A DNA stretch of 64,000 nucleotides from positions 2,108,001-2,172,000 of the forward strand of contig NZ_CCBB010000003.1 in NCBI RefSeq assembly GCF_000613185.1, in the 5' to 3' direction. The number at the start of each line of letters is the position of its first letter. The first letter of the stretch is position 1. Below are positions 1-64,000 of this stretch, piece after piece. A model generated the notes under the pieces. The model saw only the letters and a program-made list of their open reading frames with translations, was not told the origin of the DNA and made no database searches. This DNA comes from Mycolicibacterium cosmeticum. GTDB taxonomy: Bacteria; Actinomycetota; Actinomycetes; Mycobacteriales; Mycobacteriaceae. Made by a program: the position numbers and the translations under genes.

Positions 1-1381
1 CGGACAGCACCTCCATCACCCGGCCGCCCGGTGCCAGGTGCTCGTCGTCCGGGGAGACGTCGGCCAGCCATGCCTTGTCGGTGGCGTCGAAGACCGCCGA
101 GAGGCGGTTGGACGCCGTCTCGTCGGGTCCCATCAACCGGAAGTTGTCCGAGTTGCGCGCGATCACGTCACGCAGGAAGGTGCCCAGCACCCGGGTGGCC
201 TCAGCGGACTCGGCGGCCGGCCGGCCCACCTCCACCGCGTAATCCTGGATCGGCGGCAGATCGAGGTCGCGCAACAACACCCCGCCGTTGGCGTGCGGGT
301 TGGCCCCCATCCGGCGGTAACCCTGCGGGGCGAGTGCGCGCAGATCGGACCGCAACCCGCCGTTCTCGTCGAACAGTTCGTCCGGGCGGTAGCTGCGCAG
401 CCAGCGTTCCAGCGCCGCCAGGTGATCCGGATTGGTGCGGGTTTCCGACAACGGCACCTGATGGGAGCGCCAGGTGCCCTCCACCTTCACACCGTCCACC
501 TCGGCCGGCCCGGTCCAGCCCTTCGGGGTACGCAGGATGATCATCGGCCACACCGGGCGGCCGGTCTCACCGTCGGTGCGTGCGGCCCGCTGGATGGCAC
601 CGATCTGGTCGAACGCGTCGTCCAACGCCGCCGCGAGCTGCTGATGCACATTTGCCGGGTCGTCACCGGCAACGGTGATCGGGAGATAGCCGTATCCGGT
701 GAACAGCGACTCCAACTCCTGCTGCGGGATACGGGCCAATACCGTCGGGTTGGCGATCTTGTAACCGTTGAGGTGCAGGATGGGCAACACCGCGCCGTCG
801 CGGACCGGATCGAGGAATTTGTTGGAATGCCAACTCGCCGCCAGTGGCCCCGTCTCCGCTTCACCGTCGCCGACCACCGCGGCCACCACCAGGTCCGGAT
901 TGTCGAAGGCGGCACCGAACGCGTGCACCAGCGCGTAGCCCAGCTCACCGCCCTCGTGGATGGAGCCGGGGGTCTCGGCCGCCACGTGGCTCGGGATACC
1001 GCCGGGAAAGGAAAACTGGCGGAACAGCTTTCGCAATCCGTCGACATCCTCGCCGATGCCGGTGTAGACCTCGCTGTAGGTGCCCTCCAGGTAGGTGTTG
1101 GCCACCAACCCCGGCCCGCCGTGACCGGGACCGGTGATGAACACCACATCGGAGTCCCGGTGCCGAATGACCCGGTTCAAGTGCGCGTACAGCAGGTTGA
1201 GCCCGGGGGTGGTGCCCCAATGTCCCAGCAGCCGCGGTTTGACGTGCTCCGGCCGCAACGGCTGGCGCAGCAACGGATTGTCCAGCAGGTAGATCTGGCC
1301 AACCGACAGGTAATTGGCGGCCCGCCAATACGCATCCAGCTGCGCGAGTTCGACATCGGAGAGCGGTGCGGTGGTGGTCAT
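1..1381 (-). CDS. xfp: Phosphoketolase, N-terminal part (runs off the left edge)
   Basis: Thiamine-diphosphate enzyme that splits xylulose 5-phosphate (and usually fructose 6-phosphate) with phosphate to give acetyl phosphate plus glyceraldehyde 3-phosphate or erythrose 4-phosphate, in the cytosol. About 460 of the roughly 800 residues of the family are in the window; the C-terminal part lies beyond base 1. Seen motifs are GPGHGG at residues 84-89 and the diphosphate/Mg-binding GDGEAETGP at 170-178. The start is ATG at 1381, giving MTTTAPLSD. It follows the glycogen phosphorylase gene by 42 bases on the same strand, so the two are probably co-transcribed and connect storage glucan to acetyl phosphate. 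Sugar specificity cannot be read from this fragment. Confidence 0.93.
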
Positions 1382-1423
1382 GTATACCGGTGTACCCGTT
1401 CGTCCCGAGTGTCCGAAAGGGGC

Positions 1424-3910
1424 TTAGGTCACGACGTTGACCGGGCGGACTCCCCAGATATCGTCGCAGTACTCCTCGATGGCCCGGTCCGAGGAGAATT
1501 TGCCGCTGCGCGCGCTGTTCAGGATGGACATCCGAGACCAGGCGTCGCGATCCTTCCACGCGGCGCTCACCCGGTCCTGGCATTCCACGTAGGACGCGTA
1601 GTCCGCCAGCACCAGGAACGGGTCGTCGTAGCGCAGGTTGTCCACCAGAGGTCGGAACACCTCGGTGTCGCCGTGCGAAAAGTGACCTCCGGCAATCAGA
1701 TCGAGCACCGACGCCAGCTCCGGGTTGGCCTCGATGAAGTCCGCCGGCCGGTACCCGTCGTGCTTGAGCGCCTCGACCTCTTCGACGGTCAGGCCGAACA
1801 GGAAGAAGTTCTCCGCACCTGCCTCCTCACGGATCTCGACATTGGCGCCGTCGAGCGTGCCGATGGTCAGCGCGCCGTTCATCATGAACTTCATGTTGCC
1901 GGTGCCGGAAGCCTCTTTGCCGGCTGTCGAGATCTGCTCGGAGAGGTTGGCGGCCGGGTAGATCAGGTGGGCGTTCTGGACGTTGAAATTCGGCAGGAAC
2001 ACCACCTTCAGGTACTGGTTCACGGTCGGGTCGTTGTTGATCATGTCGCCGACGGCGGTGATGAGTTTGATGATGCGCTTGGCCAGGAAATACCCGGGGG
2101 CGGCCTTGCCGCCGAAGATGAAGGCCCGCGGCGCGATCTCGATTCCCGGGTTCTTCTTGAGCCGCAGGTACTGGGTGACGATGTTGAGCACGTTGAGATG
2201 CTGGCGCTTGTACTCGTGGATCCGCTTGACCTGGATGTCGAACAGCCACGTCGGGTCCAGTTCGACACCGGTCTCGGCCACCACGAACTCGGCCAGCCGG
2301 GCCTTGTTGGCCCGCTTCATGTCTCGCCATTCCTGGCGGAAGCCGGGATCGTCGGCGAACGGCTCCAGACCGCGCAGCCGGTCCAGGTGGGTCAGCCAGC
2401 CGTCACCGACGGTGCGGTCGAGCAGGGCGCGCAACCCGGGGTTGGACAGTGCCACGAAACGCCGCGGTGTCACACCGTTGGTCTTGTTGGAGAAGCGTTC
2501 CGGCCACAGCTCGTAGAAGTCCTTGAGCACACTGGATTTGAGCAGCTCGGAGTGCAGCGCCGCGACACCGTTGATGGCGTGGCTGCCGACGGTGGCCAGG
2601 TAGGCCATCTTGACGGTCTTGCCGTTGTCCTCGCCGATCAACGACATCCGGCGCACCCGCTCCTCGTCACCGGGGAATTTGGCGCGCACCTCGTCGAGGA
2701 AACGGCTGTTGATCTCGTAGATGATCTCCAGGTGGCGCGGCAGGCTCTCGCCGAACAGGCCCAGCGGCCACTTCTCCAGGGCTTCGGGCAACAGGGTGTG
2801 GTTGGTGTAGCCGAAGGTCGCCACCGTGATGGCCCAGGCCGTGTCCCAGTCCAGGCGGCGCTCGTCGACCAGCAGGCGCATGAGCTCGGCCACCCCGATG
2901 GAGGGGTGCGTGTCGTTAAGTTGGAGTGCGAACCGCTTCGGCAGATCGAGCACCGATACGTCGGCCAGATCGTCCATGATGTGCAGGACGTGCTGCAGCG
3001 AGCAGGACACGAAGAAGAACTGCTGCAGCAGCCGCAGCCGCTTGCCCACCTCGGGCTCGTCGTTCGGGTACAGCACCTTGGTGACGGTCTCGGAGGTGAC
3101 CTCTTCCTCGACGGCCTTGTAGTAGTCACCGGTGTTGAAGGCGTCCAGTGCGAAGGACTGCACCGCACGGGCGCTCCACAGGGTGAGCACGTTGCACGTC
3201 TTCACCCCGTAACCCTGGATCGGGGTGTCGTAGGCCACGCCCTGGATGATCCGGCCGGGGATCCAGCGGACGCGCTGCACACCGGCGTCGTCGGCGTAAC
3301 GCTCGGTGTGCCCGCCCCACAACACCGGGTAGTGCACGTCGGGTTTGGCGATCTCCCAAGGGTTTCCGTTCACCAGCCAGTTGTCGGTCTTCTCGACCTG
3401 CCAGCCGTCGTGGATCTCCTGGTCGAAGATGCCGAATTCGTAGCGGATTCCGTAGCCGATGGCCGGCCGGGCCAGGGTGGCCAGCGAGTCCAGGTAGCAG
3501 GCCGCCAGCCGGCCGAGGCCACCGTTGCCCAGCCCGGGCTCCTCTTCGCAGGCCAACACCTCGTCCAGATCCTGACCGAGCTCGGCGAGTGCGGCGCGGG
3601 CCGCGTTCTCGATGCCGAGGTTGAGCAGGTTGGCACCCAGCTGCGGACCCATCAGGAACTCGGCGGACAGATAGCAGGTGACCTTGCTGCCGAGGTCCAG
3701 CGACGTCTGCGTGGAGGCGACGCGATTGTCCTGCATGCGGTCCCGGACGGCGAGGGCGAGTGCCCGGTAGTAGTGCTCGGGCCGCAGCGCCGCGGCCGGG
3801 CGGCCGATCGAGTACCGCACGTGGTCGACGATGGCGCGGCGCAGGGCGTCGGCCGACAAGCCGGTGCGGGCACGCTCGGCGGTGGGGGAGGGCGCGTCGA
3901 GATCGGTCAT
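1424..3910 (-). CDS. glgP: Glycogen/alpha-glucan phosphorylase
   Basis: Pyridoxal-phosphate enzyme releasing glucose 1-phosphate from alpha-1,4-glucan; GT35 family, cytosolic. The 828-residue product has the usual length. The PLP lysine is in GTGNMKF (about K674), followed by NGALTIGTLDGANVE; the N-terminal EPGLGNGGLGRLAAC stretch and the central RRFVALSNPGL and QVKRIHEYKRQ motifs are typical. The open frame continues 76 codons further upstream, but ATG at 3910 (MTDLDAPS) is preferred because the extension overlaps the divergent gene at 3992 and looks non-coding. It is the first gene of a pair with phosphoketolase. No operator was seen in the 81-base divergent spacer. Confidence 0.96.
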   Translation of the reverse strand: MTDLDAPSPTAERARTGLSADALRRAIVDHVRYSIGRPAAALRPEHYYRALALAVRDRMQDNRVASTQTSLDLGSKVTCYLSAEFLMGPQLGANLLNLGIENAARAALAELGQDLDEVLACEEEPGLGNGGLGRLAACYLDSLATLARPAIGYGIRYEFGIFDQEIHDGWQVEKTDNWLVNGNPWEIAKPDVHYPVLWGGHTERYADDAGVQRVRWIPGRIIQGVAYDTPIQGYGVKTCNVLTLWSARAVQSFALDAFNTGDYYKAVEEEVTSETVTKVLYPNDEPEVGKRLRLLQQFFFVSCSLQHVLHIMDDLADVSVLDLPKRFALQLNDTHPSIGVAELMRLLVDERRLDWDTAWAITVATFGYTNHTLLPEALEKWPLGLFGESLPRHLEIIYEINSRFLDEVRAKFPGDEERVRRMSLIGEDNGKTVKMAYLATVGSHAINGVAALHSELLKSSVLKDFYELWPERFSNKTNGVTPRRFVALSNPGLRALLDRTVGDGWLTHLDRLRGLEPFADDPGFRQEWRDMKRANKARLAEFVVAETGVELDPTWLFDIQVKRIHEYKRQHLNVLNIVTQYLRLKKNPGIEIAPRAFIFGGKAAPGYFLAKRIIKLITAVGDMINNDPTVNQYLKVVFLPNFNVQNAHLIYPAANLSEQISTAGKEASGTGNMKFMMNGALTIGTLDGANVEIREEAGAENFFLFGLTVEEVEALKHDGYRPADFIEANPELASVLDLIAGGHFSHGDTEVFRPLVDNLRYDDPFLVLADYASYVECQDRVSAAWKDRDAWSRMSILNSARSGKFSSDRAIEEYCDDIWGVRPVNVVT

Positions 3911-3991
3911 GCGTGCAGTCTGGCAGGGGTGCGTGCACATCGCGCGCGCAACAGGCGTCGGACGGGTTAACGGATATGAGACGCTGCGGGC

Positions 3992-5044
3992 ATGTCCGGT
4001 GTACCCGAGCTTGTCGACGTTCTGCCACAACACCGCATCGACGAAGCCGCTCTCGGCCGCTATCTGGGCGCCCACGGTATCGACGGTCCGCTGGTGATCC
4101 ACCAGTTCCAGGGCGGCCAGAGCAATCCGACGTTCCATTTACGCACCGGCGCAGGCGAATTCGTGCTACGCAAGAAGCCGCCCGGCGTGCTGTTACCGCG
4201 CGCCCACGATGTCGGCCGCGAGTATCGGGTGATGGCGGCGCTGGCCGGGTCAGGTGTGCCCGTGCCGCGGATGCGGTTGATGTGCGAGGACACCGACGTG
4301 CTCGGGACGGCGTTCTTCGTGATGGACCACGTACCGGGCCGGGTGTTCCCCGACCGGGTGCTGCGCGACGGCTCGCCGGCCGAGCGGGCGGCGATCTACG
4401 AGGACCTGGCCCGGGTGCTGGCCCGACTGCACGGCGTGGACTGGCGCGCGGCCGGGCTGGAGGATTTCGGCCGGCCGGTCGGGTACCTGGCGCGACAGGT
4501 GGCGTTGTGGACCCGGTCCTGGGAGGCCGTGAAGGTCGAGGACTGCCCCGACATGGAACGGCTGGCGGCCTGGCTGCCCGAGCATCTGCCCGCCGACCAG
4601 GAGGCGACCATCGCGCACGGCGACTACCGGCTCGGCAACGTGTTGATCCATCCCACCGAGCCGCGCATCGTCGCGGTCCTGGACTGGGAGCTGGCCACCA
4701 TCGGGCACCCGCTGGCCGACCTCGGATATGCCGCCATGACCTATCACCTGCCCGGTGACGACGATCCGCTGACCGGGGTGGCCGGTGAAGACCTGACCGG
4801 CACCGGCATCCCGACCGAGGGTGAATTCGTCGCGAGTTACTGCCGGCACGCCGGTGTCGACGTGCCGGAGGACCTGAACATCTACATCGTGTTCTCGATG
4901 TTCCGGCTGGCCTCGATCGTCGCCGGGGTGTGGCGGCGGGGTCTGGACGGTAATGCCGCCGACGCCAGGGCGGGCACCGGAGTGTTCCGGGATCGCTACC
5001 GCAACCTGGCCCGACGGGCGTGGGAACTGGCCGCCCGGCTGTGA
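3992..5044 (+). CDS. APH-family phosphotransferase-like protein (FadE36/ACAD10 type)
   Basis: A 350-residue protein with the aminoglycoside-phosphotransferase/choline-kinase fold. Seen are the nucleotide-binding start QGGQSNPTF (40-48), the catalytic loop HGDYRLGN (209-216) and the metal-binding DWE (231-233). In actinobacteria this family is usually found with acyl-CoA dehydrogenases; the M. tuberculosis relative, by recollection, is FadE36 (Rv3761c), which is named as a dehydrogenase although it has this kinase-like fold. Two acyl-CoA dehydrogenase genes follow directly here, so a role in acyl or hydroxyacyl-CoA metabolism is more likely than antibiotic resistance. The substrate is unknown. 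Confidence 0.85.
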   Translation: MSGVPELVDVLPQHRIDEAALGRYLGAHGIDGPLVIHQFQGGQSNPTFHLRTGAGEFVLRKKPPGVLLPRAHDVGREYRVMAALAGSGVPVPRMRLMCEDTDVLGTAFFVMDHVPGRVFPDRVLRDGSPAERAAIYEDLARVLARLHGVDWRAAGLEDFGRPVGYLARQVALWTRSWEAVKVEDCPDMERLAAWLPEHLPADQEATIAHGDYRLGNVLIHPTEPRIVAVLDWELATIGHPLADLGYAAMTYHLPGDDDPLTGVAGEDLTGTGIPTEGEFVASYCRHAGVDVPEDLNIYIVFSMFRLASIVAGVWRRGLDGNAADARAGTGVFRDRYRNLARRAWELAARL

Positions 5045-5080
5045 AAACGACCGACGTGGTAGTAAAGTTCTGACGAAACG

Positions 5081-5093
5081 AGAATTGCATTCT
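5081..5093. promoter_or_regulatory. Small palindrome upstream of the acyl-CoA dehydrogenase genes
   Basis: AGAAT-TGC-ATTCT is an inverted repeat with 5-base arms ending 22 bases before the ATG at 5116, just ahead of the predicted -10. TetR-type repressors of fatty-acid genes often bind elements of this kind. No regulator gene is adjacent, so its use is inference. Confidence 0.3.
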
Positions 5094-5103
5094 TCAAAAA
5101 CGA

Positions 5104-5109
5104 TAGGGT
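5104..5109 (+). promoter_or_regulatory. Predicted -10 for a leaderless start at 5116
   Basis: TAGGGT, then six bases, then ATG at 5116. This puts the expected transcription start on the A of the start codon. No Shine-Dalgarno sequence precedes the gene, which fits a leaderless mRNA, a common arrangement in mycobacteria. Confidence 0.5.
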
Positions 5110-5115
5110 CCTCTC

Positions 5116-5994
5116 ATGGATGTTCGGCTCACCAGTGAGCAGCAACAGCTCCGGGACGCCGCCGCCAAGCTCGCCGACGATCTCGGCCCCGGCGCCGTCG
5201 GCGAACTCGACGACACCGCGCGGGTGGCCCGCTTGGAGAAGACCGTCGCCGCCACCGGCTGGCGGTCGCTGCGCTCGGACGGTGCCTCCGGCGTCGAGGT
5301 GGCCCTGGTGGCCGAGGAGTTCGGTCGCCGACTGGTCGACGTGCCGTTCCTGGGCCCGGTGCTGGCCGACGATCTCGGGCAGGACGGCGCCACGATCGTG
5401 ATCGACGGAGTGGCTCCCGACGCACGCGGTCGCACCCGCGGCGTCTGGCTGGACGGGACGACGGTGCACACCGGTGACCTGGGTGAGGCCGCACCGCGGG
5501 TGGACCTGACCCGGTGGGCGGCGCCGGTGTCGGGCGCCTCGAGTCCGGTCGGTCAGGCCGACGCCCAGCGCGCGCACGCGTTGGCCCTGGTGGTGACCGC
5601 CGCCGACATCCTCGGCGCCGCCCGCGGCGCCTTCGACCTGGCCACCGACTACGCCAAGGTGCGCGAGCAGTACGGCAGGACGATCGGCTCCAACCAGGCC
5701 ATCGCACATCTGCTCGCCGAGAGCCTGGTGCTCGTCGAAGGATCGATCAGCATCCTGCGGTATGCGGCCTGGGCGGTCGACGAGGAGGAACCACAGGCCG
5801 CGCTGGAGGCGGCCCGCACGGCCAAAGTGTACTGCGCGAAGTCCGCCCACACCGTCTGCGAGACGGCCATCCAGGTGCACGGCGGCATCGGCAACACCTG
5901 GGAATGCCTGGCCCATGTCTACCTGCGGCGGGTGCTGGTGTCCACCGGTGTGTGGCCGGTGTCGTTGAAGGAGATCTCCGTTGGACTTTCGTGA
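5116..5994 (+). CDS. Acyl-CoA dehydrogenase, short beta-type subunit
   Basis: At 292 residues this is shorter than a standard acyl-CoA dehydrogenase (about 380). It keeps the C-terminal helical half, with AKVREQYGRTIGSNQAIAHLLAES and CETAIQVHGGIGNTWE, but the N-terminal beta-domain motif is not evident. The next gene has the complementary pattern. In mycobacteria such pairs form alpha2-beta2 heterotetramers in which each subunit supplies half of the FAD and substrate site, as in the cholesterol side-chain enzymes. It probably oxidises a bulky or branched acyl-CoA. ATG 5116 fits a leaderless start. It overlaps the next gene by 14 bases. Confidence 0.88.
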   Translation: MDVRLTSEQQQLRDAAAKLADDLGPGAVGELDDTARVARLEKTVAATGWRSLRSDGASGVEVALVAEEFGRRLVDVPFLGPVLADDLGQDGATIVIDGVAPDARGRTRGVWLDGTTVHTGDLGEAAPRVDLTRWAAPVSGASSPVGQADAQRAHALALVVTAADILGAARGAFDLATDYAKVREQYGRTIGSNQAIAHLLAESLVLVEGSISILRYAAWAVDEEEPQAALEAARTAKVYCAKSAHTVCETAIQVHGGIGNTWECLAHVYLRRVLVSTGVWPVSLKEISVGLS

Positions 5995-7063
5995 CTCGAC
6001 CGACGAGGCCGCCTTTCGGGGTCGCCTGCGCGCCTGGCTGACCGAGCAGGCACCGAACTTCCCCAAGACGACCGAGGAGTATTGGGCCCGCCAGGGCGAG
6101 TGGCACCAATCCCTACACGCGGCAGGGTTTTTCGGCGCAACCTGGCCCAAGGAGTTCGGCGGCCTCGAGCTGCCGCCGGTGTACGACGTCATCGTGGACG
6201 AGGAACTGGCCCGAGCCGGCGCTCCACCGCGGCCGAGCCTGGGATATCTGGTGACCGGTCTGGGCCGGCACGCGAGCAAGGAACTGCAGCAGCGCTTCCT
6301 GCCCGGGATGATCGACGGCACGCAGCGCTGGTGCCAGGGTTTCTCCGAGCCCGGCGCCGGGTCCGATCTCGCCTCGCTCACCACCACGGCCACCCTCGAC
6401 GGTGACGAGTACGTCATCAACGGCCACAAGATCTGGACCAGCTACTCCGATGTGGCGGACTGGTGTCTGCTGCTGGCCCGCACCGACAAGAACGTGCCGA
6501 AACACAAAGGCATTTCGGCGTTCCTGGTCGACATGCACCAGCCCGGTATCGAACAGCGACCACTGAAGATGATCAACGGGGTGAGCAACGAGTTCGGGCA
6601 GGTGCTGTTCGACGGCGCCCGGGTGCCCGCGACCCACATGGTCGGCAAGCCCGGCGACGGCTGGGCGCTGGCGATGACCGTCGTCGGCCACGAACGCGAA
6701 CCCTCCACGCTGGGTTACGCCGCCCGCTATGAGAAGACGGTGAACCAGCTGGCCCGCGGGAGTGCGGCAAGCGATGAACTGGCCTGGGCCACAGTGCAAG
6801 TGCAAGTGCTGCGCCAGCACGTGCGCCGCCGGTTGTCCGAACAGCTCGACGGGATATCGCACGGCCCCGAGGGATCCATCGACAAACTGCTCATGACCTG
6901 GGTCGAGCAGTCGGTGGGGCACGCGGTGCTGGCCCAGACCGGGACCACCGATCCGGACCTGTTCGGCACCTACCTGTACAGCCGGTCCCAGAGCGTGATG
7001 GGCGGCACCTCGCAGATCCAGAAGAACATCATCGCGGGCCGAATCCTCGGAATGGCGGTTTGA
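5981..7063 (+). CDS. Acyl-CoA dehydrogenase, alpha-type subunit
   Basis: FAD-dependent dehydrogenase of 360 residues. The N-terminal signature GFSEPGAGSD lies at 120-129, followed by NGHKIWTSYSDVADWCLLLART and the C-terminal MGGTSQIQKNIIAGRILG. It complements the preceding beta-type gene, so the two products are expected to work as one enzyme. The only reasonable start is TTG at 5981, inside the end of the upstream gene, giving a 14-base overlap and probable translational coupling. Its stop is one base before the next start. The acyl substrate cannot be told from sequence. Confidence 0.92.
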   Translation: MDFRDSTDEAAFRGRLRAWLTEQAPNFPKTTEEYWARQGEWHQSLHAAGFFGATWPKEFGGLELPPVYDVIVDEELARAGAPPRPSLGYLVTGLGRHASKELQQRFLPGMIDGTQRWCQGFSEPGAGSDLASLTTTATLDGDEYVINGHKIWTSYSDVADWCLLLARTDKNVPKHKGISAFLVDMHQPGIEQRPLKMINGVSNEFGQVLFDGARVPATHMVGKPGDGWALAMTVVGHEREPSTLGYAARYEKTVNQLARGSAASDELAWATVQVQVLRQHVRRRLSEQLDGISHGPEGSIDKLLMTWVEQSVGHAVLAQTGTTDPDLFGTYLYSRSQSVMGGTSQIQKNIIAGRILGMAV

Positions 7064-7064
7064 C

Positions 7065-7829
7065 ATGTACGACATGCCCGCCGAGATCCGGGTCGAGGCC
7101 GATGGCCCATTGCGGATCATCACCTTGAACCGGCCCGAGGAACTCAATGCCGTCAACGACGCGCTGCACATGGGCCTGGCCCGGCTCTGGAACCGGTTGA
7201 GCCTGGACCGCACCGCCCGGGTCGCGGTCATCACCGGTGCGGGAAAGGCCTTCTCGGCCGGCGGCGACTTCAACTACATCAAGGAGATCAGCGAGGACGT
7301 CGACCTGCGCACCAAGACCATCGCCGACGGCCGCGAGATCGTGCTGGGCATGGCGCGCTGCCGCATCCCGGTGATCGCCGCCGTCAACGGACCCGCGGTC
7401 GGACTGGGCTGCAGCGTGGTCGCGCTGTCGGACATCGTGTACATGGGCGAGAAGGCGTTCCTGGCCGACCCGCACGTGCAGGTCGGGCTGGTGGCCGCCG
7501 ACGGCGGCCCGTTGGTGTGGCCGATGCAGATGAGTGTCCTGCAGGCCAAGGAGTACGCGCTGACCGGTGCCCGCATCCCCGCCGCGAAGGCGGTCGAACT
7601 GGGCCTGGCCAACCATGTGGTGGCCGACCCGCTGGCCGAGGCGCTGGGGGCGGCCAAGCGCATCCTGGAACTTCCGCAGCAGGCCGTGGAAAGCACCAAG
7701 CGCATCCTCAACATGCAGGTGGAACGCAATGTGCTGATCACCCTCGACTACGCGACCACCGCGGAGGAAATCACCTTCGGTACACCCGAGCTCAAGGCCA
7801 ACATCGAGCGGCTGCTGCAAAGCAACTGA
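7065..7829 (+). CDS. Enoyl-CoA hydratase/isomerase-family protein with altered active site
   Basis: Crotonase-fold protein of 254 residues, last gene of the acyl-CoA cluster and one base behind the dehydrogenase. The oxyanion-hole segments are present (SAGGD 64-68, GPAVGLG 109-115). The two glutamates of classical hydratases, in GGGCEL and QPE of the rat enzyme, align with S117 (GLGCSVV) and H137 (DPHVQ). A standard water addition is therefore doubtful. Other crotonase chemistry such as isomerisation, thioester hydrolysis or C-C cleavage is possible. The context still points to degradation of an acyl-CoA made by the preceding dehydrogenase. Confidence 0.88.
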   Translation: MYDMPAEIRVEADGPLRIITLNRPEELNAVNDALHMGLARLWNRLSLDRTARVAVITGAGKAFSAGGDFNYIKEISEDVDLRTKTIADGREIVLGMARCRIPVIAAVNGPAVGLGCSVVALSDIVYMGEKAFLADPHVQVGLVAADGGPLVWPMQMSVLQAKEYALTGARIPAAKAVELGLANHVVADPLAEALGAAKRILELPQQAVESTKRILNMQVERNVLITLDYATTAEEITFGTPELKANIERLLQSN

Positions 7830-7847
7830 GGCATTGCCGCACCGTCC

Positions 7848-7853
7848 TATACT
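7848..7853 (+). promoter_or_regulatory. Predicted -10 for a leaderless start at 7860
   Basis: TATACT is a near-consensus -10 hexamer, followed by six bases and then ATG at 7860. The expected transcription start coincides with the start codon. It separates the small secreted-protein gene from the acyl-CoA operon ending at 7829. Confidence 0.6.
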
Positions 7854-7859
7854 CACGCG

Positions 7860-8165
7860 ATGAGCATGAAGGTGTGGCTGGCGGTCGCGGTCGGAATCGC
7901 TTCGGTGGCAGTCGTTCCGGTGTCCGCGCACGCCGATGTGTGCGGCAGTGTCGGTGGACGGCGTGGCCACGTCAGCGTCGGCGGGTGCACCGATATCGCC
8001 GGTGCCATCGCCGACTGGGCGCCGCCGCCGTCGGAGTACGCGCCGCTGCCCGAGGACTTCGACACACCGCCGCCACCACCGCCCCCGCAGATCGGTTCGA
8101 ATGTGAGCGTCTGCGGCAACGTCGGCGGGCCGCGTGGCCGCATCAACGTCAGCGGCTGCACGTAG
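7860..8165 (+). CDS. Small secreted protein with duplicated cysteine motif
   Basis: A 101-residue protein that I cannot assign to a function. Residues 1-26 form a signal peptide (hydrophobic core LAVAVGIASVAVVP, then AHA-D, likely cleavage after residue 25). The mature part has two copies of one 18-residue motif, VCGSVGGRRGHVSVGGCT at 27-44 and VCGNVGGPRGRINVSGCT at 84-101, each with two cysteines 15 apart. An acidic then proline-only linker (PPPPPPPP near 70-77) joins them. Each motif could close a disulfide loop outside the membrane. It has its own near-consensus -10 and appears leaderless; the neighbours give no functional hint. Confidence 0.8.
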   Translation: MSMKVWLAVAVGIASVAVVPVSAHADVCGSVGGRRGHVSVGGCTDIAGAIADWAPPPSEYAPLPEDFDTPPPPPPPQIGSNVSVCGNVGGPRGRINVSGCT

Positions 8166-8172
8166 CGGCGGC

Positions 8173-8646
8173 CTACACCGCCGTCAGATACCGCTTGGTG
8201 ATGATGCGTTGCGCCACAGCGGTTATCGGCCCGCCCAGCCGGCTCCACCAGGTGGCATGCCGGGAGAACGCGATGACTTCGGCGTACACGGTGCCGTCGG
8301 CGGGGTCATAGCGGACGGTGAACAACTCCTCGCCTGATTCCGGATGCCCGGGCAGTGTGCCGTATGCGAACCCACGGCGGTTCTCCTCCGCCAAGACGTA
8401 GACGACGCGGCACGGCGCGCGCAGCGGCCCGAAACCGACCGTGACCTCCGCGCCCACGGTGGCGATGTCGTTGTCGGCGCGGACCAGTACCCCGGCGCCG
8501 CGCTGCATGCCCCAGCGCAGCACGGCGTCGCCGGCGGATTCGAAGCGGGCCCGGCCCGTGCCGATCGGTGCCACCACGTGCACGTGGTGATACCCGGCGG
8601 GCAGCGGGCCCTTGGTCGCGCCGATCTCGGGGTAGGTCAGGTCCAC
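8173..8646 (-). CDS. DUF1990 family protein
   Basis: A 157-residue protein beginning VDLTYPEIGATKGPLPAGYHHVHV and containing RWGMQRGAGVLVRADNDIATVGAEVTVGFG and EELFTVRYD, features of the DUF1990 family common in actinobacteria. Function is unknown. The GTG at 8646 is chosen because the conserved domain begins there and the upstream reading frame is low-complexity overlap with the regulator gene. GATAGT lies six bases before that GTG, so a leaderless start is possible. It follows the GlxA-type regulator by 16 bases on the same strand. Confidence 0.82.
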   Translation of the reverse strand: MDLTYPEIGATKGPLPAGYHHVHVVAPIGTGRARFESAGDAVLRWGMQRGAGVLVRADNDIATVGAEVTVGFGPLRAPCRVVYVLAEENRRGFAYGTLPGHPESGEELFTVRYDPADGTVYAEVIAFSRHATWWSRLGGPITAVAQRIITKRYLTAV

Positions 8647-8662
8647 CGGTTCACTATCGCAG

Positions 8663-9655
8663 TCAGGACGGCTCGCCGGGCGAAACCTGGGCGGTGCGGA
8701 ACCTGTCGCGGTAGGCCCTGGGGGACAGGCCGAGCTGGGTGACGAACACCCGGCGCAACGTCTCGGCGCTGCCGAATCCGGCGATCTGCGCGGCGTCGGC
8801 GACGCTGTGCCCGGCGTCGAGGGCACCACGGGCGGTGTCGATCCGCACCTTCTCCACGTAGCGTGCCGGGGTGGTGCCGAGCTCGGCCTGGAACAGCCGG
8901 GTCAGCTGCCGGGTGCTCAAAGCGGCCACGGCGGCAAGGTGTTTCACGCTGTGGTCGGCCGCCGGGTCGGCCGCGATGGCCGCCGTCACCGCGCGCAGCG
9001 CCGACTCCGGCGGTGGGTCGGCCTCCACCAGGGCGGAGAACTGCGACTGACCGCCGGCACGTTTGAGGTAGACCACCAGGGAGCGCGCCACCGAGCGCAC
9101 CAGATCGGTGCCGTAATCCTGTTCGACCAGGGACAGGGCCAGGTCGATGCCGGCCGTCACCCCGGCCGAGGTGTACACCTGTCCGTCGCGCACGAAGATC
9201 GCGTCCGGTTCGACGGTGATCTGTGGGAAGGCGTGGGCCAGCAGGGTGACATGGCGCCAGTGCGTGGTGGCCCGCCGCCCGTCCAGCAACCCCGCGGTGG
9301 CCAGGATGAAGGCGCCGGTGCAGATCGAGGCCAGGCGACGGGTGCGCGGCGGTACCGCCCGCACCGCGTCGACCAGCGCGGGATCGACGGGCCGGCCGAC
9401 GAGGGTGTCGCCGCCGGCGACCAGGACGGTGTCCGCGGAGTCGATGTCGTCGAGCCGATCGGTGACCGCGAACGGGGTGCCGATCGAGGTGCTCACCTCG
9501 GCGCCGTCGGGGGAGGCGATCCGCAGTCGGTAGTGGGCGCCGAATCGGTTGGCTTCGGCGAAGACCTCGGCGGGCCCGGCGGCGTCCAGAAGCTTCACCC
9601 CGTCGAAGACGACGATGACCATTTCTCGCGCTGCCACTGCTCCATTGTGTCGCAT
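8663..9655 (-). CDS. GlxA-type transcriptional regulator (DJ-1/PfpI plus AraC domains)
   Basis: A 330-residue protein with an N-terminal DJ-1/PfpI domain (about 12-185; nucleophile-elbow cysteine in ASICTGAF, C112) and a C-terminal AraC helix-turn-helix pair (about 215-320; HLAAVAALSTRQLTRLFQAELGTTPARYVEKVR and VADAAQIAGFGSAETLRRVF). Such proteins activate catabolic genes on sensing nitrogen compounds or aldehydes. It is divergent from the HD-domain gene at 9759 with a 103-base spacer, so that gene is the likely target. Start ATG 9655; an internal ATG at 9622 (MVIVVFDG) is also possible. Confidence 0.9.
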   Translation of the reverse strand: MRHNGAVAAREMVIVVFDGVKLLDAAGPAEVFAEANRFGAHYRLRIASPDGAEVSTSIGTPFAVTDRLDDIDSADTVLVAGGDTLVGRPVDPALVDAVRAVPPRTRRLASICTGAFILATAGLLDGRRATTHWRHVTLLAHAFPQITVEPDAIFVRDGQVYTSAGVTAGIDLALSLVEQDYGTDLVRSVARSLVVYLKRAGGQSQFSALVEADPPPESALRAVTAAIAADPAADHSVKHLAAVAALSTRQLTRLFQAELGTTPARYVEKVRIDTARGALDAGHSVADAAQIAGFGSAETLRRVFVTQLGLSPRAYRDRFRTAQVSPGEPS

Positions 9656-9758
9656 TCTGTGGGAAAGACGGCCGATCGGTCATGCCCGGTGCCGGCCCCG
9701 CCCGACGAGACTGGTCTGCAGCAAGCCATAAAGCCCTGCCGAACAAGGAGATTCGATC

Positions 9759-10406
9759 ATGACCGGTGTTGCCGAGACCATTGCCGATGTCACCATCCCG
9801 GATACCGCGCTGGTGCGCGATGTCACCACGTTCATCCGCGATACCGAGGACGACCTGCTCTACCACCACTCCCGACGGGTGTTTCTCTTCGGGTCGGTGC
9901 GGGCCCGGGCGCGGGGCCTGCGCCCGGATCCGGAACTGCTCTACACCGCGGCGATGTTCCACGACATCGGGCTGACCCAGAACTACCGCGACTCACAGTT
10001 GCGTTTCGAGGTGGACGGCGCCAACGCCGCGCGGGACTTCTTGCGTGCGCGGGGCGTCGACGAGGCATCGGCACGGCTGGTCTGGCTGGGGATCGCGCTG
10101 CACACCACGCCCGGTGTGCCGGAGTTCCTGGAACCCGAGGTCGCGTCGGTGATCGCGGGTGTCGAGACCGATGTTCTCGGTATCGGACGTGATCAGCTGC
10201 CCCCTGACGTGCTGGCCGCGGTGACGGCCGCGCATCCGCGGCCCGATTTCAAGAACCGGATCCTGCAAGCCTTCGCCGACGGCAACCTGCACCGGCCGGC
10301 CAGCACCTTCGGGAACATGAACGCCGACGTGCTGGCCCACTATGACCCCTCGTTCGTCCGAGAGGACTTCGTCGAGATGATCCGCAACAGTTCCTGGCCC
10401 GAATAA
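9759..10406 (+). CDS. HD-domain protein, cyanamide hydratase-like
   Basis: A 215-residue metal-dependent HD protein. The likely ligands are H37 in YHHSRR, the H68-D69 pair in AMFHDIGLT, and a later His in IALHTTPG. The length and the HSxR ... MFHDIG pattern resemble the cyanamide hydratase-like family that often sits next to GlxA-type regulators, as it does here. A small nitrogen compound such as a nitrile or cyanamide is a plausible substrate, but this is inference. AAGGAG at about 9745-9750 supports ATG 9759. Confidence 0.82.
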   Translation: MTGVAETIADVTIPDTALVRDVTTFIRDTEDDLLYHHSRRVFLFGSVRARARGLRPDPELLYTAAMFHDIGLTQNYRDSQLRFEVDGANAARDFLRARGVDEASARLVWLGIALHTTPGVPEFLEPEVASVIAGVETDVLGIGRDQLPPDVLAAVTAAHPRPDFKNRILQAFADGNLHRPASTFGNMNADVLAHYDPSFVREDFVEMIRNSSWPE

Positions 10407-10412
10407 CGCCTC

Positions 10413-10442
10413 TTGACGGCGTGGCGGCGGCGACCGTAGTGT
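10413..10442 (+). promoter_or_regulatory. Predicted sigma-A promoter of the rhamnose operon
   Basis: TTGACG at 10413-10418, an 18-base spacer, and TAGTGT at 10437-10442. The expected start is near 10449, so the LacI-type operator at 10458 lies in the transcribed leader, where a bound repressor could block elongation or initial transcription. Confidence 0.6.
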
Positions 10443-10457
10443 TGCCGCCATCACAAA

Positions 10458-10471
10458 TTGAAACGTTTCAA
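10458..10471. promoter_or_regulatory. LacI-family operator of the rhamnose operon
   Basis: TTGAAACGTTTCAA is a perfect 14-base palindrome with the central CG typical of LacI-family operators. It lies between the predicted promoter and the mutarotase start. The same 14 bases occur inside a longer palindrome at 22221-22240 in front of lutA. The LacI regulator at 16753 in the same operon is the natural ligand. Confidence 0.8.
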
Positions 10472-10480
10472 AGGTGGATG

Positions 10481-10810
10481 ATGACGGCTGGCCGGACCGA
10501 GCGGGTGTGTTTCCTGCTGCAACTGCGGCGGGACCGGATCGCCGACTACCTCCAGGCCCACCAGACCGTCTGGCCGGAGATGTTGGCGGCACTGCACGAC
10601 GCCGGGTGGCGCAACTACTCGTTGTTCGTCCGGCCCGAGGACGGGCTGGTGGTCGGTTACCTGGAGACCGACGATTTCGCCGCGGCCCAGCAGCGGATGG
10701 CCCGCACCGACGTCAACACGCGCTGGCAGGCCGGCATGGCCGAGTATTTCGAGGCCGGCACCCCCGATGCGGACATCCGTCCGCTGACCGAGTATTTCCA
10801 TCTCGTCTGA
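10481..10810 (+). CDS. rhaM: L-rhamnose mutarotase
   Basis: Interconverts the alpha and beta anomers of L-rhamnose so that the isomerase receives the right form. The 109-residue product matches the family length of about 104. Seen are CFLLQLRRDRIADYLQAH (family catalytic His, H27), HQTVWPEML, and YLETDDFAAAQ. The frame is open upstream, but starts there would include the operator. ATG 10478 and 10481 are adjacent; 10481 gives better spacing from AAAGG at 10470-10474. First gene of the rha operon, 12 bases before the permease. Confidence 0.92.
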   Translation: MTAGRTERVCFLLQLRRDRIADYLQAHQTVWPEMLAALHDAGWRNYSLFVRPEDGLVVGYLETDDFAAAQQRMARTDVNTRWQAGMAEYFEAGTPDADIRPLTEYFHLV

Positions 10811-10822
10811 CACAGGAGTCAC

Positions 10823-12139
10823 ATGAAAATCGGAGCGCGGTCCACCACCGGTTGGCGGGCGACCATCGCGGTCGCGATGTCGAACTACATCGAGGCCGGG
10901 TCGATCATCGCGATCGCCACCAGCCTGGGGTTCTGGCAGGCGGACTTCGGCATCAGCAACTTCGCCGTCGGCCTGCTGGCGGCGTTGAGCGCCAACGCCT
11001 TCGGTGCCGCGATCGGTGCCGTGCTGGGCGGACCGCTGTGCGACCGGTTCGGGCGCAAGGCGATCTACACCTATGACCTGTTGGTGTACATGGCCGGCGT
11101 GCTGCTGGCCGCCTTCGCGGTGAACTTCGCCATGCTGCTGACCGCCTTCGTCATCACCGGCATCGCGGTGGGCGCCGGCGTACCGGCCTCCTGGACGTAC
11201 ATCGCCGAACAGGCGCCCTCGGCCGACCGGGCCAAGCATGTCGGCACCGCCCAGCTGGCGTGGTCGGTGGGCCCACTCATCGGTTTCGCGCTGGCCGCCG
11301 CGCTCGCACCGCTGGGGCTCCTGGGTTCCCGGCTGATCTTCGGCCACTTGTTCGTGGTCGCCGCCGTGGTCTGGTGGGTGCGTCAGGGCCTGGCCGAATC
11401 GCAGATCTGGAAGGACGAGGCCCTCAACGAATCCGCCTCGCTGGCAACAACTGTCGGCAACCGCGGACTGCGCGGCCTGTTCTCCCGCAGGGTCAATATC
11501 ACCGCGCTGCTGTTCCTCGGCGGCATCTATCTGTTCTGGAACACGGTCGCCGGCCAGGCCGGCATCTTCATGCCCCGCGTCTACGACACCGCGGGCCTGC
11601 ACAGCCCGGTGGCGCAGAACCTGCTGCAGGTGCTGGTCTGGGGCGCCACGGTGGCCGCGACCTATTTCGGCTTCATGCGCTACGCCGACCGGATGAGCCA
11701 GCGGCTGCTGTACGTGATCGGCGCGGCGCTGGGCATCGTCGGCTGGATCGTGCTGGTGGCCTTCACCGACGGCGGCGTGCCGACCATGCTGGTGTTCGCC
11801 GTGCTCTGGGGCATCTCCTCGGGCATCGGGGCGCAGGCCTTCTACAGCCTCTGGGCCAGCGAGCTTTTCGCGACCCCATATCGGGCCAGCGCGCAGGGTG
11901 TGATGTTCTTCGTGGTCCGTACCGCCACCGGTCTGCTGAGCTACTTCTTCCCGACTTTGCTGGCCGCCACCGGCCTCACGGCCGTCGGCATCCTGCTGGT
12001 CGCGCTGCTCACGGTCGCCCTGCTGATCGGCGCCGTGTGGGCGCCGACCACGCGGGGGAAGACCCTGCAGCAGATCGAGGTCGAGCGCTACGGCACTCCC
12101 GTCTCGTCGTCCCATCCCATCGAAAGGAGCGCGGTATGA
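10823..12139 (+). CDS. MFS sugar permease, probably for L-rhamnose
   Basis: A 438-residue major-facilitator protein with about 12 membrane segments. After TM2 it has the signature loop GGPLCDRFGRKAIYTYDL, and it ends in a sugar-porter-like tail (WAPTTRGKTLQQIEVERYG). Its place between mutarotase and isomerase makes it the rhamnose uptake system in the cytoplasmic membrane; characterised RhaT and ABC rhamnose systems are of other families, so the substrate is inferred from context. A clear AGGAG lies before ATG 10823. Its TGA overlaps the next ATG by four bases. Confidence 0.88.
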   Translation: MKIGARSTTGWRATIAVAMSNYIEAGSIIAIATSLGFWQADFGISNFAVGLLAALSANAFGAAIGAVLGGPLCDRFGRKAIYTYDLLVYMAGVLLAAFAVNFAMLLTAFVITGIAVGAGVPASWTYIAEQAPSADRAKHVGTAQLAWSVGPLIGFALAAALAPLGLLGSRLIFGHLFVVAAVVWWVRQGLAESQIWKDEALNESASLATTVGNRGLRGLFSRRVNITALLFLGGIYLFWNTVAGQAGIFMPRVYDTAGLHSPVAQNLLQVLVWGATVAATYFGFMRYADRMSQRLLYVIGAALGIVGWIVLVAFTDGGVPTMLVFAVLWGISSGIGAQAFYSLWASELFATPYRASAQGVMFFVVRTATGLLSYFFPTLLAATGLTAVGILLVALLTVALLIGAVWAPTTRGKTLQQIEVERYGTPVSSSHPIERSAV

Positions 12140-13290
12140 AGCTCGCGCCGCTGCTGGACAACCTCGCCATCGAACTGCCGTCATGGGCATTCGGAAACTC
12201 CGGCACCCGGTTCAAGGTGTTCGGAACGCCGGGAACCCCCCGCACCATCGAGGAGAAGATCGCCGACGCCGCCACCGTGCACCGGCTGACCGGCCTGGCG
12301 CCCTCGGTCGCGTTACACATCCCGTGGGACATGGTGGACGATTACGCCGCACTCGGTGCCCACGCCGCCGAACAGGGTGTCCGGCTGGGCACCGTGAACT
12401 CCAACACCTTCCAGGACGACGACTACAAGTTCGGCAGCCTGACCCATACCGACAAAGCGGTGCGGCAGAAGGCCATCGACCATCACCTGGCCTGTATCGA
12501 CATCATGGCGGCGATCGGGTCCCGGGACCTGAAGATCTGGCTGGCCGACGGCACCAATTACCCGGGACAGGGCGATATCCGCGGCAGGCAGGACCGGTTG
12601 GCCGAGTCCCTGGCATCCATCTACCAGCACATCGGCCCGAACCAGCGAATGGTGCTGGAGTACAAGTTCTTCGAGCCGGCCATGTACATGACCGACGTGC
12701 CGGACTGGGGCACGGCCTACGCACAGGTCAGTGCGCTGGGCGAGCGGGCCGTGGTGTGCCTGGACACCGGGCATCACGCCCCGGGCACCAATATCGAGTT
12801 CATCGTCGCCCAGCTGCTGCGCCTGGGGAAGCTGGGATCATTCGACTTCAACTCCCGGTTCTACGCCGACGACGACCTGATCGTCGGTGCGGCCGACCCC
12901 TTCCAGTTGTTCCGGATCATGTTCGAGGTGGTCCGCGGCGGCGGTCTCGACCCGAATGCGGGGGTGGCGCTCATGCTCGACCAATGCCACAACGTGGAAG
13001 CCAAGATCCCGGGGCAGATCCGGTCCGTACTCAACGTGCAGGAGATGACCGCCCGGGCGCTGCTGGTCGACACCGAGGCACTGGCCGACGCACAGGACAA
13101 CGGTGACGTGCTGGGCGCCAACGCAATCATGATGGACGCCTTCTACACCGACGTGCGACCCGCGCTGGCGCAGTGGCGCGCCGACCGCGGCCTGCCGGGG
13201 GATCCGATGGCCGCCTTCGCCGCCTCGGGCTATCAGGACATCATCAACGCCGCCCGCGTCGGCGGTACGCAATCGAGCTGGGGAGCATGA
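12136..13290 (+). CDS. rhaI: L-rhamnose isomerase, RhaI type
   Basis: Converts L-rhamnose to L-rhamnulose in the cytosol. The 384-residue product is a TIM-barrel sugar isomerase of the RhaI group known from rhizobia and Pseudomonas stutzeri, not E. coli RhaA. Probable metal and catalytic segments are VLEYKFFEPAMY, VCLDTGHHAPGTNIE, SFDFNSRFYADDDL and LMLDQCHNVEAKI. The start is ATG 12136, overlapping the permease stop (ATGA), which implies translational coupling. The fusion aldolase gene follows after three bases. Confidence 0.93.
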   Translation: MKLAPLLDNLAIELPSWAFGNSGTRFKVFGTPGTPRTIEEKIADAATVHRLTGLAPSVALHIPWDMVDDYAALGAHAAEQGVRLGTVNSNTFQDDDYKFGSLTHTDKAVRQKAIDHHLACIDIMAAIGSRDLKIWLADGTNYPGQGDIRGRQDRLAESLASIYQHIGPNQRMVLEYKFFEPAMYMTDVPDWGTAYAQVSALGERAVVCLDTGHHAPGTNIEFIVAQLLRLGKLGSFDFNSRFYADDDLIVGAADPFQLFRIMFEVVRGGGLDPNAGVALMLDQCHNVEAKIPGQIRSVLNVQEMTARALLVDTEALADAQDNGDVLGANAIMMDAFYTDVRPALAQWRADRGLPGDPMAAFAASGYQDIINAARVGGTQSSWGA

Positions 13291-13293
13291 CGC

Positions 13294-15327
13294 ATGCCTG
13301 ACACCGTGACCGAACTGATCGCCCGGTCCAACCGGCTGGGATCGGATCCGAAGAACACCAACTACGCCGGCGGGAACACCTCGGCCAAGGGCACCGGCCG
13401 CGATCCCGTGACGGGCGCCCCGGTGGAACTGTTGTGGGTCAAGGGTTCCGGCGGCGATCTGGGCACCCTGACCGAAGACGGCCTGGCGGTGCTGCGGCTG
13501 GACCGGATGCGGGCGCTGGTGGACGTGTATCCCGGCGTGGAGCGGGAGGACGAGATGGTCGCCGCCTTCGACTTCTGCCTGCACGGTCGCGGCGGCGCGG
13601 CGCCGTCGATCGACACCGCCATGCACGGCCTGGTCGAAGCCGACCACGTGGATCATTTGCACCCCGACTCCGGGATCGCCCTGGCGACGGCCGCCGACGG
13701 TGAGGCGCTGACCAAGCAGATCTTCGGCGATCGGGTGGTGTGGGTGCCCTGGCGGCGTCCTGGGTTCCAGCTGGGCCTGGACATCGCCGAGATCAAGAAA
13801 CGCAACCCGCAGGCCATCGGCACCATCCTGGGTGGGCACGGCATCACCGCGTGGGGTGCGACATCGGCGCAGGCGGAGGCGCATTCGCTGGAGATCATCC
13901 AGACCGCCGAACGCTATATCGCCGAGAACGGCCGCCCGGCGCCGTTCGGCCGGGAACTGCCCGGCTTCGGCGCGCTACCCGTTGACGAGCGCCGGGCCAG
14001 GGCAGCTGCGCTGGCGCCGTTCATCCGGGGCCTGGTCTCCACCGACCGGGCGCAGGTGGGCCATTTCACCGATGACCCGCGCGTGCTGGAATTCCTTGCC
14101 GGCGACGAGCATCCGCGCCTGGCCGCGCTGGGTACCAGCTGCCCGGACCACTTCCTGCGCACCAAGGTCAAGCCGATGGTGCTGGACCTGCCGACCGACG
14201 CCTCGCTGGACGAATACCGGGCGCGGTTGGCCGAGCTGCACCAGGCCTACCGCGCGGACTATCAGGCGTACTACGACCGGCACGCGGATCCCGCCTCACC
14301 ACCGATCCGGGGCGCCGACCCGGCCATCGTGTTGATCCCCGGCGTCGGCATGTTCAGTTACGGCAAGGACAAGCAGACCGCGCGGGTGGCCGGCGAGTTC
14401 TATCTCAACGCCATCAACGTGATGCGCGGCGCCGAGGCGATCTCGCACTATGCGCCGATCGACGAGTCGGAGAAGTTCCGCATCGAATACTGGGCGCTGG
14501 AAGAGGCCAAGCTGGCCAGGATGCCCAAGCCCAAACCGCTGGCCAGCCGCATCGCGATGGTCACCGGGGCGGCCTCGGGTATCGGCAAGGCCATCGCCAC
14601 CCGGCTGGCCGCCGAGGGCGCCTGTGTGGTGATCGCCGACCTGGACGCCGGAAAAGCCGCTGCCGCAGCGGAAGAGATCGGTGGTCCGGATGTGGCGATC
14701 GGTATCGCTGCCGATGTCACCGACGAAACCGCCGTGCAGGCCGCCGTCGACGCCTGCGTGCTGGCCTTCGGGGGCATCGACATCGTGGTCAACAATGCCG
14801 GACTGTCACTGTCGAAATCCCTGCTGGACACCACCGTCGCCGATTGGGATCTGCAGCACAACGTGATGGCCCGCGGTTCCTTCCTGGTATCCAAGGCCGC
14901 GGCCCGGGCGCTGATCGACCAGAAACTGGGCGGCGACATCATCTACATCTCGTCGAAGAACTCGGTGTTCGCCGGACCCAACAACATCGCCTACTCGGCC
15001 ACCAAGGCCGACCAGGCGCACCAGGTTCGGCTGCTGGCCGCAGAACTCGGGGAGCACGGCATCAAGGTCAACGGCATCAACCCCGACGGAGTGGTGCGCG
15101 GATCGGGCATCTTCGCCGGCGGCTGGGGCGCCAAACGGGCCGCGGTGTACGGGGTGCCGGAGGAGGAACTCGGCGCCTACTACGCCCAGCGCACCCTGCT
15201 CAAACGCGAGGTACTGCCGGAGAACATCGCCAACGCCGCGTTCGCGCTGTGCACGTCCGACTTCTCGCACACCACCGGGCTGCACGTGCCGGTGGATGCG
15301 GGTGTCGCGGCCGCCTTCCTGCGGTGA
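13294..15327 (+). CDS. rhaEW: Bifunctional rhamnulose-1-phosphate aldolase / lactaldehyde dehydrogenase
   Basis: A 677-residue fusion. The N-terminal class II aldolase/adducin domain (about 1-400; GGNTSAKG, zinc histidines H121 and H123 in DHLHPDSG, GGHGITAWG) cleaves L-rhamnulose 1-phosphate to dihydroxyacetone phosphate and L-lactaldehyde. The C-terminal short-chain dehydrogenase (TGAASGIG 424-431, NNAG, Y567-x3-K571) oxidises the aldehyde to L-lactate with NAD. Fused proteins of this type are known in rhamnose clusters. The product feeds lutABC nearby. The stop overlaps the kinase GTG (GTGA). Confidence 0.93.
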   Translation: MPDTVTELIARSNRLGSDPKNTNYAGGNTSAKGTGRDPVTGAPVELLWVKGSGGDLGTLTEDGLAVLRLDRMRALVDVYPGVEREDEMVAAFDFCLHGRGGAAPSIDTAMHGLVEADHVDHLHPDSGIALATAADGEALTKQIFGDRVVWVPWRRPGFQLGLDIAEIKKRNPQAIGTILGGHGITAWGATSAQAEAHSLEIIQTAERYIAENGRPAPFGRELPGFGALPVDERRARAAALAPFIRGLVSTDRAQVGHFTDDPRVLEFLAGDEHPRLAALGTSCPDHFLRTKVKPMVLDLPTDASLDEYRARLAELHQAYRADYQAYYDRHADPASPPIRGADPAIVLIPGVGMFSYGKDKQTARVAGEFYLNAINVMRGAEAISHYAPIDESEKFRIEYWALEEAKLARMPKPKPLASRIAMVTGAASGIGKAIATRLAAEGACVVIADLDAGKAAAAAEEIGGPDVAIGIAADVTDETAVQAAVDACVLAFGGIDIVVNNAGLSLSKSLLDTTVADWDLQHNVMARGSFLVSKAAARALIDQKLGGDIIYISSKNSVFAGPNNIAYSATKADQAHQVRLLAAELGEHGIKVNGINPDGVVRGSGIFAGGWGAKRAAVYGVPEEELGAYYAQRTLLKREVLPENIANAAFALCTSDFSHTTGLHVPVDAGVAAAFLR

Positions 15328-16745
15328 GCGCCGGCGCTCAAGTCGCCGCCGTCGACCTCGGGGCCACCAGCGGGCGGGTGATCGTCGCGGACCTGGACCG
15401 GTTCCAGATGCGCACCGTGGCCCGGTTCGACAACGACCCGGTGCGCATCTGGAACGGAACACGCCAGGCCCTGCACTGGGACCTGCCCGGCCTGTACGGT
15501 CACGTGCTGAGCGGGCTGACCCGTGCCGCAAGGGAATCCGACCGGCTGGTCGGCATCGGAGTGGACTCCTGGGCGGTGGACTACGGGCTGTTGCGCGACG
15601 GGCGGCTGCTGTCGGTGCCGCATCACTACCGGGATGCCCGCACCGAACGGGGCGTGGAGCTGGTGCACCAGCGGATCGGCGCGGCCGAACTGTACGCCCG
15701 CAACGGGTTGCAGTTCCTGCCGTTCAACACGCTCTACCAACTGGCCACCGAGGACCTACTGGATCAGGCCGACACCGTGCTGCTGATCCCGGACCTGGTG
15801 ACCTACTGGCTGACCGGGCGGCGGGCCGCCGAGCACACGAACGCCTCCACCACCGGACTGCTCGGGCTCGACGGTGCCTGGGATACCGATCTGATGTCGC
15901 GACTCGGATTGTCACCCAAACTGTTTCCCGGCATCGTCGAGCCAGGGACGCCGTGTGGGCGGGTGCTGCCCGGTTTGGGATTCGATGCGCAGGTGGTGGC
16001 GGTGGCCTCCCACGACACCGCATCGGCGGTCGCCGCTATCCCGATGGACGCCGCCACGTCGGCCTACATCTCGTGCGGCACCTGGGGACTGGTCGGCCTG
16101 GAGCTGCCCGGCCCGGTGGTCACCGAGGCGAGCCGGGCAGCCAATTTCACCAACGAGGCCGGCGCCGACGGGCGGAACCGCTTCCTGCACAACGTGATGG
16201 GACTGTGGCTGCTCAGCGAAACGGTGCGCCAGTTCGACCGTGACGGTCGCGGCGCGGACCTCGCCGCGCTGCTGTCGCAAGCCGCCCAGGCCCCGGCGCC
16301 GGCGGGCGTGTTCGACACCGAAGATGCACGGTTCCTGCCGCCGGGCGATATGCCGGCCCGGATCACCAACTGGTACAACGAACGCGGCCTGCCCGCGCCG
16401 GACGGCCCGGCGCAGCTGGTGCGGGCCATCCTGGAGAGCCTGGCCGCCGCGTTCGCATCCGCGGTGCGCACCGCGGCCGAGCTGGCCGGCACACCGGTGC
16501 ACGCCGTGCACATCGTCGGCGGGGGATCGCAGAACGAGCTGCTGTGCCAGCTCACCGCCGACCGGCTGGGCCTGCCCCTGCTGGCCGGGCCGGTCGAGGC
16601 CACCGCGCTGGGCAACATCCTGCTGACCGCGCGGGCCCACGGCCTGGTCACCGGTGACCTGGACGACCTGCGGCGGCGGGTCGCGGACTGGTTTCCGCCG
16701 CGCCGGTACGTCCCACGCGCCGATCGGGCCGCCGTGATGGTGTGA
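15324..16745 (+). CDS. rhaB: Rhamnulokinase
   Basis: ATP-dependent phosphorylation of L-rhamnulose at O-1. The product has 473 residues and belongs to the FGGY kinase family: N-terminal phosphate-binding VDLGATSGRVIVADL (about 10-24), VGIGVDSWAVDYGLL, catalytic-loop HDTASAV at 230-236 (D231 as the likely base), and the C-terminal nucleotide-binding VHIVGGGSQNELLCQLTADRLG. The GTG at 15324 overlaps the aldolase stop by four bases. Lactaldehyde and DHAP formation depends on this step, so its place within the operon is consistent. Confidence 0.94.
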   Translation: MSAGAQVAAVDLGATSGRVIVADLDRFQMRTVARFDNDPVRIWNGTRQALHWDLPGLYGHVLSGLTRAARESDRLVGIGVDSWAVDYGLLRDGRLLSVPHHYRDARTERGVELVHQRIGAAELYARNGLQFLPFNTLYQLATEDLLDQADTVLLIPDLVTYWLTGRRAAEHTNASTTGLLGLDGAWDTDLMSRLGLSPKLFPGIVEPGTPCGRVLPGLGFDAQVVAVASHDTASAVAAIPMDAATSAYISCGTWGLVGLELPGPVVTEASRAANFTNEAGADGRNRFLHNVMGLWLLSETVRQFDRDGRGADLAALLSQAAQAPAPAGVFDTEDARFLPPGDMPARITNWYNERGLPAPDGPAQLVRAILESLAAAFASAVRTAAELAGTPVHAVHIVGGGSQNELLCQLTADRLGLPLLAGPVEATALGNILLTARAHGLVTGDLDDLRRRVADWFPPRRYVPRADRAAVMV

Positions 16746-16752
16746 TGGTCCC

Positions 16753-17757
16753 GTGGTGAGCATGCGGGAAGTCGCTGCCGCGGCCTCGGTGTCCGTCGGC
16801 ACGGTCTCCAATGTCCTCAATGCGCCGGACAAGGTGGCCCCCGCGACGGTGGCCCGGGTGCAGGCGGCCATCGATCACCTCGGTTTCGTCCGCAATGACG
16901 CCGCCCGGCAGCTCAAGGCCGGCCGATCGCGCAGCGTCGGCTTGGTGGTGCTGGACATCGGCAACCCGTTCTTCACCGATATCGCCAGGGCCGCCGAACG
17001 CCGGGCCGGTGAGCACAACCTGACGGTGCTGCTGGGCACCTCCGACGATGACGGTGGACGCGAACGCGCCTATATCGACGCCTTCGACGAGCAACGGGTG
17101 TACGGGCTGCTGGTGTCACCGGTGAGTGACGACCTGGGCCGGTTGACCGCGCTGCGCGATCGTGGCACCCCGGTGGTGCTCGTCGACCGGGACGGCAGCG
17201 GAACACCTTTCGATTCGGTCGCGGTGGACGATGTGGCCGGCGCCCGGCTGGCGGTGACCCACCTGTGTGCGACGGGCCGGCAGCGGATCGCCTTCGTGGG
17301 GGGCCCGGATACGCTGCGCCAGATCCGCGATCGGCGCCGCGGTGCGGCCGAAGCCGCCGCCGAAACGCCCGGCGCCCAACTGGAGAACATCGATGTCGCT
17401 TCGCTGAGCGTGCTGGCCGGCCGCGCGGTCGGCGAACGGTTGCGGGAGCGGCCCCCGGCGCGGCGCCCCGATGCGGTGTTCTGCGCCAACGATCTGTTGG
17501 CCATCGGGGTGCTGCAGGCGCTGACCCTGATGGGTGACCTGCGGGTGCCGGAGGACATCGCGCTCGTCGGGTACGACGACATCGATTTCGCCCGCTCGGC
17601 CGTGGTGCCGTTGACCTCGGTGCGGCAGCCGACCGCCGACATCGGGGCGACCGCCGTGGACCTGCTGATCGCCGCGGCCGAGGACGGTGGCGGCCGGCGC
17701 AAGCCCAGACACGTGGTGTTCCAACCCGAACTGGTGGTCCGGGCCTCGACGGGATAG
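16753..17757 (+). CDS. LacI-family regulator of rhamnose catabolism
   Basis: A 334-residue repressor. The N-terminal helix-turn-helix and hinge are MREVAAAASVSVGTVSNVLN ... VAPATVARVQAAIDHLGFVRNDAARQLK (about 4-57), followed by a periplasmic-binding-like sensor (RSVGLVVLDIGNPFFTDIARAAE to VPLTSVRQPTADIG). It is the last gene of the rha operon, seven bases after rhaB, starting at GTG 16753. The predicted operators are the palindromes at 10458 and 22221. The inducer may be L-rhamnose, rhamnulose or a phosphorylated intermediate; sequence does not say. It converges with the 13E12-family gene, leaving a 7-base gap. Confidence 0.92.
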   Translation: MVSMREVAAAASVSVGTVSNVLNAPDKVAPATVARVQAAIDHLGFVRNDAARQLKAGRSRSVGLVVLDIGNPFFTDIARAAERRAGEHNLTVLLGTSDDDGGRERAYIDAFDEQRVYGLLVSPVSDDLGRLTALRDRGTPVVLVDRDGSGTPFDSVAVDDVAGARLAVTHLCATGRQRIAFVGGPDTLRQIRDRRRGAAEAAAETPGAQLENIDVASLSVLAGRAVGERLRERPPARRPDAVFCANDLLAIGVLQALTLMGDLRVPEDIALVGYDDIDFARSAVVPLTSVRQPTADIGATAVDLLIAAAEDGGGRRKPRHVVFQPELVVRASTG

Positions 17758-17764
17758 CGCGCCG

Positions 17765-19225
17765 TCAATACGGCGGGGGTTCGGCGTTCTCGTCGATGGT
17801 GTGTTGGTTGAGTCGTCGTTCGGCGTGGATGCGGGCGGCGCGCGTCTCGGCGCGGGTGCGGCGGCGTTGCGGCATGGCCAGGCCCCGGTCGGTGGTTTCG
17901 CTGACCGGTGCGGGTGGTGCCGGGGTGTCAAGGGGTCGGTCGGGGAACAGGATTCGGCTCAGCGGCACGGTGGTGTAGGCGTGGCCGGTGGGGCTGGTCC
18001 AGGTGTGTGATCCGTCGGGGTGCTGATGTTTGGTCCAGCCGCCGAAGGTCTTGAGGAGGTGGTGGGTGCGGCACGTGGCCGACAGATTGCCGGGGTGGGT
18101 GGACCCGGCCGGCCAGGGCACGCTGTGGTCGAGGTCGCAATGCTGGGCGGAGCGGTTGCAGCCGGGGAAGACGCAGACGAGATCCCGGATGCGTACCCAG
18201 GTGGCGATCTTCGTGGTTGGGCGATAGCCGGGCACGGCGGGCAGATCGGCGGGGTCGGCCAGGGGCGTGATGCGGGCGCCGGTGGCCACGAGTTCGGTGA
18301 GCAATGGGCCGGGCAGCACGCCGCCACCGATGAGCACACCGGGGGAGGCGACGGTCGCCACGGGGTCCGGGCGGCGCGACCCGTCACCGTGCAGGTCGGG
18401 GTCGCGAGGTGGAGCCGATGGCGGTGCCGAGTCGGTGAGTACGTACACCGTGACCGCGGTTGAACGCGGATCCTTCTGTGCCGCCGGGCAATCCGGGTTC
18501 CCGCACAGGCAGGCGAGCCGTTCGGCATCTGGGTCGGCGCCGAGCACCCCGAGGGCGTCGGCCATCCGCTGGGGTGTGGTGCGCGGGTCGTCGTCACACA
18601 CGGTGGCGGCGATCGCGGTGAGGCGGGCCCGCAGGGCGGCGGCATCGGTGGCGAACAACCGCCCGTAGACACCGACCGTGCCGGCGAGATCGTCGGCACC
18701 GCCGAATTCGAGGTACCGCGAGCGTGCGGCGCAGCGGGTGCCGTGCACGGCGGATGGATCGAACTTCTCGATCCACACATCGATGGCGTCCTCCAGTCCC
18801 TTCTGGGACAACGTCCCGAGGTGCGCCGCGATGCCTGCCAGCGCGGCATCGATGAGCGCCAGGGGTTCGTCGTGGATCACGAGCCGGGTGCGCCAGGTGA
18901 TGGCGGCGGCGATCTTGGCCGAGATCTCGCCGGCGGCGAGCAGGGCCCCGACCTTGGGTAGCCGGTCCCGCAGCGCGACGGCGATGCGCATCTGACCGGA
19001 GGCGGCCTGCTTGGACATCCCGCAGGCGGCCGATACCTCGGCGGTGGCGTACTCCCAGCCGTCGATCGCGGCATGGGCGATCACGTCGTCCTCGTCATCG
19101 CAGTGGTGCGCCACGATCGTGGCGATGACCGCCAATCGGTCTGCCGCCGCCACCGCTTCGGCCCGGGTGGCTGCGCGCAGCGCGTCGATCAGCGCTGCGG
19201 CATCCGCCTCGGCCGGTTCGAACAT
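17765..19225 (-). CDS. 13E12-repeat family HNH endonuclease-like protein (DUF222-HNH)
   Basis: A 486-residue protein. The N-terminal DUF222 region (about 1-330; HHCDDEDDVIAHAAIDGWEYATAEVSAACGMSKQAASGQM) is followed by a C-terminal HNH motif (CVFPGCNRSAQHCDLDHSVPW ... GNLSATCRTHHLLKT). This is the mycobacterial 13E12 family, present in several copies per genome; its function is not established, though damage induction of some members is reported. The LexA-type box at 19218-19233 overlaps the ATG, and TAGTAT six bases upstream predicts a leaderless transcript. It stands between the rha and lut operons with no link to sugar metabolism. Confidence 0.93.
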   Translation of the reverse strand: MFEPAEADAAALIDALRAATRAEAVAAADRLAVIATIVAHHCDDEDDVIAHAAIDGWEYATAEVSAACGMSKQAASGQMRIAVALRDRLPKVGALLAAGEISAKIAAAITWRTRLVIHDEPLALIDAALAGIAAHLGTLSQKGLEDAIDVWIEKFDPSAVHGTRCAARSRYLEFGGADDLAGTVGVYGRLFATDAAALRARLTAIAATVCDDDPRTTPQRMADALGVLGADPDAERLACLCGNPDCPAAQKDPRSTAVTVYVLTDSAPPSAPPRDPDLHGDGSRRPDPVATVASPGVLIGGGVLPGPLLTELVATGARITPLADPADLPAVPGYRPTTKIATWVRIRDLVCVFPGCNRSAQHCDLDHSVPWPAGSTHPGNLSATCRTHHLLKTFGGWTKHQHPDGSHTWTSPTGHAYTTVPLSRILFPDRPLDTPAPPAPVSETTDRGLAMPQRRRTRAETRAARIHAERRLNQHTIDENAEPPPY

Positions 19226-19233
19226 GTGTTCAT
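19218..19233 (-). promoter_or_regulatory. LexA (SOS) box over the start codon of the 13E12 gene
   Basis: Read on the minus strand it is ATGAAC-ACAT-GTTCGA against the mycobacterial consensus TCGAAC-N4-GTTCGA, a match at 10 of 12 fixed positions. It covers the ATG (19225-19223) and touches the predicted -10 (TAGTAT, 19237-19232). SOS boxes overlapping the start of 13E12 genes are described for M. tuberculosis. Confidence 0.72.
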
Positions 19234-19348
19234 ACTACGTGGACCCACCGACAGGTGTCACCGATTGCGCACCGCCGCAATATCATTGGAGAGTTGTCGC
19301 TGAAAAGTCGCTCGGAGGCGGGCATTCGCACTCACCCGCACTCCGGAC

Positions 19349-19954
19349 TCACGGCACGATCAGCACGTCCAGCGTCCGTGGGCCGTGCACCCCTTCGACC
19401 CGCTCCAACTCGATATCACTGGTGGCGCTGGGCCCGGAGATGAAGGTCAGCGGCCGGGTCGGGTCCAGTGCGGCGAAGCCCTGCGGCACGGTGTCGACGA
19501 TCTGCCCGGCGCGCACCACGCAGATGTGGTGATCGGGCACCAGGGTCAGCGCCCGGCGGCCCTGGGCGGATCCGGCGTCCAGCACGATGGTCCCGGTCGC
19601 AGCGATGCCGACGGCGCAGCCGGTGAGCACGGCATCGGCCCGGTCCAGCGCCGAAACGTCCAGCGGGGGAGCGTCGGCGACGGTGTGCACGCCGGTCACC
19701 CACTCGGCCGGGATATCGGCGGGCACCAGCACGGTCGCATCGGGCGTGACCAGCCCGCGCACCGTCGCCGCGATATCGGTGACGCGGTGCACCCTGGCGC
19801 GGTACTCGGCGACGGCCTCGGCGAAGCGCTCGACGTCGGGCGGGCCGGTGAGCGGATCTCGCGCGTATTCCCGCGGTACCACAACGGTTTCCGGAGGTGC
19901 ACCCGCCAGCGCCGCCCGGATCCGGCCGAGCACCGCCGCCCGTGCGTCCGTCAT
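19349..19954 (-). CDS. lutC: Lactate utilisation protein C (LUD domain)
   Basis: A 201-residue LUD (DUF162) protein, third component of the LutABC complex that oxidises L-lactate to pyruvate in organisms without, or in addition to, the flavin lactate dehydrogenase. Seen are TDIAATVRGLVTPDATVLVPADIPAEW, VGIAATGTIVLDAGSAQGRRALTLVPDHHICVV and FISGPSATSDIELERVEGVHGPR, all typical of LutC. The ATG at 19954 overlaps the lutB stop (ATGA). It is the last gene of the operon, and the 123-base gap to the 13E12 start shows no clear terminator. Confidence 0.94.
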   Translation of the reverse strand: MTDARAAVLGRIRAALAGAPPETVVVPREYARDPLTGPPDVERFAEAVAEYRARVHRVTDIAATVRGLVTPDATVLVPADIPAEWVTGVHTVADAPPLDVSALDRADAVLTGCAVGIAATGTIVLDAGSAQGRRALTLVPDHHICVVRAGQIVDTVPQGFAALDPTRPLTFISGPSATSDIELERVEGVHGPRTLDVLIVP

Positions 19955-21423
19955 GAGTCGCTCCCGTGGGTACGCTCCCACCACTGCCGGAAGGTCTCCT
20001 TCGGCGGTTCGGGGATATCGCGACTGGCGGTCCATTTCGACGCCGGCCAGGGCAGGGCGGCGATGCGGTGATCCTTGCCGGCGAGCAGCCGGCCCGCGCC
20101 GAGGGCCTTCTCGGCCAGCGCGAAGCGGCCGGGTGCCGACATCGCCCAACCCGCGGCCTTCATCGCCAGGTCCTGCCCGCCCGGCAGCCCGCCCCTTACC
20201 CCCCTTTCCGAATCCACCTGCTGGGCCCGCAGATGCACCAGGATCGAGGGGATGTCGATGCGCACCGGGCAGGCGTCGAAACACGCCCCGCACAACGACG
20301 ACGCATAGGGCAGGCTGGCGTTGGGGTCGTCGTGCCCCGTGGTGCCGGTCAGTTGCGGGGACAGGATCGCCCCGATCGGCCCGGGATACACCGACCCGTA
20401 CGCGTGGCCACCGGTGCGTTCGTACACCGGGCACACGTTGAGGCAGGCGCTGCACCGGATGCAGTGCAGCGCAGCGCGTCCCACCTCGTCGGCCAGCACC
20501 CGGGTGCGGCCGTTGTCCAGCAGCACCAGGTGGAAGCTCTGCGGGCCGTCGCCGGGATGGACCCCGGTCCACATCGAGGTGTACGGGTTCATCCGCTCCG
20601 CGGTCGAAGACCGGGGGAGCAGTTGCATGAACACTTCCAGATCCGTGAACGTCGGGATGATCTTCTCGATGCCCATCACGGTGATCAGCGTCTGCGGAAG
20701 GGTCAGACACATCCGGCCGTTGCCCTCCGACTCGACCACGGCGAGTGTACCGGTCTCGGCCACACCGAAATTCGCGCCGCTGACGGCGACCTTCGCGGTG
20801 AGGAACTTGCGCCGCAGATGGGCCCGGGCGGCCATCGCCAGCACCCGTGGATCGTCGGTCAGCTCACCGGCCCCGGGCATCTCGCGGGTGAAGATCTCGC
20901 GGATCTCGGCGCGGTTGCGGTGGATCGCCGGCACCAGGATGTGGCTGGGTTTGTCATGGCCGAGTTGCACGATCAGTTCGGCCAGATCGGTCTCGAACGC
21001 CGCGATGCCCTCGGCTTCCAGGTGCTCGTTGAGCCCGATCTCCTGGGTGGCCATCGACTTGACCTTCACCACCTCGCCGGTGCCGGTTTCGCGGATCAGC
21101 GCGGTGATGATGCGGTTGGCCTCGGCGCCGTCGCGCGCCCAGTGCACCACCCCGCCGCGGGCGGTGACGTTGTGCTCCAATTGCTCGAGCAGCTCGGGCA
21201 GCCGGGCCATGACATCCTGCTTGACGGCGCTTCCGGTGGCGCGCAGCTCTTCCCAGTCATCGCATTCACTTACGGCGGCAAGGCGTTTGGCGCGGATGGT
21301 GTGGGTGGCGTGACCGATGTTGCGGCGCAACTGGGCATTGTCGAGCGCGGTGCGCGCGGCCCGGGGGAACGGCACGTCGCCGCGTAGATTCCCGACGACG
21401 CCGGGGGTGCCCAGGAACGTCAC
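19951..21423 (-). CDS. lutB: Lactate utilisation iron-sulfur protein B
   Basis: A 490-residue protein with an N-terminal LUD domain (about 60-290; WARDGAEANRIITALI, GANFGVAETGTLAVVESEGN) and a C-terminal ferredoxin-like part with two 4Fe-4S cysteine groups (CIRCSACLNVCPVYE and CGACFDACPVRIDIP). It carries electrons in L-lactate oxidation with LutA and LutC at the membrane-facing respiratory chain. GTG at 21423 is preferred because it overlaps the lutA stop (GTGA) and begins just before conserved sequence; the frame stays open for 73 more codons upstream but that stretch is arginine-rich and non-coding in appearance. Confidence 0.94.
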   Translation of the reverse strand: MTFLGTPGVVGNLRGDVPFPRAARTALDNAQLRRNIGHATHTIRAKRLAAVSECDDWEELRATGSAVKQDVMARLPELLEQLEHNVTARGGVVHWARDGAEANRIITALIRETGTGEVVKVKSMATQEIGLNEHLEAEGIAAFETDLAELIVQLGHDKPSHILVPAIHRNRAEIREIFTREMPGAGELTDDPRVLAMAARAHLRRKFLTAKVAVSGANFGVAETGTLAVVESEGNGRMCLTLPQTLITVMGIEKIIPTFTDLEVFMQLLPRSSTAERMNPYTSMWTGVHPGDGPQSFHLVLLDNGRTRVLADEVGRAALHCIRCSACLNVCPVYERTGGHAYGSVYPGPIGAILSPQLTGTTGHDDPNASLPYASSLCGACFDACPVRIDIPSILVHLRAQQVDSERGVRGGLPGGQDLAMKAAGWAMSAPGRFALAEKALGAGRLLAGKDHRIAALPWPASKWTASRDIPEPPKETFRQWWERTHGSDS

Positions 21424-22163
21424 GAGCCCGCGCCTTGGCCGGCCAAGATCTCCGCCAGGTGCACGGTGCGCACGCCGACGCGCAGCCGGCTCAGCCCGCC
21501 CCCGATGTGCATGAGACACGACGAGTCCCCGGCGCTGCACACCTCGGCGCCGGTGCCGAGGATGTTGGTCATCTTGTCGGCGAGCATCGCGGTCGAGGTG
21601 TCGGCGTTCTTCAGGGCGAAGGTGCCGCCGAAACCGCAGCACGAGTCGGCGGCCGGCAACTCCACCAGCGTCAACCCGCGGACGTTGCGCAGCAGCCGCA
21701 GCGGCTTGTCGCCGACGCGCAGCATGCGCAACGAGTGGCAGGTCGGGTGGTAGGTGACCCGGTGCGGGTAGTAGGCCCCGACATCGTCGACGCCGAGCAC
21801 GTCGACGAGGAGTTCCGAGAGTTCGAAGGTGCGGGCGGCGACGGCTTCGGCGCGGGCGGCCAGCCGTTCGTCACCGGCGCGCCGGGCCACCATGGCGTGC
21901 TGGTGACGCACCGAACCCACACACGATCCGGACGGGGCCACGACGGCGTCACAACCCGCCGCCTCGAACACGTCCACGTGATGGCGCACCACCGCGGTGG
22001 CCTCGTCGAGATAGCCGGTGTTGATATGCATTTGCCCGCAACAGGTTTGACCGGTGGGGAACACCACCTCGTGGCCTAGTCTTTCCAGCAGGGCGACGGT
22101 GGCGATGGCGGCGGGCGGAAAAAGCGCATCCGCCAGACAGGTCGCGAACAGGGCGATTCGCAT
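21420..22163 (-). CDS. lutA: Lactate utilisation iron-sulfur protein A (CCG domains)
   Basis: A 247-residue protein with two cysteine-rich CCG domains, QTCCGQMHINTG (about 39-50) and DSCCGFGGTFALKN, as in heterodisulfide reductase and glycolate oxidase iron-sulfur subunits. It is the first gene of lutABC, which turns L-lactate into pyruvate. ATG 22163 lies about 70 bases downstream of the predicted start of the promoter at 22240-22268. The operator shared with the rhamnose operon suggests that the lactate handled here comes mainly from rhamnose breakdown. Confidence 0.94.
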   Translation of the reverse strand: MRIALFATCLADALFPPAAIATVALLERLGHEVVFPTGQTCCGQMHINTGYLDEATAVVRHHVDVFEAAGCDAVVAPSGSCVGSVRHQHAMVARRAGDERLAARAEAVAARTFELSELLVDVLGVDDVGAYYPHRVTYHPTCHSLRMLRVGDKPLRLLRNVRGLTLVELPAADSCCGFGGTFALKNADTSTAMLADKMTNILGTGAEVCSAGDSSCLMHIGGGLSRLRVGVRTVHLAEILAGQGAGS

Positions 22164-22220
22164 AGCGTCCTCAGATTAGCGCCGGTGTCGGCCGCGACGG
22201 CGGCGAACGAGCGGACGGAA

Positions 22221-22240
22221 TGATTGAAACGTTTCAATCA
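22221..22240. promoter_or_regulatory. LacI-family operator of the lut operon
   Basis: TGATTGAAACGTTTCAATCA is a perfect 20-base palindrome containing the 14-base rhamnose-operon operator. One end touches the predicted lut -10 (22245-22240) and the rest covers the expected transcription start, an ideal place for repression. Confidence 0.82.
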
Positions 22241-22268
22241 CGTTAGTGTGACGCCGGTCATAAGTCAA
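22240..22268 (-). promoter_or_regulatory. Predicted sigma-A promoter of lutABC
   Basis: On the minus strand: TTGACT (22268-22263), a 17-base spacer, and TAACGT (22245-22240). Spacing is optimal. The downstream half of the -10 element abuts the operator. Confidence 0.65.
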
Positions 22269-22361
22269 TCCGGGGAGGGCATCCGGCAATGGAGCGGCGC
22301 TGCAAGCGGATTCGCCCGTCCAGCGCATACGCGCGGCCCACCGTGCAATAACGTGGCGGGT

Positions 22362-22982
22362 GTGGTGACCCCAGCGACGCACCCCGGCGGCGGCTTCAAC
22401 CCGCCTGAGCCCACCACCAAGGGCGGGCCGGACTACGGCCGGTTCGTCGACGCGGTGCGCACACTGCAGGACCACGCCCGCGCCGCCGACGCGCCCGACG
22501 CGGTGATCACCGAGGCCGCGGATCTGATCGAAAAGGTGTCGGCGCTGCTGGCGCCCTACGAGGCCGACGAATGGCATTCCCCGTCCGGCCGGCGGATGGA
22601 CCTGCCCAATCGCGGCAACGTCTTGTCGGTGCCGGTGAACCTCGTGGTGACCGAGGACGGCCGGATCGGTGGGACGGCCCGGTTCCGGCGCTTCCATCTG
22701 GGCCGCAACGGTGCCGTGCACGGAGGTGCGCTGGGACTGCTGTTCGATTCGCTGCTGGGCTTCACCACCGCCAAACTGACCAAGAGCCCGTTCCAGCGCA
22801 CCGCGCACCTGGGCATCGACTACCGCAAGATCGTCCCGATCGAGAAGGAGCTGCGGGTGGACGCCGGAATCGACCGGATCGACGGGCGCAAGATCTTCGT
22901 CAGCGGCCGACTGCTGGACGGTGACGAGTTGCTCACCGAGGCCGACGCGCTGTTCATCCGGCTCAAGCCGGGGCAGCCGTGA
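22362..22982 (+). CDS. PaaI-type hotdog thioesterase
   Basis: A 206-residue protein with a C-terminal hotdog domain: NRGNVLSVPVNLVVTEDGRIGGTARF, then the helix segment RNGAVHGGALGLLFDSLLGF, typical of PaaI/4HBT thioesterases that hydrolyse acyl-CoA. The N-terminal 60 residues are predicted helical. GTG 22362 is chosen from TAACGT at 22349-22354, seven bases upstream, which fits a leaderless start; GTG 22353 and 22365 are alternatives, and a TTG at 22224 would lie inside the lut operator. The stop overlaps the next gene by four bases. The acyl substrate is unknown. Confidence 0.85.
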   Translation: MVTPATHPGGGFNPPEPTTKGGPDYGRFVDAVRTLQDHARAADAPDAVITEAADLIEKVSALLAPYEADEWHSPSGRRMDLPNRGNVLSVPVNLVVTEDGRIGGTARFRRFHLGRNGAVHGGALGLLFDSLLGFTTAKLTKSPFQRTAHLGIDYRKIVPIEKELRVDAGIDRIDGRKIFVSGRLLDGDELLTEADALFIRLKPGQP

Positions 22983-23410
22983 CCGAGTCGAAGTATTCGG
23001 CGGTCAAGCGGCGCTGGGCGCGCTGGCGCGACCGGCTGCGGGAACGGCCCGTCGCCGATTTCGTGTACCGCGTCGTCGTCGGGGTGGTGGGCCTGCTGGT
23101 GCTGGCCGTCGGCATCATCGCCATCCCGTACCCCGGTCCGGGATGGGCGATCGTCTTCCTCGGGTTGGCCATCCTGGCCACCGAATTCCGCGCCGCCCAG
23201 GTGGCGCTGCACTGGGTGAAGCAACGGTACGACACGGTGATGGCCTGGTTCGCCCGCCAGCACATCGCCGTGAAAGCCCTGAGTGCGGCCTTCACCGGGC
23301 TGGTGGTGGTGGCCAGCCTCTGGGGTCTGGGCGCCCTCTACTGGCTCGGCGATCTGATCGGCTTCGAACCACCCTGGCTGAAGAGCCCGATCGGTATCGG
23401 CTCCGACTGA
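22979..23410 (+). CDS. PGPGW-family membrane protein (TIGR02611)
   Basis: A 143-residue membrane protein. A basic N-terminus (VKRRWARWRDRLRERP) precedes two close hydrophobic segments around residues 25-60 with the signature IPYPGPGWAIVFLGLAILA, and a third at about 100-120. This is the actinobacterial TIGR02611/PGPGW group, of unknown function, often near thrS in mycobacteria. GTG 22979 overlaps the thioesterase stop (GTGA), so the two are translated together. It ends 53 bases before thrS. Confidence 0.86.
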   Translation: MTESKYSAVKRRWARWRDRLRERPVADFVYRVVVGVVGLLVLAVGIIAIPYPGPGWAIVFLGLAILATEFRAAQVALHWVKQRYDTVMAWFARQHIAVKALSAAFTGLVVVASLWGLGALYWLGDLIGFEPPWLKSPIGIGSD

Positions 23411-23463
23411 CCCACCCCGATAGCATGGTCGCGTTCTGTGTACCTGCCTGAGGAGAGTTCCCG

Positions 23464-25512
23464 ATGAGCGCCGCCGCCAGCCCCGCCCCCGCAGCCCCGA
23501 TCCGGGTCGCTGCCGGGACCACCGCTGGTGCGGCCGTCCGCGCTGCCGGCCTTCCCGAACGCGGCGCGCCGGACGCCATCGTGGTGGTGCGGGACGCCGA
23601 CGGCCGGCTGCGTGACCTGTCCTGGGCGCCCGACGCCGATGTCGAGGTGGTCCCGGTGGCCGCCGACACCGAGGACGGCCGCAGCGTCATCCGGCACTCG
23701 GCGGCGCATGTGCTGGCCCAGGCCGTGCAGGAGCTGTTCCCGGAGGCCAAGCTGGGCATCGGTCCGCCGATCACCGACGGCTTCTACTACGACTTCGATG
23801 TCGCCGAGCCGTTCACGCCGGAGGACCTGGCCAAGCTGGAGAAGCGGATGGCCAAGATCGTCAAGGACGGTCAGCTGTTCTCCCGGCGTGTCTACGAATC
23901 CAAGGAGCAGGCCCGCCAGGAACTGGCCGACGAGCCCTACAAGCTGGAGCTCGTCGACGACAAGTCCGGCGACCCCGACGTCATGGAGGTCGGGGGCGAC
24001 GAGCTGACCGCCTACGACAACCTCAACGCCCGCACCAAGGAACGCATCTGGGGTGACCTGTGCCGCGGACCGCACATCCCCACCACGAAGTACATCCCGG
24101 CGTTCAAGCTGACCCGCAGCAGCGCGGCGTACTGGCGCGGCGACCAGAACAACGCCAGCCTGCAGCGCGTGTACGGCACCGCGTGGGAATCGCAGGAGGC
24201 GCTGGACCGGCATCTGGAACTCATAGAAGAGGCGCAGCGTCGTGACCACCGCAAGCTCGGGGTGGAGCTCGACCTGTTCAGCTTCCCCGACGAGCTCGGC
24301 TCCGGCCTGCCCGTCTTCCATCCCAAGGGCGGCATCATCCGCAAGGAGCTGGAGGACTACTCGCGGCGCAAGCACGAGCAGGCCGGCTATCAGTTCGTCA
24401 ACACGCCGCACATCACCAAGGAGCACCTGTACATCACGTCGGGCCACCTGGAGTGGTACGCCGACGGCATGTTCCCGCCGATGCAGATCGACGCGGAGTA
24501 CAACCCGGATGGCAGTGTGCGCAAGCCCGGCCAGGACTACTACCTGAAGCCGATGAACTGCCCGATGCACCACCTGATCTACCGGTCCCGTGGCCGGTCC
24601 TACCGCGAATTGCCCTTGCGGCTCTTCGAATTCGGGTCGGTGTACCGGTATGAGAAGTCCGGCGTCGTGCACGGCCTGACCCGGGTGCGCGGCATGACGC
24701 AAGACGATGCGCACATCTACACCACCCGCGAGCAGATGCGCGACGAGCTGGCCTCGCTGCTGCAGTTCGTGCTGGACCTGCTCTCGGACTACGGACTGGA
24801 CGACTTCTACCTGGAGCTGTCCACCCGGGATCCGGCGAAGTCGGTCGGATCCGACGAGCTGTGGGAGGAAGCCACCGCGACGCTGCGCGAAGTGGCCGAG
24901 GGGTCCGGGCTGGCGTTGGTGCCGGACCCGGGCGGCGCGGCGTTCTACGGACCCAAGATTTCCGTGCAGGTCAAGGACGCGTTGGGCCGGCACTGGCAGA
25001 TGTCGACCATCCAGCTGGACTTCAACATGCCCGACCGGTTCGAGCTGGAGTACACCGCCGCCGACGGCAGCCGGCAACGGCCGGTGCTGATCCACCGCGC
25101 GCTGTTCGGGTCGATCGAGCGGTTCTTCGGCGTGCTCACCGAGCATTACGCGGGGGCGTTCCCGGCCTGGCTGGCGCCGGTGCAGGTGGTCGGGGTGCCG
25201 GTCGCCGACAAGCACGTGCCGTATCTGGAAGAGATTGCCGCCGAACTGAAGTCGCTCGGCATCCGGGTCGAGGTGGATGCCAGCGACGACCGGATGGCCA
25301 AGAAGATCGTGAACCACACCAACCAGAAGGTGCCGTTCATGCTGCTCGCGGGAGACACCGACATCGAGTCGCGGGCCGTTTCCTTCCGGTTCGGGGACCG
25401 CAGCCAGGTCAACGGCGTGCCCCGGGAGGCGGCCGTGGCGGCCATCGCCGACTGGGTCGCCCGTCGGGAGAATGCGACGCCCAACGCCGACCTGTTCAAG
25501 GTGGACGCGTGA
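23464..25512 (+). CDS. thrS: Threonyl-tRNA synthetase
   Basis: Class II aminoacyl-tRNA synthetase of 682 residues. The order is an N-terminal TGS-like region (1-70), the editing domain ([24 protein letters not shown]), the catalytic core with the zinc cysteine in MNCPMHH (C366) and [16 protein letters not shown], and an anticodon-binding end ([33 protein letters not shown]). A GAGGAGAG sequence supports ATG 23464. It heads the conserved mycobacterial block that continues through the HIT protein, pgsA, patA and pimA. No T-box leader was seen in the 53-base upstream gap. Confidence 0.98.
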
Positions 25513-25534
25513 GCGAAGCGTGCGGGGGACGCGC

Positions 25535-26116
25535 ATGACCGAAGGGGAGCGGATCGTGGACACCGGTGTCGGCGATCCCGACCATCTGCAGCGGCTGTGG
25601 ACCCCGCACCGGATGAGCTATATCGCCGAGTCGCCGATGAAGAAGGGCGCCGGGTCGGCGCTGTCATCGGAACCGTTCACCGACATCCCGCAGATGGCCG
25701 ACGAGGACGGCCTGATGGTCGCCCGCGGTGAGCTGGTGTACGCGGTGCTCAACCTGTACCCGTACAACCCGGGCCATCTCATGGTGGTGCCCTACCGGCG
25801 GGTGTCCGAACTGGAGGACCTCACCCCCGAGGAGAGCGCCGAGCTGATGGCGTTCACCCAGAAGGCGATTCGCGTCATCAAGGCGGTGTCGCGGCCGCAC
25901 GGCTTCAACGTCGGCCTGAACCTCGGTACGTCGGCCGGCGGGTCGCTGGCCGAGCACCTGCACATGCACGTGGTGCCGCGCTGGGGCGGTGACGCCAACT
26001 TCATCACCATCATCGGTGGCTCGAAGGTGATCCCGCAGCTGCTGCGCGACACGCGCGAACTGCTGGCCACCGAGTGGGCGAATCAGAGCCCAGTGACGGG
26101 GCAGTCCGGCAAATGA
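25535..26116 (+). CDS. HIT-family protein, AP4A phosphorylase type
   Basis: A 193-residue HIT protein with the histidine triad H141-L-H143-M-H145 in AEHLHMHVVPRW, and the N-terminal LWTPHRMSYI that marks the mycobacterial diadenosine tetraphosphate phosphorylase group (M. tuberculosis Rv2613c by recollection). It would split AP4A with phosphate to ADP and ATP, which fits a gene placed directly behind an aminoacyl-tRNA synthetase, a source of AP4A. ATG 25535 follows the thrS stop by 22 bases, and the ATGA overlap with pgsA indicates coupling. Confidence 0.92.
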   Translation: MTEGERIVDTGVGDPDHLQRLWTPHRMSYIAESPMKKGAGSALSSEPFTDIPQMADEDGLMVARGELVYAVLNLYPYNPGHLMVVPYRRVSELEDLTPEESAELMAFTQKAIRVIKAVSRPHGFNVGLNLGTSAGGSLAEHLHMHVVPRWGGDANFITIIGGSKVIPQLLRDTRELLATEWANQSPVTGQSGK

Positions 26117-26772
26117 GCGACTTCTACCTGATGACCCGGGCGGCGTACGTGAAGCTGTCCCGACCGGTCGCCAGGGCGGCGCTGCGCGCCGGATTCACCC
26201 CCGACAGCATCACGGTGCTGGGCACCGCCGCGTCGGTTCTCGGTGCGCTGACCCTGTTCCCGATCGGCCAGCTCTGGTACGGCGCGCTGGTGGTGTGGTT
26301 CTTCGTGCTTGCCGACATGCTCGACGGGGCGATGGCCCGAGAGCGCGGCGGCGGCAGCCGGTTCGGGGCGGTGCTGGACGCCACCTGCGACCGGATCGCC
26401 GACGGTGCGGTGTTCTGTGGCCTGGCCTGGTGGGCGGCGTTCGGCATGCACAACGCCCAGCTGGTGGTGGCCATCCTGATCTGCTTGGTGACCTCGCAGG
26501 TCATCTCGTATATCAAGGCCCGCGCCGAGGCCAGCGGCCTGCGCGGGGACGGCGGCATCATCGAACGTCCGGAACGGCTCATCATCACCCTGACCGGTGC
26601 CGGGTTGAGCGGCCTGTTCGGCGTGCCGCTGATCCTGGAGATCGCCATGTGGCTGCTGGCCCTGGCCAGCGTGGTGACCGTCGCCCAGCGGCTGCATGCG
26701 GTGCGGACGTCGCCGGGCGCCATGGACCCGCTGACCCCGGCGCCCCCGGCGACCGAGGTGGGCGAAGAGTGA
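26113..26772 (+). CDS. pgsA: Phosphatidylinositol phosphate synthase
   Basis: CDP-alcohol phosphotransferase of 219 residues with several membrane helices; it joins CDP-diacylglycerol and inositol 1-phosphate to give phosphatidylinositol phosphate, the base of mycobacterial PIMs and lipoarabinomannan. The family motif is complete: D68-x2-D71-G72-x2-A75-R76-x8-G85-x3-D89-x3-D93. The assignment to the inositol enzyme (PgsA1) rather than phosphatidylglycerol synthesis rests on the neighbours patA and pimA. ATG 26113 overlaps the HIT stop, and the stop overlaps the patA GTG. Confidence 0.94.
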   Translation: MSDFYLMTRAAYVKLSRPVARAALRAGFTPDSITVLGTAASVLGALTLFPIGQLWYGALVVWFFVLADMLDGAMARERGGGSRFGAVLDATCDRIADGAVFCGLAWWAAFGMHNAQLVVAILICLVTSQVISYIKARAEASGLRGDGGIIERPERLIITLTGAGLSGLFGVPLILEIAMWLLALASVVTVAQRLHAVRTSPGAMDPLTPAPPATEVGEE

Positions 26773-27719
26773 GCACACCGTCGGCCGGGCTGCCCAAGGT
26801 GCGTGGACTGCGGGTACCGCTGGGTGGTGAGCTCACCGACCTCGGGTACGCGGCGGGCTGGCGCGTCGTGCGGGCCATGCCGGAATTCGCCGCCCGCAAC
26901 ATGTTCGAGGCCGGTGCGCGGTACGCGGCCCGTGGTGGCGGACCCGAGCAATTGCGCAAGAACCTGGCCCGGATCCTGGGGGTGCGGCCCGCCGAGGTGC
27001 CCGGCAGCCTGATCCGGGCGTCGCTGGCGTCCTACGCCCGGTACTGGCGGGAGGCGTTCCGGCTGCCGTCGATGGACCACCGGGTGCTCGCCGCCCGGCT
27101 GCAGGAACTGGTCGAGGGCGACGGGCATGTCGCCGACGCCCTGGCGGCCGGCCGAGGCGCCGTGCTGGCCCTGCCGCACAGCGGAAACTGGGACATGGCC
27201 GGCGTGTGGCTGACCAACACGTACGGCCGGTTCGCCACCGTCGCCGAAAGACTGAAGCCGGAGTCGCTGTACCAGCGGTTCGTCGACTACCGGGAGAGCC
27301 TGGGTTTCGAGGTGCTGCCGCTCAACGGTGGGGCCCGCCCGCCCGGCGAGGTGCTCGCCGACCGGCTGCGCGGCAACGGGCTGGTGTGCCTGATGGCCGA
27401 CCGTGACCTGACGCGCTCGGGTATCGAGGTGGAGTTCTTCGGTGAGGCCACCCGGTTGCCCGCCGGCCCGGCCCGGCTGGCGCTGGAGACCGGTGCGGCG
27501 CTGCTACCGACGCACTGCTGGTTCTCCGGTGACGGCTGGGGCACCCGCATCCACGCACCCCTGGACACGTCCTCGGGCGACGTCACCGTGATCACCCAGG
27601 CGCTGGCCTACCACTTCGCGGCGAATATCGCGCAGTACCCGGCCGATTGGCACATGCTGCAGCCGCAGTGGCTGGCCGACCTCTCCGACGAGCGCCGTGC
27701 CCGGCTCGAAGGCCGGTAG
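26769..27719 (+). CDS. patA: Phosphatidylinositol mannoside acyltransferase
   Basis: A 316-residue acyltransferase of the lipid A LpxL-type superfamily. In mycobacteria PatA adds palmitate from acyl-CoA to the 6-position of the mannose on PIM1 and PIM2 at the inner face of the membrane. The HX4D motif is H137-SGNW-D142, and the PAGPARLALETGAALLPTHCWF segment is typical. GTG 26769 overlaps the pgsA stop (GTGA). It is followed ten bases later by pimA, the enzyme that makes its substrate. Confidence 0.95.
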   Translation: MSTPSAGLPKVRGLRVPLGGELTDLGYAAGWRVVRAMPEFAARNMFEAGARYAARGGGPEQLRKNLARILGVRPAEVPGSLIRASLASYARYWREAFRLPSMDHRVLAARLQELVEGDGHVADALAAGRGAVLALPHSGNWDMAGVWLTNTYGRFATVAERLKPESLYQRFVDYRESLGFEVLPLNGGARPPGEVLADRLRGNGLVCLMADRDLTRSGIEVEFFGEATRLPAGPARLALETGAALLPTHCWFSGDGWGTRIHAPLDTSSGDVTVITQALAYHFAANIAQYPADWHMLQPQWLADLSDERRARLEGR

Positions 27720-27729
27720 GGGAGCGTCG

Positions 27730-28854
27730 ATGCGCATCGGGATGGTGTGCCCGTATTCGTTCGACGTCCCCGGGGGCGTGCAGGCCCATGTGCTGCAGCT
27801 CGCCGAGGTGTTCCGATCCCAGGGGCACGTGGTCAGCGTGCTGGCGCCGTCCTCGCCGCATGTGCAGGTGCCGGACTATGTGGTGTCGGGCGGCAAGGCC
27901 GTGCCCATCCCGTACAACGGGTCGGTGGCCCGGTTGCGGTTCGGCCCGGCCACCCACCGCACCGTCAAGAAATGGCTCAGCCAAGGCGATTTCGACGTGC
28001 TGCACCTGCACGAGCCGAATGCGCCGAGCCTGTCGATGCTGGCGCTGATGATCGCCGAGGGCCCGATCGTCGCCACCTTCCACACCTCCACCACGAAGTC
28101 GTTGACCCTCAGCGTCTTTCAGGGAATCCTGCGGCCCTGGCACGAGAAGATCGTGGGCCGCATCGCGGTGTCGGATCTGGCGCGGCGCTGGCAGATGGAG
28201 GCACTGGGCTCCGACGCCGTCGAGATTCCCAACGGGGTGCCCGTCGCGACGTTCGCCTCGGCACCACTGCTGGACGGCTACCCGCGCCCCGGCCGGTGCG
28301 TGTTGTTCCTCGGCCGTTTCGACGAGCCGCGCAAGGGGATGGACGTGCTGCTGGCCGCCCTGCCCCGGCTGGCCGCGGCCTTCCCGGACATCGAGGTCCT
28401 GGTGGTGGGCCGCGGTGACGCGTTGGCGCTCACCGAGAAGGCCGGTGAGCTGGCCGGACATCTGCGATTCCTCGGCCAGGTGGATGACGCCACCAAGGCG
28501 TCGGCGCTGCGCAGCGCCGACGTGTACTGCGCACCCAACACCGGCGGTGAGAGTTTCGGCATCGTGCTGGTGGAGGCGATGGCGGCCGGCACCGCGGTGG
28601 TGGCCAGCGACCTGGATGCCTTCCGGCGCGTGCTCGACAACGGCCGGGCCGGCCGGTTGGTCCCGGTCGACGACGCCGGCACGCTGGCCGATGCGCTGAT
28701 CGCGGTGCTGGGCGACGACACCCTTCGGGCCGGCTACGTCGAGGTGGCCGGCACCGTCGTGCGTCGCTACGACTGGTCGGTGGTCGCCGCCGACATCATG
28801 CGGGTGTACGAGACGGTGGCGATGTCCGGGGTGCGCGTGCGGGTGGCCGACTAG
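27730..28854 (+). CDS. pimA: Phosphatidylinositol alpha-mannosyltransferase
   Basis: GT4 glycosyltransferase of 374 residues that transfers the first mannose from GDP-mannose to phosphatidylinositol at the cytoplasmic membrane, the committed step of PIM synthesis. Seen are the N-terminal PGGVQAHVLQLAEVF and the C-terminal nucleotide-sugar motif NTGGESFGIVLVEAMAAGTAVVASD with its conserved E-x7-E. The 374-residue length equals the M. smegmatis class of enzyme. ATG 27730 is preferred over an upstream ATG at 27697 that lies inside patA. Confidence 0.96.
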   Translation: MRIGMVCPYSFDVPGGVQAHVLQLAEVFRSQGHVVSVLAPSSPHVQVPDYVVSGGKAVPIPYNGSVARLRFGPATHRTVKKWLSQGDFDVLHLHEPNAPSLSMLALMIAEGPIVATFHTSTTKSLTLSVFQGILRPWHEKIVGRIAVSDLARRWQMEALGSDAVEIPNGVPVATFASAPLLDGYPRPGRCVLFLGRFDEPRKGMDVLLAALPRLAAAFPDIEVLVVGRGDALALTEKAGELAGHLRFLGQVDDATKASALRSADVYCAPNTGGESFGIVLVEAMAAGTAVVASDLDAFRRVLDNGRAGRLVPVDDAGTLADALIAVLGDDTLRAGYVEVAGTVVRRYDWSVVAADIMRVYETVAMSGVRVRVAD

Positions 28855-29888
28855 TGCTGGTCCTGACGATCGTGCTGGCGGTGCTGATCGGCGCCGCGAT
28901 CCTGCTCACCGGTTCGTGGGCCTATCTGACCGCCAACCGGCTGGACCGCCTGCACGTGCGGTACGACCTGTCCTGGCAGGCGTTGGATGCCGCGCTGGCC
29001 CGGCGGGCGGTGGTGGCGCGGGCGGTGGCCGTCGACGCCTTCGGGCAGGCGCCCGAGGGCAAGCGACTGGCGGCGCTGGCCGACGCCGCCGAACGCGCCC
29101 CGCGCGCGGCACGCGAAGCCGCCGAGAACGAACTGTCCGCGGCGCTGGGCACCGTCGCCCCGTCGGCTCTGCCGGTGGCCCTGGTCGCCGAACTGGCCGA
29201 TGCCGAGGCCCGGGTGCTGCTGGCCCGCCGGTTCCACAACGACGCCGTCCGGGACACCCTGGCGCTGCGCGAACGGCCCATGGTGCGGCTGCTGCACCTC
29301 GGCGGCACCGCGGCGCTGCCGAGCTATTTCGAGATCGCCGAACGCGCCGGACCGGCGGCGCGGGACACCGGATCGGTCAGCACGCGGGTTTCGGCGCGGG
29401 TGGTGCTGCTCGACGAGGACGGCCACGTGCTGTTGTTCCGCGGATCCGACCCGGCGCGCGACGGCGAGGACGCGCGACTCTGGTGGTTCACCATCGGCGG
29501 GGCCGTCGAGCCCGGCGAGGAACTGGCGGACGCGGCGGCCCGCGAACTCTTCGAGGAGACCGGCTTGCGGGTGCCCGCCGCCGACCTGGTCGGACCGGTG
29601 TGGCGGCGGGACGCCATCATCGACTTCAACGGCGCGGTGGTCCGCAGCGAGGAGCTGTATTTCGTGCACCGCACCGGCCGGTTCGAACCCGTGGCCACCG
29701 GCCACACCGCGCTGGAACGCCGCTACATTCACGGCCACCGTTGGTGCGATGCGACAATGATCGACGAGCTGGTCGCCAAGGGTGAGTCCGTGTATCCGCT
29801 GCAGCTCGGCGAGTTCCTGGCACAGGCCGGCGAGCTCGCCGATGTGCGCGGCGCGGGACCCGGAACGCAACCTCAACAGATCCGCTGA
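28854..29888 (+). CDS. Membrane-anchored NUDIX hydrolase
   Basis: A 344-residue protein. Residues 1-25 form one hydrophobic segment ([24 protein letters not shown]), then a helical alanine/arginine-rich region that may form a coiled coil, then a NUDIX domain with a complete box [23 protein letters not shown] starting near residue 215 (quoted here only as positions 215-237 with R-E-x2-E-E-x-G). It starts at GTG 28854, sharing one base with the pimA stop, and occupies the position of Rv2609c. It probably hydrolyses a nucleoside-diphosphate derivative close to the membrane; a link to GDP-mannose or CDP-lipid metabolism is inference from context. Confidence 0.88.
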
Positions 29889-29955
29889 GGCTGCGGATCC
29901 AATTGATTTGGCGCCACCTTTAGACTGGATCAGTAGAAAACTGGAGGAGATTGCG

Positions 29956-30897
29956 ATGGATTTCGGCGGGCAGGAGCGCAGCGACCGGGAAATCGGTGCG
30001 GCAGGTAACAACGGTAACCAGACCGGCACCGCCCGGGTGAAGCGCGGCATGGCCGAGATGCTCAAGGGCGGCGTCATCATGGATGTGGTCACCCCGGAGC
30101 AGGCCCGGATCGCCGAGGCCGCCGGTGCGGTGGCGGTGATGGCCCTGGAGCGGGTGCCCGCCGATATCCGCGCCCAGGGCGGGGTGTCGCGGATGAGCGA
30201 TCCGGACATGATCGAGGGCATCATCGACGCGGTCACCATCCCGGTGATGGCCAAGGCCCGCATCGGGCACTTCGTCGAGGCGCAGATCCTGCAGTCGTTG
30301 GGTGTGGACTACATCGACGAGTCCGAGGTGCTGACCCCGGCCGACTACGCCAACCACATCGACAAGTGGCGCTTCACCGTGCCGTTCGTCTGTGGCGCCA
30401 CCAACCTGGGTGAGGCGCTGCGCCGGATCACCGAGGGCGCGGCGATGATCCGGTCCAAGGGGGAGGCCGGCACCGGGGACGTCTCCAATGCCACCACCCA
30501 CATGCGGACCATCGGCGCCGAGATCCGCCGGCTCACCTCGTTGAGCGAGGACGAGTTGTTCGTGGCGGCCAAGGACCTGCAGGCCCCCTATGACCTGGTG
30601 GTCGAGGTGGCCCGGGCCGGCAAGCTGCCGGTCACGATGTTCACCGCCGGTGGCATCGCGACCCCGGCGGACGCGGCGATGATGATGCAGCTGGGCGCCG
30701 AGGGCGTGTTCGTGGGCTCGGGCATCTTCAAGTCCGGTGACCCGGCCGCCCGCGCGGCGGCGATCGTCAAGGCCACCACCTTCTACGACGATCCCGATGT
30801 GCTGGCCAAGGTCTCCCGCGGCCTCGGTGAGGCGATGGTCGGCATCAACGTCGACGACATCCCGGTCCCGCACAGGCTCGCCGAACGCGGCTGGTAA
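29956..30897 (+). CDS. pdxS: Pyridoxal 5'-phosphate synthase, synthase subunit
   Basis: PdxS (Pdx1) of 313 residues builds PLP from ribose 5-phosphate, glyceraldehyde 3-phosphate and ammonia delivered by PdxT; it forms a dodecamer in the cytosol. The first active-site lysine is K100 in [14 protein letters not shown], and [37 protein letters not shown] and [10 protein letters not shown] are all present. The N-terminal 25 residues are a poorly conserved extension. TAGACT at 29921-29926 and GGAGGA before ATG 29956 give it its own expression signals. tesB follows after nine bases. Confidence 0.97.
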
Positions 30898-30906
30898 ACA
30901 CAACGC

Positions 30907-31752
30907 GTGGCGATTGAAGAGATCCTCGACCTGGAACAGCTCGAGGTCAACATCTATCGCGGTGGGGTATTCAGCCCGGAGTCGGGCTTCCTGCAGCGTA
31001 CGTTCGGTGGGCACGTCGCCGGCCAGTCCCTGGTGTCAGCGGTGCGCACGGTGGACCCGAAGTTCCAGGTGCACTCGCTGCACGGGTACTTCCTGCGGCC
31101 CGGTGACGCCCGTGCGCCGTCGGTGTATCTCGTCGAGCGGATCCGCGACGGCGGATCGTTCTGCACCCGCCGGGTGAGTGCCATCCAGCACGGCCAGACC
31201 ATCTTCAGCATGTCGGCGTCCTTCCAGGCCGACCAGAGCGGTATCGAGCACCAGGACGCGATGCCCGCCGCGCCCGGACCGGACGACCTGCCCGGCTTCC
31301 GGTCCGGCGGTGCGTTCGACGACGCCGGTTTCGCTCAATTCGCCGAATGGGATGTCCGCATCGTGCCGCGGGACCGGGTCGCCAAGGTGGCGGGCAAGGC
31401 ATCCCAGCAGCAGGTGTGGTTCCGCCACCGCGACCCGCTGCCCGACGACTCGGTGCTGCACATCTGCGCGCTGGCCTACCTCAGTGACCTCACCCTGCTC
31501 GGCTCGGCGCAGGTGAACCACCTCGAGGAGCGCAAGCACCTGAACATCGCGTCGCTGGATCATGCCATGTGGTTCATGCGGCCGTTCCGGGCCGACGAGT
31601 GGTTGCTCTATGACCAGTCGTCGCCGTCGGCGTGCGGCGGCCGGGCACTGACCCAGGGCAAGCTGTTCAACCAGTACGGCGAGATGGTCGCCGCGGTCAT
31701 GCAGGAGGGGCTGACCCGGTACCAGCGGGATTTCGTCCCGCCCACCAAGTGA
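30907..31752 (+). CDS. tesB: Acyl-CoA thioesterase II
   Basis: Double-hotdog thioesterase of 281 residues that hydrolyses medium and long acyl-CoA. Seen are [63 protein letters not shown] and the C-terminal [38 protein letters not shown], all characteristic of TesB. Its place between pdxS and pdxT is conserved in mycobacteria (tesB2) and has no evident metabolic reason. GTG 30907; the stop overlaps the pdxT GTG by four bases. Confidence 0.95.
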
Positions 31753-32333
31753 CCGTCCGGGTCGGGGTGCTCGCGCTGCAAGGCGATACCCGCGAACACC
31801 TGGCCGCCCTGCGCGAAGCCGGCGCCGACGCACTCTCGGTGCGCCGGGTTGCGGAGATGAAATCGGTTGACGCCCTGGTGATTCCCGGCGGCGAATCCAC
31901 CGCCATCAGCCATCTGCTGCGGGAGTTCGAGCTGTTGGAGCCGCTGCGTGCCCGGCTGGCCGACGGGATGCCGGCCTACGGATCCTGCGCCGGGATGATC
32001 CTGCTGGCCGACGAGATCCTGGATGCCGGCGCCGAAGGCCGGCGGGCCGAGCCGTTGCACGGTATCGATATGACGGTGCGCCGCAACGCCTTCGGGCGCC
32101 AGGTCGACTCCTTCGAAGAGGACATCGCGTTCCAGGGGCTGGACGGCCACGTGCATGCGGTGTTCATCCGCGCGCCCTGGGTGGAGCGGGTGGGCCCCGA
32201 GGTCGAGGTGCTGGCCCGCGCCGGCGGCCATCCCGTCGCGGTGCGGCAGGGCCGGATGCTGGCGACGGCGTTCCATCCCGAGGTGACCGGTGACCGGCGG
32301 GTGCACAAGCTGTTCGTCGACTCGCTCGGGTGA
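31749..32333 (+). CDS. pdxT: Pyridoxal 5'-phosphate synthase, glutaminase subunit
   Basis: PdxT releases ammonia from glutamine for PdxS. The 194-residue product has the class I amidotransferase fold: [15 protein letters not shown] at the start, [12 protein letters not shown], the nucleophile C80 in [12 protein letters not shown], and the His-Glu pair in [13 protein letters not shown] 31749 overlaps the tesB stop (GTGA), so it belongs to the pdxS-tesB-pdxT operon although a thioesterase separates the two subunits. Confidence 0.97.
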
Positions 32334-32402
32334 ACGTTGCGCCAACGCCGCCATGGAGTTTGCTGTCACAGCGGCGGCCGGTGACGCGCACAGCTTGTTC
32401 AC

Positions 32403-34352
32403 ATGTCTGCAGTCCTCAATGGCTATGTGACACCCCAAACGACCGCAACGTTCTTCGTACCGCCGACCCACGCCGACCCTGACTTCCCGTCGGCGCAGCC
32501 GAGGAATCTCCAGCGCTGGGCGCTGCCACTGCTGCTCGCCGGCACCGCGGTGCTCTACCTCTGGCATATCACGGTCAACGGGATGGGCAATCAGTTCTAT
32601 GCGGCGGCGGCTCAGGCCGGGTCGCAGGACTGGGAGGCGCTGCTGTTCGGGTCGCTGGATGCGCGCAATTTCATCACGGTGGACAAGCCGCCGGTGTCGC
32701 AGTGGGTGATGGGCCTGTCGGGTCAGTTGTTCGGGTTCAGCAGTGCCAGCATGTTGGTGCCCGAGGCGTTGATGGCCGTCGGGTCGGTGGCGTTGCTGTA
32801 CGGGGCGGTGCGCCGGATCGGTGGGCGGTGGGCGGGCCTGTTGGCCGGTGCCGGGTTGGCGTTGACGCCGGTGGCGGTGTTGATGTTCCGGTTCAACAAC
32901 CCGGATGCGGCGATGGTGTTGTTGATGACGGCCGCTGCCTATTGCGCGGTGCGGGCACTGGACCGAAACGGGGCCCGGTGGATGGTGTTGGCCGGGGTGG
33001 CGTTGGGGTTCGCGTTCCTGGCCAAGATGCTCGAAGGGTTGATGGTGTTGCCGGCGATCGGCTTGGTGTATCTGGTTGCCGCGCCGGTGGGGGTGCGGCG
33101 GCGGTTGGTGCATCTGTTGGCGGCGTTGGTGGCGTTTGTGGTCTCGGCCGGCTGGTATGTGGTGCTGACCTTGGTCTGGCCGGCGTCGTCGCGGCCGTAT
33201 CTGGCGGGGTCCACCGACAACAACTTCATGAACCTGGTCCTCGGCTACAACGGCTTCGGTCGGGTACTCGGGCACAACAATTACGGGTTCCAGCGCGGAC
33301 CGCAGATCGGTGCGGCGGCCGGGCAGGCCGTCGGGCAACCGCATCACGGGATGGGCGGCTGGGGCGACCAGCAGCAGGGCCTGCCCCGGCTGTTCACCGG
33401 TGAGTTCGGCTACGAGATCGGGTGGCTGTTGGTCGGTGCGCTGCTGGCGACGGTGCTGGTGCTGGCCTCCCGTGGCCGCGCCCCCCGCACCGACATCGTC
33501 CGGGCCGGCGCCATCTTGTTCGGGGGCTGGCTGCTGATCGACGGTCTGGTGCTCAGTTTCATGAAGACCAACGTGCACCCGTACTACTGCATGTCGCTCG
33601 CGCCCGCGGTGGCCGCCATGTTCGCCATCGGCGTGCACGAGATGTGGCGGCGCCGCGACGGCTGGTTCGGGCGGATCGGTCTGGCCGTGTTGTTGCTGGC
33701 GACCGGCGGTTGGAGCTGGTGGATCCTGGGCCGCAACGCGGGCTGGTTGCCGCCGCTGCGATGGGTGATCGTCGCGGTGACCGTGGCGGCCACGCTCACG
33801 CTGCTGTGGGCGCTGGGCGCACCGCGCCGGCGGCGGCTCGCGACGGCGGCGACGGCGGTGGCCGTGCTGGGCGCGCTCACCGGTTCGGCGGCGTACTCGC
33901 TGGCCACCGTCGGTCAGCCGCACACCGGTGGGGGACCGGCGGTCGGCCCGGCGCACGCCGACGGCCGGCACGGCTGGGGCCAGCCGACCGACAACGCGGA
34001 CCTCGACACGATGCTGAAGAACACCCGCACCACCTGGTCGGCGGCCATCAACCGGTCCTCGGCGGCGGCGTCGCTCGAACTGTCCACCGGCACACCGGTG
34101 ATGGCGATCGGCGGATTCATCGGCAGTGACCCGGTGCCCACCCTGAGCCAGTTCCAGGGCTATGTGGCGGGCCACCAGATCGGGTACTACATCCTGCCCG
34201 ACTCCAACGGCCACGGCGCGTTCGGTCGCAACGTACACACCGATATCTCGGACTGGGTGAAGGCCCATTTCACGCCGGTCAAGGTCGGCACCAACACGGT
34301 GTACGACCTGACCGCGCCGAAGGCCGGCGGGCGCTCAGAGGACGGGCAGTAG
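32403..34352 (+). CDS. GT39/PMT-type membrane glycosyltransferase (YkcB-like)
   Basis: A 649-residue integral membrane protein, about 11-13 membrane segments between residues 38 and 490, then a soluble C-terminal domain (500-649). HITVNGMGNQFYAAAAQAG, FITVDKPPVSQWVMG and FRFNNPDAAMVLLMTAAAYCAVRAL are features of the ArnT/PMT-like family that uses polyprenyl-phosphate sugars outside the membrane. Glycine/histidine-rich loops interrupt it near 310-345. The acceptor is unknown. Between about 32760 and 33200 leucine is mostly TTG rather than the CTG used by its neighbours. It lies in a stretch absent from my recollection of the M. tuberculosis pdxT-yebC order and converges with the CocE gene, overlapping it by 18 bases. 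Confidence 0.85.
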   Translation: MSAVLNGYVTPQTTATFFVPPTHADPDFPSAQPRNLQRWALPLLLAGTAVLYLWHITVNGMGNQFYAAAAQAGSQDWEALLFGSLDARNFITVDKPPVSQWVMGLSGQLFGFSSASMLVPEALMAVGSVALLYGAVRRIGGRWAGLLAGAGLALTPVAVLMFRFNNPDAAMVLLMTAAAYCAVRALDRNGARWMVLAGVALGFAFLAKMLEGLMVLPAIGLVYLVAAPVGVRRRLVHLLAALVAFVVSAGWYVVLTLVWPASSRPYLAGSTDNNFMNLVLGYNGFGRVLGHNNYGFQRGPQIGAAAGQAVGQPHHGMGGWGDQQQGLPRLFTGEFGYEIGWLLVGALLATVLVLASRGRAPRTDIVRAGAILFGGWLLIDGLVLSFMKTNVHPYYCMSLAPAVAAMFAIGVHEMWRRRDGWFGRIGLAVLLLATGGWSWWILGRNAGWLPPLRWVIVAVTVAATLTLLWALGAPRRRRLATAATAVAVLGALTGSAAYSLATVGQPHTGGGPAVGPAHADGRHGWGQPTDNADLDTMLKNTRTTWSAAINRSSAAASLELSTGTPVMAIGGFIGSDPVPTLSQFQGYVAGHQIGYYILPDSNGHGAFGRNVHTDISDWVKAHFTPVKVGTNTVYDLTAPKAGGRSEDGQ

Positions 34353-36062
34353 CAGCCGTGACGCCGATGTGACGGTGTTCAGACTGCTGGTGCCCACGCT
34401 CGCGTGCCGGAAGTTCATGATCGCGGGCACGTCCGGATCCTGGTCATCGCCGGCCAGCACCAGCTGGATGCGGTGCCCCTTACCGAATCGTCGGGCGTTG
34501 GGTACCAACGGGATCCGATATTCGATGGGCTCGCCGATCGGGACCGCGATGGGTCTGCGGCAGGGCAGGACCGGTGCTCCGGGGGCACTCGCGGCCGGGT
34601 CCACCTCACGCAGGCCGGCCCGCAACCAGCCGGCCGTCACATCGGTCACCTCGCCATCGGGTGCCACATCCTGCAGGGTGGCCAGCCATGCCGTGTCGGC
34701 TGCGGTGGCCGATGCGATGAGCCGCAGCTCGATCTCCCCGACGACATCCAGGTCGGCCGGCAGCTCCGGCGATGTCCAGGTGAGCACCGCCGGCGGGTCG
34801 AGCTTGCCGGCTTTGACCCGGCCGGTCCCTGCCCCCAACGTCATGAAATCCCTTGTGCCGGGCTGTCCTTCGTCCGTGCCGAGAACACCGTCGGCGCGCA
34901 GCACGAAATCGGTGGCCGTCGCTGCCGGAGGCCAGGACGGGCTGGTGTGCCAATCCGCAGACTCGTCACCGGGAAGGGCGTACCGGACCCGGTCGCCCTC
35001 GAGGATCCCGGTGTCGCGACCCTTGAGCCAGTGGTCGTACCAGGCCAGCGCCTCGGTGTGCATGCTTTCCCATGGCCACGTCAAGCCGTACCGGTCGAGC
35101 AGGCCCAGTTGCACATTCGGGTTGTGCGCCAGCGCTTTCCACGTGACGAACGTCGAGGGCAGGTGCAGCGGTACGTTCTCCCAGTCGCAGCCCAGGTAGA
35201 CGGGGATGTCGATATTGCCCAGCAGCGGTGTGAGATCCCGGTCGTCCCACCACTCGTCGCGCACGGGGTGGGTGACCGACACGTCCAGCCAGAGGTCATC
35301 CCAGGGGTGCGGGTCGTGCGGCAGTTTGAGCAGCTGGTGCATCAGCGTCACCGCGGCCTCGCCGTTCATCGTGCCGAACTTGCGGTGCAGCGGGCCCACG
35401 TTGAGCACCTTGCGGGCGATCTGGAGCGGCACGCTGCGCCAGAAGTCGTCGCTGCGGGCGGCGGTCAACCCCATCATCGACAGGAACGGCGTGATGAAGG
35501 CCGAACTCACCAGGCCGTGGTGTGAGGCCGCCTCGAACAGGTCCGCGGTGACGGCCAGCGGGAAGATGGCCTTGAGGTGCGGAGGCCGCTCGACCGCGGC
35601 TTCCAGCTGGGTCATCGCGAAGTAGCTGATGCCGATCATCCCCACATTGCCGTCACACCACGGTTGGGCCGCGGCCCATTCGACGAGGTCGTGCATATCG
35701 CGCCGTTCTTGCCCGTCGAAGAAACCGAATTCGCCGCCCGATCCGCCTGTCCCGCGGAGGTTGGCGATCACGTGCGCGTAGCCGCGCGATACCCAGAACG
35801 GGGTGCTGCCGGCCTCGATGAAACCCATCGGTGCGCCGAGGTCCTGGATCTGTCGAGGGTAGGGCGACGCCGCGATCAGGGCGGGGAAGCGGCCGTCGGC
35901 GTCGGGCCGGTGTACGTCGGCCATCAACGAGACGCCGTCACGGACCGGCACGCCGACGTTGATGTCGCGCCGTATGTCGTACTGCGGCTCGCTCAGATTG
36001 CTGAAGGTGCGGCCGGTGGTCTGCGGCCCGTTGAGCGAGGTTTTCAGGGGGGACGTTGCCAT
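34335..36062 (-). CDS. CocE/NonD-family alpha/beta hydrolase
   Basis: A 575-residue hydrolase of the X-Pro dipeptidyl peptidase/cocaine esterase family. The nucleophile is S146 in GMIGISYFAM; the oxyanion segment SPYPRQ and a C-terminal jelly-roll part (from about 380, PPAVLTWTSPELPADLDVVGEIELRL) are present. It has no signal peptide. The substrate, an ester or amide, is unknown. ATG 36062 has TAGCGT six bases upstream and TTGCGT 17 bases further, predicting a leaderless transcript under the inverted repeat shared with the divergent TetR gene, which is therefore its likely repressor. Confidence 0.9.
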   Translation of the reverse strand: MATSPLKTSLNGPQTTGRTFSNLSEPQYDIRRDINVGVPVRDGVSLMADVHRPDADGRFPALIAASPYPRQIQDLGAPMGFIEAGSTPFWVSRGYAHVIANLRGTGGSGGEFGFFDGQERRDMHDLVEWAAAQPWCDGNVGMIGISYFAMTQLEAAVERPPHLKAIFPLAVTADLFEAASHHGLVSSAFITPFLSMMGLTAARSDDFWRSVPLQIARKVLNVGPLHRKFGTMNGEAAVTLMHQLLKLPHDPHPWDDLWLDVSVTHPVRDEWWDDRDLTPLLGNIDIPVYLGCDWENVPLHLPSTFVTWKALAHNPNVQLGLLDRYGLTWPWESMHTEALAWYDHWLKGRDTGILEGDRVRYALPGDESADWHTSPSWPPAATATDFVLRADGVLGTDEGQPGTRDFMTLGAGTGRVKAGKLDPPAVLTWTSPELPADLDVVGEIELRLIASATAADTAWLATLQDVAPDGEVTDVTAGWLRAGLREVDPAASAPGAPVLPCRRPIAVPIGEPIEYRIPLVPNARRFGKGHRIQLVLAGDDQDPDVPAIMNFRHASVGTSSLNTVTSASRLLLPVL

Positions 36063-36064
36063 AG

Positions 36065-36104
36065 TTTCACGCTACGTTGAAACTAGTCTCAACGCAACGT
36101 GAAA
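36065..36104. promoter_or_regulatory. Long inverted repeat between the CocE and TetR genes
   Basis: A 40-base near-palindrome centred on ACTAGT (36082-36087), with outer arms TTTCACG/CGTGAAA and inner arms CGTTGA/TCAACG. It covers the predicted CocE promoter (-35 TTGCGT 36097-36092, -10 TAGCGT 36074-36069). Its size fits a TetR dimer pair. The adjacent TetR gene at 36124 is the probable binder. Confidence 0.75.
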
Positions 36105-36123
36105 ATATTGCTAGGGTGTGTCC

Positions 36124-36726
36124 ATGGTGAAGAACGCGGTGCCCCCTGGGCCTCGAGATGAGCGGGGCGTCCTGCAGGCGCGCATCCTCGCCGCCGCCCG
36201 CGACGCGTTCGCGGACACCGGATACGCCGGGACGACGATCAGGTCGGTGGCCCGGGCGGCCGACGTGGATCCGGCGCTGGTCTACCACTACTTCGGGTCC
36301 AAGGATGGGCTGCTGGACGCGGCGACGACACCGCCTCCGCGCTGGTTGGACAACGTCGCCACGACCTGGACGACACCGCTGCCCGAGCTGGGCGCAGCGC
36401 TGCTACGGCTGATGCTCGGCGCCTGGGCCGACGACGAGATCGGGCCCGTACTGCGCTCGGTGCTCCAGACCGCGGCCCACGATCAGAGCACCCGGGAGAA
36501 GTTGCGCCGCGTGGTCGAGGGTCAGCTGATGGGGGTGGCGCAGCTGGGTGCCGACGAGCGCGATCGCAAGGTGCGCAGTGGCCTGGTGTCCTCGCAGATC
36601 ATGGGTTTGGCGATGATGCGCTACATCTGGCAGATCGAGCCGGTGGCCACCATGACCGAGGAGGAACTGGTCGCTGCCGTGGCGCCGAACCTCCAGCGTT
36701 ATATCGAAGGGGATCTGGCCACGTAG
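36124..36726 (+). CDS. TetR-family transcriptional regulator
   Basis: A 200-residue repressor. The N-terminal helix-turn-helix is ARILAAARDAFADTGYAGTTIRSVARAADVDPALVYHYFGSKDGLL (about 20-65, given in two conserved blocks, GYAGTTIRSVARAADV and YHYFGSKDGLL), and the C-terminal ligand domain resembles the TetR_C subgroup with LRRVVEGQLMG. It is divergent from the CocE hydrolase with a 61-base spacer occupied by an inverted repeat. ATG 36124 is preferred to GTG 36118: TAGGGT at 36112-36117 stands six bases before it. Its TAG stop forms part of a possible yebC -10, TAGAAT (36724-36729). Confidence 0.92.
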   Translation: MVKNAVPPGPRDERGVLQARILAAARDAFADTGYAGTTIRSVARAADVDPALVYHYFGSKDGLLDAATTPPPRWLDNVATTWTTPLPELGAALLRLMLGAWADDEIGPVLRSVLQTAAHDQSTREKLRRVVEGQLMGVAQLGADERDRKVRSGLVSSQIMGLAMMRYIWQIEPVATMTEEELVAAVAPNLQRYIEGDLAT

Positions 36727-36767
36727 AATGGACAGCCGGAGTTTGATCAGAAAGAGGGCGTACCTGC

Positions 36768-37523
36768 ATGAGCGGCCATTCCAAGTGGGCCACCACGAAG
36801 CACAAGAAGGCGATCATCGACGCCCGCCGGGGCAAGAACTTCGCCAAGCTGATCAAGAACATCGAGGTGGCGGCCCGCACCGGTGGTGGTGACCCGGGTG
36901 GTAACCCGACGCTGTACGACGCCATCCAGAAGGCCAAGAAGTCCTCGGTCCCCAACGACAACATCGAGCGCGCGCGCAAGCGCGGCGCCGGTGAAGAGGC
37001 GGGCGGCGCCGACTGGCAGACCATCACCTACGAGGGCTACGGACCGAACGGTGTCGCGGTGCTCATCGAGTGTCTGACCGACAACAAGAACCGGGCCGCC
37101 GGTGAGGTCCGCGTGGCGATGACGCGCAACGGCGGCAACATGGCCGACCCCGGTTCGGTGGCGTACCTGTTCTCCCGCAAGGGCATCATCACCCTGGAGA
37201 AGAACGGTCTGTCCGAGGACGATGTGCTGGCTGCGGTGCTCGAAGCCGGTGCCGAGGAGATCAACGACCTGGGCGAGAGCTTCGAGATCATCTCCGAGCC
37301 CACCGATCTGGTTGCCGTGCGCACCGCGCTGCAGGACGCCGGGATCGACTACGACTCGGCCGAGGCCAGCTTCCAGCCGTCGGTCAGCGTGCAGGTGGAC
37401 CTGGAGGGCGCCCGCAAGGTGCTCAAGCTCGTCGACGCCCTGGAGGACAGCGACGACGTGCAAGAGGTCTACACCAACGTCGACATCCCCGAGGACGTCG
37501 CCGCCGCCCTCGAAGAGGACTAG
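36768..37523 (+). CDS. yebC: YebC/PmpR-family protein
   Basis: A 251-residue protein that begins [28 protein letters not shown], quoted in part, with the conserved [30 protein letters not shown] region and three-domain layout of the family. Members act as transcriptional regulators or, by more recent work, as factors that help ribosomes at proline stretches. It stands upstream of ruvCAB as in many bacteria. A -10 like TAGAAT overlaps the preceding stop codon. Its TAG shares the sequence CTAG with the convergent gene. Confidence 0.96.
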
Positions 37524-38167
37524 AGCGCAGCGCCGATCGGCGTATCCCCGCCTATCAGCTCGAAGGTCCGGCCGGCGGTGTCCGGCCGGTCCAGCACGGC
37601 CAGCAGCACGCCCGCGACATCGGCGCGGGGGATGGTGCCGCGTCCCGTCGACTCCGCGACGGTCACCTTTCCGGTGCCCGGTTCGTCGGTCAGGCCGCCC
37701 GGCCGCACGATCGTGGCACGCAGGCCGGCACGTGCCCGCACATTCGCGTCCGCCTCGGACTTGGCCCGGATATAGGCGCGGAACACCTCGTCGTACCCCG
37801 CGTCCAGGCTGCGGTCGTCGGCGGCGATGGCCGACACCATGACATAGCGCCCGACACCGGCGGCCTCGGCCGCGTCGGCGAGCAGCACGGCAGCGTCACG
37901 GTCGACGGTCTGTTTGCGGGCCACCCCGCTGCCCGGCCCGGCGCCCGCGGCGAACACCACCGCGTCGGCGCCGCGGATGACCTCGGCGACCTGCTGCACC
38001 GACGCCCGCTCCAGATCGAGCACGACGGGCGCGGCGCCGGCGGCCTCCAGATCGGCGGCCTGGGCGGGATTGCGGATGATGCCGGTGACCGTGTCCCCGC
38101 GCGCGGCGAGCAGGCGTTCCAGCAGCAGGGCGATCTTGCCGTGGCCGCCGGCGATGACGATGTGCAT
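37520..38167 (-). CDS. NAD(P)-binding atypical short-chain dehydrogenase
   Basis: A 215-residue Rossmann protein: [20 protein letters not shown] with the GGHGKIA nucleotide loop, then [23 protein letters not shown] and [17 protein letters not shown]. This is the NAD(P)H-binding group (YwnB/Ycf39-like) without the classical YxxxK catalytic pair, often acting as reductases or redox sensors. No partner is evident; it lies alone on the minus strand between yebC and ruvC. Its stop overlaps the yebC stop in CTAG. Confidence 0.85.
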
Positions 38168-38184
38168 GCCACCAGCGTGCCAGG

Positions 38185-38502
38185 ATGTCCGTCATGGCTG
38201 TGGTCACGGACCCCAACGGCACGCAATGGTCGGTGCACCGGCGATGGTGGCCGTTCCCGGACCTCAGTGATGTCGTCGATCTCGATTGGTTCACCTGGTT
38301 GCTCGCCGCACCGTTCCTGCTGCTGTGGCCGTTCTGGCTGATGACCAAGGTGCTGGGCGCGCGGTGGCGGATTGTGATCCAACGCGGTGGGCAGGAAATG
38401 GAGACCGAACTGGTGCGCGGCTGGCGGCGCTCGGGTGCGCGCATCAACGAGCAGGCACTGCGGTTGGCCCAGGGCTGGCGGTCCGGGCACTACCAACTGT
38501 GA
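38185..38502 (+). CDS. Small conserved membrane protein of unknown function
   Basis: A 105-residue protein with one hydrophobic stretch (WFTWLLAAPFLLLWPFWLMTKVLG, about residues 34-57), flanked by an N-terminal part rich in tryptophan (TQWSVHRRWWPFPDLSD) and a basic C-terminal part (RWRIVIQRGGQEMETELVRGWRRSG). I do not recognise a family beyond actinobacterial hypothetical proteins. ATG 38185 is used; ATG 38194 is an alternative. It ends 80 bases before ruvC, outside the SOS box. Confidence 0.7.
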   Translation: MSVMAVVTDPNGTQWSVHRRWWPFPDLSDVVDLDWFTWLLAAPFLLLWPFWLMTKVLGARWRIVIQRGGQEMETELVRGWRRSGARINEQALRLAQGWRSGHYQL

Positions 38503-38549
38503 GCGAGCGTGTCCCTACCAGGCGGTGACGGACCGGGCCGCTAGGCTGA

Positions 38550-38565
38550 TCGAACACGTGTTCTG
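38550..38565 (+). promoter_or_regulatory. LexA (SOS) box upstream of ruvCAB
   Basis: TCGAAC-ACGT-GTTCTG, a match to TCGAAC-N4-GTTCGA at 10 of 12 fixed positions, with a perfect inner palindrome GAACACGTGTTC. A possible -10, TAGGCT, lies at 38542-38547, which would put the transcription start inside the box, 29 bases before GTG 38583. Confidence 0.8.
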
Positions 38566-38582
38566 TCGGTGAAGGGGTTGGC

Positions 38583-39140
38583 GTGCGGGTAATGGGAGTC
38601 GATCCCGGGCTGACGCGTTGTGGTCTGTCGGTGATCGAGACCGGGCGCGGCCGCCACGTCATCGCGCTGGACGTCGACGTGGTGCGCACACCCGCCGACA
38701 CGCCGCTGCACCGGCGGCTGCTCACCATCAGTGACACCGTCGAGCACTGGATGGACACCCACCTTCCCGACGTCATCGCCATCGAGCGGGTGTTCGCCAA
38801 CCAGAACGCCAACACCGCGATGGGCACCGCCCAGGCCGGCGGTGTCATCGCGCTGGCCGCGGCCAAGCGCGATATCGACGTGCACTTCCACACCCCCAGT
38901 GAGGTCAAGGCCGCGGTGACCGGCAACGGCAGGGCCGACAAGGCACAGGTCACCACCATGGTGACGAAAATCCTTGCCTTGCAACAGAAACCGACACCAG
39001 CGGACGCCGCCGACGCCCTGGCGTTGGCCATCTGTCACTGCTGGCGCGCCCCGATGATCGCGCGGATGGCCCAGGCCGAGGCCAAGGCCGCCGAAGCCAA
39101 ACGTGCCTACCAGGCCCGGTTGAAGGCGGCCCGGGCATGA
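38583..39140 (+). CDS. ruvC: Crossover junction endodeoxyribonuclease RuvC
   Basis: Resolves Holliday junctions as a dimer with RuvAB. The 185-residue product has the four catalytic acids D7 ([10 protein letters not shown]), E68 ([11 protein letters not shown]), D141 and D144 ([12 protein letters not shown]). A helical C-terminal tail of about 25 residues rich in Ala/Lys extends past the usual end. GTG 38583 is the accepted start; the SOS box lies just upstream. It overlaps ruvA by four bases (ATGA). Confidence 0.98.
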
Positions 39141-39724
39141 TCGCCTCGGTACGCGGCGAGGTCGTCGACATCGCGCTGGACCACGCCGTCATCGAAGCGG
39201 CCGGTGTCGGCTACAAGGTGATGGCCACCCCGACCACGCTGGCGACGCTGCGCCGCGGCGAGGACGCCCGGCTGATCACCGCGATGATCGTCCGCGAGGA
39301 CTCCATGACGTTGTACGGCTTCGCCGACGGCGAGGCCAGGGACCTGTTCACCACGCTGCTCGGGGTGTCCGGAGTTGGGCCCAAGATCGCGCTGGCCACC
39401 CTGGCGGTGTACGACGCGCAGGCGTTGCGCCAGGCGCTGGCCGACGGTGATGTCACCGCACTGACCCGGGTGCCCGGCATCGGCAAGCGTGGCGCCGAGC
39501 GCATGGTGCTCGAACTACGCGACAAGATCGGCGCCGTCGCCGGCGCGGGCCAGGCCGCCGCCGGTGGCTTCGGCGTTCGCGGACCCGTCGTGGAAGCCCT
39601 CGTCGGGCTTGGCTTTCCGGCCAAACAGGCGGAGGAGGCCACCGACAAGGTGCTGGCCGGTGATCCGGAGGCCAGCACGTCGGGCGCCCTGCGTGCCGCG
39701 CTGTCGATGTTGGGTAAGAAATGA
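39137..39724 (+). CDS. ruvA: Holliday junction branch migration protein RuvA
   Basis: A 195-residue junction-binding subunit. The N-terminal OB fold ([28 protein letters not shown], here in part), two helix-hairpin-helix segments ([18 protein letters not shown] and [19 protein letters not shown]) and a C-terminal RuvB-contacting domain ([23 protein letters not shown]) are all present. ATG 39137 overlaps the ruvC stop and its own stop overlaps ruvB, both as ATGA, so the three subunits are translationally coupled. Confidence 0.98.
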
Positions 39725-40776
39725 GCCGGTTCGACGAGGACGCCGAAGCCCAGGAGCGCGAGGTCTCGCCCGCGCTGACCGTCGGTGAAGGCGACATCGA
39801 CGCCAGCCTGCGGCCCCGCTCGCTGGGTGAATTCATCGGCCAGCACCGGGTCCGCGAGCAGCTGCAGCTGGTCATCGAGGGTGCCAAGAACCGCGGCGGC
39901 ACCCCCGATCACATCCTGTTGTCCGGTCCGCCCGGCCTTGGCAAGACGTCGCTGGCGATGATCATCGCCGCCGAACTGGGCTCCGCGCTGCGCGTCACCT
40001 CCGGTCCCGCCCTGGAGCGGGCCGGCGATCTGGCCGCCATGCTGTCCAATCTGGTCGAGGGCGACGTGTTGTTCATCGACGAGATCCACCGGATCGCCCG
40101 GCCCGCGGAGGAGATGCTCTACCTCGCGATGGAGGACTTCCGGGTGGACGTCGTGGTGGGCAAGGGCCCCGGCGCCACATCGATCCCGCTGGACGTCGCC
40201 CCGTTCACCCTGGTCGGCGCCACCACGCGGTCCGGCGCGCTGACCGGCCCCCTGCGCGACCGGTTCGGCTTCACCGCGCACATGGACTTCTACGAACCCG
40301 GCGACCTGGAACGGGTGCTGGCCCGCTCGGCCGGCATCCTCGGCATCGAATTGGGTGCCGAGGCCGGCGCCGAGGTGGCCCGGCGCTCCCGCGGGACACC
40401 CCGCATCGCCAACCGGCTGCTGCGCCGGGTGCGCGATTACGCCGAGGTGCGCGCCGACGGTGTCATCACCCGCGATATCGCCAAGGCCGCCCTGGAGGTC
40501 TACGACGTCGACGAGCTCGGCCTGGACCGGCTGGACCGCGCCGTGCTGTCGGCGTTGACCCGCAGCTTCGGTGGCGGACCGGTCGGGGTGTCCACCCTTG
40601 CTGTCGCGGTCGGTGAGGAAGCCACCACCGTGGAGGAGGTCTGCGAACCGTTCCTGGTGCGGGCCGGCATGATCGCCCGCACCCCGCGCGGCCGCGTCGC
40701 CACACCACAGGCCTGGACACACCTGGGCCTGCAGCCCCCGGTCACCGGTCTGGGCCAGGCCGGGCTGTTTGAATAG
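39721..40776 (+). CDS. ruvB: Holliday junction DNA helicase RuvB
   Basis: AAA+ motor of 351 residues that drives branch migration with RuvA. Walker A is GPPGLGKT at 69-76, Walker B is [10 protein letters not shown], sensor 1 is LVGATTRSG, and the C-terminal winged helix ends [12 protein letters not shown]. The N-terminal 25 residues, rich in Glu and Asp, precede the conserved [12 protein letters not shown]. It is the last gene of the SOS-linked ruvCAB operon, although the next gene follows after only five bases. Confidence 0.98.
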
Positions 40777-40781
40777 ACGGC

Positions 40782-41165
40782 ATGCTGACCGCCGGTGTGA
40801 CCGTCGCGGCCCTTGCCGCGCTGCTGCACGTGTACATCTTCGTGATGGAGTCGTTGACCTGGACGTCGGCCCGGACCCGGGCGACGTTCGGCACCTCCGC
40901 CGAAGAGGCCGCCGCCACCAAGGAGCTCGCCTTCAACCAGGGGTTCTACAACCTGTTCCTGGCCATCGTGTCCGGCATCGGCATCGCGGCGCTGCTGTCC
41001 GGCCATGACGCGGTCGGCGCGGCACTGATCTTCGCCGGCGTCGGATCGATGCTGGCCGCGGCGCTGGTGCTGCTGCTGTCGTCGCCGGACAAGGCGCGCG
41101 CCGCCATCACCCAGGGCGTGCTGCCGCTGATCGCGGTGGTCCTGGTGGCGGTGGGGCTGGCCTGA
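40782..41165 (+). CDS. DUF1304 membrane protein
   Basis: A 127-residue protein with four hydrophobic segments and the family signature LLHVYIFVMESLTW near the start, then FNQGFYNLFLAI. These proteins are small inner-membrane proteins without known function. It begins five bases after ruvB, so it probably lies on the same transcript, but nothing connects it to recombination. Confidence 0.86.
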   Translation: MLTAGVTVAALAALLHVYIFVMESLTWTSARTRATFGTSAEEAAATKELAFNQGFYNLFLAIVSGIGIAALLSGHDAVGAALIFAGVGSMLAAALVLLLSSPDKARAAITQGVLPLIAVVLVAVGLA

Positions 41166-41200
41166 ACCCGGCTCGGATTGGCCAGGCCGGCCAGCGGGTA

Positions 41201-41220
41201 CCTCATGCCCAGGCATGAGG
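41201..41220 (+). repeat. Inverted repeat reaching into a ribosome binding site
   Basis: Arms CCTCATGC (41201-41208) and GCATGAGG (41213-41220) separated by CCAG form a perfect 8-base-pair stem. The right arm contains the first bases of the Shine-Dalgarno sequence AGGAGG (41218-41223) of the gene at 41228, and CCTC in the left arm is its complement. In RNA the hairpin would hide the ribosome site; in DNA it could be an operator. Confidence 0.6.
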
Positions 41221-41227
41221 AGGAAAC

Positions 41228-41851
41228 ATGACTGAGAGCACTGCGACCACTGGGGCCCCGGCCCGCACCGGGCGATTGGCCATCCCGCGCAGCCGCGGCG
41301 CGGCAAGCGGATTCCTGGTGATGATCTTGGGGGCGTGGGGTGCACTCGCCCCGTTCATCGGCCCCTATCTGCACTTCGCGTACACCCCGGACCAGGCCTG
41401 GACCTGGACCGCGGCGCGCGGCTGGCTGGAGGTGCTGCCGGGTGCGGTGGCCGTCCTCGGCGGCCTGTTGCTGCTGACGTCGGGTAACCGGGCCACCGCC
41501 ATGCTGGGCGGCTGGCTCGCCGTGGCCGCCGGCGCATGGTTCGTGATCGGCAGGTCCTTCACCGCCACGCTGGCGCTCGGCGATATCGGCGCCCCCGCGA
41601 CCGGGTTGGACTCCCAGCAGGTGCTGCTGCTGGAGCTGACGTTCTTCACCGGGCTCGGCACGCTCATCGCCGTGCTCGGCGGCATGGCCGTGGGCCGGCT
41701 CTCGGTGCGCAGCGTCCGGGATATGAGCTACGCCCGCCGGCCGCTGACCACCTCGGCGCAGGTCGCCGACCCCGCCGAGGTCGGCGAGGTCAGGGACACC
41801 ACCCCACGCCGCCGCGCGTTCTGGCACCGGCACACACCGGTGCCGCACTAG
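41228..41851 (+). CDS. Four-helix membrane protein of unknown function
   Basis: A 207-residue protein with a cytoplasmic-type basic N-terminus, then about four hydrophobic segments (FLVMILGAWGALAPFIGPYL near 30-50, LPGAVAVLGGLLLLTSG near 72-90, MLGGWLAVAAGAWFVIG near 95-112, LLLELTFFTGLGTLIAVLGGMAVG near 135-160) and a polar tail ending RRRAFWHRHTPVPH. I do not assign a family. A strong AGGAGG stands five bases before the ATG, partly within the inverted repeat. It converges with the aldehyde dehydrogenase gene three bases on. Confidence 0.75.
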   Translation: MTESTATTGAPARTGRLAIPRSRGAASGFLVMILGAWGALAPFIGPYLHFAYTPDQAWTWTAARGWLEVLPGAVAVLGGLLLLTSGNRATAMLGGWLAVAAGAWFVIGRSFTATLALGDIGAPATGLDSQQVLLLELTFFTGLGTLIAVLGGMAVGRLSVRSVRDMSYARRPLTTSAQVADPAEVGEVRDTTPRRRAFWHRHTPVPH

Positions 41852-41854
41852 GCG

Positions 41855-43288
41855 TCAGCCGGTGTACACCATCACGTGCTTGATCCGGGTGTAGTCCTCG
41901 AGCCCGTACATCGACAGATCCTTGCCGTGGCCCGATGACTTGTAGCCACCGTGCGGCATCTCGGCCACCAGCGGGATGTGGGTGTTGATCCACACGCAGC
42001 CGAAATCCAGCGCGTTGGACATCCGGATGGCGCGGGAGACGTCCTTGGTCCACACCGAGGACGCCAGCCCGTACTCGACGCCGTTGGCCCAGTCCAGCGC
42101 CTGCTCCTCGGAGGCGAACTCCTGCACGGTGATGACGGGTCCGAAGATCTCGTTCTGGATCATCCGGTCGTCCTGGCGCAGGCCGCCCACCACCGTCGGC
42201 TCGACGTAGAAACCCTTGTCGCCCTGCCGCTTTCCGCCGGTTGCGACGGTGGCGTGGGCCGGCACGTCCTCGAAGAAACCGAGCACCCGCTGCATCTGGT
42301 CGACGTTGTTCACCGGCGGCACCCAGGCGTCCTCGTCACCGGCCGCCCGGCCGAACGTGGTGGTCGCCGCCTTGGCCTGCTCGGCCAGCGCGGCGGTCAG
42401 GTCGGCGACGATCGACGCCGGTGCCAGCACCCGGGTGGCGGCCGTGCAGTCCTGCCCGGCGTTGAAATAGCCCGCGGTGGCAATGCCTTCCGCGGCGGCG
42501 GCGATATCGGCGTCCTCGAAGACGATGACCGGCGCCTTGCCGCCCAGCTCGAGGTGGGTGCGCTTGAGGTGGCCGCCGGCGCTCACCGCGACGGCGCGAC
42601 CGGCCGCCACCGACCCGGTGATCGACACCATCTCGGGCGTCGGGTGCGCGACGACGGCCGCGCCGGTGACGCGGTCACCGGTGACGACGTTGAGCACGCC
42701 GGCGGGGAAGTGCCGGGCGGCGATCTCGGCCAGCATCACGGTGGTCACCGGGGTGGTGTCACTGGGCTTGAGCACGACGGTGTTGCCCGCCGCGATCGCC
42801 GGGCAGAACTTCCAGATCGCCATCATCATCGGGTAGTTCCACGGAGCCACCTGGCCGATCACGCCGACCGGTTCCCGGCGGATCCACGATGTGTGGTCGG
42901 CCATGTACTCGCCCGCCGACTTGCCCTCCAGAACCCGGGCCGCACCGGCGAAGAACCGGATCTGGTCCAGCATCGGCGGGATCTCCTCGGCCGCCGTGAC
43001 ATGGTTGGGCTTGCCGGTGTTGCGGCCCTCGGCCGCCACCAGTTCGTCGGCGTGGCGTTCGACGTCGTCGGCGAAGTCCAGCAGCGCCTTCTGCCGTTGC
43101 GACGGGGTGGTGCGCTTCCACTCCTGGAACGCGTGCGCGGCCGCCGCGTACGCGTTGTCGACATCGGCCTCGGTGGAGATCGGGGCGGTGCCGTACTGCT
43201 GCCCGGTGGACGGATCGACCAGGGGCATGGTGGCCCCGCCGACGGAGTCGACCAGTTCGCCGCCGATGAAATTGCGGACGGTGGTCAT
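41855..43288 (-). CDS. Aldehyde dehydrogenase, 4-aminobutyraldehyde type
   Basis: NAD-dependent aldehyde dehydrogenase of 477 residues: N151 (PWNYP), E247 (LELGGKAP) and the catalytic C281 (FNAGQDCTAATR). The GQDC-TA-x-TR form around the cysteine is typical of gamma-aminobutyraldehyde dehydrogenases, which give GABA from putrescine breakdown. Co-location with gabT behind it (ATGA overlap) supports a route 4-aminobutyraldehyde to GABA to succinate semialdehyde. Betaine aldehyde or other omega-amino aldehydes remain possible. Confidence 0.88.
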   Translation of the reverse strand: MTTVRNFIGGELVDSVGGATMPLVDPSTGQQYGTAPISTEADVDNAYAAAAHAFQEWKRTTPSQRQKALLDFADDVERHADELVAAEGRNTGKPNHVTAAEEIPPMLDQIRFFAGAARVLEGKSAGEYMADHTSWIRREPVGVIGQVAPWNYPMMMAIWKFCPAIAAGNTVVLKPSDTTPVTTVMLAEIAARHFPAGVLNVVTGDRVTGAAVVAHPTPEMVSITGSVAAGRAVAVSAGGHLKRTHLELGGKAPVIVFEDADIAAAAEGIATAGYFNAGQDCTAATRVLAPASIVADLTAALAEQAKAATTTFGRAAGDEDAWVPPVNNVDQMQRVLGFFEDVPAHATVATGGKRQGDKGFYVEPTVVGGLRQDDRMIQNEIFGPVITVQEFASEEQALDWANGVEYGLASSVWTKDVSRAIRMSNALDFGCVWINTHIPLVAEMPHGGYKSSGHGKDLSMYGLEDYTRIKHVMVYTG

Positions 43289-44628
43289 CACAACGCCTTG
43301 AGGGCAGCCGCCAGGATGTCGAGCCCCTCGATGAGCAGCTCGTCGGAGATGGCCAGCGGCGGCAGGAAGCGCAGCACGTTTCCGTAGGTGCCGCACGACA
43401 ACACGATCACGCCCTGGGCGTGGGCCGCCGCGCACAGCGCCTTGGTCAGGTCGGCGTCGGGTTCGGTGGTGCCCGGCTTGACCAGTTCCACGGCGATCAT
43501 CGCGCCGCGGCCGCGGACATCGCCGATGCGGTCGTCGTCGGCCTGCATGCGGCCGAGGCGTTCCTTCATCAGCGTCTCGATCTCGGCGGCGCGGGCCACC
43601 ATGTTGTCCGACTCGATGGTCGCGATGGTGGCCAGGGCGGCCGCGCAGGCCACCGGGTTGCCGCCGTAGGTGCCGCCCAGCCCGGAGACGTGCGGGGCGT
43701 CCATGATCTCGGCGCGGCCGGTGACCGCCGACAACGGCAGGCCGTCGGCGATGCCCTTGGCGGTGACGATCAGATCCGGCTCGATGCCCTCGTGCTCGCA
43801 GGCGAACATTCTGCCGGTGCGGGCGAACCCGGTCTGCACCTCGTCGGCGATGAAGACGACGTTGTTCTTGCGACACCAGTCCAGCAGCGTGGGCAGGAAG
43901 CCCTCGGCCGGGACGATGAAACCGCCCTCGCCCTGGATCGGTTCGATGATGACGGCGGCCAGGTTGTCCGCGCCGACCTGCTTGTCGATCACGCTGATCG
44001 CCCGCTTGGCGGCCAGTTCGCCGTCGGTGGCCAGTTCCTTGCCGAACTCCGCGTCGCGGAACGGGTAGGACAGGGGAGCGCGGTACACCTCGGGGGCGAA
44101 CGGGCCGAAGCCGTGCTTGTAGGGCATCGACTTGGCGGTCAGCGCCATGGTGAGGTTGGTGCGGCCGTGATAGGCGTGATCGAAGGAGACGACGGCCTGT
44201 TTACGGGTATAGGACCGGGCGATCTTGACGGCGTTCTCGACGGCTTCGGAACCGGAGTTGAACAGCGCCGAACGCTTGTCGCCGGCGACGGGGGTCAGCC
44301 GGTTGAGCTGTTCGCAGACCGCGACGTACTCCTCGTAGGGAGTGACCATGAAGCAGGTGTGGGTGAACCGCCCGGCCTGGGCGGCGACGGCCTCCACGAC
44401 CCGCGGTGACGCGTTGCCGATGGTGGTCACCGCGATGCCCGAGCCGAGGTCGATCAGCCGGTTCCCGTCGATGTCCTCGACGATGCCGCCGGCGGCCCGC
44501 GCGGCGTAGACCGGCATGGTGGTGCCGACGCCGCGCGAGACTGCGGCGGTCTTACGCTCGATCAGCGCCGACGATTTCGGGCCGGGGATGGTGGTGGCGA
44601 GATGACGGGTCTGCTCGACGGCAGTCAC
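43288..44628 (-). CDS. gabT: 4-aminobutyrate aminotransferase
   Basis: Class III PLP aminotransferase of 446 residues that moves the amino group of GABA to 2-oxoglutarate. Seen are the PLP-binding FNSGSEAVENAVKIAR, SFDHAYHGRTNLTMALT, the D262-E263 pair in ADEVQTG, and the Schiff-base lysine K291 in VTAKGIADGLPLS. GTG 44628 is chosen because AGGAG lies six bases upstream of it; an in-frame GTG at 44652 precedes the ribosome site. The gene position, between ruvB and yajC, is the same as gabT of M. tuberculosis by recollection. Confidence 0.95.
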   Translation of the reverse strand: MTAVEQTRHLATTIPGPKSSALIERKTAAVSRGVGTTMPVYAARAAGGIVEDIDGNRLIDLGSGIAVTTIGNASPRVVEAVAAQAGRFTHTCFMVTPYEEYVAVCEQLNRLTPVAGDKRSALFNSGSEAVENAVKIARSYTRKQAVVSFDHAYHGRTNLTMALTAKSMPYKHGFGPFAPEVYRAPLSYPFRDAEFGKELATDGELAAKRAISVIDKQVGADNLAAVIIEPIQGEGGFIVPAEGFLPTLLDWCRKNNVVFIADEVQTGFARTGRMFACEHEGIEPDLIVTAKGIADGLPLSAVTGRAEIMDAPHVSGLGGTYGGNPVACAAALATIATIESDNMVARAAEIETLMKERLGRMQADDDRIGDVRGRGAMIAVELVKPGTTEPDADLTKALCAAAHAQGVIVLSCGTYGNVLRFLPPLAISDELLIEGLDILAAALKAL

Positions 44629-44942
44629 AGTTGACTCCTGATCGGTGTGCACAGCGGGGATGACACGCGATCCGAGCCTAATCGGCTACCCACATACGCG
44701 GGTGAAAACAGAAGTTGAACAGCTGTCTGACTTCGAATCGAGTGTTGCAGCGAGTATCTTGCCACGATTTCCGTCGCCGTGAATACATCCTGGGGGCGGA
44801 TCCCCGCCCACCCGGAACTCGCCGCCGGCTCCGGGGCGGATCGGCGGGCAACCAGGGTGATGGCACACTGGTCTGCGACGAGGCACCGCGACCGAGTTCG
44901 CACCGCCATGCCCGCGTAACAACCACGAAAGACAGCCGTCCC
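44629..44942. other. Divergent intergenic region between gabT and yajC
   Basis: This 314-base stretch holds no convincing gene. It contains a candidate -10 TATCTT (44755-44760) for yajC and a 10-base direct repeat GGGGCGGATC at 44793-44802 and 44833-44842, exactly 40 bases apart. The yajC transcript would have a leader of over 150 bases if that -10 is used. No riboswitch fold was recognised. Confidence 0.5.
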
Positions 44943-45317
44943 ATGGATTTGGTCGTATTCCTGCCGCTCATCATCATCATGGGCGCGTTCATGTTCTTCG
45001 CCTCGCGCCGCCAGAAGAAGGCCATGCAGGCCACCATCGACCTGCACGAATCGCTGCGGATCGGCGACCGCATCCACACCACCTCGGGCCTGCAGGGCAC
45101 CATCACCGGCATCACCGACGACAACGTCGAACTGGAGATCGCGCCGGGAGTCATCACCACGTGGATGAAGCTCGCGGTCCGCGACCGCATCGAGGACACC
45201 GCCGACGACGACGCGGTCGATGACTCCGCCGACGACAGCGAGGTGGGCTACGCCGACGAGCAGTCCGGTGCCGTGGAACTCACGGATCGTCCGGCGCCCA
45301 AGACTGACGGCAACTGA
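44943..45317 (+). CDS. yajC: Preprotein translocase accessory subunit YajC
   Basis: A 124-residue protein with one N-terminal membrane helix (VVFLPLIIIMGAFMFFASRRQKKAM) and the conserved cytosolic domain LRIGDRIHTTSGLQGTITGI. It associates with SecD and SecF at the translocon. An acidic tail follows (residues about 85-124). ATG 44943 is supported by the helix beginning at once; there is only a weak AAAGA upstream. It is first in the yajC-secD-secF series, with an 81-base gap before secD. Confidence 0.95.
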   Translation: MDLVVFLPLIIIMGAFMFFASRRQKKAMQATIDLHESLRIGDRIHTTSGLQGTITGITDDNVELEIAPGVITTWMKLAVRDRIEDTADDDAVDDSADDSEVGYADEQSGAVELTDRPAPKTDGN

Positions 45318-45398
45318 CCGCAACCGGTTCAGGCTGACCGCGTACCCTCCCGGTAACGCTCGTACTGTGTAGACCCCTTCCAAGGAGACCCAACAACC

Positions 45399-47213
45399 GT
45401 GGCATCGACTTCGGCGCCGGTGCATCCTGCCCGCTACCTGGCGCTCTTTCTGATCCTTCTGGTCGGCGTCTACCTTCTCGTCTTTCTCACCGGTGACAAG
45501 CAGGCCAAGCCCAAGCTGGGCATCGACCTGCAGGGCGGCACCCGCGTCACGCTGACCGCCCGCACCCCGGACGGCTCCCGGCCGACCCGGGAATCGCTGA
45601 TGCAAGCGCAGGAGATCATCAGCTCCCGTGTGAACGGGCTCGGCGTGTCCGGATCCGAGGTCGTCATCGACGGGGACAACCTGGTCATCACCGTGCCGGG
45701 TAGCGATGGCAGCGAAGCCCGCAACCTCGGCCAGACCGCACGCCTCTACATCCGCCCGGTGATCCACGCGATCCCCGCGCAGGGACAGGGGCAGCAGCCG
45801 CCGCAGGGCGCCCCGGGCGCCCCACCGGGGGCGCCACCCGGCTTGCCGCCGGGTGGGCCGCCACTGCTGGCGCCCGCCGAGCCGGAGGCGCCGATCAAAC
45901 CACCCACGCAGCCGGGAGCGCAGACCCCGGCGCCGCCGGCCGCACCCGCCCCGCCGGCCCAACCCCGGCCGTACCCGCAGGAGCCCGCCCCGACGCCGCC
46001 GCCGGCGCCCGGCACCCCCGCACCCGGCGCGCCCGCTCCCGGCGCACCGGCGCCCGCACCCGGTGCACCGGCGCCCGCGCCGCCGGGCGCCCCGGATGCC
46101 AAAGCCGATCTGGCCCAGCGCATCTCGGACGAAAAGCAGCTGCGGCAGAGCACCGATCAGAGCATCCAGCTGCTGGCACTGCAGTTCCAGGCCACCCGCT
46201 GCAACGACGAGGACGTACTCGCCGGCAACGACGACCCGAACCTGCCCCTGGTGACCTGCTCGACCGACCACTCCACGGTCTACCTGCTGGACAAGTCGAT
46301 CATGAGCGGTGAGCAGATCGAGAGCGCCAGCTCGGGCCTGGACCAGCAGCGCGGCGACTACGTCGTCGACCTGCAGTTCAAGAGTGAGGGCGCCAAGATC
46401 TGGGCGGACTTCACCGCCGCCAACGTCGGCACCCAGACCGCGTTCACGCTGGACTCGCAGGTGGTCAGCGCCCCGGAGATCCAGGAGGCGATTCCCGGCG
46501 GCCGCACCCAGATCACCGGGCGGTTCACCCAGGACTCGGCGCGTGAGCTGGCCAACGTGCTCAAGTACGGTTCGCTGCCGCTGTCGTTCGAATCGTCGGA
46601 GGCCGAAACCGTTTCGGCCACACTCGGATTGACCTCATTGCGGGCCGGCCTGATCGCCGGAGCGGTCGGTCTGGCGCTGGTGCTGGCCTACGCACTGCTG
46701 TATTACCGCGTGCTGGGGCTGTTGACGGCGCTGTCCTTGGTGGCGTCCGGGGCCATGGTGTTCGCGCTGCTGGTGTTGCTGGGCAGATACATCAACTACA
46801 CCCTGGATCTGGCCGGTATCGCCGGTCTGATCATCGGCATCGGCACCACCGCCGACTCGTTCGTGGTGTTCTTCGAACGCATCAAGGACGAGATCCGGGA
46901 GGGCCGGTCCTACCGGTCGGCGGTGCCCCGCGGCTGGGCCCGCGCCCGCAAGACCATCCTTTCGGGTAACGCGGTGACGTTCCTGGCCGCGGCGGTGCTC
47001 TACGTGCTGGCGGTCGGTCAGGTCAAGGGCTTCGCGTTCACCCTCGGCCTGACGACCATCCTCGACGTGCTGGTGGTCTTCCTGGTCACGTGGCCGCTGG
47101 TGTACCTGTCGACCAAATCCGCGACGCTGTCCAAGCCGGCGTTCAACGGCCTCGGCGCGGTCCAGCAGATCGCTCGCGAGCGGCGTGCCGCGCACACCAC
47201 GGGACGGGGATGA
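45399..47213 (+). CDS. secD: Protein translocase subunit SecD
   Basis: RND-fold subunit of 604 residues that uses the proton gradient to help pull secreted proteins across the membrane. The first helix (about 13-31) and D1 motif [10 protein letters not shown] (41-50) are followed by the extracytoplasmic domain, and the C-terminal five helices include [31 protein letters not shown] Pro/Ala/Gly-rich block of about 100 residues (about 127-230) is inserted in the P1 region. Where most SecD proteins read AVDANV, this one has TTADSFV. AAGGAG precedes GTG 45399 by eleven bases. Confidence 0.97.
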
Positions 47214-47216
47214 CAG

Positions 47217-48470
47217 ATGGCTGCCAAACACAGCACTGACAGCAGCGACGTGGAGACCGGCGCCGTCGAGGCGCCGGCCCTGGACGCGGCCGAATCGTCG
47301 AACCTGCCGCACCACAGCTTCTTCGTCCGGCTCTACACGGGCACCGGTGCCTTCGAGGTCATCGGCAAGCGCAAGATGTGGTTCATCATCAGCGGCCTCA
47401 TCGTCGCCGTCGCGCTCGCCGCGATCCTGCTGCGCGGCTTCACCTTCGGCATCGACTTCGAGGGCGGCACCAAGGTGTCCATGCCCGTCGACGGCGCCAA
47501 GGGACAGGCGACCGCCGAGCAGGTCGAAACGGTGTACGGCAAGGCGCTGGGCCACGCCCCGGAATCGGTGGTGCTCGTCGGCAACGGCGCGTCGGCCACC
47601 GTGCAGATCCGCACCGAGACGCTGAGCAATGCCGACACCGAGAAGCTGCGGGTGGCGCTGTTCGACGCGTTCGAGCCCAAGGGTTCCGACGGCAAGCCCA
47701 GCAAGCAGGCCATCAGTGATTCGGCCGTGTCGTCGACCTGGGGCGGCCAGATCACCAAGAAGGCGCTGATCGCGCTGGTGGTGTTCCTGGTGATCGTCTC
47801 CATCTACATCACCGTGCGCTACGAGAGGTACATGGCCATCTCGGCGCTGGCGGCCATGTTCTTCGACATCATCGTCACCGCGGGCGTGTACGCGCTGGTC
47901 GGTTTCGAGGTCACACCGGCCACCGTCATCGGTCTGCTCACCATCCTGGGCTTCTCGATCTACGACACCGTCATCGTGTTCGACAAGGTCGAGGAGAACA
48001 CCCACGGGTTCGAGCACACCACCCGGCGCACGTTCGCCGAGCAGGCCAACCTCGCGGTGAACCAGACCTTCATGCGGTCGATCAACACCAGCCTCATCTC
48101 GCTGCTGCCGATCCTCGCCCTCATCGTGGTGGCGGTCTGGCTGCTCGGTGTCGGCACGCTGAAGGACCTGGCGCTGGTGCAGCTGGTCGGCATCATCGTC
48201 GGTACCTACTCGTCGATCTACTTCGCCACCCCGCTGCTGGTGACGATGCGGGAGCGCACCGATCTGGTGCGCACCCACACCAGGCGCGTGCTGCGCCGGC
48301 GTGCCGCGGCCGCCGGTGGTGGGCCCGCCAAGGGTGTCGTCGAGGACTCCGTCAGCGCCGTCGAGGACGCCGACGACACGGCCACCGTGACCACCCCGGC
48401 ACCGGACAAGCCCGTTCCCGGGGCACGTCCGGCCCGGCCGAACCGACCGTCGGGCAAGCGGCGTCGCTAG
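47217..48470 (+). CDS. secF: Protein translocase subunit SecF
   Basis: Partner of SecD, 417 residues: a polar N-terminal 45 residues, TM1 (MWFIISGLIVAVALAAILL), GIDFEGGTKVSMPVDG, then five helices with TVIGLLTILGFSIYDTVIVFDKVEEN, the family motif. A Lys/Arg-rich tail closes it. It begins three bases after secD and its stop shares one base with the next GTG, so the two translocase genes and the lipoprotein gene probably form one operon. Confidence 0.97.
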   Translation: MAAKHSTDSSDVETGAVEAPALDAAESSNLPHHSFFVRLYTGTGAFEVIGKRKMWFIISGLIVAVALAAILLRGFTFGIDFEGGTKVSMPVDGAKGQATAEQVETVYGKALGHAPESVVLVGNGASATVQIRTETLSNADTEKLRVALFDAFEPKGSDGKPSKQAISDSAVSSTWGGQITKKALIALVVFLVIVSIYITVRYERYMAISALAAMFFDIIVTAGVYALVGFEVTPATVIGLLTILGFSIYDTVIVFDKVEENTHGFEHTTRRTFAEQANLAVNQTFMRSINTSLISLLPILALIVVAVWLLGVGTLKDLALVQLVGIIVGTYSSIYFATPLLVTMRERTDLVRTHTRRVLRRRAAAAGGGPAKGVVEDSVSAVEDADDTATVTTPAPDKPVPGARPARPNRPSGKRRR

Positions 48471-50116
48471 TGCGTGGGCGGGCGATCACCCGGACCGGTG
48501 CGGCGCTGGCCGCGCTGACGCTGGTGGCATCCGCATGCTCGAGCGGGTCCGATCACGTCATCGACTACGCCGTCGACGGCACGCTGATCACCTACAACAC
48601 CAACACGGTGGCCGGTGCGGCCTCGGGAGGACCGCAGGCCTTCGCGCGTGTGCTCACCGGTTTCACCTACCGGGGGCCCGACGGGCAGATCATCGGCGAC
48701 CGCGACTACGGCAGCGTCGCGGTGGTGGGCCGGGCGCCGCTGGTGCTGGACTACGAGATCAACGCCAACGCGGTGTACTCCGACGGCAAACCGATCACCT
48801 GCGATGACATGGTGCTGGCCTGGGCCGCACAGTCCGGGCGCAATCCCGGCTTCGACGCCGCCAGCACCGCGGGGTACCGCGACGTCGCCACGGTGGACTG
48901 TGCCCCGGGCCAGAAGAAGGCCAGGGTCACGTTCGCACCGGACCGCGGCGTCCTCGACTACGGTCAACTGTTCGGCGCCACGTCGTTGATGCCCTCGCAT
49001 GTGATCGCCGATCAGCTCGGCCTCGGCGACGGTGCGGTCACCACCGCCCTGCAGACCGGGGACGCCCCGCTGATCGACCGGATAGCGCAGACCTGGAACA
49101 CGCTGTGGAACCTCGGGCCCGATATCGACCGCAAGCGCTTCCCGTCGTCGGGTCCGTACCAGATCGAGTCGGTGACCAAGGACGGTGCGGTGGTGCTCAC
49201 CGCCAACGACAAGTGGTGGGGTGCCAAACCGCTCGCGCAGCGGGTGACGGTGTGGCCCAGGGGTGCCGACATCCAGGACCGGGTCAACCGCGGGGAGTTC
49301 GACATCGTCGACATCGCCGCCGGGTCGTCGGGAACGCTGAACCTGCCCGCCGGGTACAGCCGCGCCGACAGCGCGTCGGCCGGGATCGAGCAGTTGATCT
49401 TCTCGGCGCAGGGACCGATGGCCGCCCCGCCGGCCCGGCGTGCGCTGGCGCTGTGCACCCCGCGCGACACCATCGCCCGCAATGCCGGGGTGCAGATTGC
49501 CAACGCCCGGCTCAGCCCGACCGCCGACGACGCGCTCTCGGCGGCCGAAAGCGCTGGGGAGGCAGGTCAATTCGCGGTGGCCAACGCCGACGCGGCCCGG
49601 GCCGCGCTGAACAACCAGCCGCTCACGGTGCGGATCGGCTACCAGAGCCCCAACGCCCGCCTGGCCGCGACGGTCGGCGCGATCGCGCAGTCCTGCGCGG
49701 CGGCCGGGATCACCGTCACCGACGCATCCGGCGCCTCGGTGGGCCCGCAGAGCTTGCGGGACAACAACATCGACGTGCTGATCGGTAGCACCGGTGGCGC
49801 CGTCGGCAGTGGATCCACCGGATCGTCGGCGCTGGACGCCTACGATCTGCGGTTCGGCAACGGCAACAATCTGTCCGGGTATGCCAACGGGCGTATCGAC
49901 GGGATCATCGACGCACTGGCGGTGACCGCCGATCCCAAGGAGCTGAGCCGGCTGCTCGGCGAGGCCGGCCCGATCCTGTGGGGCGATATCCCGACCCTGC
50001 CGCTGTACCGTCAACAGCGCACGCTGCTCACGTCGAAGCGGGTGTCGGCGGTGCAGTCCAATCCGACCCGATGGGGCGCCGGCTGGAACATGGACCGCTG
50101 GGTCCTGGGAGGATGA
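48470..50116 (+). CDS. Family 5 solute-binding lipoprotein
   Basis: A 548-residue extracytoplasmic lipoprotein. The signal peptide ends in the lipobox VASAC with the acylated cysteine at C23. The remainder has the peptide/nickel-type binding fold (YSDGKPITCDDMVLAWAAQSGRNPGFD near 105; PYQIESVTKDGAVVLTANDKWWG). It has the place of Rv2585c. No permease genes follow, so it may act as an orphan receptor or chaperone beside the Sec machinery; this is inference. GTG 48470 overlaps the secF TAG by one base. Confidence 0.9.
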   Translation: MRGRAITRTGAALAALTLVASACSSGSDHVIDYAVDGTLITYNTNTVAGAASGGPQAFARVLTGFTYRGPDGQIIGDRDYGSVAVVGRAPLVLDYEINANAVYSDGKPITCDDMVLAWAAQSGRNPGFDAASTAGYRDVATVDCAPGQKKARVTFAPDRGVLDYGQLFGATSLMPSHVIADQLGLGDGAVTTALQTGDAPLIDRIAQTWNTLWNLGPDIDRKRFPSSGPYQIESVTKDGAVVLTANDKWWGAKPLAQRVTVWPRGADIQDRVNRGEFDIVDIAAGSSGTLNLPAGYSRADSASAGIEQLIFSAQGPMAAPPARRALALCTPRDTIARNAGVQIANARLSPTADDALSAAESAGEAGQFAVANADAARAALNNQPLTVRIGYQSPNARLAATVGAIAQSCAAAGITVTDASGASVGPQSLRDNNIDVLIGSTGGAVGSGSTGSSALDAYDLRFGNGNNLSGYANGRIDGIIDALAVTADPKELSRLLGEAGPILWGDIPTLPLYRQQRTLLTSKRVSAVQSNPTRWGAGWNMDRWVLGG

Positions 50117-50128
50117 AAACGGTGAGCC

Positions 50129-50653
50129 ATGTCTGACGCCGCGGCCGTGATCGCCGAGTTGACCCGCAACGTCGCCGACTTCCCACAGCCGGGCATCCAA
50201 TTCAAGGACCTCACCCCGGTGCTGGCCGATGCGCGCGGGCTGGCCGTGGTCACCGACGCGCTGGCCGAGGCGGCCGACGGCGCCGACCTGATCGCCGGTA
50301 TCGACGCCCGCGGATTCCTGCTCGGTGCCGCGGTGGCGCTGAAGCTGGGTACCGGCGTGCTGGCGGTGCGCAAGGGCGGGAAGCTACCGCCGCCGGTGCA
50401 CGCCGAGCGCTACGACCTGGAGTACGGTTCGGCCACCCTGGAGATTCCGGCCGACGGTATCGACATGACCGGCCGGCGCGTGCTGGTGATCGACGACGTG
50501 CTGGCGACCGGCGGGACGCTGGCCGCGGCGGCCCGGCTGCTGGAACGCAGCGGGGCGCACGTCACCGGGGCCGCGGTGGTGCTGGAACTCTCGGGGCTCG
50601 ATGGACGTTGCGCGGTACAGCCGTTGAGGGTCACCAGCCTGACCACGGTGTGA
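50129..50653 (+). CDS. apt: Adenine phosphoribosyltransferase
   Basis: Salvages adenine with PRPP to AMP. The 174-residue product has the PRPP-binding motif [22 protein letters not shown] (about 112-132, shown by [13 protein letters not shown]) and the N-terminal [18 protein letters not shown] typical of the family; the [14 protein letters not shown] loop follows. It starts 12 bases after the lipoprotein gene and stands directly before relA, as in other actinobacteria. Both enzymes belong to purine-nucleotide balance. Confidence 0.95.
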
Positions 50654-50691
50654 ACGGCGTGAGGGATATCCTTTAACTCCAGGAGGTGAAC

Positions 50692-53031
50692 ATGGCCGAC
50701 GAACCCGTCACGGGGCAGACCGTCGCGGTCCCGCCACAGCCGGGGGACACCGCGGCGCTGGACACCTCCAAGATCAGTGCCTCACGCCGGGTGCGGGCCC
50801 GGCTGGCCCGCCGGATGACCGCGCAGCGCAGCCTGGTGAACCCGGTGCTGGAGCCGCTGGTCGCCGTGCACCGGGAGTTCCACCCGAAGGCCGACCTGGC
50901 AATCCTGCAGCGCGCCTACGATGTCGCCGAGCAGCGGCACGCCAGCCAGATGCGAAAGTCCGGCGACCCGTACATCACCCACCCGCTGGCCGTGGCGAAC
51001 ATCCTGGCCGAGCTCGGCATGGACACCACCACGCTGGTGGCCGCGCTGTTGCACGACACCGTGGAGGACACCGGCTACTCGCTGGAGGCGCTGACCGCCG
51101 ACTTCGGCAGTGAGGTCGGCCATCTCGTCGACGGGGTGACCAAGCTGGACAAGGTGGCGCTGGGCACCGCCGCCGAGGGCGAGACCATCCGGAAGATGAT
51201 CATCGCGATGGCCCGTGACCCGCGGGTGCTGGTGATCAAGGTCGCCGACCGGCTGCACAACATGCGCACGATGCGTTTCCTGCCGCCGGAGAAGCAGGCG
51301 CGCAAGGCCCGCGAGACGTTGGAAGTCATTGCCCCCCTTGCTCATCGACTGGGCATGGCCACGGTGAAATGGGAACTGGAGGATCTGTCGTTCGCGATCC
51401 TGCATCCCAAGCGCTACGAGGAGATCGTCCGGCTGGTGGCCGACCGGGCACCGTCGCGGGACACCTACCTGGCCAAGGTGCGGGCCGAGATCGGCGCGGC
51501 GCTGAGCGCGATGAAGATCAGCGCGAAGGTCGAGGGCCGGCCCAAGCACTACTGGTCGATCTACCAGAAGATGATCGTCAAGGGCCGCGACTTCGACGAT
51601 ATCCACGACCTGGTGGGTGTGCGGATCCTGTGCGACGACATGCGTGACTGTTACGCGGCCGTCGGGGTGGTGCACTCGCTGTGGCAGCCGATGGCGGGCC
51701 GGTTCAAGGACTACATCGCCCAGCCGCGCTACGGGGTGTACCAGTCGCTGCACACCACGGTGGTCGGCCCGGAGGGCAAGCCGCTGGAGGTGCAGATCCG
51801 CACCAACGAGATGCACGACACCGCGGAGTTCGGTATCGCGGCGCACTGGCGGTACAAGGAGGCCAAGGGCCGCAACGGTTTACCGGCCGGCCACACCGCC
51901 GCCGAGATCGACGAGATGGCCTGGATGCGCCAACTCCTGGACTGGCAGCGGGAAGCCGCGGACCCGGGGGAGTTCCTGGAGTCGCTGCGCTACGACCTGG
52001 CCGTCCAGGAGATCTTCGTGTTCACCCCGAAGGGGGACGTCGTCACACTGCCCACCGGGTCCACCCCGGTGGACTTCGCCTACGCGGTGCACACCGAGGT
52101 CGGGCACCGCTGCATCGGTGCGCGGGTCAACGGCCGGCTGGTGGCGCTGGAACGCAAGCTCGAAAACGGGGACCAGGTCGAGGTTTTCACCTCCAAGGCC
52201 ACCACGGCGGGTCCGTCGCGGGACTGGCAGACGTTCGTGGTGTCCCCGCGCGCCAAGGCCAAGATCCGGCAGTGGTTCGCCAAGGAACGCCGCGAGGAGG
52301 CACTGGAGGCCGGTAAGGACGCCATCGCCCGCGAGGTGCGCCGCGGCGGACTTCCGTTGCAGCGCCTGCTCAATGCCGAGTCGATGACGGCGCTGGCGCG
52401 CGAGCTGCACTACGCCGACGTGTCGGCGCTGTACACCGCCGTCGGTGAGGGCCACATCTCGGCGCGGCACGTGGTGCAACGCCTGGTGGCCCAGCTGGGC
52501 GGCGACGACGAGGCCGAGGACGAGATCGCCGAGCGGTCCACGCCGGCCACCATGCCGGTGCGGCAGCGCACCTCCGACGACGTCGGCGTCTCGGTGCCGG
52601 GCGCGGTCGGGGTGCTGACCAAACTGGCCAAGTGCTGCACGCCGGTGCCCGGCGACAGCATCCTCGGGTTCGTCACTCGCGGCGGCGGGGTGAGCGTGCA
52701 CCGCACCGACTGCACCAATGCGGCGTCGCTGCAGCAGCAGTCCGAGCGCATCATCGAGGTGCACTGGGCGCCGTCACCGTCGTCGGTGTTCCTGGTGGCC
52801 ATCCAGGTGGAGGCGCTCGACCGGCACCGGCTGCTGTCCGATGTCACCCGGGTGCTCGCCGACGAGAAGGTGAACATCCTGTCGGCGTCGGTGACGACGT
52901 CCAACGACCGGGTGGCGATCAGCCGGTTCACCTTCGAGATGGGCGATCCCAAGCACCTGGGTCACGTGCTGAACGTGGTGCGCAACGTGGAGGGTGTGTA
53001 CGACGTCTACCGGGTGACGTCAGCGGCCTGA
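50692..53031 (+). CDS. relA: Bifunctional (p)ppGpp synthetase/hydrolase
   Basis: Rel protein of 779 residues that makes and breaks (p)ppGpp in the stringent response. In order: HD hydrolase ([14 protein letters not shown] at 121-122), synthetase ([17 protein letters not shown] at 337-340, the RxKD form of bifunctional Gram-positive enzymes), TGS ([26 protein letters not shown]), a zinc-finger-like region (KCCTPVPGD ... HRTDC) and ACT (about 700-775). AGGAGG at 50681-50686 fixes ATG 50692 rather than GTG 50686. A -10 TATCCT lies at 50667-50672. Confidence 0.97.
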
Positions 53032-53080
53032 GCCGCAATCAAGCCTGAGCGGCGTGAGCCGCAATCAAGCCTGAGCGGCG
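53029..53080. repeat. Perfect 26-base tandem duplication at convergent stops
   Basis: A 26-base unit beginning TGAGCCGCAATCAAG occurs at 53029-53054 and again at 53055-53080 without a mismatch. The first copy begins with the relA stop codon; the second holds the stop of the convergent MFS gene (TCA at 53065). The unit has small GCCGC/GCGGC arms. Neither reading frame is altered. Confidence 0.85.
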
Positions 53081-54267
53081 CGACGGGTGCTCCATGCACC
53101 GACCCCCGCGGCCCCCAGGCAGGCCAGCGCCACCGCGCCGGCGAACCACGGGAAGACCGCGTGCAGCTCCCACTGCGTGGCGGCCCAGCCGGCGACGATG
53201 GTGGGCACCGCCATGGCGGTGTAGGCGAGCAGATAGAACGCCGACATCGTCTCGCCGCGGCGGTCGGCGGGCACCACGTCGGACAGGTGGCGCAGGGAGC
53301 CGCCGAACCCGAGTCCGAAGGTGGCGCCCAGCAATGCGGCGGCGGCGAACACCAGCCATTGGTTGTGGGTGGCCAGCACCGGGATGGTGACCAGCAGGGC
53401 CACCGCCATCCCGATATCCCCGTAGATGGCGGCCCGGTGGGCGGGCACCCGGGTGGACCACAGCTGGGCCAGCGCGGCCGCGAACGCCGTGGTGCCCACC
53501 ACGATGCCGCCGAACACCAGGTTGTGCACGTGGGTCTGCTGGGCGGCCAGCGACGGGTAGAGCGAGAGCAGCACGCCGAGCACCGACCAGGAGGCGGCCG
53601 CACCCAGGGCGGCGAACCAGAAGTCGCCGCGGATGTGTGCGGGCACGGCGGGCCGGGCGATCCGGATGGGGCCGCGGGTGCGGGCTTGGTGCGGTTCGCG
53701 CAGGGCGACCACGCCGATGCCGACCACGGCGACGATGGCCGCCACCACCGCGTACGGCGTGCGCATGGGGTGCGGGGCGTACTGGGCCAGGATGGCCGAG
53801 CCCACGATGGCGACCGTCATGCCGATGTTGAACGCGACGCCGGACAGCTGACCGGAGCGCACCCGGTGGTGCGGCCGCAGATCCAGCAGTGCCGCGGCAC
53901 CGGCGACCACGATGGACCCGACGGCCGCGCCGTGGATGACGCGGGCGAGCAGCAGCATGCCCATGCTGTCGGCGATCAGGAACACCCCGAGGCCGACGAT
54001 CATGGCGACCAGCGCGCCGAGCAGCACCGGTTTGCGGCCGATCGCGTCGGAGATCCGGCCCGACACCAGCACGGCGCCGAGGGCGGCAAGCGCGTAGACG
54101 GCGAAGATGATCGTGGTGGCCAGCGGGGTGAGGTGCCAGACCTTCTCGTACATCCCGTACAGCGGCGCGGGGACGCCGGAGACACCCAGGGCGACGCCGC
54201 TCAGCACCAACAGCAGGGTGTAGGCACCCCGCTGAACCTCGACGGGGGCGGCCACGTCAGCCGTCAC
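53065..54267 (-). CDS. MFS transporter (drug/metabolite efflux type)
   Basis: A 400-residue major-facilitator protein with 12 expected helices. The loop after TM2 reads VLVSGRISDAIGRKPVLLGALV, and the second half has FGLGFGGSLRHLSDVVPADRRGETMSAFYLLAYTAMAVP. It resembles short-chain MFS exporters rather than sugar porters; the substrate is unknown. GTG 54267 is supported by GAGGAG about seven bases upstream. It is convergent with relA and divergent from the lipoprotein gene at 54385. Confidence 0.88.
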   Translation of the reverse strand: MTADVAAPVEVQRGAYTLLLVLSGVALGVSGVPAPLYGMYEKVWHLTPLATTIIFAVYALAALGAVLVSGRISDAIGRKPVLLGALVAMIVGLGVFLIADSMGMLLLARVIHGAAVGSIVVAGAAALLDLRPHHRVRSGQLSGVAFNIGMTVAIVGSAILAQYAPHPMRTPYAVVAAIVAVVGIGVVALREPHQARTRGPIRIARPAVPAHIRGDFWFAALGAAASWSVLGVLLSLYPSLAAQQTHVHNLVFGGIVVGTTAFAAALAQLWSTRVPAHRAAIYGDIGMAVALLVTIPVLATHNQWLVFAAAALLGATFGLGFGGSLRHLSDVVPADRRGETMSAFYLLAYTAMAVPTIVAGWAATQWELHAVFPWFAGAVALACLGAAGVGAWSTRRAAQA

Positions 54268-54372
54268 GTTGTCTCCTCACCCGGGTGTGGTTTCGACACA
54301 AGTTCTCCTGGCAACGCCCGCCGCGGCCGCGATCATCTCAACACGGCGGGTGACACGGGTCTCACCGGCTGC

Positions 54373-54378
54373 GATACT
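54373..54378 (+). promoter_or_regulatory. Predicted -10 for a leaderless start at 54385
   Basis: GATACT followed by six bases and ATG 54385. The A2 and T6 positions match. No Shine-Dalgarno is present before the lipoprotein gene. Confidence 0.5.
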
Positions 54379-54384
54379 GCGACG

Positions 54385-54669
54385 ATGCGTGCAGCCCTCG
54401 CAGTCGTCGTCGCCGGCCTGGCCGTTCTGCTGGCCGGTTGCGGCGCCACCATCAAGCCCGAGGGCGCCGCCGAGCAGGTGGTCAAGGTGGTGTCCAAGAC
54501 CGGGTTCAAGCCGACCGACGTGAGCTGCCCGTCCGGTGTCAAAGCGGAGGTCGGGACCGAGTTCGACTGCCATTTCACCGGGCCCGACGGCTACTACACG
54601 GCCCATCTGAAGATCACCAAGGTCAACGGCGACGACGTCGAGTTCTACATCCAGTCCAAGCGCAACTAG
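54385..54669 (+). CDS. DUF4333 lipoprotein
   Basis: A 94-residue lipoprotein. The signal peptide LAVVVAGLAVLLAGC carries a lipobox with the acylated C19. The mature part reads GVKAEVGTEFDCHFTGPDGYYTAHLKITKVNGDDVEFYI, in part the DUF4333 pattern, with a cysteine pair in VSCPSG and DCHF that may form a disulfide. Such small lipoproteins are common in mycobacteria and of unknown function. Its TAG overlaps the HAD gene stop in CTAG. Confidence 0.88.
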   Translation: MRAALAVVVAGLAVLLAGCGATIKPEGAAEQVVKVVSKTGFKPTDVSCPSGVKAEVGTEFDCHFTGPDGYYTAHLKITKVNGDDVEFYIQSKRN

Positions 54670-55475
54670 ATCAGCTCGATCGCCTCGGCGATGGACGGCA
54701 GCACCCGGCCCGGCCGGAACGGATAGCTGGTGATGTCGGCCTCGGTGGTGGAGCCGGTGAGCACCAGGATGGTGTCCAGGCCGGCTTCGATACCGGCGAC
54801 CACATCGGTGTCCATCCGGTCGCCGACCATGACCGTCGTCTCGGAGTGCGCCGCGATGCGGTTGAGCGCGCTGCGGAACATCATCGGGTTCGGCTTGCCG
54901 ACGAAATACGGCTCCCGTCCGGTGGCCTTGGTGATCATGGCCGCCACCGAACCGGTGGCCGGCAGCGGGCCCTGCGCGGACGGGCCGGTCACGTCGGGAT
55001 TGGTGGCGATGAACCGGGCGCCGTCCCCGATGAGGCGGACGGCCTTGGTGATCGCCTCGAACGAGTACGTCCGGGTCTCACCGAGCACGACGAAATCGGG
55101 CTCGGTGTCGGTCAGGGTGTAGCCGATCTCGTGGAGCGCGGTGGTGAGGCCGGCCTCGCCGATGACGTATGCCGAGCCGCCGGACAGCTGGTCGTCCAGG
55201 AACGCCGCGGTGGCCAGCGCCGAGGTCCAGATGGCTTCCTCGGGCACGCTCAGTCCGGACCGGCTGAGCCGGGCGGCCAGATCGCGCGGGGTGAAGATCG
55301 AGTTGTTGGTCAGCACCAGGAACGGCCGGTCCTTCTCGGTGAGCCGGGCCAGGAACTCGGCGGCACCGGGCAAGGCGTGCTCCTCGCGCACCAGGACGCC
55401 GTCCATGTCGGTCAGCCAGCACTGCGCGGGCAGTCGCATCCGTGTCGACGCGTCGGCGGCAGCCGTAGTGGGCAT
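54666..55475 (-). CDS. HAD-IIA family phosphatase (NagD-like)
   Basis: A 269-residue HAD hydrolase. The nucleophile motif is D23-M-D25 in WLTDMDGVLV, motif II is LVLTNNSIF, and motif III/IV is YFVGKPNPMMFRSALNRI with MVGDRMDTDVVAGIEAG; the C2 cap lies between. NagD-like enzymes act on nucleotide monophosphates or sugar phosphates such as glycerol phosphate; the substrate here is not clear. ATG 55475 is used, with a GGGAGA upstream; ATG 55439 is an alternative. Confidence 0.9.
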   Translation of the reverse strand: MPTTAAADASTRMRLPAQCWLTDMDGVLVREEHALPGAAEFLARLTEKDRPFLVLTNNSIFTPRDLAARLSRSGLSVPEEAIWTSALATAAFLDDQLSGGSAYVIGEAGLTTALHEIGYTLTDTEPDFVVLGETRTYSFEAITKAVRLIGDGARFIATNPDVTGPSAQGPLPATGSVAAMITKATGREPYFVGKPNPMMFRSALNRIAAHSETTVMVGDRMDTDVVAGIEAGLDTILVLTGSTTEADITSYPFRPGRVLPSIAEAIELI

Positions 55476-55556
55476 GAGAATGGTTCTCCCGGTTGATGTT
55501 TCACTCGTAACGTCGGATGACGGGACGGTCCGGACACCAGCCTAGTCGCCGTCGCG

Positions 55557-56549
55557 CTACTGCACCCGCACTGTCGAGATGTTCACCGGGTCGGCCGGCT
55601 TGCCGTCGTCCCCGCCGCCGCCGACACCGCCGGCGGCGATCTGATCGAGCACCGCCAGTCCCGTCTCGTCGACGGTGCCGAACGCGGTGTAGGTGGGCGG
55701 CAGCTGCGAGTCCCGGTAGACCAGGAAGAACTGGCTGCCGTTGGTGCCGGGCCCGGAATTGGCCATCGCGAGCGTGCCGCGCGGATAGATCACCGGTGTC
55801 TTCACGGCCGGATCGGTCAGCCGGTACTGGTTGGTCGGGTACTCGTTGGGGAACTGGTAGCCGGGACCGCCCTTGCCGGTGCCGGTCGGGTCACCGCACT
55901 GCAGCACGCTCAGGTCGCTGCCGGTGGTCAGCCGGTGGCACGGCGTCCCGTCGAAGAAGCCCTGCGCGGCCAGGCTGGCGAAATTGTTCACCGTGCACGG
56001 TGCCTTGGCGTTGTCGAGTTCGACCGGAATGGCGCCGCGGTCGGTGGCGATCACGCCGGCCACCGTCGCGGGGGCGGTCGGCACCTTGCCCATCCGCGGC
56101 GGGGTCACCGGCCGGGCGGCCTTCTCGGTGGTGGGCAGGTACTGGCAGTTGCCACCCAGGTTCACCGGCGGCTTGAACGACGGCAGCGGGTTGCCGGCCG
56201 CTGGTGTGGCGGGGTTGACGGGATCCCAGTCGTAGCGGTCCAGCCCGTTGCGGAAGTCCTCCAGCACCAGCCGGGTGAGCACGATGCCGACCACCAGCGC
56301 CAGGGTGCCCAGCACCGTCACCACGTAGCCGATGATCAGGCCGGCCAGCGCCATGCCGCGGCCCTCCTCGCCGGTGCGCTTGATCTGCGACAGGGAGATG
56401 TGGCCGAACACGATGCCCAGCGGGGCGATCAGGAACGCACAGACGAGCGAGGCGATCGCCAGCGCGTTGGTGGGCCGGCCGGGCGGCGGGGGATACCCGG
56501 GCGGCGGGTAGCCGACCGGAGGTGGGCCGTACGGCGGGGGAACCGTCAC
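55557..56549 (-). CDS. Membrane-anchored cyclophilin with DUF4190 domain
   Basis: A 330-residue protein. A proline/glycine/tyrosine-rich start (residues 1-25) precedes a DUF4190 part with two helices (ALAIASLVCAFLIAPLGIVFGHISL; GLIIGYVVTVLGTLALVVGIV), and the cyclophilin peptidyl-prolyl isomerase domain follows (about 165-330; FFDGTPCHRLTTGSDLSVLQCGDPTGTG, GTLAMANSGPGTNGSQFFLVY). It would fold proteins outside the membrane. It is a paralogue of the next gene, four bases downstream of it on the same strand. Confidence 0.92.
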   Translation of the reverse strand: MTVPPPYGPPPVGYPPPGYPPPPGRPTNALAIASLVCAFLIAPLGIVFGHISLSQIKRTGEEGRGMALAGLIIGYVVTVLGTLALVVGIVLTRLVLEDFRNGLDRYDWDPVNPATPAAGNPLPSFKPPVNLGGNCQYLPTTEKAARPVTPPRMGKVPTAPATVAGVIATDRGAIPVELDNAKAPCTVNNFASLAAQGFFDGTPCHRLTTGSDLSVLQCGDPTGTGKGGPGYQFPNEYPTNQYRLTDPAVKTPVIYPRGTLAMANSGPGTNGSQFFLVYRDSQLPPTYTAFGTVDETGLAVLDQIAAGGVGGGGDDGKPADPVNISTVRVQ

Positions 56550-56553
56550 CGAC

Positions 56554-57429
56554 TCAGTCCAGCTGGATCGACTTCACCGTGACCTCTTGTGCGGGCTTGC
56601 CGTCCTGGCCTCCGCCCGCGACACCGGCCTTGGCGATCTTGTCCAGCGTCTCCAGGCCGGTCTTGTCGATGGTGCCGAACACGGTGTAGTTCGGCGGCAG
56701 CTGCGAATCCTGGTAGACGAGGAAGAACTGGCTGCCGTTGGTGCCCGGCCCGGCGTTGGCCATGGCCAACGTGCCGCGCGGGTAGAGCACCGGCTGCTGC
56801 AGCGCCGGGTTGTCGGGCTGGTACTGGTTGGTCGGGTACTCGTTGGCGAACTGGTAGCCCGGGCCGCCGGTGCCGGTGCCGGTCGGGTCACCGCACTGCA
56901 GCACCGCGAGCCCGCCGGTGGTCAGCCGGTGGCATTGCGTGTCGTTGAAGTAACCCTGCTGGGCCAGGCTGGCGAAGCTGTTGACCGTGCAGGGAGCCTT
57001 GGCGTTGTCCAGCTGCAGGCCGATATTGCCCTGGTTGGTCGCCATGCTGACGCTGATCTGCGGCGGGTCCGTCGGCACCTTGCCCGTCCGCGGCGGGTTG
57101 ACCTTCTTGCTGGCGGCTTCGGTGGTCGCCGGGTACTGGCAGTTGGAGCCGAGGTCGGCGGGTGCGGCGAAGGCGGGCAGCTTGCCGTCGGCGGCCGGCT
57201 GCGGTGCGCCGGAGGTGGACGAACTGGGCGAGGCCGACGCCGTCGCGCTGCCGGAATCCTTGTTGGTGTAGATGACGGTGAACACCGCGGCGCCGGCAAC
57301 CACGATCACGCCGACCACCGAGGCGATGATGGTGAAGAGCCGCCGCCTGCGGGCCTGTGCCGCCCGGCGCTCCAGCTGCCGGTCGAGCTTGCGCTTGGCC
57401 GTTTCCCGTCGCTGTTTGTTGGTCGGCAC
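56554..57429 (-). CDS. ppiB: Membrane-anchored peptidyl-prolyl isomerase
   Basis: A 291-residue cyclophilin: basic cytoplasmic N-terminus (MPTNKQRRETAKRKLDRQLE), one membrane helix (LFTIIASVVGVIVVAGAAVFTVI, about 31-53), Ser/Ala linker, and an isomerase domain (CHRLTTGGLAVLQCGDPTGTG; GTLAMANAGPGTNGSQFFLVYQD). This matches Rv2582c in position. The isomerase domain is closely similar to that of the following gene, a tandem duplication. AGGAGG precedes GTG 57429. The IR at 57458 lies in the divergent spacer. Confidence 0.94.
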   Translation of the reverse strand: MPTNKQRRETAKRKLDRQLERRAAQARRRRLFTIIASVVGVIVVAGAAVFTVIYTNKDSGSATASASPSSSTSGAPQPAADGKLPAFAAPADLGSNCQYPATTEAASKKVNPPRTGKVPTDPPQISVSMATNQGNIGLQLDNAKAPCTVNSFASLAQQGYFNDTQCHRLTTGGLAVLQCGDPTGTGTGGPGYQFANEYPTNQYQPDNPALQQPVLYPRGTLAMANAGPGTNGSQFFLVYQDSQLPPNYTVFGTIDKTGLETLDKIAKAGVAGGGQDGKPAQEVTVKSIQLD

Positions 57430-57457
57430 CGCCGCTGTCCTCCTACGTCAGGGTCAT

Positions 57458-57471
57458 ACTCGGCACCGAGT
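57458..57471. promoter_or_regulatory. Inverted repeat between ppiB and the MBL gene
   Basis: ACTCGG-CA-CCGAGT, perfect 6-base arms in the middle of the 111-base divergent spacer. It could bind a small regulator serving either gene, or have no role. Confidence 0.3.
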
Positions 57472-57540
57472 GTGCCAGGCGTTACTGGATGCGCGTGCCG
57501 CGACCCGCGGTCGCCCGAACGCGCATGGGAAAATGGCGCG

Positions 57541-58206
57541 GTGTTGATCACCGGATTCCCGGCCGGCGTGCTGGCGTGCAATTGCTACGTCATCGCGCCG
57601 CACGACGGTGCCGACGCGATCATCGTCGATCCGGGGCAGCGGGCCTCCGGACCGTTGCAGCGGATCCTGGACCGGCACCGGCTCACCCCGGCGGCGGTGC
57701 TGCTCACCCACGGGCACATCGACCACATGTGGTCGGCGCAGAAGGTGGCCGACACCTACGGCTGCCCGGTGTTCATCCATCCCGAGGACCGCGCGATGCT
57801 GACCGATCCGATCATGGACCTCGGTTCGGGACTCATGATGGGGATCGGGAAGCGGCTGGTGGGCGCGTTCTTCACCGAGCCCAAACAGGTGGTCGAACTC
57901 ACCGGCGACGGCGAACTGCTCGACCTCGGTGGCATCCCCGTCACCGTCGACCACACGCCCGGGCACACGCCCGGGTCGGTGGTGTTCCGCATCGGCCAGA
58001 GCGCCTTCACCGGGGACACCCTGTTCAAGGGCGCGATCGGCCGCAGCGACCTGCTGGGCGGCAGCGGCCGGGCGCTGCTGACGTCCATCGTCAACAAATT
58101 GTTGGTGCTCGACGACGACACCGTGGTACTACCTGGGCACGGCCCGAAGTCCACCATCGGCATCGAGCGCCGCACCAACCCCTTTCTCGAAGGTCTGACC
58201 CTGTGA
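57541..58206 (+). CDS. Metallo-beta-lactamase fold hydrolase (glyoxalase II type)
   Basis: A 221-residue MBL protein with the metal motif H57-G-H59-I-D61-H62 in LLTHGHIDH, a second ligand set in VDHTPGHTPGSVVFRIG and the metal-bridging aspartate in FTGDTLFKGAIGRSD, and VLPGHGPKSTIG. The GRSD and TLFKG segments resemble glyoxalase II-like thioester hydrolases (Rv2581c). Mycobacteria lack glutathione, so a mycothiol or CoA thioester would be the substrate; inference. GTG 57541 follows GAAAAT with a six-base gap. hisS begins one base after the stop. Confidence 0.9.
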   Translation: MLITGFPAGVLACNCYVIAPHDGADAIIVDPGQRASGPLQRILDRHRLTPAAVLLTHGHIDHMWSAQKVADTYGCPVFIHPEDRAMLTDPIMDLGSGLMMGIGKRLVGAFFTEPKQVVELTGDGELLDLGGIPVTVDHTPGHTPGSVVFRIGQSAFTGDTLFKGAIGRSDLLGGSGRALLTSIVNKLLVLDDDTVVLPGHGPKSTIGIERRTNPFLEGLTL

Positions 58207-59475
58207 GTGAACGCCGTGCCTGAATTCAAAGCACCCAAAGGGGTGCCCGACTACCTTCCGCCGGACTCCGCGCAGTTCGTCGCGGTTCGCGACGGCCTGC
58301 TCGGCGCCGCCCGGCGAGCCGGCTACGGCGATATCGAGTTGCCGATCTTCGAGGACACCTCGTTGTTCGCCCGCGGCGTCGGGGAATCCACCGACGTGGT
58401 GAGCAAGGAGATGTACACGTTCGCCGACCGCGGTGAGCGGTCGGTGACGCTGCGTCCGGAGGGCACCGCGGGTGTCATGCGTGCGGTCATCGAGCACGGT
58501 CTGGACCGCGGTCAGCTGCCGGTGAAACTGTGCTACGCCGGGCCGTTCTTCCGGTACGAGCGCCCGCAGGCCGGCAGGTACCGCCAGCTGCAGCAGGTCG
58601 GCGTCGAGGCCATCGGCATCGACGACCCGGCGCTGGATGCCGAGGTGATCGCCATCGCCGATGCCGGGTTCCGCTCGCTGGGGCTGGACGGTTTCCGGTT
58701 GGAGATCACCTCGCTGGGCGACGACACCTGCCGGCCGCAGTACCGGGAGTTGTTGCAGGAGTTCCTGTTCAAGCTCGACCTCGACGAAGAGACCCGGCGC
58801 CGTGCCGAGATCAACCCGTTGCGCGTGCTCGACGACAAGCGCCCCGCCGTGCGGGAGATGACCGCCGATGCGCCGCTGATGCTCGACCACCTCTCCGATG
58901 TGGCCAAGGCCCACTTCGAGACGGTGCTGGCGCACCTGGATGCGCTCGGCGTGCCCTATGTGGTCAATCCCCGGATGGTGCGCGGCCTGGACTACTACAC
59001 CAAGACGACGTTCGAGTTCGTGCACGACGGGCTGGGTGCCCAGTCCGGGATCGGTGGCGGTGGGCGTTACGACGGGCTGATGCGCCAGCTCGGCGGGCAG
59101 GACCTGTCCGGTATCGGCTTCGGTCTCGGCGTGGACCGCACCCTGCTGGCGCTGCGGGCCGAAGGCAAGACGGTCGGTGCGGCCGGTCGCGTCGACGTGT
59201 ACGGGGTGCCGTTGGGGGAGGCGGCCAAGCTCGAACTGGCCAAGATCGCCGCGGCCTTGCGCGCCGCGGGCGCCCGGGTCGACCTGGCCTACGGTGATCG
59301 CAGCCTCAAGGGTGCGATGAAGGGTGCCGACCGCTCCGGGGCGCGCCTGGCCCTGGTGGCCGGTGACCGCGATATCGAGGCGGGGACGATCGGCGTGAAG
59401 GATCTGTCCAACGGCGAGCAGACCGATGTCCCGGCCGCGGATGTGGTGTCCGAGGTGCTGGCCCGGCTGGGCTAG
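58207..59475 (+). CDS. hisS: Histidyl-tRNA synthetase
   Basis: Class II synthetase of 422 residues. Motif 1 lies near [18 protein letters not shown], motif 2 is [25 protein letters not shown], the His-binding [18 protein letters not shown], and motif 3 is [18 protein letters not shown] ... [13 protein letters not shown]. The C-terminal anticodon-binding domain ends VLARLG. GTG 58207 is immediately after the MBL stop; GTG 58216 also fits and would give VPEFKAPKG. The stop forms CTAG with the convergent gene. Confidence 0.97.
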
Positions 59476-60002
59476 CGTGCGGCGATGGCCGCGGTGAGCA
59501 CCTGGTCCAGGTTACCGATACCTCCGCCGAACGGGTTGCCGCGCTTGAGGATCCGGGTTCCCGACGGGGTGACCGCGACCAGCATCGCCGAGCTCGAGGC
59601 GACCTGCATCCGGCGTTCGATCCGCACCTGGTCCAGCGCCACCACCGATCCTCGGGTCCCGCCCCGGTAGGTACCACGAGCCCGGTCGAACACCGCGACG
59701 GGCGTGAAGGTGTTCAGCGGCGCGGCGCGGCGCCGCCGGATCGACCGGACCAGGAACACCACCTCGGTCCCGAAGGCCAGACCCAGGCCCAGAAAACCGA
59801 TGCCCACGCCGACGGGCAACTCGGGGGTGAACAACGCCACCACCCCGAAGCCGGCGCACACCAGCGCCAGTACCGCCACCACGAACGTCGCGATCTCCGT
59901 CGCGCCGCCGCCGCGGTCGATCACCAGAACCTCGGGACCGCGTTCGGCGATCACCAGCCCACCGTGCTCGGCCAGCACCCGTGGCTGCGGCGGTTCGGTC
60001 AT
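59472..60002 (-). CDS. Two-helix membrane protein of unknown function
   Basis: A 176-residue protein with an N-terminal soluble piece ([24 protein letters not shown]), two hydrophobic segments ([22 protein letters not shown] about 37-58; [24 protein letters not shown] about 63-86), then a basic domain containing [22 protein letters not shown]. The family is not recognised. ATG 60002 is chosen because TAGAGT (60014-60009) stands six bases upstream; the two GTG codons just before it are alternatives. It is divergent from dtd with a 23-base spacer in which the two -10 hexamers overlap. Confidence 0.78.
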
Positions 60003-60008
60003 CACCAC

Positions 60009-60018
60009 ACTCTAGGGT
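60009..60018. promoter_or_regulatory. Back-to-back overlapping -10 hexamers, dtd and membrane protein
   Basis: ACTCTAGGGT gives TAGGGT on the plus strand (60013-60018, seven bases before dtd ATG 60026) and TAGAGT on the minus strand (60014-60009, six bases before ATG 60002). They share the TA at 60013-60014. Both genes would be leaderless from one short bidirectional promoter. Confidence 0.55.
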
Positions 60019-60025
60019 CGGGTTC

Positions 60026-60457
60026 ATGCGAGTTCTGGTGCAACGGGTGACTTCGGCCCGGGTGGTGGTCGACGGCGAGACCGTCGGGCGGATCGAGCCC
60101 GACGGGCAGGGCCTGCTGGCACTCGTCGGCATCACGCATACCGACGATGCCGCTCTCGCGGCGAAGATGGCCGAAAAGCTGTGGCGGCTGAGGATTCTCG
60201 ATGACGAGTTGGCGGCCGCCGATGTCGGCGCACCGATCCTGGTGGTCAGTCAGTTCACCCTGTATGCCAACACGGTGAAGGGGCGCAGGCCGTCGTGGAA
60301 CGCCGCGGCGCCCCGCCCGGTCGCCGAACCGCTGGTCGACGCCTTCGCCGGTGCGCTGCGCAACCTCGGCGCGACGGTCGCCACCGGCGTGTTCGGGGCC
60401 GACATGGCGGTGGAACTGGTGAACGACGGACCGGTGACGGTGCTGCTGGAATTGTGA
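60026..60457 (+). CDS. dtd: D-aminoacyl-tRNA deacylase
   Basis: Hydrolyses D-amino acids, and glycine on tRNA-Ala, from mischarged tRNAs. The 143-residue product has the family motifs SQFTLYA at 75-81 and the Gly-cisPro site NDGPVT (G135-P136). ATG 60026 is the first plausible start and fits a leaderless transcript. It lies beyond hisS, and its function as a translation-quality enzyme fits that neighbour although they are separated by a gene on the other strand. Confidence 0.96.
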
Positions 60458-60489
60458 CCGACGGGTAGATGGCGACGACGGCGGTGCCG

Positions 60490-61182
60490 TCAGATGGCAA
60501 GCGCCTCGCGGACCTGCGCCTCCGAGGCCGACCCGCCGGTCCCCGACGAGGTGACCCGCCCGGATTCCAGGATGTAGTACTGCTGTGCGGATTCCAGTGC
60601 GAAGCCGATGTGCTGCTCGACCAGCAGCACGCCCAGGTCACCCCGGTTGGTCAGGGCGGTGATGGCGGCCTCGATCTCGGCGACCACCGATGGCTGGATA
60701 CCTTCGGTGGGTTCGTCGAGGATCAGGCATTTCGGGCCGGTGATCAGCGCGCGGGCGATGGCCAGCTGTTGGCGCTGCCCGCCGGAGAGCAACCCGGCCC
60801 GCCGGGTGAGCAGCTCCTTGAGCGCGGGGAACAGGTCCAGTTGTTCGTCGATGAGCGCTTTGGCGTTCTTGCGGCCATCGGCGACGACTTGCAGATTCTC
60901 CGCCGTGGTCAGCTGCCCGAACGACTGCTGCCCCTGTGGCACGTAGGCAAGGCCCCGGGCCACCCGCGCGCTGGGCCGCAGTTTGGTGATGTCGGCGCCG
61001 TCGAAAAGAACTTTGCCCGCAGTGCATTTCAGCAGACCCACCGCCGCCCGCAACAGGGTGGTCTTGCCTGCGCCGTTGTGGCCCATGACCGCGGCCACGC
61101 CGTCCGACGGCACCTCCAGGCTGACGCCGTGGATGACCTCGGAGCGGCCGTAACCACTGCGCACATCGACCAGTTGGAGCAT
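60490..61182 (-). CDS. urtE: Urea ABC transporter ATP-binding protein UrtE
   Basis: A 230-residue ATPase: Walker A GHNGAGKT at 34-41, signature LSGGQ at 131-135, Walker B LILDEPTEG (D155-E156), H-loop in VEQHIGFAL. The QHIGFAL and TEGIQPS segments are typical of UrtE among branched-chain/urea-type transporters. With UrtD it powers urea uptake through UrtBC. ATG 61182 overlaps the urtD stop (ATGA). It is the last gene of the series in the window, leaving a 32-base convergent gap from dtd. Confidence 0.93.
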   Translation of the reverse strand: MLQLVDVRSGYGRSEVIHGVSLEVPSDGVAAVMGHNGAGKTTLLRAAVGLLKCTAGKVLFDGADITKLRPSARVARGLAYVPQGQQSFGQLTTAENLQVVADGRKNAKALIDEQLDLFPALKELLTRRAGLLSGGQRQQLAIARALITGPKCLILDEPTEGIQPSVVAEIEAAITALTNRGDLGVLLVEQHIGFALESAQQYYILESGRVTSSGTGGSASEAQVREALAI

Positions 61183-61985
61183 CAGACCTCCTCGGAGTTT
61201 CCGGCCGCCGCGGTGCCGAGGTAGACCTCCTGGACCTTCGGGTTGGCCTGCACCTCGGCCACCGAACCCTCGGCGATCACCTGGCCGCGGGCCAGCACCG
61301 TCACCGAGGTCGCGAAGGCCCGCATGAAGTCCATGTCGTGCTCGACGACCACCACGGTGCGTTCACTACCGATGCGCCGCAACAGGTTTCCGGTCTCTTC
61401 TCGTTCCTCGTGGCTCATGCCCGCCACCGGCTCGTCGAGCAGCAGCACGTCGGCGTTCTGCACCAGCAGCATGCCGATCTCCAACCACTGCTTCTGGCCG
61501 TGCGCCAGCACGCCGGCGGGTTTGTCGGCCAGCGCCGACAGACCCGTCGTCTCCAGGGCCTCCTCGATCGAGGGCAGCACGCCCGAGCGTCGCCGCAACA
61601 ACGTCCACGGCGAGCGGCCGGCGCCGGCCGCGATGTCCAGGTTCTGCAGCACGGTCAGCTGTTCGAAGACGGTGGCGGTCTGGAAGGTGCGGCCCACACC
61701 CTGGCGTGCGATCTGGTGCACCTTGCGGCCCAACAACTCCTTGCCGGACTTGCTCACCGACCCGGTGGCCGCGACCAGGCCGGTGATCGCGTCGATCACC
61801 GTCGTCTTTCCGGCCCCGTTGGGGCCGATCAGGAATCGCAGGTCGCCCTGGAACAGGGTCAGGTCGACATCGCTGACGGCCTTGAAGCCGTCGAAATCGA
61901 CGGTCAGGCCCCGCACTTCGAGGTATTGCGTGCCCATGCCGACGTTGCCGCCGGCCACCGGCTGCGTGGTCTCGGCCTCGGTCAT
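61182..61985 (-). CDS. urtD: Urea ABC transporter ATP-binding protein UrtD
   Basis: A 267-residue ATPase with Walker A GPNGAGKTT (54-62), Walker B VLLLDEPVAGM and the unusual signature LAHGQKQWLEIGM, which replaces LSGGQ and marks UrtD in this family. The N-terminal 20 residues precede the conserved LEVRGLTVDFDGFKAV. ATG 61985 overlaps the urtC stop and is favoured over the longer frame, which would extend into urtC. Confidence 0.94.
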   Translation of the reverse strand: MTEAETTQPVAGGNVGMGTQYLEVRGLTVDFDGFKAVSDVDLTLFQGDLRFLIGPNGAGKTTVIDAITGLVAATGSVSKSGKELLGRKVHQIARQGVGRTFQTATVFEQLTVLQNLDIAAGAGRSPWTLLRRRSGVLPSIEEALETTGLSALADKPAGVLAHGQKQWLEIGMLLVQNADVLLLDEPVAGMSHEEREETGNLLRRIGSERTVVVVEHDMDFMRAFATSVTVLARGQVIAEGSVAEVQANPKVQEVYLGTAAAGNSEEV

Positions 61986-63112
61986 GTGGTGCTGCCCACC
62001 TTCTCGGGTTCTGGGTCCGGGTCCGGCGCGGCCTGGGGTTCCGCTTTGGTGCGTCGCCGTTTGAGGAACACCCCGAGCCCGGCCAGGCCGGCCGGGAAGA
62101 ACCCGACGACCACGATGAACAGCAGGCCCTGGGCGTAGGTCCACGCCGACGGGAACTGTTCGGAGAAGGCGGTTTGCGCCCATGCGACGCCGATGGCGCC
62201 GAGCACCGGGCCCAACAGGGTGGTGCGGCCGCCGATCGCGACACCGATCAGGAAGGCGATGGACGGCACGATGCCGACCTGCGCGGGGGTGATGAATCCG
62301 ATGATCGGCGCGAACAGGGCGCCGGCGATGCTCGCGAACAGCGCCGCCGTCGTGTAGGCCACCACCTTGATGTTGGCGGGGTCGTAACCCAAGAACCGCA
62401 CCCGCTCCTCACCGTCGCGGACGGCCACCAGCAGTTCGCCGTACCGGCTCTGCATCAGCTGGCGCACCACGGCCACCACGACCAGCAGGACCCCTGCCGC
62501 GATGAAATACAGCATCTGCCGGTTGACCGGGTCGGACAACCGGAAGCCGAAGAAGGTCCGGAAACCGTTGAGCCCGTTGCTGCCGCCCAGGGTGGCCTGC
62601 CCCACGAGCAGGATGGCCAGCGCGGCCGCCAAGGCCTGGGACAGGATCGCGAAGTAGGCACCCTTGACCCGGCGCTTGAACACGCCGAGCCCGAGCAGGG
62701 CGGCGATCGCCGTCGGCACGATGACGATCGCCAGCAAGGTGAAGGCGGGGGAGGCGAACGGCTCCCAGTAGGCGGGCAGTTTCGGGATGCCGGCGATCTG
62801 CATGAAGTCCGGCACCGCCTGCTTGCGGATCTCGGCGTCGGCGATCTTGAGGTGCATGCCCATCATGTAGGCGCCCAGGCCGAAGAACACGCCCTGACCG
62901 AGCGTGAGCATTCCGCCACGGCCCCAGGCCAATCCGATACCCGCGGCGACGATGGCGTAACACAGGTACTGGCCGAGCAGGCCCAGCCGGAAACTGGACA
63001 GCACCGCAGGGGCGACGCCGAACAGCACCACTGCGGCCACCGCGAAACCGGCCCAGGTCTGCCAGCGGCCGACCCAGGCCGTTCGTGCTCCCCGCGTCCG
63101 CATCGCCCTCAT
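61982..63112 (-). CDS. urtC: Urea ABC transporter permease UrtC
   Basis: A 376-residue LivM-type permease with about ten helices. Seen are LGLLGQYLCYAIVAAGIGLAWGRGGMLTLGQGVFFGLGAYMMGMHL and, late, VGIVPSIAFLIGVAIGGRTTLLGPVLGAIGVAWAQTAFSE, the standard transmission region; these motifs are quoted in part. A Lys/Pro/Glu tail closes it. ATG 63112 overlaps the urtB stop (ATGA). The longer open frame upstream is inside urtB and is rejected. Confidence 0.93.
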   Translation of the reverse strand: MRAMRTRGARTAWVGRWQTWAGFAVAAVVLFGVAPAVLSSFRLGLLGQYLCYAIVAAGIGLAWGRGGMLTLGQGVFFGLGAYMMGMHLKIADAEIRKQAVPDFMQIAGIPKLPAYWEPFASPAFTLLAIVIVPTAIAALLGLGVFKRRVKGAYFAILSQALAAALAILLVGQATLGGSNGLNGFRTFFGFRLSDPVNRQMLYFIAAGVLLVVVAVVRQLMQSRYGELLVAVRDGEERVRFLGYDPANIKVVAYTTAALFASIAGALFAPIIGFITPAQVGIVPSIAFLIGVAIGGRTTLLGPVLGAIGVAWAQTAFSEQFPSAWTYAQGLLFIVVVGFFPAGLAGLGVFLKRRRTKAEPQAAPDPDPEPEKVGSTT

Positions 63113-63993
63113 ACGAGACTCCTTGTCCGCACGGTGAACAGGCCCTGCGGCCGCGCCTGCAGGAAGACCACGATGATGACGAATACGATCACCTTCGCCA
63201 GCGATGCGGTGGTGCTGTACTCGATGAAGGAGTTGAGCAAGCCGAGGCCGAACGCGGCGATCACGGTGCCCTTGATCTGGCCGAGGCCGCCGACGACGAC
63301 CACCAGGAACGCGTCGATCAGATAACTCTGACCGGTGGTGGGACTGGTTGAGCCGATCAGCGTCAGCGCCACCCCGGCCACCCCGGCCAGCCCCGAGCCG
63401 ATGAAGAACGTGGTGATATCCGTTCTGCGCGAAGAGATCCCGCTGGTCTCGGCGAGGTCCCGGTTCTGCACGACGGCCCTGATCCGGCGGCCCATCGGGC
63501 TGGCCTTGAGCACGACGGCCAGCACCGTCACACACAGCACGGCCAGCACCAGGATGAAGATGCGGGTCTTCGGGACGACGGCGCCGAGAATCTCGATGCC
63601 GCCGGACAGCCAGGCCGGTGCGGTGACGTTGACCGCCGGTGCGCCGAAGATGTCGCGGGCCACCTGCTGCAGGATCAGGCCGACGCCGAAGGTGACCAGC
63701 AGCGTGTCCAGCGGGCGGTGGTACATCCGCTGGATCAGCGTCATCTCCAGCAGCACGCCCAGCAGGCCACCGACACCGAAGCCGACCACGAGTGAGATGA
63801 GCAGGGACGCACCGGCGTTGGCGATCAGCTGCTGCACCAGGTAGGCGGTGTAGCAGCCGGCCATGATGAATTCGCCGTGCGCCATGTTGATGACGCCCAT
63901 CTGACCGAAGGTCAGCGACAGACCCAGCGCGGCGAGCAACAGGATCGAGCCGAGGCTCAATCCTGTTGCCAGCTGTCCGATCAGGACATCCAC
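63109..63993 (-). CDS. urtB: Urea ABC transporter permease UrtB
   Basis: A 294-residue LivH-type permease with eight or more helices. It begins LIGQLATGLSLGSILLLAALGLSLTFGQMGVINMAHGEFIMAGCYTAY and ends VVVVGGLGQIKGTVIAAFGLGLLNSFIEY, conserved throughout UrtB. It starts at GTG 63993, six codons before the family-conserved part, without the long periplasmic N-terminal domain that some UrtB have. The binding protein UrtA should be just beyond the right edge, and the whole series is probably under nitrogen control, though no operator is in view. Confidence 0.93.
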   Translation of the reverse strand: MDVLIGQLATGLSLGSILLLAALGLSLTFGQMGVINMAHGEFIMAGCYTAYLVQQLIANAGASLLISLVVGFGVGGLLGVLLEMTLIQRMYHRPLDTLLVTFGVGLILQQVARDIFGAPAVNVTAPAWLSGGIEILGAVVPKTRIFILVLAVLCVTVLAVVLKASPMGRRIRAVVQNRDLAETSGISSRRTDITTFFIGSGLAGVAGVALTLIGSTSPTTGQSYLIDAFLVVVVGGLGQIKGTVIAAFGLGLLNSFIEYSTTASLAKVIVFVIIVVFLQARPQGLFTVRTRSLV

Positions 63994-64000
63994 GTGTCAG

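Follow-up and report, generated by a model that had tools for sequence, protein, structure and literature searches.

A proposed operator shared by the rhamnose and lactate oxidation operons of Mycolicibacterium cosmeticum points to joint control by a LacI-family regulator

INTRODUCTION

Among the closest described systems are the RhaR regulons reconstructed from bacterial genomes. According to passages of Rodionova et al. 2013 (PMC3870299), the RhaR regulons of certain Actinomycetales and Rhodobacterales that possess RhaEW include lldD and lldEFG, which means that the pathway probably continues to pyruvate in these bacteria, and the transporter RhaY is co-localised with rha genes in Mycobacterium and Nocardia. 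Judging from these passages, the core idea pursued here is already in print. The passages of PMC5720513 and PMC6955870 that deal with rha and lactate genes of other bacteria are without joint regulation.

Here, we analyze a 64-kb stretch of the M. cosmeticum genome (hereafter, the window) in which a rha operon and a lutABC operon face each other. Comparative grounds support the proposal of the preliminary description that both are controlled by the LacI protein of the rha operon. This is the best reading of the locus: the proposed RhaR would repress rha and lutABC and thereby tie lactate oxidation to rhamnose, with a probability that we put at roughly 0.85.

RESULTS

Profile searches returned the same gene content of the rha and lut operons as the preliminary description (Table 1). 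The LutA/LutB/LutC domain set expected of an L-lactate oxidation system is present in one operon, and neighboring lutABC genes overlap by 4 nt. The gene beyond lutA specifies a thioesterase domain. Selenocysteine in LutB was considered and rejected; the TGA flagged in six linked genomes was taken as an ordinary gene end because no stop occurs inside the aligned 482-485 residues. The genome also encodes three near full-length FMN_dh-family proteins, which may include other lactate dehydrogenases. As for the proposed RhaR, its helix VSVGTVSNVLN is identical or nearly so in the compared relatives, and the LacI proteins of the compared lut-bearing Streptomyces, Arthrobacter, and Zafaria loci are 50-59% identical.

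Table 1. Coordinates of the rha and lut genes and of the proposed control elements within the window
Feature	Position	Strand	Evidence
Promoter-like pair before the rha operon, TTGACG-N18-TAGTGT	10413..10442	+	Read by eye
Proposed RhaR operator of the rha operon, TTGAAACGTTTCAA	10458..10471	.	Sequence match; site before rha genes across the genus
rhaM, L-rhamnose mutarotase	10478..10810 (start 10478 or 10481)	+	TIGR02625 E 8e-15, below curated cut-off
rhaY-like MFS sugar transporter	10823..12139	+	Pfam MFS_1, Sugar_tr
rhaI, L-rhamnose isomerase	12136..13290	+	TIGR02635 644.5 bits, above cut-off
rhaEW, rhamnulose-1-phosphate aldolase/lactaldehyde dehydrogenase fusion	13294..15327	+	TIGR02632 1024.4 bits, above cut-off
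rhaB, rhamnulokinase	15324..16745	+	TIGR02627 E 5e-120, below curated cut-off
LacI-family regulator, proposed RhaR	16753..17757	+	Pfam LacI, Peripla_BP_3
lutC	19349..19954	-	Pfam LUD_dom E 3e-23
lutB	19951..21423	-	TIGR00273 459.4 bits, above cut-off; LUD_dom, Fer4_8, LutB_C
lutA	21420..22163	-	CCG domain, two stretches, Pfam E 1e-34
Proposed RhaR operator of the lut operon, perfect 20-bp palindrome	22221..22240	.	Sequence match; present at lutA in 7/19 rha-linked clusters
Promoter-like pair before lutA, TTGACT-N17-TAACGT, abutting the operator	22240..22268	-	Read by eye

The motif said to be shared by the two operons was recovered exactly on both sides. One copy of TTGAAACGTTTCAA precedes rhaM and the other, at 22224-22237, sits inside the perfect 20-bp palindrome TGATTGAAACGTTTCAATCA; this 14-bp core begins 74 nt before the start codon (ATG) of lutA. 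At up to one mismatch, these are the only two sites in the whole 6.46-Mb genome (reversed control, 0), and relaxation to three mismatches yields 46 sites versus 27 for the reversed control. Shuffled windows average 0.03 sites when up to two mismatches are allowed, and about 0.0007 exact copies would be expected per genome from the base composition of the window. These figures, together with the genus survey described below, rule out the pair as a chance event. The promoters previously assigned to the two operons fared less uniformly. Both elements are readable by eye, and TTGAC and CGTCACACTA before the lut operator are conserved in all seven operator-bearing genomes; however, a strict sigma-70 scan of the rha and lut upstream regions found no promoter in either, so both assignments are eye readings, backed by conservation in the case of lut.

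Lactate genes recur in the 55 rha loci of the genus as either of two modules: 32 loci have an lldD-like gene, positioned after rhaB, and 19 have linked lutABC, with both modules present in none and neither in four (Fisher p 3e-11, relatedness ignored). This exclusivity supports a link between rhamnose catabolism and lactate. The 19 linked lut clusters are themselves divided. Seven carry the operator at lutA and are without an LldR-like GntR gene; the other 12 carry such a gene with its boxes and are devoid of the operator. For the one regulator of this kind that was tested, the best solved match is Corynebacterium glutamicum LldR (PDB 2di3, E 6e-48), and the boxes of the sister clusters fit the FadR-subfamily consensus TKGT-N3-ACMA as given in a passage of PMC4494728. 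At E 1e-25, the seven operator-bearing genomes yielded no GntR orthologue, save for a paralogue (39%) in one of them. In M. cosmeticum itself, the search at this threshold returned no LldR-like orthologue, and the 350 bp before lutA hold no TGGTCNGACCA box at up to two mismatches. No linked cluster has both operator and LldR-like regulator, and none has neither (0/19 in each case). This makes it testable in which order the two modules became linked, the operator was gained, the old regulator disappeared, and joint loss with rha took place.

These data bear on what LutABC is for. Co-regulation might be real and yet LutABC might serve mainly for external L-lactate or another substrate, with RhaR tying its expression to conditions rich in plant sugars. 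Sister lineages in which lut adjoins an LldR-like regulator speak for this, as do the 87 of 110 lut genomes that lack RhaEW. However, the mutual exclusion of lldD-like genes and lutABC in rha loci points to RhaEW-made lactate as the substrate, and, with the LldR-like gene not found in the seven operator-bearing genomes, no obvious response to external lactate would remain. We regard this possibility as rather unlikely, albeit the most serious competitor of lactate oxidation serving rhamnose catabolism under the rha-linked repressor.

Extended to other mycobacteria, as the preliminary description had suggested, the motif search showed that the motif tracks RhaEW. Among 396 sampled genomes of the genus, it is present in 55/55 with RhaEW versus 29/341 without; the reversed motif occurs in 33 of the 396 genomes overall and in 30 of those 341. 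A site with at most one mismatch precedes the rha genes in 52 of the 55 loci, that is, in 52/52 whose contig covers that place; in the remaining three, the contig ends within the operon. The operator also precedes the rha genes in two Nocardia loci, one Gordonia locus, and one Williamsia locus. Twenty stretches around exact and one-mismatch sites were examined. Two were rha sites and one belonged to an unlinked gene of the L-lactate-transporter family, which has an operator-like palindrome upstream in 9 of the 10 homologues found. Scanning of eight proteins near eight other sites identified enoyl-CoA hydratase-like, PhoD-like, and ketosteroid-dehydrogenase-like proteins, and the remaining ones had no match at the thresholds used. 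These eight sites were taken as background and thus gave no further regulon member on the motif alone.

The survey also weighs on which protein would recognize the operators. A LacI paralogue, e.g., a global carbon regulator, could bind both palindromes instead of the rha-linked protein because the genome has 12 LacI-type HTH matches; furthermore, LacI-family operators are often similar palindromes (family knowledge, in line with passages of PMC3870299). However, a global regulator would be expected to have many sites, not the two seen at up to one mismatch, and the frequency of the motif does not exceed background where RhaEW is lacking. Besides, the LacI gene is part of the rha operon or its immediate neighbor in 53/55 genus loci, i.e., all those whose contig reaches there. 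Involvement of another LacI-family protein thus appears improbable, which favors the regulator specified by the rha operon.

Outside the seven linked clusters, the operator is found at lutA in 0/91 other lut loci. Four close relatives possess lut and lack both RhaEW and the lut operator. The seven operators fall into two related groups that differ in the DNA around the core. A clade made up of the seven operator-bearing lut loci was rejected (p-AU 5.5e-05), and one joining them to four lut-only relatives was not (p-AU 0.293); therefore, the operator may have been gained once and lost later alongside the loss of rha, or it may have been gained twice. When rha presence and the lut operator were compared over independent pairs, three pairs were concordant, none discordant, and six uninformative (p 0.25, underpowered). 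It is very improbable that the lut operator is a functionless leftover of a recombination that brought a rha promoter region beside lut: the two related groups and the only three informative independent pairs would accommodate this, but the core is kept (exact in six genomes, one mismatch in the seventh) despite differing flanks and a distance to lutA of 71 to 98 nt, and the operator is missing in 87/87 loci that have lut only, as it is in the 12 linked clusters possessing an LldR-like gene.

DISCUSSION

The chemistry assigned here to the rha and lut enzymes is that known for their families. In the model that we infer, which covers binding and repression by RhaR, its inducer, and the flow of lactate, RhaR, whose gene closes the rha operon, would bind TTGAAACGTTTCAA just downstream of that operon's promoter and also at the promoter of lutABC, which is convergent to rha, so that both operons would be repressed without rhamnose. 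Rhamnose or an early catabolic intermediate would release RhaR; RhaM, RhaY, RhaI, RhaB, and RhaEW would then convert L-rhamnose to DHAP and L-lactate, the latter being oxidized to pyruvate by LutABC, induced at the same time. The operator stands before both gene sets, and lactate burning is therefore very probably switched on during rhamnose use. The pathway as such does not require co-regulation because lut lacks the RhaR site in 12 of the 19 linked clusters. RhaR control in this lineage would replace the LldR-like lactate regulator that sister lineages use for the same lut genes.

A broader picture seems to us fairly probable, if less so than joint control by RhaR. Mycobacterial rha clusters would contain a replaceable lactate module, lldD-like or lutABC, and in one lineage lut would have been captured by the rhamnose repressor through gain of the operator and loss of the LldR-like gene, making lactate oxidation answer to the sugar. 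RhaR would also reach the unlinked transporter gene, hence forming a distributed rhamnose-lactate regulon. The open-access literature searched contained no earlier description of the LldR-to-RhaR exchange, the exclusivity of the modules, or the transporter. This would be a natural exchange of regulators, with the same module in the same place linked to a presumed sensor of its substrate in 12 sampled genomes and to the operator of the upstream pathway in seven. Predictions also follow on where the lactate half of rhamnose goes in these mycobacteria and on the involvement of a transporter encoded outside the cluster.

Three known arrangements help to place this locus. The first is the LldR-controlled lactate operon, as in C. 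glutamicum; the 12 sister clusters share with it lutABC and a divergent GntR/FCD regulator, whereas neither an adjacent regulator of this type nor TGGTCNGACCA boxes at lutA were found in the window. Second, the same two modules are joined in the rhaI-rhaEW-rhaB-lutABC runs of Streptomyces, Arthrobacter, Zafaria, and Microlunatus and in rhaB-lacI-lutABC of Phycicoccus, and lutAB or lutABC lies within the fetched flanks (up to 10 kb) of 17/80 named RhaEW loci. In those five genera, lut follows rha on the same strand, but in the window the two operons are convergent and lut carries an operator of its own. Third is the LacI-type RhaR regulon of Actinomycetales as it appears in passages of PMC3870299. 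The window shares with it the LacI regulator in the rha locus, the RhaEW fusion, a RhaY-type MFS transporter, and a conserved palindromic operator, along with lactate dehydrogenase genes. Unlike the regulon depicted in those passages, lut forms here a separate convergent operon under its own copy of the operator, at the place where sister clusters have the LldR-like regulator.

A putative shared operator upstream of the rha and lut operons

The rha operon and the lutABC genes each carry an exact copy of the 14-bp motif TTGAAACGTTTCAA, one upstream of rhaM and the other upstream of lutA, and the whole 6.46 Mb genome holds no third site at up to one mismatch. The lutA copy sits within a perfect 20-bp palindrome. 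The two sites and the palindrome agree with the preliminary description, which had proposed that this palindrome unites the two operons under the LacI-family regulator of the rha operon, here named RhaR. Promoter-like elements can be read at rha and lut; a strict promoter scan detected no promoter at either site.

At the level of mechanism, we infer repression, what acts as inducer, and that lactate flows between the pathways: RhaR would repress both operons, given that the operator abuts or lies just downstream of the promoter-like elements and that repression is the habit of the LacI family. A LacI paralogue is a possible alternative binder, as the genome has 12 LacI-type HTH matches; the recognition helix of RhaR (VSVGTVSNVLN), identical or nearly so among the relatives compared, fits RhaR as the proposed binder.

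Genes and sites discussed in the text; bare coordinates refer to the window, and G000:C3 to a contig of the same genome
Feature	Coordinates	Strand	Remarks
rhaM, rhaY-like transporter, rhaI, rhaEW, rhaB, lacI	10478 to 17757	plus	rha operon
DUF222 gene	17765-19225		between lacI and lutC
lutA, lutB, lutC	22163 to 19349	minus	convergent with the rha operon
MFS gene, SfMCT L-lactate transporter family (L090/L313)	G000:C3:1462410-1463789		outside the window; RhaR-like palindrome upstream
Symmetric 2-mismatch site (L091)	G000:C3:2200400-2200413		outside the window

The DUF222 gene, which we take to be 13E12-like, is present also in genome G377 and in the rha-less G286, with no match in the G254 and G373 stretches; it may be an insert that moves or is readily lost.

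Distribution of the operator across the genus

Among 396 genomes drawn from the genus, 84 have a motif site (up to one mismatch) and 55 encode RhaEW (E ≤1e-200). A site occurs in every one of the 55 RhaEW genomes, against 29 of the 341 without RhaEW; the latter matches are background, because a reversed-pattern control (33 of 396 genomes, 3 of them with RhaEW) matched 30 such genomes. At the same tolerance, the site precedes the rha genes in 52 of the 55 rha loci, and in the other three (G112, G274, G365) the contig starts within the operon. The same site also occurs at the rha loci of two Nocardia, one Gordonia and one Williamsia.

LutB (E ≤1e-150) was called in 110 of the 396 genomes, 23 of which have RhaEW as well; rha and lut lie side by side in 19 of these 23, the linkage in G041 depending on a 55-bp identical contig end. 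The 350 bp before lutA were compared at 110 loci, that is, the 111 loci of the 110 genomes (two in G279) minus that of G333, truncated by a contig end. The operator stands before lutA in 7 of the 19 linked clusters (six exact, one with one mismatch) and is absent from 12; it was found in this interval at none of the four unlinked lut loci of genomes with both systems and at none of the 87 lut-only loci.

Probable LldR-like control in the remaining linked clusters

All 12 operator-less linked clusters have two TGTGGTCNGACCACA-like boxes upstream of lutA (core TGGTCNGACCA, at most 1 mismatch). In each, a GntR gene is oriented divergently, the start of its match at most 90 bp away. The G077 protein has GntR and FCD domains, and its top solved match is 2di3 (E 6e-48), LldR of C. 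glutamicum according to PMC4494728; the boxes agree with the FadR-subfamily consensus given there. Several NCBIfam GntR regulator models match the G077 protein, LldR among them, every one below cut-off. A search of 26 chosen genomes (E 1e-25) found an orthologue (67% or more) in all 12 genomes with these clusters and in none of the seven operator-bearing genomes, G087 having just a 39% paralogue. No linked cluster of the 19 has both the RhaR operator and LldR-like control, and none has neither.

At L080, L084, L213 and L225 (G119, G128, G339 and G272), a lone LldR-like box, TGTGGTCAGATCACG, was seen at -27 before lutA, with no GntR match at these loci; in G119 the regulator is absent genome-wide at E 1e-25. 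The box is either decayed or serving another regulator.

Two relatives, G286 and G373, retain the lut neighbours of the window (AraC-type and HD genes on one side, DNA matching a thioesterase-like gene on the other) and lack rha, together with the stretch that in the window holds the lut promoter-like element and operator. G063 and G313 have lut, with RhaEW and operator both absent. LutA+LutB trees placed these four among or beside the seven operator-bearing genomes; a single clade of eleven is compatible with the tree (p-AU 0.293), and the seven operator-bearing loci as a clade of their own were rejected (p-AU 5.5e-05). An independent-contrast test of rha against the lut operator had three informative contrasts and hence no formal power. 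In G063 (L085), tandem CTCGAAACGTC-like repeats about 120-134 bp upstream of lutA occupy the place of the operator in its clade mates, possibly as a decayed or expanded site.

Candidate genes for lactate oxidation and transport

An FMN-dehydrogenase (lldD-like) gene lies downstream of rhaB in 32 of the 55 rha loci, and the 19 linked lut clusters all lack it; the one protein tested, from M. frederiksbergense, had L-lactate dehydrogenase models as its top NCBIfam matches, below cut-off. In all, 51 of the 55 (32 with the lldD-like gene, 19 with linked lut) have exactly one candidate L-lactate-oxidizing module; four (L347, L079, L356 and L360, in G056, G084, G168 and G207) have neither. At 17 of 80 named loci of other Actinobacteria, the best of the matches listed, the rhaEW flanks (up to 10 kb) include lutAB or lutABC, at several of them immediately downstream of rhaB.

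The MFS gene is a candidate third target. The test was unplanned, prompted by one of three 2-mismatch sites in the window's own genome, the perfectly symmetric CTGAAACGTTTCAG, 133 bp upstream of the gene. The protein passes NF049980, "L-lactate MFS transporter" (321.8, cut-off 320), and falls below cut-off against oxalate/formate antiporter models; among solved structures it matches the L-lactate transporter 6g9x best (E 3e-26), followed by an oxalate:formate antiporter (E 4e-22). Homologues were found in 10 of 30 chosen genomes. For nine of them (at least 86% identity), a site precedes the matched start by 112-171 bp, with one mismatch in seven and two in G000 (the window's genome) and G377; base-shuffling each of these upstream regions 300 times never gave an equally good site. 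The tenth, in G041 (67% identity), has no site upstream; an additional case in G168, found via its site, is not independent. RhaEW occurs in all 10 homologue-bearing genomes and in 15 searched genomes without a homologue; none of the five searched genomes lacking RhaEW has one, a sample too small to establish a connection. Of the seven genomes with the lut operator, G000 and G377 alone carry the transporter. The perfectly symmetric 2-mismatch site at L091, TTGAAGCGCTTCAA, may serve a different LacI-type regulator as its operator or may have arisen by chance.

Relation to known regulons

In the open-access literature searched, we found no mention of an LldR-to-RhaR exchange, of the mutual exclusivity of lldD and lut or of the transporter. 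PMC3870299 mentions Mycobacterium and Nocardia rha loci and assigns lldD and lldEFG to the reconstructed RhaR regulons of certain RhaEW-encoding Actinomycetales and Rhodobacterales, in which the rhamnose pathway would probably be extended to pyruvate. Joint regulation of rha and lactate dehydrogenase genes was already predicted there, and the central claim of the preliminary description is thus a further case of this predicted kind.
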